The position numbers and the translations under genes were made by a program. This document shows, one piece after another, positions 1 through 52,296 of a DNA stretch of 52,296 nt (position 1 is the stretch's first letter; every line of letters starts with the position of its first letter). Under the pieces are notes generated by a model. It ran no database searches, was not told the DNA's origin, and saw only the letters and a list, made by a program, of their open reading frames with translations. Source of the stretch: Bdellovibrionales bacterium. GTDB taxonomy: Bacteria; Bdellovibrionota_C; UBA2361; SZUA-149; JAGRAN01. The stretch is taken from the NCBI GenBank assembly GCA_020434585.1, contig JAGRAN010000061.1, forward strand, positions 1 through 52,296, written 5' to 3'.

Positions 1-657
1 TTTCGCAATTTCAGCTTCGAGCTGAGCTCTTGTTAGCTGGGATAGCTTTTTAATGAGCTGCTTTCTGAACTCTCGGTCTGCAACAGACCCCAGAATAAGA
101 ATCTTGCTCTCTGATGCGCCAGCTATCAATGCGGCCTGCAGGTCATCTGGCAGCGACAGGATCTCTAAGCTGCGCTGAACCATTGCCTTTGAAATCCCGA
201 GGCGCTTAGCGATATCTCGAATACTCCAGGTGTAAGACTCCTTCAGCTGTCCTATCGCCAAAGCGCGTTCCATTGGAGACAGATCTTCACGCTGCAGGTT
301 TTCAGTAAGCTGCTTGGCTAGAGTGCTATCTTCGCTGTCTCTAGCTGCAACCAAAGCCGGAACAACCTTAAGTCCAGCCTTCTTGGCCGCTCGATAGCGG
401 CGCTCTCCAGCAACGAGCTTGTAAGTCCCGCCATCCGTCATTTGAACGATAAGCGGCGAAAGGACTCCATACTCCTTGATCGACTGGGAAAGCTCTTCAA
501 TCGACTCTTCGTTAAAAACGCGGCGCGGCTGATCGGGATCGAGGTCAATTTCGCTCAAAGAGAGTTCACGATAGGGATTACCGCCAGTGGCACGAGAGGC
601 CAGACTGGGTCCGCTTAGCAAAGGATTTATATCAAATTTGACCTTCTTTCTCGCCAC
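1..657 (-). CDS. parB: Chromosome/plasmid partition protein ParB (C-terminus off the window)
   Basis: Centromere-binding ParB/Spo0J family protein, truncated by the left edge; 219 residues are visible. The start is a GTG at 657, chosen because GAGG lies 9 bases upstream and the N-terminus then reads MARKKVKFDINPL. The ParB N-terminal domain is clear: DPDQPRRVF near residues 41-49, the CTP-binding GERRYRAAKKAG box near 85-96 and ENLQREDLSPMERA near 120-133. A helix-turn-helix (SIRDIAKRLGISKAMVQRSL) follows near 147-166. It overlaps the end of parA by 26 bp in another frame, so the two are one translationally coupled operon. ParB-family CTPases load at parS and segregate replicons together with ParA. 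No canonical parS palindrome was seen nearby. Family certain; parS specificity unknown. Confidence 0.95.
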   Translation of the reverse strand, partial: MARKKVKFDINPLLSGPSLASRATGGNPYRELSLSEIDLDPDQPRRVFNEESIEELSQSIKEYGVLSPLIVQMTDGGTYKLVAGERRYRAAKKAGLKVVPALVAARDSEDSTLAKQLTENLQREDLSPMERALAIGQLKESYTWSIRDIAKRLGISKAMVQRSLEILSLPDDLQAALIAGASESKILILGSVADREFRKQLIKKLSQLTRAQLEAEIAK

Positions 658-1414
658 GCTTCAGTACCTCATCGGCAAGGTTTTTATAGTCCTCCGCACC
701 ACTAGAGCGCGGATCGTAAGAAAAGATCGAGCAGCCCCGGGCTGGGGCCTCGGCCAAAGCGACATTGGTTCGCACGACTGTATCGAACACTAAATCGCCA
801 AAATATTCTCGCACCGTGTCAGCCACGCTTTTTGCCAGCCGTCTTCTGGAGTCGTACAGACACAACAAGACTCCGCCAACTCCAAGACCGGGATTGTAAG
901 CGCTTCTGACCTGATCAACCGTATCAAGCAGCTGACGCACGCCGTGCAGCGCAAGATACTCGCTTTGAACAGGGACGATCACTCGGCTACAAGCGACCAG
1001 CCCGTTAAGCGAAAGCAGGCCGAGGGAAGGGGGACAGTCGATGATTATAAAGTCGTAGTCATCGATAACTGAACCAAGCGCCTGGCGTAGCAACAATTCA
1101 CGCCCAATCACTCCTCCCAATTCGAGATCTGCTGCGCTTAGCAACAAACTCGCGGGCGCCAGATACAAACTGTCTTCGATTTGAACTACGACTTCGTTTA
1201 ATTTCTTTCCGTGGCGCAGCACATCATACATGGAGAGTGAATCTGAATCGTCATCAGCTGCATAGCCGAAATGGGCGGAGAGGTTCGCCTGGGCATCGAG
1301 ATCGATCATCAAAACTCGCTTGCCCAGGTAGGCTAGGCCGGCTGCGAGGTTTGCGGCAGTTGTGGTTTTTCCGACACCGCCTTTCTGATTAACAACTGCG
1401 TAAACTATACCCAC
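632..1414 (-). CDS. parA: ParA-family partition ATPase
   Basis: 260-residue deviant-Walker ATPase of the ParA/Soj/MinD superfamily, the usual length for a chromosomal-type (type Ib, no N-terminal HTH) ParA. The deviant Walker A is NQKGGVGKTTTAANLAAGLA near residues 9-28, the A' motif is LMIDLDAQANLSAHFG near 35-50, and Walker B is DFIIIDCPPSLGLLS near 120-134. It starts at GTG 1414. A GGTAC/GTACC inverted repeat lies 13 bp upstream and may be an autoregulatory site. It forms an operon with parB and points away from rep. Role: ATP-driven positioning of ParB-parS complexes. A chromosomal-type ParAB beside an iteron origin is an arrangement seen on large plasmids and chromids. Confidence 0.95.
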   Translation of the reverse strand: MGIVYAVVNQKGGVGKTTTAANLAAGLAYLGKRVLMIDLDAQANLSAHFGYAADDDSDSLSMYDVLRHGKKLNEVVVQIEDSLYLAPASLLLSAADLELGGVIGRELLLRQALGSVIDDYDFIIIDCPPSLGLLSLNGLVACSRVIVPVQSEYLALHGVRQLLDTVDQVRSAYNPGLGVGGVLLCLYDSRRRLAKSVADTVREYFGDLVFDTVVRTNVALAEAPARGCSIFSYDPRSSGAEDYKNLADEVLKRGEKEGQI

Positions 1415-1426
1415 GGCGCTTATCTC

Positions 1427-1446
1427 GGTACACGATTCGAAGTACC
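1427..1446. promoter_or_regulatory. Inverted repeat upstream of parA, candidate operator
   Basis: GGTAC (1427-1431) and GTACC (1442-1446) form a perfect 5-bp inverted repeat around ACGATTCGAA, 13 bp upstream of the parA GTG. The element GGTACACG...TTCGAA recurs at 1606-1622 with a slightly longer middle. It overlaps an iteron-like core (CACGATTCGA, 1431-1440). The position suits ParA/ParB or Rep autoregulation; that role is inferred. Confidence 0.4.
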
Positions 1447-1620
1447 AACTTGCTGTATCACAGCCCCAATATAATAATCCAGCTGATGGAAATTACTAGG
1501 AAAACTAAGCTCTCCAATTGTTAATCCGTCAGGACAGTTTCTACGCTTACCAACAGCTTTGCTTAAGCCGCGGCGGTCTAAAACTCAGGTAACGAGTACC
1601 ACCGCGGTACACGTGTTTCG

Positions 1621-1670
1621 AACTAAGTACGGCCCCGAATGCTATCCTCAGCTCAAACTGAGGCTTAGTT
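1621..1670. repeat. Nested inverted repeat in the origin region
   Basis: AACTAAG (1621-1627) pairs with CTTAGTT (1664-1670), and inside it CCTCAG (1646-1651) pairs with CTGAGG (1658-1663) around a 6-base loop. The arms are perfect. It lies between parA and the iterons and directly follows the isolated iteron at 1612-1621. It could be a cruciform, a binding site or part of an untranslated leader. Confidence 0.45.
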
Positions 1671-1789
1671 CAATACCCGTGTACTTGCGCGATTGAGAGT
1701 AACGGTATCATCTCAGGCATTTTTACACGAAAATAACTACTGTTATATCAGCTACTTATGGCAGCGCATGGTCGTTATGCATAGATCAT

Positions 1790-2025
1790 CGTGAATCGAG
1801 CTAACAACTTTCAGCCGAAAAGCTCGTGCTTCGAACTAAAACTCCAAATATCGTGTTTTGAATTAAGCTTTGAAATGCCAAAACGTGCATCGAGGTTAAG
1901 CATCTCGTGATTCGACTTGCAGCGGCACGTGTATCGACCCCAACCCTGTCGCGCATTGAACTAATTCACATCGTGCTTTGACTAAAGCGCTATCGTGAAT
2001 CGACCGCTAAAAGCTCGTGATCTGA
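1790..2025 (+). repeat. Iteron array (ten copies of CGTGnnTCGA), replication origin
   Basis: Direct repeats of a 10-bp core, consensus CGTGnnTCGA and usually preceded by T, start at 1790, 1825, 1852, 1884, 1906, 1928, 1950, 1972, 1994 and 2016. The last seven are spaced exactly 22 bp (two helical turns), so an initiator would bind them on one face of the helix. Copies at 1852, 1950, 1972 and 2016 are degenerate at one or two positions (for example CGCGCATTGA at 1950). An isolated extra copy lies at 1612-1621. The 12-bp spacers are not conserved, so this is not a simple tandem duplication. The array sits just upstream of the rep gene and beside an AT-rich stretch, the standard layout of iteron-controlled origins. 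Confidence 0.9.
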
Positions 2026-2205
2026 AATAAAAAACAGGTCCTAATTGGTTGATTTTACACTCAAAAAACCTCTCTTAACTAATAAACTCTGACTAAAAAG
2101 TACTGTTGTTAAAACATTACGTACACTGATAAGAACAAGAATAACCGACTTAAAGTAAAAGTTAGTTAAAGTAATTAGCGTTCTGTAAAAAGCTGCTGCG
2201 AGCTC
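2026..2205. other. AT-rich stretch next to the iterons, probable DNA-unwinding element and rep leader
   Basis: About 180 bp between the last iteron and rep, strikingly AT-rich with many short A and T runs and recurring AACTAA/TTAGTTAA words near 2077-2180. In iteron plasmids the unwinding element sits at this place. It must also contain the rep promoter, but no confident -35/-10 pair can be singled out. A weak DnaA-box-like TTATGCATA lies on the other side of the iterons at 1775-1783. Confidence 0.55.
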
Positions 2206-3714
2206 ATGCAACAACAAGTTTTGCACCTCGGTGCCGAGGACACAAGCGACTCATCGCCCCCAAAAAGCAGGGGTAAAGTCGACTTTGCTCGCGACGAAAT
2301 GAACTTGGCGGAATTTCCACTCGCAGTGCTTTCGACTCGTGCCAATCCCAAAGTCAAAACCCTGGAGTTTCGCGATTCGCAGCGTCTACGCGACGGCGAA
2401 GTGATCGAGCGCGAGTGGATCATCACTGGCGCAGATAAATTTGGCCTACCGACAAGCACCGATGATGACGTGATGCTGGGCCTGATGCGGTTGACGATGG
2501 ATCAGGGATTTCGTTCCAGCAAAGTTTTTTTCACTAGATACGAATTACTGAAGATTTTGCGGTGGACGACAGAGGGAAGAAGTTACTCCCGGCTCACCAA
2601 AAGCCTCGACCGCTTAAGCGGTGTGAGAATCCGTGCGACGAACGCCTTCTATGACAACAAATCTAAAGCCTATCAGACCTGCAACTTCGGCATTATCGAC
2701 GCGTATGAAATTAACGACAGCAGGGGAGGGACCCGCAGCACAAACGGCGCGGAACAGCCCTTAAGCTTTTTCATTTGGAGCGAAATGCTCTTTGAGTCGT
2801 TTAAAGCGGGGTTCATCAAAAAGCTCGACCTTGATGTGTATTTTACTTTGCGCAGTGCTGTCAGCCGCAGATTGTATCGTTACTTGGACAAGCATTTTTA
2901 TTACAAGCCATCCGTCGAACTTCCGCTCAAACTGCTGGCGTTTGAAAAACTTGGCTTGTCCCGCAGCTACAAATACGACTCGTCAATAAAACAGCAGTTA
3001 GAGCCGGCAATCGAAGAACTTACCGAAAGCGGCTTCATCAGCTCAGTCGAATACAGTCAGCGAACAGGTGAAACTTCGATCAAGTTTCGCAGTGCTGCCA
3101 ATCTGCGTCGCCCGACCGCACCAGCACCGGACACTGCTCAGGCTCCAGCCGCCGACGAAGAGCGCGATAAAGTTCAACGGGCACGTGTTGCAGAGTTACT
3201 GACAAAGCGAGGCTTAACCCGGCGCCAGACCAAGAAGCTGCTCTTCGATAAAACTTTGGCCGACTTCGAGAAGATCGAAAGGATTATCGCTTACTACGAT
3301 TCGCTGCTCGCGTCGGATGACCAGCGTATATCGAGGAATCCAATTGGATTCTTGTACCGTGCGGTCGAAACGCCGTTTCGATTTAAAATTCCAAAAAGCT
3401 TTCGGGGGACGCCGCCGCGGCCTGTCCCGCAGCAGTTTTCGGCAGTGCGCAGTGATGAAAAATTTGATGCTCAGCTGCGAGCCTTGTACAGAAAATACCG
3501 GAAGAAAAAAGCTGAGCAGCGCCGAAGCTCGATGAGCAGGGTGGAAGTAGGCGAGATTTACAAAATGTTCGAAGAACGAAACCGCTCCATGAAAGCGAAC
3601 CTTAGCGCTGAGCGCTTCGAGGAAGCGATTGACGGCTGTGTCGATGACGAACTAGCAAAGCAGGCCGGAGTTGAACCGTTCGAGCACTGGCGTCAGAAAA
3701 TTTCAGGTGACTGA
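2206..3714 (+). CDS. Replication initiator protein (RepA/RPA family)
   Basis: 502-residue initiator that should bind the 22-bp-spaced iterons directly upstream. The N-terminal two thirds match my memory of the replication initiator A family: EFPLAVLS near residue 32, FFTRYELLKILRW near 108-120, SYSRLTKSLDRLSGVRI near 126-142 and FGIIDAYEINDSRGGT near 161-176. These are winged-helix-type blocks. The C-terminal third (about 300-502) is charged, helix-rich and poorly recognised; it may recruit DnaA or helicase. ATG 2206 is the first in-frame start after the origin, with only a weak GAGC Shine-Dalgarno; ATG 2299 is an alternative. A strong terminator follows at once. Family assignment is from memory of conserved blocks; the iteron context supports it strongly. 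Confidence 0.85.
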   Translation: MQQQVLHLGAEDTSDSSPPKSRGKVDFARDEMNLAEFPLAVLSTRANPKVKTLEFRDSQRLRDGEVIEREWIITGADKFGLPTSTDDDVMLGLMRLTMDQGFRSSKVFFTRYELLKILRWTTEGRSYSRLTKSLDRLSGVRIRATNAFYDNKSKAYQTCNFGIIDAYEINDSRGGTRSTNGAEQPLSFFIWSEMLFESFKAGFIKKLDLDVYFTLRSAVSRRLYRYLDKHFYYKPSVELPLKLLAFEKLGLSRSYKYDSSIKQQLEPAIEELTESGFISSVEYSQRTGETSIKFRSAANLRRPTAPAPDTAQAPAADEERDKVQRARVAELLTKRGLTRRQTKKLLFDKTLADFEKIERIIAYYDSLLASDDQRISRNPIGFLYRAVETPFRFKIPKSFRGTPPRPVPQQFSAVRSDEKFDAQLRALYRKYRKKKAEQRRSSMSRVEVGEIYKMFEERNRSMKANLSAERFEEAIDGCVDDELAKQAGVEPFEHWRQKISGD

Positions 3715-3721
3715 GTACAAT

Positions 3722-3750
3722 AAAAAAGCCGCTTAAAGAGCGGCTTTTTT
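3722..3750 (+). terminator. Rho-independent terminator after rep
   Basis: A-run, stem AAGCCGCT / AGCGGCTT, 5-base loop TAAAG, then a run of T. Symmetrical A and T runs mean it can work in both directions. It starts 8 bp after the rep stop codon. Confidence 0.9.
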
Positions 3751-4255
3751 AATTGAGATTGATGCAAGGAGACGAGCCGCATAGAACGTGAATCTCAGGA
3801 ACGGAGGGAGGCGTTTCTTTCGAAGCCGTGACTACGATAGAAACGCCCCCCATCGACAATCGATGAGATTCGAAATTTGAGGATACGGAACCTAAAAAAA
3901 ACCTTGAGGGCTCGCCCCTCGCACATAAGCTTCCCGTGGAAAGCCTAGGTCTGAGGGACACTCCATTCGTCTACTCGTATTAAGTAATTTGATGTCTAAA
4001 TATCTATTAAGGGTTCCACGCTCGAGTGTGCCCTTAAGTTCATCTTAAGTGCGCATTTGAGAGAAACGCAAAAACTTATAAAAGAATGAGCATTCCAAAA
4101 AAATAAGCTAAGTGTTTCAAAACACTTGCGATTCTGGAATGAATATTCAGTTAGTGCCACAGGTACGCCTCAGGGAACGCACGGAACACGATTAAGCTTC
4201 GCGCCTATATATTGACGCCTTTAGAGGCTCAGCGGCGCTTACAGAGCCTGCTCCC
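3751..4255. other. Gene-free stretch with a nested dyad
   Basis: About 500 bp without a credible gene; the one 70-codon minus-strand frame (3749-3961) has no ribosome site and non-protein-like composition. The notable element is a nested palindrome: CATTCCA (4091-4097) pairs with TGGAATG (4135-4141), and inside it AAGTGTTT (4110-4117) pairs perfectly with AAACACTT (4120-4127) around two bases. It lies between the rep terminator and the sigma-54 element of the transglycosylase gene. It could be an operator, a recombination site or an RNA stem. Confidence 0.4.
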
Positions 4256-4270
4256 TGGTATGAATACTGC
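4256..4270 (+). promoter_or_regulatory. Sigma-54 (-24/-12) promoter of the transglycosylase gene
   Basis: TGGTAT at 4256-4261, five bases, then CTGC at 4267-4270. The GG and GC dinucleotides are 12 bp apart, the invariant sigma-54 spacing. Transcription would start near 4282, about 33 bp before the ATG at 4315. The box resembles the one ahead of the flagellin gene (TGGCAC-N5-CTGC at 5305), suggesting shared flagellar control. Confidence 0.6.
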
Positions 4271-4314
4271 TCTTATAAGATCAGCTTGTAAGTCAGAATT
4301 TAGGGATCAAGGCC

Positions 4315-5274
4315 ATGTCGCGAATCTTCACCGACTCCTTTGAGCGCATAGCAGCGCGTATTGATCAGGCGCATGAACGCCGCAGCAGCCGGGCGAGCAA
4401 AGAAGCCCAAAAGGACTTTTCTACGGTCCTGGCCGATATTGAAAAAGGCAATAATATTAAATCAGTATCTGAGCCAGCACCCGCGCCGCTACACACGCCA
4501 GAACTCGCAACAGACACCCTCTCTAATCTGACGTTCAGGGAGCAAGTAGGGCTAAACTCACCAGCCTTGGGAGACATTCAGCAGCCACCGAGCAGACTAC
4601 TTACGCCGATGAATTCCCAAGAGGAAAGTGTCAAAAAGATTGAAACCTCTGTCAAAGAGACAGCACCCGCTCCTTTGCCGCTAGCACCGCAGATTATAAG
4701 CGGTCAGTGGACCCGAGGCGGTGCCGTTGGCAAGATTAGTCTAAATGAGAAAGACATCCAGGAAGTAATCCACACCGCTGGGAAGTATCATGGTGTCGAC
4801 CCACACCTAAGTCTGGCTGTTGCTAGGGCCGAGTCCGCTTTCAATCCAGAAGCCGTCAGTTCTGATGGGCATTATTCAAAGGGCCTGTTTCAATTACTCG
4901 ACTCAACAGGTAGGGAAATGCTAACTCGTCTGAACGTGGGAGATGACTACAATCCGTTCGATGCGTCCCAAAATAGTTTCCTCGGGGTGGGTTATCTGCG
5001 CCAACTTCACGATCTCTTCAGCGAAAACAGTACACTAGTTGCCGGACTTAGCACGCACCCGGCCAAATCTTCCGCTGATTTGGAAAAACTTGCCGTTGCA
5101 GCCTTCAATACGGGCCAAGGAAATGTGGCACGTGCGCAAGCAAAAGCTGCTGCTGCGGGAAAAGATCCTAGCCTCTACGAATCAGTCGAACGCTATTTGC
5201 CTAAGCAAACAAGGGATTATGTAGCTCGTGTAATGGATTATCGCCTTGCAATGAGCGGCACCGGACACGCCTAA
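4315..5274 (+). CDS. SLT-type lytic transglycosylase, probably flagellar
   Basis: 319-residue protein with a C-terminal lytic transglycosylase domain (about residues 150-310) after a Pro/Ala/Glu-rich N-terminal half with no obvious signal peptide. The catalytic glutamate is in VARAESAFNPEAVS near residue 170, followed by SKGLFQLLDSTG, AAFNTGQGNVARA and YLPKQTRDYVARVM, the usual SLT blocks. Such enzymes cleave murein glycan strands to 1,6-anhydro products and often open the wall for flagellar rods or secretion machines. A sigma-54 promoter drives it and the next gene is a flagellin, also with a sigma-54 element; an export-associated, FlgJ-like role is inferred. Lack of a signal peptide would fit export through the flagellar apparatus. 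Confidence 0.85.
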   Translation: MSRIFTDSFERIAARIDQAHERRSSRASKEAQKDFSTVLADIEKGNNIKSVSEPAPAPLHTPELATDTLSNLTFREQVGLNSPALGDIQQPPSRLLTPMNSQEESVKKIETSVKETAPAPLPLAPQIISGQWTRGGAVGKISLNEKDIQEVIHTAGKYHGVDPHLSLAVARAESAFNPEAVSSDGHYSKGLFQLLDSTGREMLTRLNVGDDYNPFDASQNSFLGVGYLRQLHDLFSENSTLVAGLSTHPAKSSADLEKLAVAAFNTGQGNVARAQAKAAAAGKDPSLYESVERYLPKQTRDYVARVMDYRLAMSGTGHA

Positions 5275-5277
5275 GAA

Positions 5278-5319
5278 AACTCTTCACGACCGCTTGCGAA
5301 GAGTTGGCACGACATCTGC
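5278..5319 (+). promoter_or_regulatory. Sigma-54 promoter of the flagellin gene, with adjoining hairpin
   Basis: TGGCAC (5305-5310), N5, CTGC (5316-5319): -24 box exact, GG-to-GC spacing 12 bp, one mismatch in the -12 box. Transcription would start near 5331, giving a leader of about 220 nt before the flagellin ATG at 5554. Directly upstream, AACTCTTC (5278-5285) and GAAGAGTT (5298-5305) form a perfect 8-bp stem that follows the transglycosylase stop and touches the -24 box. Confidence 0.75.
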
Positions 5320-5375
5320 TTATCCAATGACTGAATGATGTGAAAGCAGTGAACCGGCACACTCGATGTGCGATC

Positions 5376-5390
5376 TCACGCAATGCGTGA
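5376..5390. promoter_or_regulatory. Perfect 15-bp palindrome in the flagellin leader
   Basis: TCACGCA (5376-5382), central A, TGCGTGA (5384-5390). Both arms are perfect. It lies about 45 bp downstream of the predicted sigma-54 start, a place where a repressor or translational regulator of flagellin could act. No regulator can be named. Confidence 0.4.
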
Positions 5391-5553
5391 AGTCCGCAGC
5401 GTGTGCGAGGAATTTTGTAGTGCTTTTGCGTCGCCTCTCAGTGACCGCTGTTCATCCTGCGAAGCGACTTACGCAGTTATCGGATTAACGACATAGGATC
5501 TACCAAGGCACGACTCATAGGGAGTCTGAGGTTGTCACGGAGGGTGTCTCAAG

Positions 5554-6414
5554 ATGGGAATTAACATACGGACTAACGTTGCATCATTAAATGCGCAGCG
5601 TAATTTAGGCGCAACATCAGATCGCTTAAACAAAGCGTATTCGAGGTTGTCTTCAGGTTTACGTATCACGCGGGCATCTGACGATGCTGCGGGATTGTCA
5701 ATTGCTGAACAGCTCAAAGCGGATCAGCGAATTGCAAGCGTTGCGGTACGAAACGCCAACGACGGTATTTCTATCATCGCCATTACTGACGGTGCGATGA
5801 ACGAAATCACCAACATTCTTACTCGTCTGGCGGAGCTCGCAGAACAGTCGGCAAACGGCGTATTCAGCGTCGATCAGCGCTCGGCTCTCGATCTTGAATT
5901 CCAAGCACTCGCAAGTGAAATGGAGCGAATCGCTCTTACCACTTCGTTTAACGGTTTGGCACTGCTTTCCGGTGGCGCAAGCGTAACGTTCCAAGTAGGT
6001 TTCGACGGGTCAAATAACTCGATTGTAACTTATTCCGGCGTTGCTGCTACATTGTCTGACTTAGGTCTGGCAAACTCCGGTTCTTCCCAATTCCTTTTCT
6101 CGATTAACGATACAACTGTTCCGGGCGCTCAAGCGGCGTCTCGAACGGCGATTGATGCGATTAAACTGGCGATTCAGTCGATTACTCGAGACCGAGGAAC
6201 ATTGGGTGCCGCTGAAAGCCGACTGAACTCAGCGATCAGCAACCTGCTTGTTGCCAGAGAAAACTTCGCTTCTGCTGAAAGCCGTATTCGTGACGTTGAT
6301 GTGGCTGAGGAAGCTGCTGAGCTGACAAGGCTCAACATCCTCCAGCAGGCTGCCGCTTCTGTCTTGGCTCAAGCCAACCAGCAGCCAAGCTTGGCCCTTT
6401 CACTGCTGCAATAG
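5554..6414 (+). CDS. fliC: Flagellin
   Basis: 286-residue flagellin of ordinary short type. The N-terminal D0/D1 region begins MGINIRTNVASLNAQRNL and contains RLSSGLRITRASDDAAGLSI near residues 32-51; the C-terminal D1/D0 contains ESRIRDVDVAEEAAELTRL and ends with PSLALSLLQ. The central variable part (about 150-215) is short. The protein is exported by the flagellar type III apparatus and polymerises into the filament. The start has GGAGGG upstream. It has its own sigma-54 promoter and strong terminator, so it is monocistronic. Two further flagellin-related genes lie at 35931 and 42329. Confidence 0.96.
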   Translation: MGINIRTNVASLNAQRNLGATSDRLNKAYSRLSSGLRITRASDDAAGLSIAEQLKADQRIASVAVRNANDGISIIAITDGAMNEITNILTRLAELAEQSANGVFSVDQRSALDLEFQALASEMERIALTTSFNGLALLSGGASVTFQVGFDGSNNSIVTYSGVAATLSDLGLANSGSSQFLFSINDTTVPGAQAASRTAIDAIKLAIQSITRDRGTLGAAESRLNSAISNLLVARENFASAESRIRDVDVAEEAAELTRLNILQQAAASVLAQANQQPSLALSLLQ

Positions 6415-6462
6415 TCCTGAGCAGCATAAAACGCGCAGTCTTCCCGGCTGCGCCAACAAAAA

Positions 6463-6493
6463 GCCCGCCTCGACGTTTGAGGCGGGCTTTTTT
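6463..6493 (+). terminator. Rho-independent terminator after flagellin
   Basis: Perfect 9-bp stem GCCCGCCTC / GAGGCGGGC with loop GACGTTT, followed by six T and preceded by five A. It starts 49 bp after the flagellin stop. Confidence 0.93.
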
Positions 6494-6637
6494 GCGTTTA
6501 GCGCCTTAGCTTGGCGTCAGGCTTCCTTCGCGGCTTATACGACCTGCGCGGTGACATAGGGGCGCTGTTGCAATACTATATTCCCGCTGAGGAGGACTGA
6601 CCCCAGTGCACGTGATCATTAGCACAGGAAAGATCTG

Positions 6638-7639
6638 ATGGATTTTGGAATCATCGGTGCCGGTTTGTACGCGAAACATCGGGTGCTTCCGTCAATTGCT
6701 TCATCAACCCGTGCTAACGTTGTCTCAATCCAGCGCAGAGACCAGCAGGCCCTCGGAGAACTTGCCAAGCAATTCGGTGTTAAACATCTTACGTCCTCGA
6801 TTGACGAGCTTCTTGCCCAGAAGCTGGATGCGGTCTGGATTTGTTCGCCAAACAAACTTCATCACACACAGGCACTTCAGGCGATAGCTTCGAAACGCCA
6901 CGTGCTCGTAGAGAAGCCTGCCGCACTAAATCAAAGCCAGGTTGCGCAGATTAGTGCTGCTGCGAAGAAAGCAGGCGTATATGTCGGAGTTGGGTTTTGC
7001 TGCAGGTACAGCCCGAGTGTTGTCGCAGCGAAGCAGGCAATTGCGTCGCTTGGCGAAATTGTGCATGTCAGCGGAATTTTATCAATTAACCGCCGCGATG
7101 CAGTAAGCGGTCCGCGCTATTTACCCTGGATGCTCGAAGCAGAGGGGGAGGGAACCGGCGTGTTGTTTGACCTAGGCTGTCACGCGCTAGATCTTCTGTA
7201 TCATCTGACCGGAGATGATTGGGCGGTTGAAGCTGCGGTAAAGACGGATTTTAATTCGGAAGTAAGCGCTGAGGATATTCGAATTACCGATTCAGCCAGT
7301 ATTCTGATGAAGGGCCGTAAGTCCGAACGCACCGCAGCGATATTTGTTAGTCACCGTAGTGCGCGTTCCTCAGAATTTGCTTTAGTCGGGACTAAGGGCA
7401 CAATGCTGCTCGGTTTCCCGTTCGGCAAAGATTCGCTTCAGAGCTTAACGTTAATTTCGGAAGCACAAGTGCAGGAAACGAAATTCTTCGCTGACTGCGA
7501 TGTGCAGCGTGATTTTCTCGAAGCTTTTGTCGACGCATGCGGAGGTAAGGCCAAAGGTTTTCCAACAATCGATGATTCAATAATAGTTCAGCAATGGATG
7601 GACCAGGTCCGTAAGTTATACAATGATGAAAGACGCTAA
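6638..7639 (+). CDS. Gfo/Idh/MocA-family NAD(P)-dependent oxidoreductase
   Basis: 333 residues. An N-terminal Rossmann fold opens with FGIIGAGLYAKHRVLPSI; the family signature VEKPAALN near residue 91 contains the conserved EKP lysine. The C-terminal alpha/beta domain has GVLFDLGCHALDLLYHLTG near 180-198, where the DxGxH pattern supplies the substrate-site histidine. Members oxidise or reduce sugars, inositols or related polyols; the substrate cannot be told from sequence. AGGAAAG precedes the ATG. The end overlaps the aminotransferase start by 17 bp, so the two are coupled and may act together, for example making a keto-sugar and then aminating it, although the aminotransferase is of the amino-acid type. 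Confidence 0.88.
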   Translation: MDFGIIGAGLYAKHRVLPSIASSTRANVVSIQRRDQQALGELAKQFGVKHLTSSIDELLAQKLDAVWICSPNKLHHTQALQAIASKRHVLVEKPAALNQSQVAQISAAAKKAGVYVGVGFCCRYSPSVVAAKQAIASLGEIVHVSGILSINRRDAVSGPRYLPWMLEAEGEGTGVLFDLGCHALDLLYHLTGDDWAVEAAVKTDFNSEVSAEDIRITDSASILMKGRKSERTAAIFVSHRSARSSEFALVGTKGTMLLGFPFGKDSLQSLTLISEAQVQETKFFADCDVQRDFLEAFVDACGGKAKGFPTIDDSIIVQQWMDQVRKLYNDERR

Positions 7640-8798
7640 ATCACTATTATCTTCGCAAGCAAAAGCGCTGACTCCGCCAAGTCTTCGAGAAATTACCCTT
7701 AGGGTCGAAGCAGTCTCGGGCATAAACCTAGGTCAGGGCGTATGTCAGCTGCCGACTCCGCCTTTTGTTTGTGAGGCCGCTAAGCAAGCCGTCGCTGAAG
7801 GGATCAACCGCTACACGAACCCGAGGGGCCTGCCCAGCCTGCGCTATGCTCTTGCAGAGAAGCTAAAGCACTACAACTCAATCGACGCCGACCCTGAAAC
7901 TCAAATCCTGGTTTCTAGCGGAACGACAGGCGCGTTCGAGGCGGTTTGTGCGATGCTGCTTGATCCGGGAGACGAAGTGGTTAACTTCTCGCCATACTAT
8001 CCGTATCATCAGAATGCGCTGAGACGTTACGGTGCGGATGTGAAGCTGGTTCATCTAAGTGGACCGGACTACTTGATTGATCCGGAGGCACTGAATAATG
8101 CCTGCAGCGAGCGAACAAAATTTATTTTGATCAACACCCCGGCAAACCCCACTGGCAAAGTGTTTTCCAAAGAAGAACTCGAACTAATTGCGCAGACTGC
8201 GGAGCGCTGCAACGCTCTAATCGTGACTGATGAGATTTATGAGTACATGGTGTTTGGCGGGCGCAAGCACATCTCCCCGGCCAGTTTGCCGCAGCTTGCC
8301 GATCGCACGATTACCATCGGCGGCTATTCTAAGACGTTCGCGATTACCGGCTGGCGGATTGGATATCTCGTGCTGCCGCCGGAATTAGCCACGAAAGCCG
8401 CGTCTTTGCTCGACAGTATTTACGTTTGCGCACCGGCTCCGCTACAGGAAGCTGTGGCTCGAGGTGTAGTCGAATTTGATGACGGATTTTACGAGGAACT
8501 TTGCGCCGAATACCGCCACAAGCGAGATTTGTTCTGCGAAGGTCTGGTCTCAGTCGGCCTTAAGCCCCTGATTCCACAAGGATCTTATTACGTAGTTGCA
8601 GATTTTGCCGATAAATTTCGTCAATATGACTCTAAGAGCTTTGTTGATATGATGATAGAGCGAGCTCGAGTTGGAGCTGTTCCCAGCACTGATTTCGTAG
8701 AGAATAGCAGGCAAGAACAATGGGTGAGGTTCTGCGTATCTGTTGCCGATAGTATTTTGGAACAAGCAGTGGAGAATCTGCAGGCACTGTCGGCTTAG
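7623..8798 (+). CDS. Class I/II pyridoxal-phosphate aminotransferase
   Basis: 391 residues, fold-type I aminotransferase close to the aspartate/aromatic/kynurenine group. Landmarks: INLGQGVCQLPTPP near residue 36, SSGTTGAFEAVCAML near 100, NTPANPTGKVFSKEE near 170, DEIYEYMVFGG near 202, and the PLP lysine in GGYSKTFAITGWRIGY near 240. The Arg for the substrate carboxylate is in QEQWVRFCVSVA near the C-terminus. It transfers an amino group between an amino acid and a 2-oxo acid. The start (ATG ATG at 7623) lies inside the preceding oxidoreductase gene, so expression is coupled. Exact substrate is undetermined. Confidence 0.9.
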   Translation: MMKDAKSLLSSQAKALTPPSLREITLRVEAVSGINLGQGVCQLPTPPFVCEAAKQAVAEGINRYTNPRGLPSLRYALAEKLKHYNSIDADPETQILVSSGTTGAFEAVCAMLLDPGDEVVNFSPYYPYHQNALRRYGADVKLVHLSGPDYLIDPEALNNACSERTKFILINTPANPTGKVFSKEELELIAQTAERCNALIVTDEIYEYMVFGGRKHISPASLPQLADRTITIGGYSKTFAITGWRIGYLVLPPELATKAASLLDSIYVCAPAPLQEAVARGVVEFDDGFYEELCAEYRHKRDLFCEGLVSVGLKPLIPQGSYYVVADFADKFRQYDSKSFVDMMIERARVGAVPSTDFVENSRQEQWVRFCVSVADSILEQAVENLQALSA

Positions 8799-8826
8799 GT
8801 AAAGCGGGTTTTAATTCTTCTAAGCT

Positions 8827-9783
8827 ATGAAAAAAAAGTTTTGGCTCTTTAAATGTTTGTTGCTGCTTTCGGTCGTTGCTGGTGCCGAGGCACCTGCGTC
8901 GGCTGCCGACGAGCCTAACTCAGGCTTAGAAGTGCCAGAACGAATTGAAGTCTTCCGAATATATCCTTGCGGTGCCTGCGATGAACTTGAAGCGTTCTTC
9001 ACTCGAGAAGGCATCCCGTATCAATTGTATGATTTGAAGAAAGACCCGGACGCTGAGGCCGACTATGTGCGCAACATCGGCCGTGGCCTGCTGCCGGTGA
9101 CTCGTGTGCGCAGTCGTTTCGTGCGAGGGTTTAAACCCCTTCAGGTGCTGAAGCTGATCCAAGGCGAAGCAATAGACCCGCCATCGCCAGACGAGCAAAT
9201 GCCTACCGGACCCACGCCTACAGTCGAGAAGCCCAAGCTTACCCCGCAGGAAATTACCGATCAGCGTATAAATTCACTTCGTGGAACATTGGAGCGAATA
9301 ATGGCCCAATACGATGAAGTGGGGAAACGTCTCGGCGGTGAAGATCAACTGCTATATACCGAAATGGCCCGACCCGAGATCGAATTTAAGGTGTTAAGCC
9401 GCTATGGAACGAACGACAAGATTTTGAAGTATTTAGCGAGTGGGCGTGATAAGGGACACTACGATAAAACTGTCCGCAAGTACGTCACTCTGTCGCGTAG
9501 AACCGTCCGCAAACGCCACGGACGCATGATTGCCATCAACGAGCGTCTGCTTAAGAAGTGGAAAGAGCCGATGGAACAACAAGTAAACGAGCAGTGGAAA
9601 CAGCTTACCCAGGAAATCTTAGCTCAGGAAGTTGCCAAGGCTGCGCCGGAAGAAGAGTCAGGTGAAATGGAAACTGGTTCAGACAACAAATCGCCGGTCG
9701 CCGGTGGAGCTGATACTAACACACAATCCAAGGCAAAGAGTCCCGAGCCCTCCAAGCACGAAGAGATTATGATAGTCCGCTGA
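8827..9783 (+). CDS. Exported protein with N-terminal glutaredoxin-like domain
   Basis: 318 residues. A signal peptide (KKKFWLFKCLLLLSVVAGAE, ending near ASAADEP) is followed by a glutaredoxin-like domain (about 35-115) with the redox pair in FRIYPCGACDELEAFF and a cis-Pro-like GLLPVTRVR. Residues 130-265 form a charged, probably helical region with no recognised domain, and the tail is low-complexity and acidic. A periplasmic thiol-disulfide protein fused to an unknown domain is the best reading. It stands alone: 28 bp after the aminotransferase and convergent with ubiD. DsbD at the right end could keep it reduced; that link is inference. Confidence 0.65.
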   Translation: MKKKFWLFKCLLLLSVVAGAEAPASAADEPNSGLEVPERIEVFRIYPCGACDELEAFFTREGIPYQLYDLKKDPDAEADYVRNIGRGLLPVTRVRSRFVRGFKPLQVLKLIQGEAIDPPSPDEQMPTGPTPTVEKPKLTPQEITDQRINSLRGTLERIMAQYDEVGKRLGGEDQLLYTEMARPEIEFKVLSRYGTNDKILKYLASGRDKGHYDKTVRKYVTLSRRTVRKRHGRMIAINERLLKKWKEPMEQQVNEQWKQLTQEILAQEVAKAAPEEESGEMETGSDNKSPVAGGADTNTQSKAKSPEPSKHEEIMIVR

Positions 9784-9793
9784 GTGCGCGACT

Positions 9794-11578
9794 TTACTTT
9801 AGCGGGTCCTTGTCGGGGAAATAGCTTTTCCAGCGTGAGTCGACGAGTTTGCTGGTTTCTTCATCACAGAAAAGCTCATCTGGATAGCCGGGCTTCATGC
9901 GAGCGTCAATTACTATCGGCGCTTCCAGAGAAGGATGAAATCGGTGGAGAATATTTGCTCGAGCACTGATGTCCGCAGCTGGCTCAAATCTAGTAAACGT
10001 CGTCCATAGAAATTTTGATGCGGATTCTGTCGCTTCCTGAGCGCTATCGCACAAAACGATCAGCGGCCACTCGCGAAAGACAGCCGACTTCGCGATTCTT
10101 TCGGGCAGATCCGGCTCGTCCTTAAAACCAGGGCCACTAACAGCAAGACATCCGCCGCAAAAAACACTGGCACTATTTACGAAGCGGGGTAAATCGTGGC
10201 TGAAAGCTCTTGGTAGTTCACGAATAGGATCGCCCATTCCGAGCAGTACGCCTTTGCTGCCTTCGTTTACTGTCGGACCGGTGTAATCCAGGGTGTCCAT
10301 AGAAAGGTTTGAGAAAATATACAAATCTGTCCTGAAGTCAGCTCGAGCTAGAACGTGCTCGAGCACTGCTGGAAAGTCTCGCAGGTCCATTTGTTTATCC
10401 AGCACAAGCAGAAATTTAGTCAGTGCCAGCTGGCCTTCGCCAAGAATGCGAAATGCTGAGACCATTGCTTCCCGCTTGTATCTATCTTTGACTACGGCGG
10501 CCGCTAAGGAATGGAAGCCGGTTTCACCGTAACTCCATAAATCACGAACTGCAGGCATCACTAGCGGGAACAACGGCGAAAGCAGTTCCTGCAAATAATC
10601 GCCGATAAAAAAATCCTCTTGTCGAGGTTTGCCGACGACTGTTGCTGGGAAGATTGGATTACGCTTTCTAAAAAGTGCGTTGCAGCGAAAAAGCGGATAG
10701 TCGTGTTTAAGGGAATAATAACCGTAATGATCGCCAAACGGGCCTTCCGGGTGCATTTCGCCAGGAGTGACAGTTCCAGCTAGAACAAATTCGGCGTCCG
10801 CAAGAATTGGTACGCCACTTTTTTCGTGCGACGCCATGCGAACCTTACGACCAAGAAGTAGCGAGCAAAGCAGCAATTCCGGGACATTCTCAGGCAACGG
10901 TGCAATCGCTGATACTATTGCAGCAGGAGGTCCTCCAACTGAGATTGCGACAGGTAGAGGCTGGTTCTTCTCGGCAGCGGCGGCTAGGTGAAAGCCGCCT
11001 CCTTTTCCAATCTGCATGTGCAGACCCGTAGTGTCGTCTGAAAAAATTTGGATACGGTACATCCCTAGATTGGGAATGCCCGTTTCTGGATGCTCGGTAT
11101 AAACAAGCGGAAGTGTGATGAAGGGTCCGCCGTCCTCGACCCAAGTCTTAAGCGCGGGCAGCTGGGTCAGCTTTGGAGGAGATTCGATGACCTCCATGCA
11201 AGAGCCGCTAGCAGAAGTTTTCGTACCAACGCGGGCTAATCGAAGTAGAGTGCTGCGCTTCGCCCACAGGTTTCCGGGCGTGGGGGGCATTAGTTCTTCG
11301 GGAAACTTGGCTAGTTCAGCAACTAAGCTGCAAGCATCCCGACCGAATGCGAGATCGACTCTACTCTGAGTCCCAAATAGGTTAGTGGCTACTGGGAACG
11401 GGCTGCCAGAAACATTCTTGAACAGCAGCGCGGGACCGCCCGCTTCAATCACTCTTCTGTGAATCTCGGCAATCTCTAAGTCACTGCTGACTGCAGCTTC
11501 GACCTCGAGCAATTCGCCTCCGGAGCGGAGGGCGGAGAGATAAGACTGAATATCTGTGAAACCTGTATGCGCGCCCAT
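9794..11578 (-). CDS. ubiD: UbiD-family prenylated-FMN decarboxylase
   Basis: 594 residues, the long UbiD subtype. The family blocks are present: PLVYTEHPETGIPNLGMYR near 150, prFMN-site GLHMQIGKGGGFHL near 183, VSAIAPLPENVPELLL near 225, and EGPFGDHYGYYS near 279 carrying a catalytic Glu. UbiD enzymes decarboxylate aromatic or unsaturated acids, classically 3-polyprenyl-4-hydroxybenzoate in ubiquinone synthesis; long forms also occur in other quinone routes. No ubiX (prFMN synthase) is in the window. It is the last gene of a five-gene minus-strand operon that starts with two glycosyltransferases. The physiological substrate is uncertain. Confidence 0.85.
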   Translation of the reverse strand: MGAHTGFTDIQSYLSALRSGGELLEVEAAVSSDLEIAEIHRRVIEAGGPALLFKNVSGSPFPVATNLFGTQSRVDLAFGRDACSLVAELAKFPEELMPPTPGNLWAKRSTLLRLARVGTKTSASGSCMEVIESPPKLTQLPALKTWVEDGGPFITLPLVYTEHPETGIPNLGMYRIQIFSDDTTGLHMQIGKGGGFHLAAAAEKNQPLPVAISVGGPPAAIVSAIAPLPENVPELLLCSLLLGRKVRMASHEKSGVPILADAEFVLAGTVTPGEMHPEGPFGDHYGYYSLKHDYPLFRCNALFRKRNPIFPATVVGKPRQEDFFIGDYLQELLSPLFPLVMPAVRDLWSYGETGFHSLAAAVVKDRYKREAMVSAFRILGEGQLALTKFLLVLDKQMDLRDFPAVLEHVLARADFRTDLYIFSNLSMDTLDYTGPTVNEGSKGVLLGMGDPIRELPRAFSHDLPRFVNSASVFCGGCLAVSGPGFKDEPDLPERIAKSAVFREWPLIVLCDSAQEATESASKFLWTTFTRFEPAADISARANILHRFHPSLEAPIVIDARMKPGYPDELFCDEETSKLVDSRWKSYFPDKDPLK

Positions 11579-11592
11579 TTATTTCGTTAGCT

Positions 11593-12342
11593 CTACTCAG
11601 CACCCCAGCTATCCCCTGGTTCGGGCACTATAACAGAAAAATGACGGCCCTCGGCAAGAGCCAGGAAAGAATGTTTTTTAGTGGCGCGTTCCAATTCAAG
11701 CAAGTGAACGCAAGCCAGAGTATCCAGATCGGGGCAGGACTCTGATGCGTATTCGGCGACATTCAACGCCGATTCATGTGTTTGGTAAGGCTCTTCGAGT
11801 GTGCAGGCGTCATGGATCAACAGCTGGCAGTCGGAGAATAACTTCTTTGACTCCTCTGAGAGTGCTCCGTCGCCGCTAATGCCAATAACGGATTCGCCAG
11901 AAACGATACGAACTGCGTAGTTGCTGCGACTGTGTACTGTCTTTGCAAATGATAATTCCATACCTCCGATCGAGCAGGCGTCTGTAGTTTCGATGAACTT
12001 AAGCTCGAAGCCCAAGCGATCAAGCACTGACGGATACGCCATGCGCAGCAGGCTAAGCAGAAAATCCTTAGTTCCCGGCTGTCCAAGCACCGGGAGAGGG
12101 GAGCGTCTTCCGAGCCGCTCAAGAGCCAAAATTAAAAACGGGAAACCAAACGTATGGTCTCCGTGCATGTGGGTGAAGTACACGGCATCAAGGTTGTCTA
12201 GGACATGACCGTGTTCGAATAGCCGGCGTGTTGTGTCGAACCCGCAGTCGACTAGCAGATTACAGGAACCGCGAACGAAGTAAGAGCAGTTGGACATTTC
12301 CGTGTCCAGAGCATTTCCGGTTCCGATAAATTCAAGCTTCAT
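11593..12342 (-). CDS. Metallo-beta-lactamase-fold hydrolase (ribonuclease Z-like)
   Basis: 249 residues. Begins MKLEFIGTGNALDTEMSNCS, like RNase Z/ElaC and related hydrolases; the di-metal motif HMHGDH is at about 58-63, a further His is in KTVHSRSNYAVRI near 141, and ISGDGALSEES and LIHDACTLEE carry the later ligands. It lacks the long exosite arm of true RNase Z and is about 60 residues short for that enzyme, so it may act on another phosphodiester or ester. It sits 14 bp upstream of ubiD and 20 bp downstream of the lipoprotein gene, in one operon. Confidence 0.8.
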   Translation of the reverse strand: MKLEFIGTGNALDTEMSNCSYFVRGSCNLLVDCGFDTTRRLFEHGHVLDNLDAVYFTHMHGDHTFGFPFLILALERLGRRSPLPVLGQPGTKDFLLSLLRMAYPSVLDRLGFELKFIETTDACSIGGMELSFAKTVHSRSNYAVRIVSGESVIGISGDGALSEESKKLFSDCQLLIHDACTLEEPYQTHESALNVAEYASESCPDLDTLACVHLLELERATKKHSFLALAEGRHFSVIVPEPGDSWGAE

Positions 12343-12362
12343 TTGCGAGGCTGCAAAACTGG

Positions 12363-12866
12363 CTAGCGCAGCAGTTTACTTGCGAGTTCGTCTTTTCCGA
12401 AAATGGAATCTCCGTCAACCAGCCAACCACGGCCAACCCAAGAAAGAGTAATTACAACTTGCGGGCTTTCCGGATCTTTAAATTTGCGAAAGTAGACTTT
12501 GGCAGCAGTGCGCTCTGAATTCGACTTAACGTCTATCAAATCTAGATTTACCAGCGGATGTGCGGCAGGCGGAATCTTCTTTAAAGTTTCGCTGAGATCT
12601 TCCAGCTGTTTATAGTACTCAGGTTTAGTGAAGTCATCAGACTTATTGGCGAGGTAGTCATCCCAAAGCACAACTCCCTCGATATGCTTCCAATCACCGC
12701 GCACAACGTGATTGAGATAGTCAGCGCTGACGCGAACAACAACTTGCTGAAACTCAACTGTCGGGGGGTCCTGCCAACCGGTAAAAGTACCCACAACCGA
12801 GCTGCAGCCGGACACAGCAAATAGACAAACAAACAACGCGAGAAAGGAAAAAAAGCGCTTAATCAT
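12363..12866 (-). CDS. Putative lipoprotein of unknown function
   Basis: 167 residues. Lipoprotein signal peptide IKRFFSFLALFVCLFAVSGC with lipobox VSGC at about residues 18-21. The mature part has no domain I can name; it contains EFQQVVVRVSADYLNHVV near 38 and a C-terminal WVGRGWLVDGDSIFGKDE, which looks like a small alpha+beta fold of the NTF2/DUF4878 sort, where such WLVDGDSIF endings occur. The start codon immediately follows the stop of the upstream glycosyltransferase (TAAATG), so it is tightly coupled. Confidence 0.7.
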   Translation of the reverse strand: MIKRFFSFLALFVCLFAVSGCSSVVGTFTGWQDPPTVEFQQVVVRVSADYLNHVVRGDWKHIEGVVLWDDYLANKSDDFTKPEYYKQLEDLSETLKKIPPAAHPLVNLDLIDVKSNSERTAAKVYFRKFKDPESPQVVITLSWVGRGWLVDGDSIFGKDELASKLLR

Positions 12867-13706
12867 TTAGAGCCAGTGACCGTCTTTGGGAACATACTTT
12901 TCAGGAAGCGATGTCTTAAAGAACTCGCGCTTACTCTGCATGCAGTTAAAGTATATTATATGTTTTAACGCTGCGACCCCGTCTTTCCAAGTTATCTTCT
13001 TCCCTTCGATATAATTACGGGGAAAGTAAGAAATTGGCAGCTCCATTACCCGCAGCTTTAGCCGCGCGATTTTAGCTGTTACTTCCGGCTCGAAGCCGAA
13101 GCGCTTCGATTCGAGATTGAGGTTTTTAATAACATCGGCACGGAAGATCTTGTAACAAGTTTCCATGTCACTTAAATAAAGTCCGCTCAGCAGATTGCTG
13201 CAGATCGTCAAAAAGCGGTTAATCAAATAATGAAAGGTGCGGTGAACCTGCTCGCTGCGCTTAAATCTAGAGCCGAAAACAACGTCCGCCCGACCTGAAA
13301 CGATTGGCTCAAGAAGTTTCGGCAAGTCCTCTATATCGTATTCGAAGTCGGCGTCCTGAACGCAAATGACATCTCCGGTTGCTGCAGCAATGCCGGTGTG
13401 AACGGCAGCGCCCTTGCCCTTGTTATGTTCGTGCTTGATGACTTGAACTTTGGAAGAGAATTTAAAACCGCTGAGAATTTCGTAGGAGTTGTCCTTTGAG
13501 CAGTCGTCGACGATGACCAGTTCTTTATCAAGCGGAAATTTGAACGGGTCGAGCCATTTAAGAAATTCTTCGAGATGTCCGGCCTCGTTGTAGACCGGTA
13601 TGACGACGCTTAGCAGTCGCGGTTTGTCAGCAGGGTCCGCTGATTTGTCTGCACCCATGGCGTTTGTTTCATCCTTTTTGTCTACACTTAGCGCCGTATT
13701 TTCCAT
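12867..13706 (-). CDS. Family 2 glycosyltransferase (polyprenyl-phosphate glycosyltransferase-like)
   Basis: 279 residues, GT-A fold. RLLSVVIPVYNEAGHLEEFL opens the domain near residue 30; VIVDDCSKDNSYEIL near 63 and CVQDADFEYD near 115 supply the nucleotide-sugar and metal sites; the acceptor-loop region includes LSDMETCYKIFRADVIK near 178 and FGFEPEVTAKIAR near 202. This is the DPM1/ArnC-like group that loads a sugar onto a polyprenyl phosphate. No membrane segment is seen, as in soluble DPM1-type enzymes. Its ATG overlaps the stop of the upstream glycosyltransferase (TAATG). With the exporter downstream on the map, it fits surface glycan assembly. Confidence 0.88.
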   Translation of the reverse strand: MENTALSVDKKDETNAMGADKSADPADKPRLLSVVIPVYNEAGHLEEFLKWLDPFKFPLDKELVIVDDCSKDNSYEILSGFKFSSKVQVIKHEHNKGKGAAVHTGIAAATGDVICVQDADFEYDIEDLPKLLEPIVSGRADVVFGSRFKRSEQVHRTFHYLINRFLTICSNLLSGLYLSDMETCYKIFRADVIKNLNLESKRFGFEPEVTAKIARLKLRVMELPISYFPRNYIEGKKITWKDGVAALKHIIYFNCMQSKREFFKTSLPEKYVPKDGHWL

Positions 13707-14710
13707 TACTGCCGAGTTCCAACAACTTTCAATTCATTTTGCTGCCGAGTTGCAGATTCTCCCTGCAGCTCCAGCTTACGAGTCCTCGTCAGTAAATCCT
13801 CGATTAATGCTCGATTAACTGCCAGCAAATCTCCGATGATTCCCAGAAACAGCAGCTGAACCGCGATTACCAGCAGCACACCCCCGACAACGACTGACTG
13901 AATATGTCCGTCAGCTTCGTGGCGAACGAACAGATAGAAATAGCCGAATCTACCGAGGAGCAAAAGAGCTGGCACGGCAAAAGCTGCCGCAAGCAGGGCA
14001 AACGTTTTCGCCGGGCTGTGCATAGTAGAAAGTCTAAGGATCGTTAGCCCTGACTTACGGACTTTGCTGATGGAGCTGGTAATCAACCGCGATTCGCGAG
14101 TCTTATCGTTCGGATGAATCGGCAGCCAGACCACCTCAAGACCTTTTTGGTGGGCCTGCATCAAAGTGTCGACCGTGTAGGTGTAATTTGTCATCACGTG
14201 AATTCGAAGCAGCGCGCGTCGGCTATACGCGCGAAACCCGCTAACCGCATCTTTTACAGGCTGACCCGTTAGGAACTGAACGGTGTTGCTGCCGAGTTTT
14301 TGCAGGAAGCGTTTTGCAGGAGAGAAGCCGGAATACCTAGAAGGATCGCGATCCCCAATAACCACGTCAGCGTAGCCGTCCAGGATCGGGCGAACTAAGT
14401 CTTCAATTTTTTCTGACGGATATTGGTTGTCCCCATCAGTGTTGACGACTATGTCGGCTCCGAGAGCCAGAGCATTATCAATTCCGAGCTTGAAGGCCCT
14501 TCCAAGCCAGCGGCGATTCTTTCCTGAAATCTGAACGATGTGCTGCACCCCAAGTTGCCGCGCGACCTCGACTGTTCGGTCGGTCGAGCCGTCATCGATC
14601 ACTTGGAATTCAATGCAGTCTATCCCCTCAATGCGCTTAGGCATTTTCTCAAAGACCAGAGGTAGAGTGGTCTCTTCGTTGAAACAGGGGATTTGGATGA
14701 TTAATTTCAT
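13706..14710 (-). CDS. Family 2 glycosyltransferase with C-terminal membrane segments
   Basis: 334 residues. The catalytic domain starts KLIIQIPCFNEETTLPLVF, with QVIDDGSTDRTVEVARQLG near 37 and the metal-binding VVNTDGDNQYPSEKIEDL near 88. KDAVSGFRAYSRRALLRI near 152 is the acceptor-loop signature of polyprenyl-phosphate glycosyltransferases. Two hydrophobic segments follow (about 235-258 and 270-297), making it a membrane-bound GtrB/ArnC-like enzyme. First gene of the minus-strand operon; its promoter must lie in the 78 bp shared with divergent cysC. Confidence 0.88.
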   Translation of the reverse strand: MKLIIQIPCFNEETTLPLVFEKMPKRIEGIDCIEFQVIDDGSTDRTVEVARQLGVQHIVQISGKNRRWLGRAFKLGIDNALALGADIVVNTDGDNQYPSEKIEDLVRPILDGYADVVIGDRDPSRYSGFSPAKRFLQKLGSNTVQFLTGQPVKDAVSGFRAYSRRALLRIHVMTNYTYTVDTLMQAHQKGLEVVWLPIHPNDKTRESRLITSSISKVRKSGLTILRLSTMHSPAKTFALLAAAFAVPALLLLGRFGYFYLFVRHEADGHIQSVVVGGVLLVIAVQLLFLGIIGDLLAVNRALIEDLLTRTRKLELQGESATRQQNELKVVGTRQ

Positions 14711-14788
14711 GGCTCTTTAATAGCTTTTTTGGGGTGAAGCGTAAAGTTAACGAGGCGGCCTTTGGCAAAGCGACCCGCGACATGTTAG

Positions 14789-15397
14789 ATGGTCTATATG
14801 TCTGAATCTACTAGAAATCTTCATGCAAGTCCGGCGATTGTCTCGCGCGAAGATCGCGAGAAGCTGCTGGGACAAAGCGGCTCTGTTCTGTGGTTCACCG
14901 GAATGAGCGGTTCGGGCAAGAGCACCTTGGCCCGCCAAGTCGAAGCTGAGCTAATCGGCTGCGGCCGACTGGCCTACGTGTTGGACGGAGATATTGTTCG
15001 CCGCGGACTGTGTTCGGACCTCGGATTTTCAGAAGAAGACCGTAGTGAAAATATCCGGCGAGTGAGCGAGCTGGCTGCGATTTTAGCGGATGTAGGCATT
15101 ATCGTGCTTTCCGCGTTTATTTCTCCGTTTAGAAGCGACCGTGCTCAGGCGCGCGATCGTATAGGCAGCGCGAGGTTTATCGAGATATTTGTCGACGCGC
15201 CGCTCGAAGTCTGCGAATCACGTGACCCAAAAGGTTTATATAGAAAAGCCAGATCGGGTGAGATTAAGTCGTTTACAGGGATCGACTCTTCGTTCGAGCC
15301 GCCTGAGGCAGCCGGGCTGCACCTTAAAACTGATCGACAAAGTATCGCCGAGTGCGTCGCGGAAGTTCTAGGCGCGCTTAAGAATTATTCTGTGTGA
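14789..15397 (+). CDS. cysC: Adenylylsulfate (APS) kinase
   Basis: 202 residues, standard length. Walker A GMSGSGKSTLARQ near 38-50; APS-site residues in VLDGDIVRRGLCSDLGFS near 64-81 and RSENIRRVSELA near 87; lid KGLYRKARSGEIKSFTG near 148-164. It phosphorylates APS to PAPS. No sulfate adenylyltransferase (cysDN/sat) or PAPS reductase is nearby; instead the neighbours are glycosyltransferases and a polysaccharide-type ABC exporter, so the PAPS may serve sulfation of a surface glycan or lipid. ATG 14789 or 14798 could be the start; neither has a strong Shine-Dalgarno. The 3' end overlaps the convergent ABC ATPase gene by 20 bp. Confidence 0.93.
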   Translation: MVYMSESTRNLHASPAIVSREDREKLLGQSGSVLWFTGMSGSGKSTLARQVEAELIGCGRLAYVLDGDIVRRGLCSDLGFSEEDRSENIRRVSELAAILADVGIIVLSAFISPFRSDRAQARDRIGSARFIEIFVDAPLEVCESRDPKGLYRKARSGEIKSFTGIDSSFEPPEAAGLHLKTDRQSIAECVAEVLGALKNYSV

Positions 15398-16223
15398 GAC
15401 GAGTTTTGTAGTCCTGGGCTCGGTACCTTTCAATGGCAGTCGCGGGATCGCCGATGTAGGTAAATTCGCCGCGCGAAAGTAGTCCAATTTGATCAGCCAT
15501 GCTCGAAAGATTACCCAATGAGTGGCTTACGATTACGATTGTATTGCCTGATGCTAAAAAGGACTCGAATACTTTTTCGCATTTTTTGCGAAAGCGCTCG
15601 TCGCCGACACCGAGCACTTCATCAACAAGAAGTACGTCGGGATTTCTATCTGCAGCTACGGCAAATCCTAAGCGGGCAAACATACCGGAGGAGTAATATT
15701 TAATCGGAGTAGTTGCAAAATCCTCGAGCTCCGCGAACTCAAGAATCTCAGGGATCCGTCGTTTGATCTCAGCGCGAGGCTTCTTATGCAGTGCACCGCT
15801 TAGGTAAATATTTTCTATTGCGTTTAGCTCCGCATCAAAACCCGCACCCAGCTGAATTAGCGAATCGACAGATCCATTTACTTTTACAGTTCCGCGGGTG
15901 GGCGGAAGGACTCCGGCAATAACTTTAAGCAGTGTGCTCTTGCCTGCTCCGTTGCTGCCGATGATTCCGAAGACCTGACCCTTGGGGATATTGAATGTCA
16001 CATTTGAAAGGGCGTTAAAGGTTTCATAGTAGCGAAATTTGCGGTGTTTGATCGCACCAATCACTGTTTCTTTAAGAGTAGTTGGGCGTTCTTTATATGA
16101 ACGGTAAGCAACCGTTACGTTCGAGATTTCGACAGCATTTGCGACTCCCGGCTCGGCAGCCTGATCGAAGCCAACTGCCTGCGTATTCTGGTTCTCAACT
16201 AGGTTAGCCGGAGAAGCACTCAC
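15378..16223 (-). CDS. ABC exporter ATP-binding subunit (Wzt/TagH-like)
   Basis: 281 residues. Walker A IIGSNGAGKSTLLKVI near 92, Q-loop LIQLGAGFDAELNAIENIYL, signature YYSSGMFARLGFAVA near 181, Walker B DVLLVDEVLGVGDE near 199 and the switch histidine in VIVSHSLG near 232. The sequence is typical of polysaccharide and teichoic-acid exporters, where ATP hydrolysis moves lipid-linked glycans across the inner membrane. It lacks the C-terminal glycan-binding domain of classical Wzt, so export is probably not controlled by a modified chain terminus. GTG start 11 bp after the permease stop. Confidence 0.9.
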   Translation of the reverse strand: MSASPANLVENQNTQAVGFDQAAEPGVANAVEISNVTVAYRSYKERPTTLKETVIGAIKHRKFRYYETFNALSNVTFNIPKGQVFGIIGSNGAGKSTLLKVIAGVLPPTRGTVKVNGSVDSLIQLGAGFDAELNAIENIYLSGALHKKPRAEIKRRIPEILEFAELEDFATTPIKYYSSGMFARLGFAVAADRNPDVLLVDEVLGVGDERFRKKCEKVFESFLASGNTIVIVSHSLGNLSSMADQIGLLSRGEFTYIGDPATAIERYRAQDYKTRLTQNNS

Positions 16224-16234
16224 AACTGCGCACC

Positions 16235-17029
16235 CTAAATGAAGTAGACGAACTTATCGTCAGCTTTGTTAAACGCATAAAGACCCAGCCCAAGGACTAG
16301 CACCGACCCGGCCAGGTTAAACAAGAAAGTTTCTAAATTGGGCAAAGTGCCGAAATAAAGCAGCTGTCTGATCCCTTCAATAATCCCAAACATAGGATTA
16401 AGTACGACGTATTTAACCAGCCAAGGGGGGAGCATGTCCCGATTGTAAAGAATCGGACAAAGGAAATACATCGCTCGCAGGAGAACATCTGTTAGATGCG
16501 CGGTGTCCTCAAAAAACACGTTTGAGACAGCTAGCAGCAATCCGAGACCCATGCTGAAGAAAAATAGCGGAATCAGCATTAACGGAAAGATAATTATCGT
16601 CGAGTGTATCGGGTGGCCCGTAAACAACATCACAAGCAGCAAAGGCACGAAAGCCAGGAACAAATCGACAAAATTATAAAACGAGGAAGAGACGGAGAAG
16701 ATGTACTTTGGGATTGGCAGCTGATCGAGAATCTTCGCGTTTTGGCGAATTGTGCCAATGCAGGATTTTACCGTGCCGTTAAAGTAAGTCCACGGGAGCA
16801 GGGCGCTAAATAAAAAGACCGAGTAGTTCTCAACCCGACCTTTCATTAGCGAAGAAAAAACCACTGTCAGGATGATCATCATCAGCAGCGGATTTAACAT
16901 GCTCCAGAGATAGCCAAGCGAAGAGCGTTTGTACTTCTTGCGCAGGTCTCGAAAGACAGACTCTTTGAGATACTCTCGGTAGTCGTAAATCGAGTAAAAG
17001 AAATTTCCGTACAGCGCAGCAGCGGTCAT
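16235..17029 (-). CDS. ABC exporter permease subunit (Wzm/TagG-like)
   Basis: 264 residues, ABC-2 membrane family. A cytoplasmic N-terminal stretch with FRDLRKKYKRSSLGYLWSML near 28-47 is the interface helix typical of polysaccharide exporters. Six hydrophobic segments follow (roughly 47-67, 86-98, 116-140, 146-172, 190-200, 232-255). Partner of the downstream ATPase. Exports an O-antigen or other lipid-linked glycan. The 146 bp upstream, up to the threonine dehydrogenase stop, hold its promoter; no clear boxes are seen. Confidence 0.9.
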   Translation of the reverse strand: MTAAALYGNFFYSIYDYREYLKESVFRDLRKKYKRSSLGYLWSMLNPLLMMIILTVVFSSLMKGRVENYSVFLFSALLPWTYFNGTVKSCIGTIRQNAKILDQLPIPKYIFSVSSSFYNFVDLFLAFVPLLLVMLFTGHPIHSTIIIFPLMLIPLFFFSMGLGLLLAVSNVFFEDTAHLTDVLLRAMYFLCPILYNRDMLPPWLVKYVVLNPMFGIIEGIRQLLYFGTLPNLETFLFNLAGSVLVLGLGLYAFNKADDKFVYFI

Positions 17030-17175
17030 TGGTGGTTTACAGCTCTAATAAAAACGAGAGGTGAGTCCCTAGGGGGATACTAATAATACAATACAGGTCA
17101 AAAATCGCCCCTAGGTTAAATTAAACGAGCTAATATTGTCCAGCTTAATCAAGCTGCTGCAATGATTGAAAAATT

Positions 17176-18180
17176 TCAGTGATCTAGGCCTAGGCCGTAT
17201 TTTCTTCTGACGCCCGGCACGAGATAATCCTGAAAAGACTGCTCGCGGTTGAAGCGCGGTATCCAACCCCAATCGGATCGGGCAGCGCTGTCGTCGGTGT
17301 CCATCGGCCAGGAACTAATCAGGTTGGTTCGCCAGCTTACCGGGTCGAAACTGATTTCAGCCTGGGGAAAAGCTTTCAGTACCTGTGATTTAATCTCAGC
17401 TGCAGTAACGCTGAACGAGGTTACGTTGTAGACCCTGCGAGTCAGCGCAGCGGCGTCGGCGCCAGATATGCCGACCAGTGCTTCTACTGCGTCCGGCATC
17501 ACCATGAAATTTAAAGTGGCATCTTCTGGGACGAAGCAAGAGTAGGCTTCGCCTTTTGCAGCTGCGTGCAGCATTAGTGGGCCGTAATCGCTGGTCCCAG
17601 TGGTGGGAACTGTTTCAGCACTTAGAATTCCCGGGAACCTAAGCGCTCTGAAATCGACCCTTGATCCTGTATTCGTGCGAATCGTCGTGCTGAAATACTG
17701 ACCGAGACGTTCGACATAGAGTTTGTTCATCCCGTACATCGATACAGGATTGAGAAACTGTTCCTCGTTAATCTTTCCGGCCGAAAACTTATCGAACGGC
17801 GGATTGATACTATAGACGGCAATTGTGCTGGCGAACACAAAAACAGGTGATCTGTTTTCCGTCTGAGCCTGAGAATGGGCCAGGTGCAACATGTTCAGAC
17901 TGCCGTTAACATTCAGATCATGCGCGTGAAACGGATCTTCTTCAGAGCCGCTCGAGAGAACTCCCGCGAGATGAATAATCGCAGAAAAGGAGAACTCATC
18001 ACCCAGCGATTTAATGAATTCTTTATCTGTAACGCTGCCTTGTCGAAAGTCGACGTGTGAGGGAAGCGTTTGGTCCGGCTTGACGATATCGAGCGCGAGT
18101 ATGGGCTGCTTGAGCCGTTCGATAAGGTTATGCCCAATTTCACCGGCCGCTCCGGTTACCAGCACACAGGTCTTTTTCAC
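17176..18180 (-). CDS. SDR-family L-threonine 3-dehydrogenase
   Basis: 334 residues from the GTG at 18180, preferred over GTG 18204 because GAGGA lies just before it and the Rossmann strand follows at once (KKTCVLVTGAAGEIG). YGMNK in SMYGMNKLYVERLG is the catalytic YxxxK. The blocks RALRFPGILS, GTSDYGPLMLHAA, RVYNVTSFSVTAAEIK and SWPMDTDDSAARSDWGW are those of the UDP-galactose-epimerase-like threonine dehydrogenases rather than true sugar epimerases. It oxidises threonine to 2-amino-3-oxobutyrate with NAD+. It is divergent from kbl, whose product completes the pathway, across only 127 bp. Epimerase activity is the less likely alternative. Confidence 0.85.
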   Translation of the reverse strand: MKKTCVLVTGAAGEIGHNLIERLKQPILALDIVKPDQTLPSHVDFRQGSVTDKEFIKSLGDEFSFSAIIHLAGVLSSGSEEDPFHAHDLNVNGSLNMLHLAHSQAQTENRSPVFVFASTIAVYSINPPFDKFSAGKINEEQFLNPVSMYGMNKLYVERLGQYFSTTIRTNTGSRVDFRALRFPGILSAETVPTTGTSDYGPLMLHAAAKGEAYSCFVPEDATLNFMVMPDAVEALVGISGADAAALTRRVYNVTSFSVTAAEIKSQVLKAFPQAEISFDPVSWRTNLISSWPMDTDDSAARSDWGWIPRFNREQSFQDYLVPGVRRKYGLGLDH

Positions 18181-18307
18181 GCAGTTTCCTCGGTTTTTAG
18201 ACACTCTACAGTTAATGATTCTTTCGCAAAATTCAAGAGAGCGCAGCGTTGTTTAGCTGCTTAAAAGAACATAAGCTGACACGAGTGTCCGAAATGGAGG
18301 TGTTTCA

Positions 18308-19495
18308 ATGCAGCAGCAAGCTTTAGAAATCTTTGCTTCTACCGTCGAAGAGATTAAGGAAGGCGGCTTCTTCAAGGAAGAGCGAGTTATTACCAGTCCT
18401 CAAGAGGCCGTGATTGAAGTTGGCGGCAAGAAGGTAATTAACTTTTGCGCAAATAATTACCTCGGATTAGCAAATCACCCTCGATTAATTGCTGCAGCGA
18501 AAGCCGGCTTGGACCGTTGGGGCTTTGGATTATCTTCAGTCCGATTTATCTGCGGGACTCAGTCAATTCACAAAGATCTTGAAGCCAAGGTCAGCAGCTT
18601 TCTTGGCACGGAAGATACTATCCTTTACGCAGCATGTTTCGACGCAAACGGCGGCGTATTCGAAACACTGGTGGGCGAAGAGGACGCAATTATCAGTGAT
18701 TCCTTGAACCACGCGTCGATCATTGACGGAGTGCGCCTATCGAAGGCGAAACGATTCCGCTACGAGCACGCAGATATGGCTGATCTAGAGCGGTGCTTAA
18801 AGGAGGCTGCCAGCTCAAGGATAAGGCTGATCGTAACTGACGGCGTTTTCTCGATGGACGGAGATATTGCCAAGCTCGATCAGATTTGCGACTTAGCCGA
18901 CAAATATCAGGCATTGTTGATGATCGACGAGTGTCATTCGACTGGATTCGTAGGTGACACAGGTCGTGGGACGCCAGAATATTGCGGAGTCCAAGGCCGA
19001 GTAGACATAATAACTTCTACATTCGGGAAGGCGCTTGGCGGAGCCAGTGGTGGGTTTACCAGCGGAAGAAAAGAAATAATTGGATTGCTTCGTCAACGCT
19101 CTCGCCCATATTTGTTCAGCAATACTCTGGCGCCTACAATTGCCGCAGCGTCGATTGAAGCGATCAACATGCTCTCTGAGTCGGATGAACTTCGTAGCCA
19201 GCTGCGCGAGAACACAGCATTCTTCCGTAAGGAAATCTCTGCTGCAGGATTTAATATTGTAGAAGGCACGCACCCGATTGTTCCGGTGATGCTGGGTGAG
19301 GCGCATCTGGCCGGTGCAATTGCGCGAGATTTGCTGGATGAGGGCATATACGTGATTGGATTTTCTTATCCTGTGGTGCCAAAGGGCGCTGCGCGGATTC
19401 GAGTGCAAATGTCTGCTGCTCATAATCGCGAGCACTTGCAGCAGGCCGTGGATGCCTTCACGAAGGTAGGCCGGCGCCACGGAGCAATAAAATAG
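18308..19495 (+). CDS. kbl: Glycine C-acetyltransferase (2-amino-3-ketobutyrate CoA ligase)
   Basis: 395 residues, standard for alpha-oxoamine synthases. [15 protein letters not shown] near 45, [16 protein letters not shown] near 76, [15 protein letters not shown] near 206, and the PLP lysine in [18 protein letters not shown] near 242-259. It cleaves 2-amino-3-oxobutyrate with CoA to glycine and acetyl-CoA, the second step after threonine dehydrogenase, whose gene is divergent next to it. GGAGG stands ahead of the ATG. KBL is favoured over related BioF/HemA synthases by the [14 protein letters not shown] start and the neighbouring dehydrogenase. Confidence 0.94.
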
Positions 19496-19648
19496 CTGTC
19501 ATTTCAGCCGTTTGCGGCAGGTCGACAATTTATCATTAAATCAGAAGCAAATGTTCTGTCGCTGCTGATTAGAGGATGAACACTGGATCTCGGTGATGCT
19601 GATGATGTGGTGATGATGTGGTCGGTTAATGGCTTCAGTGTTTCCCCA

Positions 19649-19689
19649 ACCCCGTGCCTCTAAGCTCAGTGGGATGGGGTTTTTTTTTG
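19649..19689 (+). terminator. Rho-independent terminator after kbl
   Basis: ACCCC (19649-19653) pairs with GGGGT (19676-19680) and the stem continues imperfectly inward, followed by nine T. It lies about 150 bp after the kbl stop; the stretch between carries a short GATGATGTGGT direct duplication (near 19602-19622). Confidence 0.75.
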
Positions 19690-19691
19690 TG

Positions 19692-19783
19692 AAAAAAGGG
19701 GACGGTTCCTTTTTCCTTTTCGTCTAATGTTCTAATATTTCGAACCCAGCACGACGGAAGAAAAAAGCAACCGTCCCCTTTTT
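19692..19783. repeat. Long hairpin with 15-bp perfect inverted repeat (REP/RAYT-type element)
   Basis: AAAAAGGGGACGGTT (19693-19707) is repeated exactly inverted at 19769-19783, and the sequences just inside (CCTTTTTCC and GGAAGAAAAAAG) continue the pairing imperfectly. The A-run, GGGGACGG, pyrimidine-run design resembles the dispersed palindromes in many proteobacterial genomes that are moved or flanked by RAYT (REP-associated tyrosine) transposases. No transposase is adjacent. It ends 19 bp before the next ATG. Confidence 0.65.
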
Positions 19784-19802
19784 ACGTACGGAGATCGAAA
19801 AA

Positions 19803-20108
19803 ATGACCGACACATGGAATGACATGCGTAAGGCCAAAGAAGAAAGCTACTTTGATCGCAAGAACCGCGAGGCTCTCGAGCGACTCGGTCAAAAGCAGCA
19901 GGAAGAAAAGCCGAGACTCAGCCCGATTACGGGTGAAGAGATGGAGCAGGTCGTGCTGCACGGCGTGGTAATTGATCGCTGTAAAACCTCAGGTGGAATT
20001 TGGCTCGATGCGGGCGAACTCGAACAGCTCGTTGATGCTATGGCTGCTGGTCACGAGAAAGACAGTGGATTTCTAAAATCTTTCTTCAAGGGCATTAGCG
20101 GAAGCTAA
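19803..20108 (+). CDS. Degenerate zf-TFIIB-like zinc-ribbon protein
   Basis: 101 residues. The middle part follows the zf-TFIIB pattern (CPxCG...DRCPxCGGvWLDkgELE), reading LSPITGEEMEQVVLHGVVID, then RCKTSGGIWLDAGELEQLVD near residues 57-76. Only one of the four zinc cysteines remains (in DRCKTSGG); the others are replaced by Ser, Thr and Ser-like residues. The N-terminal MRKAKEESYFDRKNREALER is a charged helix common in these proteins. The function of the family is unknown. The next gene, queF, starts directly at its stop (TAAATG), so the two are coupled. Confidence 0.75.
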   Translation: MTDTWNDMRKAKEESYFDRKNREALERLGQKQQEEKPRLSPITGEEMEQVVLHGVVIDRCKTSGGIWLDAGELEQLVDAMAAGHEKDSGFLKSFFKGISGS

Positions 20109-20462
20109 ATGAGCACTTCCCCGTCCAAACAATTGCAGTCTTTTCCAAACCCGAGACCGGGCCGCGAGTACGAGATCAACTTCACGTGTCCGGAATTTAC
20201 TTGCGTTTGTCCGATGACTAATCAGCCGGACTTCGCGACTATTAGAATTTCCTACGTCCCGGATGACCTCTGCGTGGAGCTGAAATCTTTAAAGCTCTAC
20301 CTCTGGTCGTTTAGGGATGAGGGAGCCTTTCACGAAGCTGTAACAAATCAAATCCTTGACGACTTGGTTGCAGCTATCAATCCCCGCAAGATGAACGTGG
20401 AAGGAGATTTCTTCGTTCGCGGCGGAATTCACACTGTAGTACGAGCTACTCACGAGAAGTAG
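20109..20462 (+). CDS. queF: NADPH-dependent 7-cyano-7-deazaguanine reductase
   Basis: 117 residues, the short (type I, YkvM-like) QueF. The thioimide-forming cysteine is in [15 protein letters not shown] near 33-47; the substrate-binding block is [20 protein letters not shown] near 54-73, followed by H74-E75. It reduces preQ0 to preQ1 in queuosine synthesis, in the cytoplasm. No other queuosine gene or preQ1 riboswitch is nearby. It overlaps the convergent transporter gene by 17 bp. Confidence 0.95.
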
Positions 20463-21906
20463 ATCGCTTAGCTTCCAGCTGAGCTAGGATTTCTTTGTGC
20501 TTTGCCGAAGTGAGCGGATACTTCGTCGAGAGTATTGCACCGCAGAGCAAAAGGATTGCGGGAAGGGGGCCTACGAGATTGTTTAACCCTGCTACCACTT
20601 CGGCTGACTGAGGTTGATTTGGTACGTACCCGATAATCGAAAGCACCGTTCCCGAGGCGAACACCGCGATTGCCGTCGCAAGTTTGTAGCTAAAAGTCGT
20701 GCCGCCATAAAATAAACCTTCTCGTCGCTCGCCAGTCTGAAGCTCGTCAAATTCTACAACGTCAGGAACGATTGCCCATGGGATCATCAGAGCAGCAGAG
20801 TGCATGATCCCGGCGAACACAGCGATGACATACAGATACTCGGCGGTGTCAGGGCGAATGAAAGGCAAAGTGCAAAGGACGAGCGCATAAATCAGCATAG
20901 CGATTCGGTAGCTTTCGGCTTTGCCGAATTTGCGGGCGATCTTAACCCAGACCGGGACCATAATTATTGCCATCAAAAATAATATTGTAATCAGCTTAGT
21001 CTGATGGTCGCGAACGGAGACAGAATACTGAAGGTAATATGGAAGGTTTACCGCAATGAATGTAGCAGCACAGTTTGTCAGTAATAGAATCAGCACTGCA
21101 TACCTGAATGGCGGATTTTGCTTGAGCTCAGTTACGATTGCCCGAGCGTAATGCAGGGGTGTTTTAGATTTACTTTCTATTCGATCGTCGTCAGTGTTGT
21201 TTTCCTTGCATCCAAAAAACGTAGACCAAATAGAGCAGACCATAATTACGGCAAATAGCAGGGCCATAATAAAGTAGCCTTGTCGCGCTGTGCCGCCCCA
21301 GGAGCCGAAGAAACTTTGCAGTCCGATTTTTTCAAAAAAATCCGCTCCTCCACCGCTTACAACCCAAAGCACAAGAAAGCTCGGCACTGCAGCCCCAATC
21401 AGGAACGCGCTTTGACTACAGAACATTCGAAAGCCGGTAAGCGAAGTCCTTTCGTCGTAATCGCTGGTAATAGCTGCCGTCAACGAGGTGTAAGGAACGA
21501 AGACAACAGTCAGGCAAGTGTTAAAGACGATCAGCGAGAGGGTGACATAAACGAAGATAGCGTTCTGGCTTGCAAATTCTGGAACGACCCACAGCGAAAA
21601 ATACGCAAGGGCATAGGGAATCGCGCCGAACAGAAGATATGGCAGCCGCTTGCCCCAGCGCGAACGTGTGTGATCGGTGATCCATCCCATAACAGGGTCT
21701 GTTACAGCGTCCCACGCTCTGCCGATCATGATTGCGACACCCGCGAGGAACGCGCTGAGGCCTGCTACATCAGTAAGGTATATCAGCAGCCAAAAGCCTA
21801 CCGACGAGACAGCCAGGCCATTGCTTATGTCACCGAGGCCATAGGCGATCTTCTCTCGGCGACTGAGGCCCGGTTGACTCTGAATGTTAGCGTTTTGTTG
21901 CGCCAT
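20446..21906 (-). CDS. GPH-family (MFS) cation symporter
   Basis: 486 residues, about 12 transmembrane segments. The N-terminus [19 protein letters not shown] and loop [20 protein letters not shown] (near 66-85) are hallmarks of the glycoside-pentoside-hexuronide:cation symporters (MelB-like). A C-terminal-half loop reads [20 protein letters not shown]. These carry sugars or, in several bacteria, other small solutes with Na+ or H+. Substrate unknown; no sugar-catabolic gene is adjacent. Stands alone, convergent with queF. Confidence 0.88.
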
Positions 21907-21961
21907 GGCACCCTCAGTAAACCACAGGGGTGTTGACTAGGACAGAACCCAAAACTGAAAT

Positions 21962-23089
21962 CTAATAGCTGCCCCGTCCGTGGGAAATGGCGAGAGAGTC
22001 TTGTTCATAGTCAACGGTTGCCAGGTCTGGCCATCCGTCGTTGTTAACATCCGCTACGGCGGCTGAATAAGCTTTGTTCTCTGAGGGTATGTGAATCGGT
22101 TGTTCGTCAAAACGGCCGGCGCCCCTGCCGAAATAAACCGAGGCATACTTTTGATCGTGATGAGTGGTAATCATATCGACGAAGCCGTCTCGATTGATGT
22201 CCGCTGCTTCGATGTAAATCAGAGGATCTGCTGCGGGGAAATCGCTGTGGCGTTCAAACGTGCCGTCGCCTAGTCCCAAGTGAAGCGATATACCTCCGGG
22301 TTCAGTCGAATGCGCGACCATAAGATCTAAAATACCGTCCTGGTCAATGTCGGCCAGCGCGATAGAGTAAGGCAAATCTCCAGTCGGCACGACTAGTCTT
22401 TCAGAAAATTCGCGATCGCCCTGGTTAATATACACCGAGCTTCCGTCGTCTTTGTGGTCGCTCGAAATTAAGTCCGGAAGACCGTCAAGATTGAGATCCG
22501 CAGCTCGAATGGCGATGGTTTTTCGGCCGGTAGGAAGTGAAATCGGTTCAGCAAAACTTCCTCCGCCGTTATTAAAAAGCACAATCATTCTGGCCCCAGG
22601 ATAGTCCGATGCCGCTACATCGAGTAATCCATCACCGTCGATATCTACGGCAGTGACATTGTACGGAGCGCCGCCGACATGGATAAAAGCTGCAGGGCTG
22701 AATTTTCCGTCCCCCATCCCTGAGAAGATGACAATTCCACCTTTGTTGCAGTTGCCGATAACGAGATCTACTGTGCCGTCGTTGTCAAAATCTCCTAGGT
22801 CGATTGATGCTGGGCAGCTTTCGGTGTCGATGGGGTCAATCTCGGTTAGTTCGCCAGACCAGCTCCCCAAAAATACCGAGACTGTCGCATCGTTGCGATT
22901 GGCTGCCAAAATGTCTGGATATCCGTCTGCATTAATATCGCCTACCACGACATCCAGCGGCTTATGGCCGGTCTTGTAAAACGTACGCGGGTGAAAGAGG
23001 TCGTAGATATAAATGCCGGCCCCGGTGATCCCGGCGGCTGAAAACAGGACGAGTAGTACGCGGCTTAATCGGCTAAGATTCATCGGCAA
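21962..23089 (-). CDS. Membrane-anchored FG-GAP/VCBS seven-repeat beta-propeller protein
   Basis: 375 residues. One N-terminal hydrophobic segment (about 10-29) acts as signal or anchor. The rest is seven repeats of 49-50 residues, each with the calcium-binding-like DxDxDG motif: DINADG 51, DFDNDG 100, DIDGDG 149, DLNLDG 198, DIDQDG 247, DINRDG 297, DVNNDG 347. Seven such repeats close an integrin-alpha-like propeller. Such domains bind ligands or surfaces outside the inner membrane. The same seven-repeat plan occurs inside the flagellin at 35931. Not in an operon. Confidence 0.85.
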   Translation of the reverse strand: MPMNLSRLSRVLLVLFSAAGITGAGIYIYDLFHPRTFYKTGHKPLDVVVGDINADGYPDILAANRNDATVSVFLGSWSGELTEIDPIDTESCPASIDLGDFDNDGTVDLVIGNCNKGGIVIFSGMGDGKFSPAAFIHVGGAPYNVTAVDIDGDGLLDVAASDYPGARMIVLFNNGGGSFAEPISLPTGRKTIAIRAADLNLDGLPDLISSDHKDDGSSVYINQGDREFSERLVVPTGDLPYSIALADIDQDGILDLMVAHSTEPGGISLHLGLGDGTFERHSDFPAADPLIYIEAADINRDGFVDMITTHHDQKYASVYFGRGAGRFDEQPIHIPSENKAYSAAVADVNNDGWPDLATVDYEQDSLAISHGRGSY

Positions 23090-23211
23090 TCCAATTCTAG
23101 CTTTTCCTGCAATAACTTGCTATCCGGGATATCCGCGAAGGTTGAAACACCTGATTTATTGAATCCCGGCCTTAATTTGCGTAGCATGACAGGCCACGCA
23201 AGGAGGATCTT

Positions 23212-23853
23212 ATGAGACGGCATTGTTTAATTTTAGTTCTATTTTTGCTTGCGGCAGCCTGTGCCTGCAATAAACCTAAGTCTGGCGAAGGTACGAAGAA
23301 GATTGTGGCGAAAATTGAAACACCAGTGAAGAAACCGCCAACCCCTCAATCCACCCAGCAGACGGAGCCCAAAGTTGAGCAAGTTGTAAATGCTGTCGAA
23401 CCGCAGTCCGAACCCAAAGATGCCATAATTTCGGAAGCTGCTGTGACTCAACCGCCGCAAAAACCTGACGCCGAGATGAAACCGAGCGAGGAACAGTCTG
23501 AGGACCAAATTACTCTGAAAGATGTTCAACGAAAAACTAAAGAAGCAATTATTACAATCGAGGCATATGTTGCTTCGAAGGAGCGCGAATACCACCAGAA
23601 GATCGACGCTCAATTTGTTCGCTTCGATGAGCGTCTCAACCGTTTGCGTGATTCTGCGCGTCAGTTAAGTGAAGACGCAAAGAAACGGGTTAGTCAGGAA
23701 GTTCGCGAACTCCAGGCTAATCTTGAAAACACACAGCAGAACTTACTGGGCAAGCTGGAAGTTTCCAACGAAGATGACGTCAAGCAGCTCGAGCAGAACT
23801 TGAACAAGATGGTCGCCCAAATGGAACAGTCCCTAGCCAAGGTTAAGCCCTAG
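23212..23853 (+). CDS. Putative lipoprotein with C-terminal coiled coil
   Basis: 213 residues. Signal peptide RRHCLILVLFLLAAACAC gives a lipobox near residues 16-19. Residues 20-100 are low-complexity, rich in Pro, Lys, Glu and Gln, probably an extended spacer. Residues 105-210 are strongly helical with heptad patterns (RLRDSARQLSEDAKKRVSQE, LEQNLNKMVAQMEQSLAKV), a coiled coil. AGGAGGATCTT precedes the ATG. It lies 15 bp ahead of the HerA-like ATPase gene and may share its transcript. No family recognised; a periplasmic tether role is conceivable but unproven. Confidence 0.75.
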   Translation: MRRHCLILVLFLLAAACACNKPKSGEGTKKIVAKIETPVKKPPTPQSTQQTEPKVEQVVNAVEPQSEPKDAIISEAAVTQPPQKPDAEMKPSEEQSEDQITLKDVQRKTKEAIITIEAYVASKEREYHQKIDAQFVRFDERLNRLRDSARQLSEDAKKRVSQEVRELQANLENTQQNLLGKLEVSNEDDVKQLEQNLNKMVAQMEQSLAKVKP

Positions 23854-23868
23854 GAGCACAGCAGCGCA

Positions 23869-25314
23869 ATGGAAACACCTGGTTCAATATTTTTCGGTAA
23901 GGCCGGAGAACAATCCGTTGAGCTGAAGCTTGCCCTTGCAAATCGCCACGGCTTAATTGCAGGCGCAACAGGCACGGGCAAAACAGTTACGCTTCAAGTC
24001 CTTGCCGAGGCTTTTTCCCGAAGCGGCGTTCCTGTTTTTACCGCAGACGTAAAAGGTGATCTCTCCGGTTTAGCTGTTGCCGGTACTCCCTCGGACAAAT
24101 TGAACGCGCGAGTGCAGAAGCTGGGTCTAGAAGGATTCGGTCATGAGGGGACGCCGGTTCTATTTTGGGATTTGCACGGCAAAAAAGGCCATCCCATTCG
24201 AACTACGATTTCGGAGATGGGCCCGCTGCTTCTCGCAAGACTACTTGATCTTAACGAAACTCAAGAAGGTGTGCTTCAAATCGCATTTCGTATGGCGGAC
24301 GAGGAAGGCTTGTTGCTGCTGGATTTGAAGGACCTTCGCAGCATGCTGGCTCACCTAGCTGAGCACCGTGCAGAGGTTCAACAGCTTTATGGAAACGTCT
24401 CGACTGCGAGCATCGGAGCCATTCAACGACGGCTGCTTGTTTTGGAAGAAGCAGGTGGCACCGATTTCTTCGGGGAGCCGGCGCTAAGGCTTGATCACAT
24501 CATGCAGCACGATTTTTCCGGCCGAGGCGTGGTTAGCATTCTTGATGCAACATCTCTTATGTCTAACCCACAAATTTATTCAACATTTCTTCTTTGGCTG
24601 CTTTCGGAGCTTTTTGAAGAGCTTCCTGAAGTCGGCGATTTAGAAAAGCCTAAATTAGTTTTCTTTTTCGATGAGGCGCACCTGCTTTTTCGCGATGCAC
24701 CAAAGGCGCTCTTGGAAAAGATTGAAACAGTTGCGAGGCTGATCCGGTCAAAAGGGGTAGGAGTATTCTTTGTGACTCAGAATCCTGCCGATGTACCGGA
24801 GCGAGTTTTGTCTCAACTGGGTAACAGAGTGCAGCATGCTCTTCGAGCCTTTACTCCGAAAGATCGCAAGGTGGTGCGAGCTGCCGCAGAGAACTTTCGC
24901 TCTGACGGGACAATCGACGTTGAGGAAGCAATTACCCAACTTGAGATTGGCGAAGCCCTTGTATCTACCCTGGACCACAAGGGAGCGCCGGGAGTGGTAG
25001 TGCGGACGTTGATTAGCCCGCCAAGCTCACGCATGGGCCCTGCAAGTCAGACGGAACGAGCCGATGTGTTGGTTAAGTCGCCGCTTCGAGGAGTATATGA
25101 AGATGTCGTAGATAGGCACTCGGCCTACGAAATGCTTAAGCAGCGGAGAGAACAAGGTGTTTCACCCCAGGAGGCCCAGGAACCTGAGGAGCGAAAAGCT
25201 AAAGGCCATCAACGCCAGAGCTACGCAGAAGCATTCTTTAAGTCCGTCCTGCGCAACGTTGGTGGAACGCTCGGTCGCAAAATAATGCGCGGCATCTTCG
25301 GGACGGCCAAATAA
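23869..25314 (+). CDS. HerA/YjgR-like ATPase (DUF853)
   Basis: 481 residues. [20 protein letters not shown] near 27-46 is Walker [17 protein letters not shown] near 57; [14 protein letters not shown] near 184; Walker [18 protein letters not shown] near 263; sensor-like [20 protein letters not shown] near 299-318. These are the marks of the HerA-helicase-related YjgR/DUF853 family, whose cellular job is not established. The C-terminal 80 residues are charged and end in a basic, glycine-rich tail. Same orientation as the upstream lipoprotein gene. Confidence 0.9.
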
Positions 25315-25470
25315 TTTCGAGCCGCCGAAGCTTAATCACTTAATTTTTGTGCTATTAGTCACCGCGTACTTTCGCATTGGCGTCTAACATCTCGCCCATA
25401 AAGTGCTCTTTAAACAGCTAGTGGGGAGAAGTGAAGGAGAACAGATTCCTGAAAGGTTGATTTAATTCAG

Positions 25471-25482
25471 AGGTTTAAACCT
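25471..25482. promoter_or_regulatory. Perfect 12-bp palindrome
   Basis: AGGTTTAAACCT lies about 100 bp upstream of the next gene's likely start, in a 270-bp gap with no other structure seen. It could be a regulator site; it may also be chance. Confidence 0.25.
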
Positions 25483-25585
25483 TAAGCCCTTTCCTGACTT
25501 CGGTGCTTGCTGTCTGCGGAATACTCGAGTGAGTGCTCCGTGGGCAGTGACGCCTGAAACACAGTTCTTAGGAAAGGAACCTCCG

Positions 25586-26116
25586 ATGAATGGAATAAGT
25601 CCAATTGGAGGCGGTGGCTGGGACAAGTACCCCGACCATCGCCCAAGTGAAGTGAGTCCAGCTGAGCGCGCCGAAATTCAGCGCCGCCAGGATGAGCTCA
25701 GTGCCAAGCGGGCAGAGGAAGCTCGCCTGACCGAGACCAACCGGCTGGTGGGAGTTTTCGCCGCTGCCAGGACTGAGCATGTCGGGATTCTCGGCGCGCT
25801 CGAAACTCAGGCTGGCGTTGTTGCACGGCTTCAAACCGAAGTTGCCGCAGCACGCAAGCCCGAAGGATTCATCGATTCGCTCATCTCGGGCCTGCTTGCG
25901 CTTCTCGGATTGTCTCCGGGGGCGCGTTTGGCTCGGGCAATTCGTACCGAGAGCGAGATGAAGCAGCGTGAACTCGAAGCTAGAAGGCGTCGTCGCCGTG
26001 AGTACCGTAGGGCCAGCTCCGCTGCTGCCTCACACTACGGATACCATTGGGATGTGCTGGACCGAGAGGCGAGCTTTGGACTGAGCTTTCAAGATGATGA
26101 CGACACACTGCTTTAA
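25586..26116 (+). CDS. Hypothetical helical protein
   Basis: 176 residues from ATG 25586, preferred over the in-frame GTG 25529 because GGAAAGGAACC precedes it. The N-terminus is glycine-rich (NGISPIGGGGWDKYPDHR), followed by a long charged helix (about 23-90), a hydrophobic patch (IDSLISGLLALLGLSPGA near 92-109) and an arginine-rich segment (REYRRASSAAASHYGYHWD). The acidic tail is FQDDDDTLL. I do not recognise the family. The organisation resembles small secreted or flagellum-associated proteins of this replicon such as that at 42329, but there is no clear homology. Confidence 0.6.
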   Translation: MNGISPIGGGGWDKYPDHRPSEVSPAERAEIQRRQDELSAKRAEEARLTETNRLVGVFAAARTEHVGILGALETQAGVVARLQTEVAAARKPEGFIDSLISGLLALLGLSPGARLARAIRTESEMKQRELEARRRRRREYRRASSAAASHYGYHWDVLDREASFGLSFQDDDDTLL

Positions 26117-26342
26117 TCGGCAAGTTCGTCGATCGTCAGATCAGTCGGAGGAGAGGTTGATCCAACCGGAGATCCGCAAGGGTTTCTACAGAGCAATCTG
26201 TTCTTCTCCAGTTGTCCCCCCGGCGATCCTATCTAAGCCCTTCAATTATTACAGATAAAGAGTCTGAAAACACAGCAGTCCGCTTGCGGCTACTTAACAA
26301 GCTTTGTAGACTTTGCGGGTTTGCAAAATTTTCGAGGTGAGT

Positions 26343-26780
26343 ATGAATTTCAACAAACCGATGTTAGCTGCTGTTTTTATGTTTTCGTTTGCAGCATGCG
26401 CTACTACTGAAAGCACCACTGAAACATTCGTTAACACAACAGAGGCATCGACCGGCTTTACTTCGAGCACTAGTCCAGATCGTGATTCGAAGTCGCACGA
26501 TGTTGATACCCCAGATGAAGAAGTAGATAAGACAGCGGCAATCGATTTTGCAGAAGCCAATATGGCCAAGCTTAGAACCGATGCGATGGCAGGGCAGGGC
26601 GAGTACATTGACTCGGTCGGTCTGCTGCTCGGCGTGAAAAAGAGCCGTTTGCCAGAATATGGCACAATGGTTCGCGAAAATTTCGACAAGATTTTTGGCA
26701 GCAGTGATCAAAGCGCTGCAAGTCTAGTTGCTAATCTTGACGACGCAATTAGCGATACACCAAAACTTCGCAAGTTCTAG
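26343..26780 (+). CDS. DUF3015-like lipoprotein
   Basis: 145 residues from ATG 26343 (GAGGTGAGT just upstream), preferred to the earlier in-frame start at 26313. Lipoprotein signal FNKPMLAAVFMFSFAAC; the tail is a Thr/Ser-rich spacer and then ANMAKLRTDAMAGQGEYIDS, LLLGV and MVRENFDKIFGSSDQSA. That pattern (LxxDxAxGxGEYLxxLxxLLG then a short helix with FDxIF) matches what I recall of DUF3015. The next gene encodes a DUF4105 protein; the two families are often neighbours in proteobacteria. Function unknown. Confidence 0.7.
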   Translation: MNFNKPMLAAVFMFSFAACATTESTTETFVNTTEASTGFTSSTSPDRDSKSHDVDTPDEEVDKTAAIDFAEANMAKLRTDAMAGQGEYIDSVGLLLGVKKSRLPEYGTMVRENFDKIFGSSDQSAASLVANLDDAISDTPKLRKF

Positions 26781-26812
26781 CGCCTAAACAAGGGCGAGTC
26801 GTTGGTGCACAA

Positions 26813-28675
26813 TTGAGTTACGCAGCACGATTCGCCCTTTTAATCTCAATCCTTGCCAGTTCAGTCGGGCCCGTCGCCGGTGCTGACTTAAATTCTAACA
26901 ACTTAAGCGAGCTTGCTAGTAATCCTAAATGGACAGCGCTTGTTCATTATCGCCGCACATTCTTCGGTGCGGTTAGAAGCGAGATCGATAGTCCTGAATT
27001 CTTTCTTTCCCCCAATGGACATGACAGTCCCGAAAGTGAACTGCGTGCGTCCATCCTTGAGTTAATTGAGAAAAGATCACCCACGGACTCCGCATTAATA
27101 TGCCGCTTCCCGGCTAGGTATGATTGGCTGCGTAAAGCTTTAGCAATTGACAGCCCAGCACCAGAAGATTTGTGCCCCGCGCTGAACTCAAAACTCAAAA
27201 GTTTTAAAGAAGCGCAGCTTACTCTTATTTTTGCAGAATCGTATCCGACAAATCCGGCGTCGATGTTTGGTCATTCGTTTATGCGTTTTGATAGTACATC
27301 GGAAGCACGCGGAAGCGACTTGCTGGCGCCTGTGATTAGCTTTGCGGCAAAGACAGATGATCAGAAAGGATTCTTTTTTGCCTTCAAAGGACTAACGGGG
27401 CTCTACAAGGGAGTGTTTTTTCATGCTCCGTATCATGTGCGGGTGCGGCAGTATAACGATCTCGATCGACGTAATCTTTGGGAATATCATTTAAATTTTA
27501 GTGCTGATGAGATTCGTCAGTTGGTGCTGCACTTGTGGGAACTAGAGAAGTCTCATTTCGATTACTACTTCTTTGATGAGAACTGCTCTTACCATCTGCT
27601 TGGCGCGCTGGATGCTGCACGGCCTGAGCTTGAGCTTCGCGCTAACTTTTTTCTTTTTGCCATACCGACTGACACTGTTCGGGTGGTAACAGAATCACCA
27701 GAACTGCTTAAGAGCGTAACCTTTCGCCCTTCGGAAGCGACTCGTCTGCGACAAGCGGAAGAGCAGTTGAATGAAGTAGAAGTAGAAACTGTAAGACAGA
27801 TTGTCGAAAATCCGTCGGTGAAAAATGTCGAGCCGTTCTCCACAATGTCACAAGCAGAGCAGGCTCGCGTTCTTGAAACAGCGGTCGACTTTGCAGCTTG
27901 GCGGGATAAGTCTGCAGAAACGATTCTAGAGTTGCAAAAGGCACGAAGCGACATCAACCTGCCCAGGGCGATAGTTTATACCGAGCCCAAGGTGCGCCCT
28001 GACCAGGGCCACTACAGTTCGCGGGTAGCATTGGAGTATGGAAATGAAAACTCGACGAACTATTTAGGTTTTGTTTGGCGCCCAGCTTACCACGATCTTT
28101 ACGACATGCCGGGTGGATATCTGCCGGCTTCGAGCCTGACATTCGCCGAAACCGAATTTCGCTACGAAACAGCGAAGGATGAACTGCGCCTCGAATCAGT
28201 CAATGTTATCGAGCTGGAGTCGTATAGCGCACGTTCGCAATTGGTCGAACCTTGGTCCTGGAAAATCGGCGGCGGCATTCGCCGCTACTATTTTGATTCT
28301 GAGGATAAGAGTTTGATCATTGATGGGGGAGGCGGTTTGGGAGTCAGTTATGAACTGCCTGCAAATATGCAACTTGCGGTACTGCTTGATTCTCAACTCT
28401 TGTACGGCGGACGATTTGAAAATAATTTCGAGCTTGGACTTGGTGCCAGCGCAGCGCTCCTAGCCGACATACTGCCTGAAAAATGGAGGCTGGGTCTGGT
28501 TGGCGAGAGCAACTACTTAGTGCTTGGAACGGACCAACTTACTTTTTCCGTTAAGCTTGTGCAGACAGTTAGTATTTCCAAGAGTCATGCGCTTCGGGTT
28601 GAGCTCGGGCGACTTGAAGAGTTGGGTCGTCCTGTCAATTCTGCTGGTCTGCAGTGGATCTACTATTTTTATTGA
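26813..28675 (+). CDS. DUF4105 (Lnb N-terminal-type) periplasmic protein with C-terminal beta-barrel-like part
   Basis: 620 residues from a TTG start. Signal peptide AARFALLISILASSVGPVAG. The DUF4105 domain covers about 130-300: FAESYPTNPASMFGHSFMRF near 144, FFAFKGLTGLYKGVFFHAPY, and FFDENCSYHLLGALDAARP near 255, with the conserved NC in DENCSYHL probably carrying a cysteine nucleophile as in NlpC/P60-like enzymes. Residues 400-620 alternate short hydrophobic strands ending in LQWIYYFY, a terminal aromatic typical of outer-membrane barrels. Linked to the DUF3015 gene upstream (32 bp). Activity unknown. Its end overlaps the convergent lyase gene by 7 bp. Confidence 0.8.
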   Translation: MSYAARFALLISILASSVGPVAGADLNSNNLSELASNPKWTALVHYRRTFFGAVRSEIDSPEFFLSPNGHDSPESELRASILELIEKRSPTDSALICRFPARYDWLRKALAIDSPAPEDLCPALNSKLKSFKEAQLTLIFAESYPTNPASMFGHSFMRFDSTSEARGSDLLAPVISFAAKTDDQKGFFFAFKGLTGLYKGVFFHAPYHVRVRQYNDLDRRNLWEYHLNFSADEIRQLVLHLWELEKSHFDYYFFDENCSYHLLGALDAARPELELRANFFLFAIPTDTVRVVTESPELLKSVTFRPSEATRLRQAEEQLNEVEVETVRQIVENPSVKNVEPFSTMSQAEQARVLETAVDFAAWRDKSAETILELQKARSDINLPRAIVYTEPKVRPDQGHYSSRVALEYGNENSTNYLGFVWRPAYHDLYDMPGGYLPASSLTFAETEFRYETAKDELRLESVNVIELESYSARSQLVEPWSWKIGGGIRRYYFDSEDKSLIIDGGGGLGVSYELPANMQLAVLLDSQLLYGGRFENNFELGLGASAALLADILPEKWRLGLVGESNYLVLGTDQLTFSVKLVQTVSISKSHALRVELGRLEELGRPVNSAGLQWIYYFY

Positions 28676-29607
28676 GGGTTTCCCTGCAGCAGACCGGCGT
28701 CCTTTAACTTGCCCGGCAGCTTTCTTCCTACAATAGTTTCGGCAAGTTTTGCAGCTGCTATGTAAGCCTTAAGATCGACTCCTGTGCTTATTCCGAGCTG
28801 TTCACACAGGAACGCAACGTCTTCCGTTGGGACATTGCCGGCAGTGCTTTTTGTGAAAGGGCAGCCGCCGAGTCCGCCGACTGAGGCATCGAAGCGGGAA
28901 ACTCCGCATTGCAGTCCCGCATAAACGTTCGCCATGCCAGTGCCCCTAGTGTCGTGCAGATGAAGACCTACCTGAATCTTTGGCCAGCGATCTTGAAATG
29001 CCTTTACTAGATTCTCTACTGATTCTGGATTGGCATAACCAGTGGTGTCCGCCAGCGTCATCTCAGGTAGTTCCGCGCCTTTGTCGGCTAAGCGATCTAT
29101 CACACGCTCGCATACCGCGAGAGTTGATTTTGCTGGTAAAGGGCCCGTGTCAGCGTCGCCAAACGCCGTCGACATCATCACCCGCTCAAGTTTGATGCCA
29201 TGTGCAAGGAAAGCGTCGAGCCAGCTGCCAATTCCCTCAATTGCTTCTTCCAGTGTCTGATTGTTGTTCTTTTTTAGAAACGGTTCGCTCGCAGCAATTA
29301 GAATGTAGCCTTCTGGTTTGATGGTGGGGTGACTTAATGCGCGGTCCAGGCCTTTTTCGTTTAGATATAGCGCGCGGTAGCGAAGTCCGGGAACTTCAGT
29401 AAGTCCTTTGCAGACATCATCTGCGTCAGCGTGCTGCGGCACTCTGTCGGGTCGAACAAACGAAGTTACTTCGATGCTTCTGATGCCGGTCTTGCTTAAG
29501 GCATCAATCAGTTCGAGCTTTTTCTTTGTGGGGATGACTTCCTCGTTCATTTGAAATCCTTCACGAGGTCCGTCTTCCCGCAGTAGCACTGATTCGGGAA
29601 AGTTCAT
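28669..29607 (-). CDS. HMG-CoA lyase-like enzyme
   Basis: 312 residues, TIM-barrel of the HMG-CoA lyase/DRE-TIM family. The metal-site start reads DGPREGFQMNEEVIPTKKK, so the usual Arg-Asp of PRDGLQ is Arg-Glu. The His pair is VGLHLHDTRGTG near 215 and the active-site cysteine loop is VGGLGGCPFTKSTAGN near 241-256. It would cleave 3-hydroxy-3-methylglutaryl-CoA to acetoacetate and acetyl-CoA, or a related acyl-CoA. The Asp-to-Glu change is shared, from memory, by a lyase-like subfamily, so the substrate may differ. An acetoacetyl-CoA synthetase is encoded at 40064 and could use acetoacetate. Confidence 0.75.
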   Translation of the reverse strand: MNFPESVLLREDGPREGFQMNEEVIPTKKKLELIDALSKTGIRSIEVTSFVRPDRVPQHADADDVCKGLTEVPGLRYRALYLNEKGLDRALSHPTIKPEGYILIAASEPFLKKNNNQTLEEAIEGIGSWLDAFLAHGIKLERVMMSTAFGDADTGPLPAKSTLAVCERVIDRLADKGAELPEMTLADTTGYANPESVENLVKAFQDRWPKIQVGLHLHDTRGTGMANVYAGLQCGVSRFDASVGGLGGCPFTKSTAGNVPTEDVAFLCEQLGISTGVDLKAYIAAAKLAETIVGRKLPGKLKDAGLLQGNPQ

Positions 29608-29892
29608 GGCGCCATACTAAGTGGTGTCGGGGTCATTTGCGAGCAAATTTCGGTTAGCGCGGCAATAATTGACAAGTTTAATGTGCTTTGTTAGCTTCGC
29701 CCGCGTTTCAAATCCAAACCACTATTCAGAGTAGAAGCTTGATTCGACTGCCCGGAACTTTTGCGCTTTCGGCGGGATAGCTCCAGGCATTCGATGGTCA
29801 GAGAAGGTTGAGAGTCTCGTCAAGACAAGCAATGCGCAAGTGTATGTGCATGCTGTTTCCCCGCCACCCAGACGGTTAAGGAGGACCTACCC

Positions 29893-30411
29893 ATGTCGGA
29901 TGGCAATTGTGTGTTGAATGTGCTCGTGCTCAGTGATCACGAGGCTGCGATCGGCGGATTCAATCCGAACGATCCGGTTTGCAGCTACGTGGTCTACTGC
30001 ATGCGTCACCCCGATGAAGGAAGTGAGTTCGAGGCCTACGTTCGGCCGCTGCTCGAACTTCCCGATGCGGATCTGTATGCGCGGCTTCGTGCTGACGCGT
30101 ACAGCGGTCTCCTGTTCCTCGAAGCGGGAGAGATCGTCGGCCATGTCTTCTTCCAACTGGTCGAAGGCTGCCACAACATGTTCTCGATGTTCCTCGTACC
30201 TCGCTGCCGCGGACAGAGAATGTCTGGGCAGCTGGCCAGGGCGTTCATCGAGCACTCGCGCGGCCTGTCTGTCGAGCGCGTTCGCTTCGGCAAGGGCAAG
30301 CATCCGAAGATGGTGGCTGCACTGCGCTACCTCTCGGCACATGGGGCGGAGCTCGGAGTCTGCGTCGAAGACGCCGGCTACGTAGAAGTTCGCCCCGCGG
30401 CGTCCGACTGA
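29893..30411 (+). CDS. GNAT-family N-acetyltransferase in a GC-rich patch
   Basis: 172 residues. The acetyl-CoA-binding motif A lies at MFSMFLVPRCRGQRMSGQLA near 97-116, after the beta4 strand GHVFFQLVEGCHN; the C-terminal strand region ends VCVEDAGYVEVRPA. Third codon positions are mostly G or C, unlike the genes around it, indicating acquisition from a GC-rich donor. GGAGG sits 7 bp before the ATG, and a hairpin CGTCCCCG-TT-CGGAGACG follows at 30428-30445. No partner gene; substrate unknown. The 285 bp before it hold no gene I can support. Confidence 0.7.
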   Translation: MSDGNCVLNVLVLSDHEAAIGGFNPNDPVCSYVVYCMRHPDEGSEFEAYVRPLLELPDADLYARLRADAYSGLLFLEAGEIVGHVFFQLVEGCHNMFSMFLVPRCRGQRMSGQLARAFIEHSRGLSVERVRFGKGKHPKMVAALRYLSAHGAELGVCVEDAGYVEVRPAASD

Positions 30412-30501
30412 TGCTTCCCCAAGTGGTTCGTCCCCGTTCGGAGACGCATGGTTACCTGACCATCGTTTGCGAACAAATTGCTTCGATTGTATGTGCGGTG
30501 G

Positions 30502-31098
30502 CTAGCAAGGGTAATAAGCCACTGATACGGTAAGCGACTCGCCCTCTGACAAATTGTTAACAAAGTCAAATTGGAAGGGGTTCTCAGCGGTGCCTGCTCC
30601 GTTGATTTGGCTGCTCATTCCGTTTGAGCTGGCGGTTCCGTTGTTATGAATAGTGACGCTGCCCACCATTCCTTCTGACACGCATGTTAAAGTAGAAGCG
30701 GAAGAACCATGATTGATTGAGTAGCCGCCAATGTAATTCCCGTCGCTGTCGTCAATTGAACCTGAAGTGTGACCTGGAAACGGATCTAGCACTACATCAT
30801 CGCCGATCTCAATATTAATGTCAGGCAGAAAGCGAAGAGCCTTGTGGTAGCTAATTTCAATCGTGAAGCAAATGTCGTCCCAATAGAAATCTAAATATGG
30901 GTTGCTCGGGGGGACTGGGTTTGTCGGTGTTTCGAAAATGTATGCATCGACGACCCAATAGGGTTTTGGGGTAGGTGCATCTCCGAATCCTTGCGCATTA
31001 CACGAGTCTGGAGCCGCGATGCTCACTGCCCCAATTATGACAGCTGCGATAATCACAATTGCGTGGCCGATAGAAAGCTGAAAATTCTGTAACTTCAT
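30502..31098 (-). CDS. Secreted protein of unknown function
   Basis: 198 residues. The N-terminus QLSIGHAIVIIAAVIIGAVS is a signal peptide or anchor, cleaved around CNAQG. The mature part is acidic, aromatic and Gly/Ser/Asn-rich (NYIGGYSINHGSSAST, SVTIHNNGTASSNGMSSQ) with two clear beta-like C-terminal strands ending SVAYYPC. Five cysteines are present in the mature chain or near its start. No family recognised. It follows the TrbC-like gene on the same strand after 103 bp, so it may belong to the same surface or conjugation locus. Confidence 0.6.
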   Translation of the reverse strand: MKLQNFQLSIGHAIVIIAAVIIGAVSIAAPDSCNAQGFGDAPTPKPYWVVDAYIFETPTNPVPPSNPYLDFYWDDICFTIEISYHKALRFLPDINIEIGDDVVLDPFPGHTSGSIDDSDGNYIGGYSINHGSSASTLTCVSEGMVGSVTIHNNGTASSNGMSSQINGAGTAENPFQFDFVNNLSEGESLTVSVAYYPC

Positions 31099-31201
31099 TT
31101 TTTCACCTAAATTGTATTAACCAATTCTTATACAAGCCGGGCTACCATCATGATGATAACCAAGCCCGTTATGTAGAACCCTAGTTTGCAACCCATGGCT
31201 A

Positions 31202-31873
31202 TTACCTTGCGCGTTTATTTGAAATGAATCGTTCTTTCGTCTCTTCCCAGGCGATGTCGCCTTCTGCGTAGCGCACGAATGCACCTTGCTCGCTCGCATT
31301 GATGGTTACGCGTGTGGGCAGGCACCGCAAGTGAACGTCCCGGGCAAGTTCAATTCTCAAATCGAGTTCGTTCGAACTGTGAAGCGTGTCTAGTGCGGTA
31401 TATTTCACTGCCTCAGTTTCGTGACTCTGTGCTAAGGATTTTTGCTCGGAGCTATCAGTTGAATAAAAGATATAGTCAGCGTCGTGAAATACTTTTGGTA
31501 CGGTGCTACTGCGCTCGATGCGCTTGACGCTCTTTCTGCAGGCTCCGAGCTTTGGGAGAGTTTTGCTTCGAACCGGTTTTAGTGCCAAGGAGTAGCGAGC
31601 AGGCCGCTGAATGATTTCCTTTGGCGCCGATCTGCTGTTCTCTTTAGCTTCCACATGACCGAAACCAAATGAGTTGCGATCGACATGCTCTTCACGCTCC
31701 ATAGAATGTTTACGTGTTAAAGCTTGTTCCGATTCAGGACGCGTCGTTTTGACAACATCTACCACCGAACGGGCACGGTCGAAGACATCGTTGTTGACTT
31801 CCTGTGCGAGAGAATTAAATGGATACGCCGCTAAAACGAAGATGATTAGTTTATCTAAAACAGTTAGCTTCAT
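31202..31873 (-). CDS. TrbC-like protein of a conjugation module (tentative)
   Basis: 223 residues. Signal peptide KLTVLDKLIIFVLAAYPFNSLA. The C-terminal third (about 145-215) looks like a thioredoxin-fold TrbC/F-type or ICE-type domain: it ends CLPTRVTINASEQGAFVRYA then GDIAWEETKERF, matching the P-x-x-V ... R-x-x-GD ending of TrbC. It lies 9 bp after the TraU-like gene, with AGGAG before the ATG, and traU-trbC is the order in F-type transfer operons. The middle is basic and low in conservation cues. Moderate to low confidence; no relaxase or mating-pair ATPase is in the window. Confidence 0.4.
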   Translation of the reverse strand: MKLTVLDKLIIFVLAAYPFNSLAQEVNNDVFDRARSVVDVVKTTRPESEQALTRKHSMEREEHVDRNSFGFGHVEAKENSRSAPKEIIQRPARYSLALKPVRSKTLPKLGACRKSVKRIERSSTVPKVFHDADYIFYSTDSSEQKSLAQSHETEAVKYTALDTLHSSNELDLRIELARDVHLRCLPTRVTINASEQGAFVRYAEGDIAWEETKERFISNKRAR

Positions 31874-31882
31874 GTTTAACTC

Positions 31883-33610
31883 CTACTCAGTAACAGGGAC
31901 GCATGACAGTTCGTAATCTTCGTCGCAGCCGGGACAAACACAACATGTGCGGTAGTTCCAGATCACATAGCGCGTCTCGCCATTGTCGGTTCCGTCGTAG
32001 AGTCCTGGAGGGAAAAGTTCCGGCCTGAGTCGGCGATCTGCTTCGTCAACAGTAAAGCAGGTGTCGCTCTTTTCTTTAACCGGATAGATTCGCTGAATTT
32101 TGTCTGGTGGTGTTGGCCAAGAAACGTATGTCGATGATCGCGGTCCCCAGAAGTAACCGCTGCTGCGGTTTACGTTTGTTGACTTGGTATTCTTGCCAGG
32201 TGTGGACGGGTGCATCTCGCTGAACAGTGCACCCTCGTAATTGAACACGTTTGTGCGAACCTCATCATCCCACTTGCACCAGCTGGCCCATTCGTTAGAG
32301 CGCAGTGCGGTAGAAATCGTCCCTGCGGATTCGAGGTCCGACTGATGTTCCCCAACCAGCGGGTAGACCTGTCCGACTTCCGGCTGCATACAATTCCGTC
32401 TAAGCGGTGTTGAAGAGTTCTCCTTGATCCCCAGCTTGTTGCCTGGAACTGCTTGGTCGATTGGATTTTTCCAATGCAGAATTTCTGCTCCTTCGTCCGA
32501 CGCACGGTAGCTTGCGCAAGTGTTTTTCTTAAGTTTTGAAAGATTACCCAAAACATCGCTCTGCTTGAAAACTGCAGTTTCCGGAACGTTGGCCCATTCC
32601 TTTTTGTAGAGCTTGTTGCAGCTGGAGCCGTCGTTGACGCGTTCTTTGGACATTTCGGGAAAGCGCCAGCGTTGTGTCATCTTCCGGTCAGCGTTTTCAG
32701 TCATCATTCTGGGCCAGATGTTAGTGCCGAGCCACGGCCGGGTGCACTTCGGAGTAAAGCACTCCGCCCAACCTTGAACCGGATTAAACACATCGTGATA
32801 AGCTTCTACGTCGGTCCATGTTCGGTACAAGTGGGCTTCAAGGTTCGTGCTCTCAATGCCCAAGCCACTAGAGCTACCGACGCTGGTAACGGCGCTGTTG
32901 CCCCGGTGTGGAGCTTTTCTAAGTCCAGCTGGAAGCTTCTTTGGTTTACCTCCCTTGACTCCTGCGCCAGGCATTCCGTCGACAATCTTCTGCGCAACTT
33001 TTGGTCCGAGAATTGTATCCAGCGCTGCTCGCCACGTTGATTCGTCAGGAAAGCAACCGCCGTAGAAATCCATGTACGTGCCGTTATCTAAACCTATCTT
33101 CTTATATGCAGAGGGGGTTTTGACCGGCATGCCGTTTGGATCGGTCACCATGCTGCCGACGGGTCCCATCAGCGCGCTAATGCAGAAGTTGTTCACGGTA
33201 ACGACGACTTCTGGCCACCAGTATCCAACGTATGCCCAAGGACATTTATCGCAAGTGGGGTAACAGCAGCAGCCCAGTATCTGCATGTCGAAGCATTCGT
33301 TGCGATATTCGCCGAAACCTTTCTTGATAATCTCGTCGTCGTCCTCTTTCCAAACCTTCTCCCATTCACTGTTTCCCTTGATCCATGGGTGGCGTTTGTA
33401 TTTTGGATCGTTGAACAAGGAGCCATTGCTGTTGTGCTTTGCTGAAATTTGTTGACCGACCGCGGTGTTGCTCAGAACGGAATCGATAACTGATTGAGCA
33501 TTGTCTTTTATGTCAGCTTCGACTTCACTGTACGAGTCCGCTTCGCATCGTGCTGCGGGCAATATCAAGCTGATTAAGACTGCCAACCAAAACTGTTTCC
33601 TGCTCCCCAT
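31883..33610 (-). CDS. TraU-like conjugation protein (cysteine-rich, tentative)
   Basis: 575 residues from ATG 33610 (GAGG nearby), chosen over the longer frame starting at 33727 because a signal peptide (GSRKQFWLAVLISLILPAAR) begins there. CFDMQILGCCCYPTCDKCPW near 110-129, followed by VGYWWPEVVVTVNNF, is reminiscent of the cysteine-rich start of TraU and of the ICE TraU-like family, where xGxCxWxxC precedes a strand with PxVVVxxxN. At least 14 cysteines occur, including the C-terminal CCVCPGCDEDYELSC. TraU acts in the outer-membrane/periplasmic part of F-type mating pair formation. The length (575) is well above F TraU (330), so this is a distant relative at best. Neighbour TrbC-like gene supports it. 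Confidence 0.4.
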   Translation of the reverse strand: MGSRKQFWLAVLISLILPAARCEADSYSEVEADIKDNAQSVIDSVLSNTAVGQQISAKHNSNGSLFNDPKYKRHPWIKGNSEWEKVWKEDDDEIIKKGFGEYRNECFDMQILGCCCYPTCDKCPWAYVGYWWPEVVVTVNNFCISALMGPVGSMVTDPNGMPVKTPSAYKKIGLDNGTYMDFYGGCFPDESTWRAALDTILGPKVAQKIVDGMPGAGVKGGKPKKLPAGLRKAPHRGNSAVTSVGSSSGLGIESTNLEAHLYRTWTDVEAYHDVFNPVQGWAECFTPKCTRPWLGTNIWPRMMTENADRKMTQRWRFPEMSKERVNDGSSCNKLYKKEWANVPETAVFKQSDVLGNLSKLKKNTCASYRASDEGAEILHWKNPIDQAVPGNKLGIKENSSTPLRRNCMQPEVGQVYPLVGEHQSDLESAGTISTALRSNEWASWCKWDDEVRTNVFNYEGALFSEMHPSTPGKNTKSTNVNRSSGYFWGPRSSTYVSWPTPPDKIQRIYPVKEKSDTCFTVDEADRRLRPELFPPGLYDGTDNGETRYVIWNYRTCCVCPGCDEDYELSCVPVTE

Positions 33611-33924
33611 CGTCCCATCCTCGCTCCCAGCCTGTTCAGTAAAAGGTGGGACAGAGAGCCCAAGGGAATCTGAGAAGGAAATGGGCGAATGGCGGCGCCG
33701 AGATAAATCCCGGAGCGGGGGTGTCATTACGTAGGGGGTGTTGGTTTCTCAATCGGGGGTGTGTTGTGTGCTCCAGATTGTCGGATGAACCAGCTACCGC
33801 CATTTTTATCCCTCGAACTCTCTGTCCTTGATTAAGTGTTGGTCAATGTTTTGCGGGAAGTTTTGGGGGTCCCTCTCCGCGAACACAATGGTTATAGGAT
33901 AAAATTAGGGGGCTGTTGCTTAAA

Positions 33925-33941
33925 GAGTAAATTTTTCACTC
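33925..33941. promoter_or_regulatory. Near-palindrome box 1 upstream of the DUF6502 gene
   Basis: GAGTAAATTTTTCACTC is close to symmetrical (GAGT/ACTC arms) and is followed by TAATG. The core TAAATTTTTnACnCTAATG recurs at 34142, over the DUF6502 start codon. The same short word at both places suggests autoregulation by the DUF6502 protein. Confidence 0.45.
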
Positions 33942-34036
33942 TAATGCGAGATTGTGCGGTAATAAACATTGGAAACTACTATAAATAAATTTTGCTACAG
34001 CATTAGGAAATTTGGTAAAATCATAGATACTAGGTA

Positions 34037-34109
34037 ATCGAATTTGCCGAGCAGTTGTTAGATAGTAATAAAACACTAGTTATTATAGGAAAGTAGCGGC
34101 AAATCCGAT
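34037..34109. repeat. Long inverted repeat in the gap before the DUF6502 gene
   Basis: ATCGAATTTGCCG (34037-34049) pairs with CGGCAAATCCGAT (34097-34109) with one mismatch over 13 bp. A TAATAA/TTATTA pair lies inside. The element is in an AT-rich 547-bp intergenic region between the divergent TraU-like and DUF6502 genes. It could be a regulatory cruciform or an RNA hairpin. Confidence 0.5.
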
Positions 34110-34140
34110 TCAATTTGAGCGTTTGGCCTAGTTTTTAAGA

Positions 34141-34154
34141 GGTAAATTTTTACG
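34141..34154. promoter_or_regulatory. Near-palindrome box 2 at the DUF6502 start
   Basis: GGTAAATTTTTACG, within the second copy of the repeated word TAAATTTTTnACnCTAATG. GTAAA/TTTAC arms are symmetrical. It ends 4 bp before the ATG at 34158, where a bound protein would block translation initiation or transcription. Confidence 0.45.
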
Positions 34155-34157
34155 CTA

Positions 34158-35024
34158 ATGACGGACGGAGCGGCAGAGTTTAATTCAGTTCGCCACAGGG
34201 CGCTGCGAATGATGCTGCGTCCGCTAGTTCGCTTTTGGCTGCATGGCGGAGACGCGCTGCAAAGCTTTATTGATTCGCTGAAGGTAGTGTTTGTCGAAGT
34301 TGCAGTCGAAGAGATGGCGGCAAAGGAAAGTAGAATCAATCTAACGCGGATCAGTTTAATAACTGGAGTTCATCGACCCGACGTCACTCGTATAGTTAAA
34401 GAGAGCAAACCGCCAGACAGGTCCGTCGCAGATGTCGTTACACGTACCATCGGTCAATGGGAGAACGATCAAGATTTTTGCGGCAAGGACAAAAAGCCGC
34501 GCACGTTAACGTATCGGTCTAGGGACAGCGAGTTCAACGAGTTAGTTGCAAGAGTTAGCAAGGATGTGAAGCCTGGTTCAGTTTTGTTCGCGCTGGAACA
34601 GCTTGGCGCAGTTAAGCAAATTGGAGACCGCCTTAAGCTAACTAAATTTGACCATAACGTCAGTGCTGACGAGGAGCAATCATTCGACATCCTTTCTCGC
34701 GATATTCAGTCATTAGTCAATGCTGTTGAGGAGAACGTCAGGGTTAAAGCAGAAGTTAGTCCGAACATGCACATCCGAACGGAGTGCGACAACGTCTTCG
34801 TTCACGACCTGCCCAAGGTTAGAAAATGGCTTTGGAAGGAAGGCAAAGCTTTTCATCGGCGCGCCCGAGCATTTCTCGCCAAGCACGACAAAGATATAAA
34901 CGATCGCCCTGACAGAGAAGCCGGTGCTTTCGTGAGCGTCAGTGCATTCGGTTTTATTTGTGAAAAGCAGCCGACCCAGTGGTCAGTGGGAATGCCGCTA
35001 AAAGAAGTTCAACCTAAGAGGTAG
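34158..35024 (+). CDS. DUF6502-family protein, probable DNA-binding regulator
   Basis: 288 residues. The N-terminal part matches the DUF6502 layout as I recall it: LRPLVRFWLHGGDALQSFID near 16, then an HTH-like block NLTRISLITGVHRPDVTRIV near 62-81, then VIGQW-type TIGQWENDQDF near 99 and SEFNELVARVSKDVKPGSVL near 122. Function is not established for the family, but the HTH favours a transcription factor. Two copies of a near-palindrome lie upstream, one touching its start. The pilin-like gene follows after 23 bp with a strong ribosome site, so the two are probably co-transcribed. Confidence 0.75.
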   Translation: MTDGAAEFNSVRHRALRMMLRPLVRFWLHGGDALQSFIDSLKVVFVEVAVEEMAAKESRINLTRISLITGVHRPDVTRIVKESKPPDRSVADVVTRTIGQWENDQDFCGKDKKPRTLTYRSRDSEFNELVARVSKDVKPGSVLFALEQLGAVKQIGDRLKLTKFDHNVSADEEQSFDILSRDIQSLVNAVEENVRVKAEVSPNMHIRTECDNVFVHDLPKVRKWLWKEGKAFHRRARAFLAKHDKDINDRPDREAGAFVSVSAFGFICEKQPTQWSVGMPLKEVQPKR

Positions 35025-35047
35025 ATGAAGGAGGAGAGGAGGTTTTT

Positions 35048-35770
35048 ATGAGTAAGGTTAAAACAGTAAGAATCAGGTTTTATCTGAAGGGATTTGTCTT
35101 TATCTTGCAGTACTTTATCCCCACGATAGAAGCATTTCGCCTGCTTATCCGGAATATAGGAAAGGTAGGGGAGAGGCACGTGAACGGTCGCATTTTACCA
35201 AAGAAAATTTGCAGGCTTACCCAGCGCGGTTTGGCGCAGACGGGTAAAGTTTATGTTGATTATGCCTTGCTGACAGGGATGATCGCTTTAGCACTGCTCG
35301 GTCCGCTGCACAGCACTAAGCAAGAGATTGAAGGAGTGTTTACATGCGCCCTGAGCCCTGCGCTTTCTGGGCAAAGTGATTGCGAAGATTCCCTCGTTGA
35401 AGTTAGTAGAGCTACGAGTTCAGATCGAACGACTACAGGCCAAGAGTCGGTCGGACACGGCGAAACCCAGGTTCCTACAGTTACTGATGCCACTGAGCAA
35501 ACTACAACCACTTCTGCTAGCGGCGAACATGTTGGAGCGGGGAGTTCGAGCGGTGGCGCTTCTGCTGAACCCAATCAAGAACAAGCAAAGCACGGAGTCG
35601 GAAGTTGGACTACTGCTGGAAAGGCTAGACCCGGTGAGAACCCCGTCAGTATAGAAATTGATACTGGCGATGGTGCGTTTGCGATTGACCCAGGCGACCC
35701 CATCTCCATCCCGAACGGAGAGAAATCAGACGGTAAGGATAGCAACTCGAAGGGCCCCACAATGTGGTAG
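35048..35770 (+). CDS. Flp-like (type IVb) prepilin with long acidic C-terminal tail
   Basis: 240 residues from ATG 35048, which has a near-perfect Shine-Dalgarno (AGGAGG). A second candidate GTG at 35180 follows GGGGAGAGG and would give a 22-residue leader, the usual Flp size. The pilin core reads AQTGKVYVDYALLTGMIALA then LLG near 63-83: the prepilin-peptidase Gly, then KVYVDY with Asp at +5 where Flp pilins have Glu. One hydrophobic helix follows, then a Ser/Thr/Glu/Gly-rich tail of about 140 residues, far longer than Flp. Assembly into a pilus or a surface-anchored tail is possible. No Tad/Cpa gene is in the window. Confidence 0.6.
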   Translation: MSKVKTVRIRFYLKGFVFILQYFIPTIEAFRLLIRNIGKVGERHVNGRILPKKICRLTQRGLAQTGKVYVDYALLTGMIALALLGPLHSTKQEIEGVFTCALSPALSGQSDCEDSLVEVSRATSSDRTTTGQESVGHGETQVPTVTDATEQTTTTSASGEHVGAGSSSGGASAEPNQEQAKHGVGSWTTAGKARPGENPVSIEIDTGDGAFAIDPGDPISIPNGEKSDGKDSNSKGPTMW

Positions 35771-35930
35771 CTCGCGCTTGGCCATCTAAAAATTAACAAA
35801 ACTTAATGATTGTAGGGAAATAGCTCCAGGCTGCGTCCTAAGCAGTGCTAAACATTACAGTCGCTTAGGTCGACTTAAGTATTGAAGCTCAAACGGATTT
35901 TGACTGAAAAAGGAACAAGGATGTTCTGAG

Positions 35931-37778
35931 TTGCTTAGCGTTAGAACAAATCTAGCTGCCATTCGTTCGCGCCGAATTCTCGGTGGTACCACTCGTGCGC
36001 TCGAAGAATCCTTTAACAGACTTTCGTCTGGGCTTCGCATAAACCGAGCAAGTGACGATGCTGCAGGTTTAGCAATTGCTGAAAGTCTTAAAAGCGACGC
36101 GCGGGTTTATTCGCAAGGCATTCGCAATATCAATGACGGATTAGGGCTGCTCAACATCGCAGAGGGCGGCCTAAGTGAACTTTCAGGAGTTCTGATCCGA
36201 GTTCGTGAACTTACGACACAAGCTGCAAACGGAACTCTATCGCTTACACAACGCCATGCGCTCGATGAAGAAGCAAACGCGCTGATTCAAGAATACAACC
36301 GCATTACATCGACTACGGAATTTAACGGGCTTCAATTGCTGGATGCATCGTTGTCAGAGCTTACTATTCAAGCCGGCTTCGGTGAGCTGGGCAGCCTATT
36401 GTTGGGACTTGGTGGTGAACTTGCTAAGGACGTCGGTGACGGAACTTATGCCGATACCTCCATCGACGTTACGCTAGGTACTGAACTACAAGGGGTTGCA
36501 GTCGGAGACCTTAATGGCGACGGGCTAAACGACTTGATAGGAGGGGATGCGGATTCTGCGACTCTTTTCTATCGACTAGCAAACAGTGACGGAACATTCC
36601 AGGCTGAACAAACTCTCGACCCCGGACTTGGCAACGTAGATGTTTTCACTGCAATTGCTGACCTCAATAACGACGGCTACAACGATGTAGTGGCACAGGC
36701 AGGGAGTTATCTTTCAGTTTTTCTGGGGGACGGAGCGGGTGGATTTTCCTCTGCAATTAACAGTGCGGATGGCAATGGAGGTAATTTTAACCTTACCGAC
36801 ATCAACAACGACGGCAACTTGGATGTTTACGGCAGTCGAAACGGGGAACTCATAGTTTCGTTCGGCAACGGGGACGGTACATTCGATTCACCAGTTGTTT
36901 CTGCTACCGGGATAGCAACGGCGACTGCTCAATTCGGTGATTTTAACGGCGATTCGATTGTAGACGCATTGGTCAGGGACGGAAGTGGTAACGCACAAAT
37001 ATTCTCGGGGGCTGTATCTGGAACGTTTACGAATACATCGCAGTTAACCACCGTCAATGCTGCGAGCAGTTTTACGGTTGGAGATGTTAACAACGACGGA
37101 CTTGACGACATCATTTCGGGTTCGGCGGCGGGTAATGTGATTGAAATCTATTTGAGCACGGGAAGCGGGTTTGAGCTTGATCAAACAATTGCAGAAACAA
37201 ATCCTAGCGTGTTGAGAATGATCGATGTGAACGGAGATGGGCACGAAGACATGCTTACTAGAAGGTTTGCCGGCTCAGCTATGCTCGATATCAGATTGAA
37301 CGACGGAGAGGGAAACTTCTCCACTGCGGACTCAATAGACCTTACGGGAGCGGGTGAATTTGTGCTGGCGGATATATCAAACGACGGCGTGTTAGATGTG
37401 TTGCTTTATCCCGCCGACTCTACGCCAGTAAGCATTTACGAAGCCAATACTGAGAGCTCTACGCAGCTGGCCGCCGTCAACATCAATACTCAGGTTCGAG
37501 CAAGGGCCACAATGAATCAGTTAGACAAAGCGCTTGAGCGTATATCTTCCGAGCTGGGCGCGATTGGATCGTTCCAGAGCCGACTGGAGGTAGCCGCCAA
37601 TACCCTGCGAACAACAACGACGAATTACGCTGATGCGGCTAGTCGAATTGAGGACGTTGATGTGGCCAGTGAAGCGGCGAATCTGGCCAGAGTTTCAGTG
37701 CTGCAGCAGGCTGGCGCAGCGGTGCTAAGCCAGGCAAATCAGGTTCCTGCGCTGGCGTTAGGTCTTTTGTCTGCTTGA
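35931..37778 (+). CDS. Flagellin with a seven-repeat FG-GAP/VCBS propeller in place of the variable region
   Basis: 615 residues from a TTG start; an ATG at 35921 runs into a stop after one codon, and AAGGA lies 10 bp before the TTG. Residues 1-150 are flagellin D0/D1 (LSVRTNLAAIRSRR, RLSSGLRINRASDDAAGLAI), and 515-615 the C-terminal D1/D0 (ASRIEDVDVASEAANLARV, ending PALALGLLSA). Between lie seven repeats of 46-51 residues, each with a DxNxDG-type motif: 193, 244, 290, 337, 385, 432, 481 (the one at 337 ends in Ser, the one at 481 is DISNDG). That would make a closed integrin-like propeller, displayed on the filament. No sigma-54 or clear sigma-28 promoter is seen; a GG-GC pair upstream is off spacing by one. 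Confidence 0.9.
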   Translation: MLSVRTNLAAIRSRRILGGTTRALEESFNRLSSGLRINRASDDAAGLAIAESLKSDARVYSQGIRNINDGLGLLNIAEGGLSELSGVLIRVRELTTQAANGTLSLTQRHALDEEANALIQEYNRITSTTEFNGLQLLDASLSELTIQAGFGELGSLLLGLGGELAKDVGDGTYADTSIDVTLGTELQGVAVGDLNGDGLNDLIGGDADSATLFYRLANSDGTFQAEQTLDPGLGNVDVFTAIADLNNDGYNDVVAQAGSYLSVFLGDGAGGFSSAINSADGNGGNFNLTDINNDGNLDVYGSRNGELIVSFGNGDGTFDSPVVSATGIATATAQFGDFNGDSIVDALVRDGSGNAQIFSGAVSGTFTNTSQLTTVNAASSFTVGDVNNDGLDDIISGSAAGNVIEIYLSTGSGFELDQTIAETNPSVLRMIDVNGDGHEDMLTRRFAGSAMLDIRLNDGEGNFSTADSIDLTGAGEFVLADISNDGVLDVLLYPADSTPVSIYEANTESSTQLAAVNINTQVRARATMNQLDKALERISSELGAIGSFQSRLEVAANTLRTTTTNYADAASRIEDVDVASEAANLARVSVLQQAGAAVLSQANQVPALALGLLSA

Positions 37779-37885
37779 TTCAAGATAGAGTTTATTCTGG
37801 AAAATAGGGGGATGGCGGCCGCGGCACTGCGATAACATACAACTCGAGTGTGAACGCCCGTGTGTATGCGGATCCAAAACGGGCC

Positions 37886-37964
37886 GGGCCGACGAGGGTT
37901 GCTCGTCGACCCGACCGCGTGGATGCGACCGAACAAGTTCGGTCTAGGAACTGGGACTCAGTTC
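37886..37964. other. Three consecutive GC-rich hairpins
   Basis: GGGCCGACGAG / CTCGTCGACCC (37886-37896 and 37902-37912, one mismatch), CCGAAC-aa-GTTCGG (37929-37942) and GAACTG-ggact-CAGTTC (37948-37964). They stand downstream (in minus-strand reading) of the small gene 37987-38148, where transcripts would end. Stem order and composition differ from the AT-richer surroundings. Confidence 0.5.
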
Positions 37965-37986
37965 AGGTGTCGGACGTCGTCTTGTC

Positions 37987-38148
37987 CTACCCGAAGAGCC
38001 CCACGCCGCCGTCGCCGTCGCAGATGGTCGCCTTCTTGTGGTGGCCGGTCGTGTTGGTCGTCGTCGCGTCGCGCCGGTTGCGGTGGCGCTTGTTCGTCGA
38101 GGCCTTCATCGTGGTCGCCATCGGCGGACCGTGCATCGTCTTCAGCAT
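37987..38148 (-). CDS. Small basic protein in GC-rich island
   Basis: 53 residues, starting at ATG 38148 with AAGGAG 8 bp upstream. It begins LKTMHGPPMATTMKASTNKR, is rich in Arg, His, Lys and Thr, and ends ICDGDGGVGLFG. Almost every third codon base is G or C, unlike the neighbours, and a good ribosome site supports translation. No family recognised. It is shorter than common ORF cut-offs, so it may have escaped annotation. Confidence 0.5.
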   Translation of the reverse strand: MLKTMHGPPMATTMKASTNKRHRNRRDATTTNTTGHHKKATICDGDGGVGLFG

Positions 38149-38230
38149 CTGAGGTCTCCTTCGTGGAGTGCGGAGCGCGCAACGTGCGAGCTCCTAGGTA
38201 TCCGAGCAGAGTCTTCGAACTTTCGAACGA

Positions 38231-38268
38231 GCCCAGCCGTCGGTCTTTACGAGCACCGACGGCCGGGC
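38231..38268 (-). terminator. Strong hairpin between the two small GC-rich genes
   Basis: GCCGTCGGT (38236-38244) pairs perfectly with ACCGACGGC (38255-38263), extended by GCCC/GGGC beyond one mismatch; loop of 10. No T-run follows on the minus strand, so it may be a Rho-type or RNA-stabilising structure rather than an intrinsic terminator. Confidence 0.5.
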
Positions 38269-38361
38269 GTGAGCATGCAGCGACGGAATACGATTCCGGC
38301 GCTACAGGTTGTGATGGCTCGACCGCACGGTGCGGAAGAGCAGTGACGATCGGTCCCTTCC

Positions 38362-38694
38362 CTACGGAGGTCCCCTGGCGTAGTGGATGCCTTGCTGCAG
38401 CTGCTTGTGTCGACTAAGCATCCGGCGGCCACTACGATACGTGTCCTGTGTCGGACAGTACAGAACCGAGCTGGCCTGATCGAGAGCGAAGCTGGGCTTC
38501 GACTCGACGATCGCGGCGTTGGACGAGAGCGCGCTGGGGTGATGAGGGAGTCTCGCCGGGCTCGAAGGCTCGGCGATGACTTTATCCTCCATTTGCAGTG
38601 CGAACTGCGGCGCTTTGTCCTGGCAAGCGAGTGCCTGCTGCGGTTCCCCGAGAACCACCGCCGAGAGAAGGACATGGAGCAGAGACTGCAACAC
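38362..38694 (-). CDS. Small putative secreted protein in GC-rich island
   Basis: 110 residues from a GTG at 38694, with AGGAGG exactly 6 bp upstream. The N-terminus LQSLLHVLLSAVVLGEPQQA then LAC resembles a signal peptide with a cleavage near residue 22. The rest contains CQDKAPQFALQMEDKVI and a C-terminal part rich in Arg, Gln and His. Third positions are GC-biased. The overlapping longer minus-strand frame (38247-38795) is serine/arginine-rich and less protein-like. No homology recognised. Confidence 0.45.
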   Translation of the reverse strand: MLQSLLHVLLSAVVLGEPQQALACQDKAPQFALQMEDKVIAEPSSPARLPHHPSALSSNAAIVESKPSFALDQASSVLYCPTQDTYRSGRRMLSRHKQLQQGIHYARGPP

Positions 38695-39301
38695 GTCGTT
38701 CCTCCTGTAACGGTGGTGAGATGATCGAGCTCTTCTGCGACCGATTCCTTGACAAGGATGGCCCCAGAGTTATGTGTGCGAACCCACATGTACACGGAAG
38801 TGATAGCAGAAGAGCTTTAGCGCCTCAGATCTCTAAGCCGCTAAAGCTCAACTGCTACAAAAAAACCTGTATTGTGCCGCGGCACCATCCCTGCTTGTGG
38901 GAATCATTCGGTTCAAACAAGTAAGAACAGTGCACGCTTTTTGGTCTACTCGGGCTGGGAGAGAAACGGAGTGTTCGACGCCGAAACAAAGCGCAAGGGT
39001 GTCCAGACGCGCAATGAAGGCACAATTAGCGTCCAATATACTTGGCTTTGGGAAGACAGGCGCTGTAGAACACAGCCCTAACTGCAAGACATGAAGGAAC
39101 AAGGAAGTCTAAGTAGACAACCGCTCAGCGCATACTAACCAAGCAATAATATTCCCACAACCTAGGGCCAACACTGATCAAAACGTTTTTTAACACTCCC
39201 TCTGCAAGTTGGTTGTGAAGGATTTAGCTAAGTATAAAAAACTACTTTACTAATTGCTGAATGTTTTTCAGTTGATTAAGTCGGTGAGAGCTGAAACTTT
39301 T
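38695..39301. other. Gene-free stretch with a perfect 11-bp inverted repeat
   Basis: The transition from GC-rich to AT-richer sequence lies near 38780-38880. GAGCTTTAGCG (38812-38822) is exactly inverted as CGCTAAAGCTC (38839-38849) around 16 bases. No tract of T follows it. Short frames at 38848-39102 (minus) and 38897-39094 (plus) have no ribosome site and look random. The last 200 bp are AT-rich, ahead of the TauE stop. Confidence 0.4.
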
Positions 39302-40054
39302 TCAAAACACAATCAGTTTGAGTGCCGAAAGAACCACAACTGTTGCAAAAACGTTACGCAGCCAACGATTTCCCTGCCTAACGGCAAGTGTTGCACCGAG
39401 CTGTCCGCCTGCAGACATGCCGAGAAAGAGGGCAGTGGCGGCAGCCCAGTCAATCAAGCCGGCATACCCATAAACAATCGATGTAGCGAATGACATAGCG
39501 AACCAAGGCGGCGAGCCGGTTCCCGAGGCAATCACAATTGGCAGCCCAAAGAAGTACATCATAGCGTATAGCCCTAAGATTCCGCCGCCGGCGCCGAGAA
39601 ACCCTCCATAAATCTGAATTAAAAAGTAGACTAGATATCCAGCCCGGATGCGATTTCGACTCGGCTCGGTTTCGATTATTCCAATCTTGTTTCCACGGAC
39701 GACTAAAGGCAGAAGTGCGAGAATCACAAAACCTACCAGCGATCGTACAAGTTCTTGATCTGCGGCAACCATCAAGTTGGCACCAATTGCAGATCCGACA
39801 ACCGTGAAAGCAGCAAGTTTAGGTGCCAGGTCCCAGCGAATCGCCTTTTCAAGCTTGTACTTGCGAATTGCTGACAAGCTTGAACCGCATGCGCCGAGTT
39901 TTGTGTTAGCGACCGCTTCGGCCGGAGTAAACCCCATAAAGATTAGAAATGGTACAGTGATCAGCCCGCCACCGCCGACCATCGCTCCTAAACACCCGGC
40001 TGCGCACCCGATGATGAATGTAACTAAGTAAGTCGCCGGATGTAATTCTGCCAA
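39302..40054 (-). CDS. TauE/SafE-family sulfite/anion permease
   Basis: 250 residues, about seven to eight transmembrane segments, with the duplicated family motif GCLGAMVGGGGLITVPFLI near 21-39 and GGFLGAGGGILGLYAMMYF near 154-172. Members export sulfite, sulfoacetate or other organic anions. It follows the acetoacetyl-CoA synthetase gene after 9 bp on the same strand, so a carboxylate such as acetoacetate may be handled; that is inference. Confidence 0.88.
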   Translation of the reverse strand: MAELHPATYLVTFIIGCAAGCLGAMVGGGGLITVPFLIFMGFTPAEAVANTKLGACGSSLSAIRKYKLEKAIRWDLAPKLAAFTVVGSAIGANLMVAADQELVRSLVGFVILALLPLVVRGNKIGIIETEPSRNRIRAGYLVYFLIQIYGGFLGAGGGILGLYAMMYFFGLPIVIASGTGSPPWFAMSFATSIVYGYAGLIDWAAATALFLGMSAGGQLGATLAVRQGNRWLRNVFATVVVLSALKLIVF

Positions 40055-40063
40055 TTAGTTTCG

Positions 40064-42022
40064 CTACGCGGTTTGCAGCTCCGGAATGTTTTTGAACTGA
40101 TCCAATGCGTGCGGATTGGCGAGGGCATCGGTATTTTTTACCGGCATTCCTTCCAGCACATTTTTTACGGCAAGCTCAACGATCTTTCCACTGATTGTAC
40201 GAGGTATTTCAGAAACCTGTAGAATCTTTGCCGGGACATGTCGCGGGGTGGTGTTCTCTCTGATTTGCTTCTTAATTTTCGCGCGAAGCTCATCAGTAAG
40301 TTCAGCGTTGCCGCGCAGCACTACGAACAATATAACCCGCTCGTCTCCTTCCCATTTCTGGCCAACCACGATGCTGTCCACGATTTCGTCTAGTTGTTCG
40401 ACCTGGTTATAAATCTCAGAAGTGCCAATACGCACACCTTGGGGATTTAAAGTTGCATCCGAGCGCCCGAACATAATGAATCCGCCGTGCTCGGTTTCTT
40501 GCGCCCAGTCGCCATGCCTCCAGACGTTGTCGTAAGCCTCAAAATAAGAGGCTTTATACTTTGCGTTGTCAGGATCGTTCCAAAAATAGATGGGCATAGA
40601 AGGAAAGGTGGAAACGCAGCAAAGCTCTCCGCGCTCACCTACGACCGGTTCACCGTCTGAATTAAAAATCTTAACATCCATTCCCAGACCACGGGTTTGG
40701 ATTTCACTGCGGTAGACGGGAGCGGTGGGATTGCCAAGCATAAAACAAGAGATAATGTCTGTTCCGCCGGTGATCGACGCTAAGTGAATATCGCTCTTGA
40801 TGTCGCGGTAGACGTAATCGAAACTTTCGGGAAGCAGCGTCGACCCCGTAGACAGGATTGCGCGCAAAGATTTAAGCTGGTGTGTTGTTTTGGGCGTAAG
40901 ACCGGCCTTTTCAATTGCTGCGATGAATTTGGCACTTGTTCCAAATACAGTGATTCCCTCTTGTTCGGCAAAATCAAACAGTATTTTACCATCGCGATAC
41001 ATCGGCGAACCGTCATAAAGCATTAAGGTTGCACCGGAGAAAAGGCCGCTAACCAGCCAGTTCCACATCATCCAGCCACAAGTCGAAAAGTAAAACAGCC
41101 TATCTTCGCGGGTGATATCAGTGTGTAGCTGATGCTCCTTGGCATGCTGAATCAAGGTTCCGCCGGCGCCATGGACAATGCATTTCGGGATCCCGGTTGT
41201 GCCCGAGGAATACATAATAAAGAGCGGATGATCGAAAGGAAGCTGCTCGAATATTAATGAAGCGGAGTCGTCCGCTTCAGCCAACAACACAGGAAGCAGT
41301 GAGGCATTGGGGACATTGTTGATTTTGGGCGTCTCGTTTACGAATGGGCAGACGACGATATGTTCAATCGATTTAATTGTTCCTGCGATCTCCGTAACCC
41401 TTTCCAGGGAATCGATTGTTTTTCCATTGTAGAAATAGCCGTCGGCACAGAACAGTACCTTCGGTTCAATCTGTCCAAAGCGGTCCATGACCCCTTTGAA
41501 TCCAAAGTCCGGGGAGCATGAAGACCAAATCGCTCCAAGACTGCTGGCAGCCAGCATCGCTATAATTGCTTCAGGAACATTCGGCATAAAGCCGGCAATG
41601 CGGTCGCCTGGTTTAACTCCCCAGTTGCGCAGAACTGATGCCAATGCACGAACTTGTTCGCTTAGCTGAGCATAAGTTAGTTCACGCTTGCTACCAGCCT
41701 CGTTCCAAGCAATTATCGCTGGCTTGTTATCTTTGAATCGCAGCAGATTCTCAGCAAAATTGAGCTTTGCGCCTTCAAACCAGCGCGACTCAAGCATGTC
41801 CTCGGGCGTGCTAAGTACAGAGCTCCACGGCGCTGATGATTTAATTCCGGTAAACTCCCACACAGCGGGCCAGAACTTCTCTTTGCTTTCGATCGACCAA
41901 CATAGCAGCTCCTCAAAGGAACTTACTTTGGCCGAGTAGCCACGATTAACGAACTCGATAAAGCGGGTAATGTTTGCTTTGCCGATTCGCTCTGGGGTTG
42001 GGCTCCAAAGAGGGACGCTCAT
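40064..42022 (-). CDS. Acetoacetyl-CoA synthetase
   Basis: 652 residues, ANL-superfamily adenylate-forming enzyme of the acetoacetyl-CoA synthetase branch. N-terminal PLWSPTPERIGKANITRFIE, then LNFAENLLRFKDNKPAI near 90; P-loop FIMYSSGTTGIPKCIVHGAG near 272; YFSTCGWMMWNWLVSGLFSG near 311; adenylate block YFWNDPDNAKYKASYFE; and the C-terminal catalytic lysine in IPRTISGKIVELAVKNV. It activates acetoacetate to acetoacetyl-CoA with ATP, entering ketone-body or polyhydroxybutyrate metabolism. An HMG-CoA-lyase-like enzyme, which could produce acetoacetate, is encoded 11 kb upstream. ATG start. Confidence 0.92.
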   Translation of the reverse strand: MSVPLWSPTPERIGKANITRFIEFVNRGYSAKVSSFEELLCWSIESKEKFWPAVWEFTGIKSSAPWSSVLSTPEDMLESRWFEGAKLNFAENLLRFKDNKPAIIAWNEAGSKRELTYAQLSEQVRALASVLRNWGVKPGDRIAGFMPNVPEAIIAMLAASSLGAIWSSCSPDFGFKGVMDRFGQIEPKVLFCADGYFYNGKTIDSLERVTEIAGTIKSIEHIVVCPFVNETPKINNVPNASLLPVLLAEADDSASLIFEQLPFDHPLFIMYSSGTTGIPKCIVHGAGGTLIQHAKEHQLHTDITREDRLFYFSTCGWMMWNWLVSGLFSGATLMLYDGSPMYRDGKILFDFAEQEGITVFGTSAKFIAAIEKAGLTPKTTHQLKSLRAILSTGSTLLPESFDYVYRDIKSDIHLASITGGTDIISCFMLGNPTAPVYRSEIQTRGLGMDVKIFNSDGEPVVGERGELCCVSTFPSMPIYFWNDPDNAKYKASYFEAYDNVWRHGDWAQETEHGGFIMFGRSDATLNPQGVRIGTSEIYNQVEQLDEIVDSIVVGQKWEGDERVILFVVLRGNAELTDELRAKIKKQIRENTTPRHVPAKILQVSEIPRTISGKIVELAVKNVLEGMPVKNTDALANPHALDQFKNIPELQTA

Positions 42023-42328
42023 TATCAGTCAGTGCCTCGATTGCTGCTTTTTGTCTCTGGTTTGGTGTCCCAGTTTTTTATCAGCCGGGGGGGCTTTAGT
42101 GAAAGATCTGGGGGTAGTAAAGCTGCAAAATCTGCATTAATTCCAAAAATATGCTGGAATTACAGCTTCTTAGCCAAGGAAATCTAGAGAGCCAGATCGT
42201 TTAGCGCCGCGCGGGTTCGCCGATATTATCTATAGGAACAAATGGAGATGTACGACGGCTGAACACTCAGGGTCTGTAGTGGGCTAGGTAGCTCATCAGG
42301 TTTGGCCGTATGCTAGAGGAAAGGCGAC
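42023..42328. promoter_or_regulatory. Intergenic region with a hairpin and a sigma-28-like -10 box
   Basis: Between divergent acetoacetyl-CoA synthetase and the flagellin-like gene. AATTCCA (42139-42145) pairs with TGGAATT (42155-42161), and AAGCTG (42120-42125) with CAGCTT (42163-42168) outside it. GCCGATAT at 42219-42226 resembles the sigma-28 -10 box (GCCGATAA), but no matching -35 box is present at the right distance. The promoter of the flagellin-like gene is thus only suggested. Confidence 0.35.
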
Positions 42329-42892
42329 ATGGTTAGCAGTATTAAAGGCGGTAGCACACCGCAGCAATCAGCATCCTCCCCAACACAGCAAAAGCAGCAG
42401 CCCGCTAAGCAAGGCGGAAGCGCAGAACTGCGTTCGAGTTTTCGATCGCTCAGTTCCGGCTTGGCGGTGCAAACCAGCGTGGCCAGCGAAGCCAAAGCAT
42501 CCGGAAAGTCGCGTGAGTCGAAGGATTTGAGCAACGTCCTCAACGGCTTAAACGACGCGATTTCGTTTTCCGCGAAAGCTTTGGATGCGCTAGGCAAGAT
42601 TGAAGGTGAAGCTGCTGAACTCGAGGAAGCTGGCGGACAGGACCTTAATCAAGAGGTCGTCCAACTACGTGAAGATATCGGTCGAACTTTGCAGCGACTG
42701 CAAAGCGGTGCCGATACGGCTGAAGTTATTCGCGAGAATATGATGTCTTCGAGCGCACGTCCCGAAGATGTCGACGCGGCAATTTCGCTGGCACGAGAAA
42801 CCGGCAGCGCGATTCAAAACAGCGACGAAGCGGTCAGGGCTCATTCGGGTCTGGACCCACTTAGAGTCGCTCAGTTGCTGGCTGAGAAATAG
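42329..42892 (+). CDS. Reduced flagellin-like protein
   Basis: 187 residues; GAGGAAAGG precedes the ATG. The first 35 residues are Ser/Gln/Pro-rich and replace the flagellin D0 start (no INxN). Then FRSLSSGLAVQTSVA near 38 matches FxRLSSGLR of flagellins, and LNDAISFSAKALDALGKIEG near 75 aligns with the ND[GA]IS ... helix of D1. The C-terminus SARPEDVDAAISLARETGSA, then DPLRVAQLLAEK, aligns with ASRIEDVDVASEAANLARV ... PALALGLL of flagellins. The variable domain is absent. It may be a capping, regulatory or surface variant; filament incorporation is unproven. A hairpin follows the stop. Confidence 0.6.
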   Translation: MVSSIKGGSTPQQSASSPTQQKQQPAKQGGSAELRSSFRSLSSGLAVQTSVASEAKASGKSRESKDLSNVLNGLNDAISFSAKALDALGKIEGEAAELEEAGGQDLNQEVVQLREDIGRTLQRLQSGADTAEVIRENMMSSSARPEDVDAAISLARETGSAIQNSDEAVRAHSGLDPLRVAQLLAEK

Positions 42893-42911
42893 GCTCGAGC
42901 CCACTTCACAG

Positions 42912-42957
42912 ATAGGCAGCGCAGTCAGTGCGAAAAGAGCGCTGACTGCGACTATCT
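42912..42957 (+). other. Strong stem-loop after the flagellin-like gene
   Basis: CGCAGTCAGTGC (42921-42932) pairs with GCGCTGACTGCG (42940-42951) with one wobble, and GATAG/CTATC extends it outside. There is no T-run, so it is not a standard intrinsic terminator. It may protect the mRNA 3' end. Confidence 0.5.
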
Positions 42958-43186
42958 AGACTCGTCCACTGCCCACACTGGGTAACTGTTCAATATTAAA
43001 CAGAAAAAATATACAGATAAATACATACTGGCAGTAGATTAGCGTGCATAAAACAGCTATTATAATGCTCGCAGGTCTTGCGGTTATTTAGCCGCCTGTT
43101 TTTCTTCCGGTTTTCCCCAACATTGCGAATTTGATTAATCGCCGAGAGCCGTATGAGTTTTCTCATTGGTAGGTATACGGGACGGA

Positions 43187-43942
43187 ATGATACGAAAGAT
43201 TTTTACGATAGCCTCATTAGTCGTTGGAGCAGCTGTAGCAGCTCCCACTTGCGCCCTTGCTGGCGTTCTTTATCCGACGCCAAATGTTGAAGTACCCACA
43301 CCGACGGTCAGCACTGTCGGAGTATCGCGCCGAACAATTAGCCGCAACAGCACTGCAGCTGCGCGTGATTTCAACCCCATAAAAGGTGCAAAAGGCGTCG
43401 ACTTTCAGAACCACCAAGTTTATGTGAACAAAGCGGAACGTTCGCGCCGTGGTCGGACGGCCGCGTTCAAAGCGTACAAGCGAGAAATTGCGCTCCAGGA
43501 ATATCAACAGGCTTTGTTAGAAGCAGATCGGAAGCGCCGCGGACCTTTTACTCGTCGAAGCTCCGACAGCACTGCTGGACCAGCGCAGCCCGCAACTGCC
43601 TTTCAGCAGCAGGAGCAACAGGCGGAAGCCAAGGCCACTGCCTACCAGCAACGTGCTCAGCAAGCTGCCAGAGCATTCTTTTCTTCCCAGGCTCACACTG
43701 AAGGTGGCGTGACATCAGGCCCGGGCCAAGTAGCTGACGCTAAACCGATCCACACAAGCAATGACCCGGGGATAGATCCCGAGCATCCAGCTGAAAAGCC
43801 TGCCTATCAGCTGCCCGGCACTCCTTTGGTCAACAATAGCAGCTTGGGCGGACCCGGTGTGCGTAACAAAGATTCCGGACAAAGCACTTTTTGGACTCGT
43901 CTGAGCTCAGTATTTTCGGACAAGGGCGACAAGGGCGAGTGA
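43187..43942 (+). CDS. Secreted protein of unknown function, Gln/Ala-rich
   Basis: 251 residues from ATG 43187 (GGGACGG upstream), preferred over the in-frame start at 43166. Signal peptide IRKIFTIASLVVGAAVAAP, then CALAG. The mature part is basic and low-complexity, with a Gln/Ala-rich helix (QQQEQQAEAKATAYQQRAQQ near 140-159) and Pro/Gly-rich tail ending WTRLSSVFSDKGDKGE. No family recognised. It stands alone between the flagellin-like gene and metF. Confidence 0.65.
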   Translation: MIRKIFTIASLVVGAAVAAPTCALAGVLYPTPNVEVPTPTVSTVGVSRRTISRNSTAAARDFNPIKGAKGVDFQNHQVYVNKAERSRRGRTAAFKAYKREIALQEYQQALLEADRKRRGPFTRRSSDSTAGPAQPATAFQQQEQQAEAKATAYQQRAQQAARAFFSSQAHTEGGVTSGPGQVADAKPIHTSNDPGIDPEHPAEKPAYQLPGTPLVNNSSLGGPGVRNKDSGQSTFWTRLSSVFSDKGDKGE

Positions 43943-44000
43943 TTGTTTAAGTCCCACTAGAAGCTTGAAGCGCCTCTGTAAGTGTGCTTAGTACACGGGG

Positions 44001-44876
44001 ATGCGCTTTCGAGAAATTATCAAAACTGGAGCGACTTCTCTGTCGCTGGAGTTCTTTCCTCCTAAAACCGAAGATCGCCTTGATGCGACTTTGTCGCTCA
44101 TTCGTGAACTAGCGAAGTGCCAGCCTGATTTCATGACAGTTACCTACGGCGCGGGTGGTGGAACTCGGCTTTTGACCCGCCAAATGGTGTCTTACATAAA
44201 CCGTGAACTTCATATTCCAGCCGTCGCTCACCTTACGTGTGTTGGGCACAGTGTGGCAGAGATAGATGAGATTCTTCGATCCTTTAAGGAAGAGGGCATC
44301 GAACACATACTAGCACTTCGGGGAGATCCTCCTAAGGGCCAAACAAATTTTGTTCCCCATAGCGACGGATTTCACAATGCTCGCGACCTCGTCCGCTATA
44401 TCTCAGATAATTTTGATTTCAGTATCGGAGTAGCTGGATATCCGGAAATGCATAACGATGCTCAGTCACCGGATGACGATATTCGGTATTTAAAACAAAA
44501 GCTTGATGCTGGTGCTGATATTGTGATCACGCAGCTCTTCTTTGATTCGGCGGTTTACTTCGAATTTGTAGAACGAGCTAGAAGCGCTGGAATTACGCAC
44601 CCAATAGTTCCAGGAGTAATGCCAATTTCAAACGTAGGCCAGTTGAAGCGGTTTACCGGGATGTGCGGTGCAAGCCTTCCCACCGAATTGCTTGGTAGTC
44701 TGGAAGGAATCGAAAACGACGACGCTGCCGTAAACCGTTTCGGGATTGACTATGCAGTTAAGCTTTGTCGCAGCCTGCTGGATGGTGGTGCACCGGGACT
44801 GCACCTGTATACCCTTAACAAATCGACCCAAATTCGCCCGATAATCGAACAGCTGTTTCCCGGTCGCTGCAGCTAA
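44001..44876 (+). CDS. metF: 5,10-methylenetetrahydrofolate reductase
   Basis: 291 residues, the usual bacterial length. [16 protein letters not shown] near 14 holds the catalytic Glu; [12 protein letters not shown] near 44, [12 protein letters not shown] near 102 with the FAD-site Asp, and [20 protein letters not shown] near 173-192 follow the family. It makes 5-methyl-THF for methionine synthesis with NADH and FAD. Its stop overlaps the pgi stop by 4 bp on the opposite strand. An essential one-carbon enzyme, it argues that this replicon carries core metabolism. Confidence 0.94.
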
Positions 44877-46426
44877 ACGGCGCTGAAACAGACTTCTGAC
44901 GCCTTTTTCGCGTCTGTTTTTCGAACGCCGCGGTGCGGGTTCGCGGCTAGACGAAGCAGTATCCGATAAATAGTTTCGACTTCATCAGAGGCGCCGATTT
45001 TTTCAGCAATTTCTGCAGCGGTCATTTTCTTCCCGCCAAGTGCTGCCACCGCAGCTGACTGAAGCTCAATTACCCGGCCTGCAGCTTTTTTTCCAGCTTC
45101 AACTCCGGGCTGATGATAGGCGTTGATGTTAACTAAGCTTGCGTAAAATCCTACTGCGCGCTCATAAAGTGCAATTAACGCCCCTAGAGTTTTTGGTGTG
45201 AGTTCTTCTACTGTGATGCTGATCGACTCTCGTTGATTTTCGTAAAGAGCTCGGCGAGTTCCCATGAAAAACCCTGACAAGTAATCCGCAGATGTTATGC
45301 CCGGTTCAACTTCAATACTGCCGGAATCCTTTAGAACATCAATGAAGGTCACAAAGAAGTTATTCAAGCCGTCGCGGAGCTGCTGAATGTAAGCATGCTG
45401 ATCCGTGGAGCCTTTGTTGCCGTAGACAGCAATTCCCTGTTCGACTCGGTTTCCATCACGATCGAGCTCTTTACCCAAAGACTCCATGACCAGCTGCTGT
45501 AGGTACTTGCTGAAAAGCATTAGCTGATCTTTGTACGGCAAAACTACCATGTCTTTGGCGCCGCTTCCGCCTCCGGCATAATGCCACATCAACGCAAGCA
45601 GCATCGCCGGGTTATCAAGCGGATTTGATGCTCGTGTGCATTCGTCCATTAGGTGCCCGCCTGCAAGGAATTCAGAAATATTGATACCCTGCAGGGCTGC
45701 GGGCAGTAGGCCAACGCCAGAAAAAATAGAGGTTCTACCGCCGACCCAGTCCCAGATCGGAAAGATATCAACCCAGTTCTCAGATTTGGCTAGTTCGTAG
45801 AGTTTGCTGCCAGTGCCGGTTATAGCAACTGCATGGTCGGAGAACTTCAATCCCGAAGCAGAAAATGCCGCCTGAACTTCGAGCATACCGTTGCGAGTTT
45901 CCTTAGTTCCTCCCGATTTTGAGATTACAATTACTAGAGTCGTGGACCCTCCCTTGGGCAGCCTGGCAATAGTGCGGGCAATGCCATCTGGATCGGTGTT
46001 GTCACAAAAGGAGATACCCATGGGTTGTTGGGGAGAGGAGAAGGCATCCTCGACGAGCTGCGGCCCCAGAGCCGACCCCCCAATTCCTATCAGCAGCACA
46101 TGCTCGAACTTACCTTCTCGATGGACCTTTTGTGCGAAGTCTGAAATCCGAGCGATGTTCTCCTTGATCTGACTGCTTAATTCGGGAGTGGGAGCCAGGT
46201 CTGGAGTCCTAAGCCAGTAATGTCCGACCATCCGCTGCTCGTCACCGTTGGCTAAAGCTCCTTGTTCGAGCTGCTCCATTTCGGCAAAGGCACGAATAAT
46301 TTCAGCAGACATCTCGTCAAAGAATGTGGTGGGGAACTGCATTCGGCTGATGTCGACTTCTATACCTAGCTGGGAGCAGCCGCAGCGATAAGTGTCGTAC
46401 CTTGTCCATAGCTCCGAATTGTTCAT
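44873..46426 (-). CDS. pgi: Glucose-6-phosphate isomerase
   Basis: 517 residues. [18 protein letters not shown] near 108, the sugar-phosphate SIS motif [16 protein letters not shown] near 168, [18 protein letters not shown] near 226 and the catalytic region [20 protein letters not shown] near 339-358. It interconverts glucose 6-phosphate and fructose 6-phosphate at the head of glycolysis. Somewhat shorter than E. coli Pgi (549). It is convergent with metF and divergent from the predicted beta-barrel gene. Confidence 0.93.
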
Positions 46427-46519
46427 TGCGCGGCCTCAGGTTCTAGCTTCAATGTTTACCTTGCCAATATCATTCACGATTCTTAACATCACCTGTATTA
46501 AGTAAAATTTTGCCAACTA

Positions 46520-47443
46520 GTGATGCGCCTACAATACATTTTTTGCATACTTTTGATAACGACGGTCTTCCTTCCCTTCTCCGCAGCTGCTGAAGAGGCG
46601 AGCAAGCACGGTGACTTCCGCTATCTACTCGAACCGAATCGATCGTACTCCACTCTATCTTATATGCACGAACCCAAGATGGAAGAAGACGGCGGCCCGG
46701 GTGAATATTCTCTGAACAAATTCGAGGCAGATATCTCGAAGGCGTTTGAATTAACCGAAGATGCTGACCTGCTGTTCGGCGGAACCTACGGTGCTCGCGT
46801 CTACAGTTTCGAAGAAGTCCCGGAAGCAATCACATCGACGGGAGGTGAAACTCTACACGAAGTTTCGTTTCTGGTTGGAATCGAATATTTTCTATCTGAT
46901 TCGATTTATATGCAGGGCTACGCGCGCGACGGTCTTTATACAGATTTCAACGGAGATTTGGATCTCGACGATTTCAATTTAGAAGGGCAGGGACTGATAG
47001 CGTTTCGTATTAATCCAGGCACTGCTCTAATTTTAGGTGCTGAATACAGTCATCGATTCGTTGATTTTGATTTTTTTCCTATCGTAGGTTTGAGAATACT
47101 GAGCTCCAGCGGAGGAATGCACATCAATCTAACGCTTCCGACTGAAGCCGAAGTAACATTTAACCTGAGCTCCGATTTTTCAATTTACGCCGGTGCATGG
47201 ATCGACGGCGATCGTTATAACGTTCGATTTGGCAGCGCCACTGATGATTTTGACGTCAATATTCAAGAAAATCGGATCGGCGGCGGGATGTATTACTGGC
47301 TGGGCCAGCACGTCCGATTAGGTGTTGAAGGAGGTGCTCTGATAGGCAGCAAATTCGAATTTGAGCCAACGAACGCGGGTCAATTCAAGGACGATTTGGA
47401 GACTGGACCCTATATTTCTGCAAGTCTGGGACTATCCTTTTAA
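46520..47443 (+). CDS. Predicted outer-membrane beta-barrel protein
   Basis: 307 residues (GTG 46520 or ATG 46523). Signal peptide RLQYIFCILLITTVFLPFSA with cleavage near AAAEEA. The mature part alternates short amphipathic strands (ADLLFGGTYGARVYSF, GTALILGAEYSHRFVDFDFF, FSIYAGAWIDGDRYNVRFG) and ends ISASLGLSF, the terminal aromatic typical of outer-membrane barrels. No named family; the layout resembles small surface barrels. It is followed after 48 bp by the large exported protein, and may form an operon with it. Confidence 0.7.
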   Translation: MMRLQYIFCILLITTVFLPFSAAAEEASKHGDFRYLLEPNRSYSTLSYMHEPKMEEDGGPGEYSLNKFEADISKAFELTEDADLLFGGTYGARVYSFEEVPEAITSTGGETLHEVSFLVGIEYFLSDSIYMQGYARDGLYTDFNGDLDLDDFNLEGQGLIAFRINPGTALILGAEYSHRFVDFDFFPIVGLRILSSSGGMHINLTLPTEAEVTFNLSSDFSIYAGAWIDGDRYNVRFGSATDDFDVNIQENRIGGGMYYWLGQHVRLGVEGGALIGSKFEFEPTNAGQFKDDLETGPYISASLGLSF

Positions 47444-47491
47444 CGCGGGTGATGTGCTTAGCGAGGTTGCTGCGATATAATTGACAGAAAC

Positions 47492-49627
47492 ATGAAATCG
47501 GCTTTTCACTTTTTAGGTCTTTTGTTGCTTCTGCTCGAAGCAGCTCCGGCGTTCGCCGATAACTCCCGCATGCCATTTCGAATCCTCGGCGATGACTTAA
47601 TGGAAATCGCGGTCATGGAAAGTTTGGCCGTAATGGATGTTCGCCGCACGAGCTTCTTTGAGGCGGAGGTTGTTGACGTACTCTATGGAACCGAGGTCCT
47701 GCGTTTTGATGTAACCGAAGGAACACGCCTGACTGTTCACGATTACCCGCCCTTCCTGCTTCCGGTATTTTCCGACTATACCTACTTTGCCGAGCCGCAG
47801 GAGTACTACAAGCGCGTAAAGGTTACGGACGACTCCCTTGTTCGTGGATGGTTTTGGCTGCCTGAGGATATTGAACGCAGCTCGTTCCGTTACGGCCGCA
47901 CTCATCATACTGTCAAACCTCCTGAAGATTGGGAGGAACGGCCGCTAATCAAGAGAATCTCCCCGATGATTTTGATTGGGATGCAGCGGTTCGGCTGGTA
48001 TGGGGTGCCGAAAGAGGAAGATCTGCATTTTCGCATTGCCGATTACGGTATGTTTTATGTTGTTGAAGAGGCTGTTTCAAAACCGGTTGAGCCGCGCCAC
48101 CGCTATTTGGAAAGCTTTGAAAGTGTTATCGGCCGGCGCATCGATACGATAAGGACTCGTGTCAGGCAGTATCAAGTACCCCAAAAGTACGAATCATTTG
48201 ATGCCAACGATCAGCGGCTGCGTGCCGCAGTCGCAATGCGGCAGCGATTTGATTATGCCAAGGAGTACGATCGGGCCAAGCAGCTTAGATTTTACATGAG
48301 ACGGGTCAAAGAGGAGGCAATTTACGCGAACTACGCCTTGTTCGAACTTCGCAAACTTAGCGGAAGTGACGTTGTCGATGCCCTGATGAAGTATCTCCCT
48401 GACTCGAAGTTTTTTGGCGACGATGTGTGGGAGTCAGCTGCTAGGATAGTTTTCGGCGATTCCGCAGGTCTAGATTTGGCACTCAAGCAATATGAAACTT
48501 TCGTAGATGTGGCAGAGCGACAAACGGCAGCGGATTGCGTGCTTGATGCCGACCTTGACGAGAATCCACTCCATAACCTCGCCTCCATTCTGGAAGATTT
48601 GCGGATCGGTCTTGTTGACACTGGAAAGATGTTCCCGCTGCTGTTCCGCCTGTATGATGCAGAACTAACTTGTTACCTCAAGCAGAACAATCTAGATCGC
48701 GACAAATTAATCCCGCGCCTAACTATGGCCTCCTATACGCGTGCATTAGAACAGCCGCGCTATAGCGGGCTAACTATTGATGAAGTTGGACTGCTGGGAG
48801 TGGTTAATCCTTACTCACCGGTCGAAGTACGTGCAAAGCAGCAGGACCTAGAGAAGTTTTCTCCGACCCTTACCTACAAAACGCTCGAAACAATGGCTCG
48901 TGTTCCGAGTACTCTTCGAGATTTGATCGATTTTTGCGGCTACGGTGTTGAAAACTATCAATCGGTAGGATTTCCAAACAAGCTGGAAGGACCAAATTTT
49001 GTCTGGCAGTTTTCTTGTGACTTGCTGCTGGATTACGACTTTCTAGAAAAGGACTGTAAATCGGACGATCAGCGGATGAATTTCGAATCGTCGACATATA
49101 TCGGAACCATGGTGAACGCAATCGTCGCTTCGATCAAAAACGACGATGAAGTACTTATGCTGAACAGCTTCAACGTCCTGGCTGAACTCGATCCGGATAC
49201 TGTCGCGAAAGTTATGGCCTGGTTGCTTGAACGCACTACTGAAGAACGGCAGTCGGCGGTTCGGCGCAAGTTTGTGGAAAATCTCGCGAGGCTTCCTTAT
49301 GACACAATTGCCCGAACGCTCGTAAAAGAAATGCAGACGTATCCAGGGAAGCACGGCGACGAAATTGAAAAAACTTTAATTAAAATGACTCGTGCCGAGC
49401 GCATTCACGGAACTGGCAAATGGCGTGGATGGCTGCCTTATATCGTTTCCCTCAAAGAACAACGCAACGAGACTGGCAAGGCTTGGGGCGAGGGCGAGGA
49501 GCTGGGAGTTTTTACTACAGACGCAATTCGAAAGGCGATTTATCAGCGCCCATGTTCAGAAAACGAAGTGGGGTGGAATAAGCGCTGGAAAAGTCAAAAG
49601 CTTCCAGAAAAGGCAGAAGTTAAATAG
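47492..49627 (+). CDS. Large exported protein of unknown function
   Basis: 711 residues. Signal peptide KSAFHFLGLLLLLLEAAPAFA. The first 200 residues contain mixed strands (EAEVVDVLYGTEVLRFDVTE near 53); the remainder is mainly helical, with a repeat-like, HEAT-type texture, for example VRRKFVENLARLPYDTIART near 590-609. Aromatic and acidic residues are frequent. No catalytic motif found and no family recognised. Its last 8 bases overlap the convergent dsbD gene. It is downstream of the predicted barrel, suggesting they act together in the envelope. Confidence 0.7.
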   Translation: MKSAFHFLGLLLLLLEAAPAFADNSRMPFRILGDDLMEIAVMESLAVMDVRRTSFFEAEVVDVLYGTEVLRFDVTEGTRLTVHDYPPFLLPVFSDYTYFAEPQEYYKRVKVTDDSLVRGWFWLPEDIERSSFRYGRTHHTVKPPEDWEERPLIKRISPMILIGMQRFGWYGVPKEEDLHFRIADYGMFYVVEEAVSKPVEPRHRYLESFESVIGRRIDTIRTRVRQYQVPQKYESFDANDQRLRAAVAMRQRFDYAKEYDRAKQLRFYMRRVKEEAIYANYALFELRKLSGSDVVDALMKYLPDSKFFGDDVWESAARIVFGDSAGLDLALKQYETFVDVAERQTAADCVLDADLDENPLHNLASILEDLRIGLVDTGKMFPLLFRLYDAELTCYLKQNNLDRDKLIPRLTMASYTRALEQPRYSGLTIDEVGLLGVVNPYSPVEVRAKQQDLEKFSPTLTYKTLETMARVPSTLRDLIDFCGYGVENYQSVGFPNKLEGPNFVWQFSCDLLLDYDFLEKDCKSDDQRMNFESSTYIGTMVNAIVASIKNDDEVLMLNSFNVLAELDPDTVAKVMAWLLERTTEERQSAVRRKFVENLARLPYDTIARTLVKEMQTYPGKHGDEIEKTLIKMTRAERIHGTGKWRGWLPYIVSLKEQRNETGKAWGEGEELGVFTTDAIRKAIYQRPCSENEVGWNKRWKSQKLPEKAEVK

Positions 49628-51950
49628 CGCCACTCAGAGCATCGAGCAAGATCGACTGCGTAAGCAGCGTGGGGAGCACGTTGGGCTCTACCTGATTCTT
49701 GGGGCTGATAACAACATAAAGCGGAACGCCCTGGGCCCCGTAAGAATAAAGCGCTTCAGTTATTTTCTCATCACCACTTGTCCAGTCAGCTTTAATCGGG
49801 ACAATCTCATGTGCCTTGATAAACGCGCCGACCGCATCCGTTTCAATAACGAGTTGCTCATTCGCTTTACAGGTTACGCACCAGTCAGCAGTGAAATCGA
49901 TAAAAACAACCCTACCGTCATCCAAAGAGTTGCGAATCAATTCCTCAGAATAGGTCTTCCATGCGATTTGTTCAGAATGAATGACTTCACGGCGCTCTGA
50001 AGCTCGTTGAGTGGCTTTGGGCCAGAGAAACGACATTACGGCGACAAAAAGACCGGCAATGATCAGTTTTGAAGCGAACTGCGCTCCACCTGTGGAGATA
50101 AACTCTCCCAAGTTCTTCGTAAGCCATAGGCAGAAGAAAATGAATACGGCAGAAGCAACAGCCCAAACGGTTCCATCGCTGGTCAAGCTGTTTAGCACAA
50201 ATAGCAGCCAAATCCCTGTACCCAGCAATAAGAATCCGAGAAACTCTTTTAGGCGGTATTCCCAAGGTCCAGGTTTGGGAAGGCGTTTTAACAGTGCGGG
50301 GTGAGTTGCAAGAAATGTATAGGGTAGCGCCAGTCCAAGTCCGATGCTCAAAAAGATTGCGACGGTGTAAATCGCAGGCTGAATAAAGGCAAACGCGAGC
50401 GCTGTCCCTAAGAATGGAGCAGTGCAGGGAGTTGAAAGCGCCGTAACGAGAATGCCTTCGAAAAAGTGTGATAACAACGAAGGCTGCATTTTTGTAACAG
50501 CTTTGTTAGCGGAGTTTAAGTACGGAATTTTAAAAGTGTAGACGTCGAAGAAAATTAGGCTGAGGACAAAAACAACGATGAACATCAAGAAAACAACCGC
50601 AGGATGCTGGAACTGAAATCCCCAACCTACGTGAGTGCCAAGGTTTCTAAGTGTGATAATTGCTGCTGCTAAAGCCAGAAACGAAAAGAGAATTCCGGCG
50701 GAAAACGCATAAACGGTTCGCTTTGCTTCCCGTGGCTCAACGCCTCCCATATTAATAAACCCCATTACCTTGATGCTGATGATGGGAAGCACGCAGGGCA
50801 TTAGGTTCAGAATCATGCCGGCAAAGAAGCCAGCCAAGACAGCAATTAGAAATGAGCTCCACGAAAAAACTACAGACGCAGATGCTTCCGACTGAGCAGC
50901 CGCGAGTTCGAGCGTTTCAGCTGCGTGATAAGTGCGATAGCTTAGGGAGGGCAGTTCTGGAGATTCTGCGCTTTGCTCCCCTGAACCCGCGCCGTCTCCA
51001 TGCACTTCAATTCCGCCAGTCCACTGTACGCTGATCGGGTGAGTTGCCCCGCTAATTTTCGGACCGATCAGTAGTATTCCGCTTAAGTCGTAGTGCTGCT
51101 GGGGAGCACCAGAAATTACTCTGACGTTTGAAATAACTGTAGCGGTCCCATCGGCATTGGTGCGCAGCCGGGGAGCGCCAAAATCAAAGTAAGCTTGAGT
51201 ATGCGGGAAAAACTGTAGATGTCGTGCTAAATTGGAATTATGCGCGGCTAATCCGCTCAGAGTCAGTTCTAGTTCAAATTGTGAGTTGCGTGGGGCGGGA
51301 TTAGGGACTGCCGCAGCATCGACCAAAAGCCCGTTCAGCGGTTTAAATGTAGATGCGGCTTGCTCAGCAGTTCTGGGTGCTTCTGCTAGGGTTCGTTCGA
51401 TACGCGTGATGTCATCGGATGGTCCAAGGGGCAGATCCGAGCCGTACTCAAAACTTTGACTAATCTCGGCTTCTCCGGGAACACAGATTTCAGCGCAAAC
51501 CAGCCAACGGACTCTGGCTGCAATATCTACTGTCTCGGTTTTCTCGGGGATGATGGCAGGAATATATAGTCGAGACGCAAGCGTTACGTTTGAGTTGTAG
51601 CCGTAAGTTACAATGTCGCCGCGTTCGATTATGCGCTTTGGAGCAGGCCAAATCAGGTCGCCTGCGCGCCAGCCCTCGGGTAAGGACCATTTGACTTCAG
51701 GCGGCGATCCAGAGTCACCGCTGTTCTCCCAGTAAATATGCCAGCCGGGCGAGACCTCGAGCACTATGGCGAGGGTGGCAGTTGAAATTTGTTCATCGCC
51801 CGATGGCTGAATATTGATTCGATCTGAAGCGATGCGCGCTTTTACATAGCGGTTGCCCGCTAACAATTCTCCCTGATCAGCCGCCGAAAGTCTCGGGAAC
51901 GCGACTGCTAACAACAGTATTAGGAGTAAAAAAGCTCGAACTGGACGCAT
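49620..51950 (-). CDS. DsbD-family protein-disulfide reductase (ScsB-like)
   Basis: 776 residues. Signal peptide RAFLLLILLLAVAFPRLSAA, a periplasmic N-terminal domain (about 30-330) with the redox motif VCAEICVPGEAE near 149, and eight or so transmembrane segments with the paired cysteines in ILNLMPCVLPIISIKVMGF near 377 and ALSTPCTAPFLGTALAF near 494. The C-terminal thioredoxin domain carries FTADWCVTCKANEQ near 684. Electrons pass from cytoplasmic thioredoxin to periplasmic targets. The large N-terminal domain resembles ScsB-type DsbD rather than E. coli DsbD. The exported glutaredoxin-like protein at 8827 is a possible client. Confidence 0.92.
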   Translation of the reverse strand: MRPVRAFLLLILLLAVAFPRLSAADQGELLAGNRYVKARIASDRINIQPSGDEQISTATLAIVLEVSPGWHIYWENSGDSGSPPEVKWSLPEGWRAGDLIWPAPKRIIERGDIVTYGYNSNVTLASRLYIPAIIPEKTETVDIAARVRWLVCAEICVPGEAEISQSFEYGSDLPLGPSDDITRIERTLAEAPRTAEQAASTFKPLNGLLVDAAAVPNPAPRNSQFELELTLSGLAAHNSNLARHLQFFPHTQAYFDFGAPRLRTNADGTATVISNVRVISGAPQQHYDLSGILLIGPKISGATHPISVQWTGGIEVHGDGAGSGEQSAESPELPSLSYRTYHAAETLELAAAQSEASASVVFSWSSFLIAVLAGFFAGMILNLMPCVLPIISIKVMGFINMGGVEPREAKRTVYAFSAGILFSFLALAAAIITLRNLGTHVGWGFQFQHPAVVFLMFIVVFVLSLIFFDVYTFKIPYLNSANKAVTKMQPSLLSHFFEGILVTALSTPCTAPFLGTALAFAFIQPAIYTVAIFLSIGLGLALPYTFLATHPALLKRLPKPGPWEYRLKEFLGFLLLGTGIWLLFVLNSLTSDGTVWAVASAVFIFFCLWLTKNLGEFISTGGAQFASKLIIAGLFVAVMSFLWPKATQRASERREVIHSEQIAWKTYSEELIRNSLDDGRVVFIDFTADWCVTCKANEQLVIETDAVGAFIKAHEIVPIKADWTSGDEKITEALYSYGAQGVPLYVVISPKNQVEPNVLPTLLTQSILLDALSGAI

Positions 51951-52296
51951 AGGTTAAATGTAAGGTGTTGTAATCACATCGGCAACAGCTGATTGCTGGA
52001 GATACATTCTAATTCGTGCAGATTAACGCAAAGTTACATCTGCGTGACGGGTAAGTTCGCACCCGGCCGGAACACTTGGCACTCCGATTGCAGATTAACC
52101 GCTGGAAGTCAGTAGCAGATTTATCGAACAAGATTTGTGGTGATGATGCCTAAAACTACACGGTGAAGAGCTTCTTGCACACAGCCGGCGCGTCTTGATT
52201 CTCCTTAAGGCGCGTCGGCTAGGCTCTAAGGGTTGCGCCTCGAGCAGGAAGCTGAACTCGCTGTGGAGAAAAAGAGCTGGGCACGGAGGTCGTCTC
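51951..52296. other. Gene-free right end with an imperfect inverted repeat
   Basis: AGCCGGCGCG (52183-52192) and CGCGTCGGCT (52211-52220) are inverted with one mismatch and 18 bases between. No gene is supported in this stretch, which is upstream of dsbD and may hold its promoter. Confidence 0.4.

Follow-up and report, generated by a model that had tools for sequence, protein, structure and literature searches.

The open reading frame at positions 35931..37778 (+ strand) of the window, the stretch of 52,296 nucleotides from a Bdellovibrionales bacterium that was analysed here, is a genuine flagellin-propeller-flagellin gene and neither a chance arrangement nor a product of misassembly. We hold with a probability of about 0.55 that the filament of this bacterium displays Ca2+-stabilised propellers as variable surfaces for recognition or adhesion.

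The window gene encodes a flagellin with an inserted domain

The gene encodes 615 amino acids in an uninterrupted reading frame that begins with TTG, nine bases downstream of a Shine-Dalgarno sequence AAGGA (35917-35921, + strand). All parts described in the following lie on the same strand. The N-terminal half of the flagellin D0/D1 region (residues 1-150, 35931..36380) was recognised by Pfam as Flagellin_N (residues 4-140, E 3.7e-35, 121.4 bits against a curated cut-off of 26.6) and forms long helices in the structure model. The C-terminal D1/D0 half (residues 521-615, 37491..37775) matched Flagellin_C at residues 529-613 (E 6.4e-19, 68.5 bits against a cut-off of 23) and is modelled as a helix from 521 to 614. 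Since both matches lie far above their cut-offs, the conserved flagellin ends of the original prediction were found as described. When the two ends were compared with the PDB, the matches were filament-forming flagellins. Between them, at about residues 165-510 (36423..37460), seven stretches matched FG-GAP_3 above the curated cut-off (E 7.7e-38, 129.3 bits), and this region was assigned as a seven-bladed FG-GAP/VCBS beta-propeller from Pfam, AlphaFold2 and Foldseek. No Pfam peptidase family matched the window protein, which thus lacks the metallopeptidase that defines a flagellinolysin.

The seven repeats are predicted to close a propeller

A putative Ca2+ motif of the DxDxDG type was found in the loop between strands 1 and 2 of all seven blades. 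The motifs are DLNGDGLND at residue 193 (36507..36533), DLNNDGYND at 244 (36660..36686), DINNDGNLD at 290 (36798..36824), DFNGDSIVD at 337 (36939..36965), DVNNDGLDD at 385 (37083..37109), DVNGDGHED at 432 (37224..37250) and DISNDGVLD at 481 (37371..37397). Their starts and their spacing of 46-51 residues are exactly those read from the sequence earlier. When 91 full-length members of the family were compared, the Asp residues at motif positions 1, 5 and 9 were 98-100% conserved in each blade, about 99% over all seven motifs, and 100% conserved in blade 1. Automatic counting gave seven repeats in 80 of the 91 members and six in the other 11. For the calcium dependence that had also been proposed, this conservation is the one line of evidence, and it suggests that the loops bind calcium.

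The fold was predicted with AlphaFold2 from the window protein and homologs of related loci only. The whole protein was modelled with a pLDDT of 81.5 and a pTM of 0.72, and the propeller by itself with 84.9 and 0.82. Strand 1 of blades 1 to 7 starts at residues 186, 238, 287, 333, 380, 425 and 476, respectively, and the last blade receives its outer strand from the strand before residue 180, which is the usual closure of a propeller. Foldseek aligned the modelled propeller over its full length with the AAL2, PVL and PAL lectins, ITFG2 in KICSTOR, BBS proteins and TcB, with TM-scores of about 0.6-0.69 to known propellers over about 360 columns. A phmmer search of the PDB with the single propeller sequence gave no match; a profile was used instead and detected PVL (2.7e-17), AAL2 (4e-16) and integrin alpha-V (about 1e-7). 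We conclude that the seven four-stranded blades are predicted to form a closed toroid. The earlier claim that seven repeats would close a propeller is thus borne out at the level of prediction, as two AlphaFold2 models, Foldseek and Pfam agree, and the open structure that would have spoken against it did not appear.

The fungal lectins PVL and AAL2, which are among the closest solved folds and significant in the profile search, likewise have seven blades with Ca2+ loops (PMC4483166, PMC8023676). Their blades are about 56 residues long, whereas those of the window propeller have about 49 and are embedded in a flagellin. The GlcNAc pocket of PVL and AAL2 consists of Asn/Asp...Gly-Gly-Trp...His in the 4-1 segment (PMC4483166), and its Trp and His residues are conserved in the lectins but missing in the propeller flagellins. 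The window protein contains no tryptophan, 60 of the 91 propellers have none either, and the AAL2 pocket pattern occurred in one of the 91. This excludes a GlcNAc site of the PVL type as a feature common to the propellers, and a function as a GlcNAc lectin by analogy was rejected. No recognisable binding pocket was found in the propellers; other ligands are possible. The integrin-alpha propeller also shares FG-GAP repeats, Ca2+ loops of the DxDxDG type and seven blades. In contrast to it, the window propeller has the motif in all seven blades, is accompanied by none of the integrin accessory domains and belongs to a bacterial filament protein.

The source genome holds a family of propeller flagellins

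About 18 flagellin genes are encoded in the genome that contains the window (G000), an assembly of 3.8 Mb in 304 contigs that is 94% complete. Eleven of these, including the window gene, show the flagellin-propeller-flagellin design, two of them truncated by contig ends. The ten paralogs are spread over separate contigs and share 37-53% identity with the window protein. In 8 of the 11, the start codon assigned by alignment appears to be TTG or GTG. Two short flagellins (C102 and C229:30155) carry degenerate FG-GAP repeats, and the flagellin of contig C89 (G000:C89:1066-3012, L019) matches a PD40 (WD40-like) propeller in place of FG-GAP. Such a PD40/TolB-like match, a propeller type unrelated to FG-GAP, was seen in the same slot in four genomes of the phylum (L019, L160, L171 and L198), that of L160 just below the Pfam cut-off. 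Four plain minimal flagellins are also encoded. One of them lies in the window (5554..6414, + strand; 286 residues, no insert, Flagellin_N E 1.2e-39) and could possibly co-polymerise with the propeller flagellins.

The start of the window contig encodes a ParA-like ATPase and an RPA-type replication initiator (632-3714), so the contig may be part of a plasmid or a second replicon. A cysteine-rich open reading frame of 614 residues without a Pfam match lies on the - strand (31883-33727).

Distribution and origin

Full-length propeller flagellins were found in 19 of 46 genomes of the phylum, a sample of one class, and in 12 of its 24 families, with best E values below 1e-130. Some genomes have operon-like arrays, such as four genes about 16 bases apart in G020:C33:32962-40377, and at least 17 distinct members occur in G020. 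No full-length member was found outside the phylum among about 337 broadly sampled genomes and about 90 genomes of two further phyla; the matches in one outside genome (G129) span the FG-GAP part only. A GTDB-wide pattern scan returned, among the matches listed, propeller members in Bdellovibrionales bacterium HKST-UBA20, 25 and 28 and in the 'bacterium' records Co_bin.265 and 6_bin.32, and the remaining flagellins among these matches had no such repeats. In the genomes sampled so far, the architecture is apparently confined to one uncultured phylum. In a related genome, an open frame of 4585 residues with many FG-GAP matches encodes a giant repeat protein (G005:C60:68631-81329).

When the flagellin end domains were placed in a FastTree phylogeny of 144 tips, the propeller flagellins formed one group that also holds the short versions of the phylum and two of the four PD40 types. 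The other two PD40 types fell outside it, beside FlgL. By parsimony, five changes of the propeller state are needed on this tree. Members of the same genome are often found close together in the tree, a sign of lineage-specific expansion. The tree thus suggests a single origin of the propeller flagellins followed by such expansion.

The propeller changes faster than the flagellin ends

In closely related pairs, taken from one genus or one genome, identity was mostly 83-95% in the N-terminal end and 48-65% in the propeller. The dN values were 0.02-0.13 for the N end, 0.08-0.23 for the C end and 0.26-0.49 for the propeller, and fourfold sites were near saturation in every segment. Near-saturated synonymous sites together with the low dN of the N end indicate purifying selection on a real gene. 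The constrained ends and the end-domain tree both place the window protein with the flagellins. Since synonymous divergence is alike in the ends and the propeller, the difference reflects faster amino-acid change, and a recent exchange of propellers among the conserved ends is not supported. Nor was overall positive selection shown: dN/dS of the propeller was about 0.3-0.4 where dS could be estimated and below 1 wherever it was measurable. These values fit a propeller that is diversifying yet still constrained.

The substitution was then resolved along the blades in 29 close pairs. It was highest in the 2-3 loops (0.78) and the 4-1 segments (0.66), and lower in the 3-4 loops (0.37), the Ca2+ loops (0.26) and the N-terminal D0/D1 (0.21). 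In the model, the chain enters the propeller before strand 4 and exits after strand 3, both at the Ca2+ side. By this topology, D1 should join there and the opposite face should be turned outward. This face, with the 2-3 and 4-1 loops, is the most variable one. Part of this bias may occur in any FG-GAP protein, as these loops lie opposite the Ca2+ motif. An orthologous non-flagellin FG-GAP protein was looked for as a control of loop variability and none was found. The window itself encodes a stand-alone FG-GAP protein of 375 residues with a hydrophobic N-terminus (21962-23089, - strand), for which the sister genome contains no close ortholog.

Putative CsrA sites in the flagellin leaders

A hairpin scan of the leader of the window gene detected a putative CsrA-binding hairpin, GGAACA(AGGA)UGUUCU (35912..35927, + strand), whose loop contains the Shine-Dalgarno sequence. 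Unbiased Gibbs sampling of the 18 flagellin leaders of the source genome recovered ACAAGGA(A/T)G near most start codons. The core ACANGGA(A/T)GT was present in 11 of 107 flagellin leaders, where 0.24 were expected from the same loci, and hairpins with a GGA loop and at least five pairs were present in 24 of 83 propeller-flagellin leaders, compared to a mean of 8.8 and a maximum of 16 after shuffling. CsrA-type GGA hairpins were seen over the ribosome-binding sites of most flagellins of the source genome, several with a second upstream site. Such GGA-loop hairpins fit the CsrA consensus. Contig C93 carries a flgL-csrA-fliW cluster. Together with the leader motif, this makes a Hag-FliW-CsrA type of flagellin homeostasis (PMC6529632) likely, with the hairpins as candidate CsrA sites. 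No sigma-28 promoter shared by the paralogs was found; only 2 of the 18 leaders came within two mismatches of one.

Homologs of the export component FlhA and the cap protein FliD are also present. The source genome has at least three matches to the FlhA family and three genes resembling FliD (G000:C15, C2, C73/C159; C100, C51), a hint that it may encode more than a single flagellar or related export apparatus.

Comparison with known flagellins

The outer domains of Salmonella and E. coli FliC and of the sheath flagellins have unrelated folds, and sialidases are propellers. FliC D2-D3 and the outer-domain-sheath flagellins resemble the window protein in that a variable outer domain is set on a conserved core (PMC8931119), whereas here the outer domain is predicted to be one closed propeller. 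Flagellinolysin has a gluzincin metallopeptidase in the hypervariable region, and like the window protein it thus has a folded functional domain between conserved D0/D1 ends, displayed along the filament (PMC5595980). Its insert is a peptidase in place of the seven-bladed FG-GAP propeller, and flagellinolysins are scattered across phyla, whereas the propeller flagellins have so far been seen in one phylum with many paralogs per genome.

The original prediction knew of no propeller insert in a flagellin. For FG-GAP this stands in the literature searched, as we found no report of a flagellin with FG-GAP, VCBS or beta-propeller domains; a passing mention may be among the 61 domains that Eckhard et al. 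(2017) found in flagellin hypervariable regions (PMC5595980). For propellers in general it has to be narrowed, since in Table 1 of that survey the ten commonest domains include Sialidase, in 10 flagellins, and do not include FG-GAP. Several flagellins per genome are known as well, with six in B. bacteriovorus (PMC2791853) and up to seven listed for multi-flagellin bacteria (PMC8306008), compared to about 18 genes here, 11 of them with FG-GAP propellers. Flagellins with a functional outer domain are known, and what is notable here is the fold, the copy number and the apparent confinement to one phylum.

What the propellers may do

We propose that the window protein is a true filament subunit whose outer domain would be a closed FG-GAP/VCBS propeller of seven blades, each with a Ca2+ loop. 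The Ca2+-loop face would sit on the filament core and the variable opposite face would point outward. With the intact D0/D1 ends, the filament would be an array of propeller heads that serve as a multivalent recognition or adhesion surface along its length. The paralogs would provide different binding faces, possibly mixed with the plain minimal flagellins, and CsrA-FliW would hold synthesis in check at the hairpins over the ribosome-binding sites. A flagellar filament has 11 protofilaments and an axial repeat of about 52 Å, and the surface per subunit would be roughly 57 x 52 Å at a radius of 100 Å. AAL2 has a diameter of about 51 Å (PMC4483166). One ring of roughly 50 Å per subunit would thus nearly tile the filament.

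A fast-changing outer domain on conserved ends would also be expected if the propellers bind nothing particular and form a diversified, protease-resistant coat, comparable to the D2/D3 domains and outer-domain sheaths elsewhere, that alters the surface and stiffness of the filament and evades phages, predators or neighbours that target flagella. The lack of a recognisable ligand pocket agrees with such a coat, as do the outer domains that form sheaths or screw surfaces and affect motility (PMC8931119), and with two unrelated propeller folds in one slot, the shape itself may matter. However, a passive coat would not need large sets of paralogs in a genome, and exactly seven blades with all seven Ca2+ sites have been kept through about 50% divergence, which argues for more than a passive role. 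We regard the coat as a serious but clearly less probable explanation than recognition or adhesion.

Export by the flagellar apparatus without assembly, with the proteins released or limited to a short filament segment, ranks well below both and is improbable. It would account for the number of flagellin genes, which far exceeds the need of a filament, the plain minimal flagellins could build the core, and Vibrio secretes proteins homologous to flagellin (PMC6692518). Against it, both ends are under strong purifying selection, as their dN values show, and match flagellins that form filaments. Finally, the fragmented source assembly could have joined a flagellin and an FG-GAP gene by misassembly or annotation. 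We consider this negligible, since the identical fusion recurs across 19 genomes, among them MAG records named independently, with a uniform seven-blade design and length and under purifying selection. The misassembly that had been named as a reason to doubt the gene is thus answered by the ten paralogs on other contigs and the homologs in 18 further genomes.

Recognition or adhesion is therefore our preferred reading. A bolder form of it, which we offer tentatively and consider rather less probable, is that the filament is a programmable display lattice of Ca2+-stabilised propellers with the variable face out, a dozen or more paralogs as specificities and a second propeller fold in the same slot. 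Flagellins with functional inserts have seldom been characterised. A phylum-level family that keeps seven blades, diversifies the face predicted to lie outward and reaches at least 17 copies in a genome would offer a natural scaffold for display, and the old question of the role of flagellin outer domains and of multiple flagellins would become directly testable. If this is true, these bacteria would have a filament with a repertoire of adhesins.
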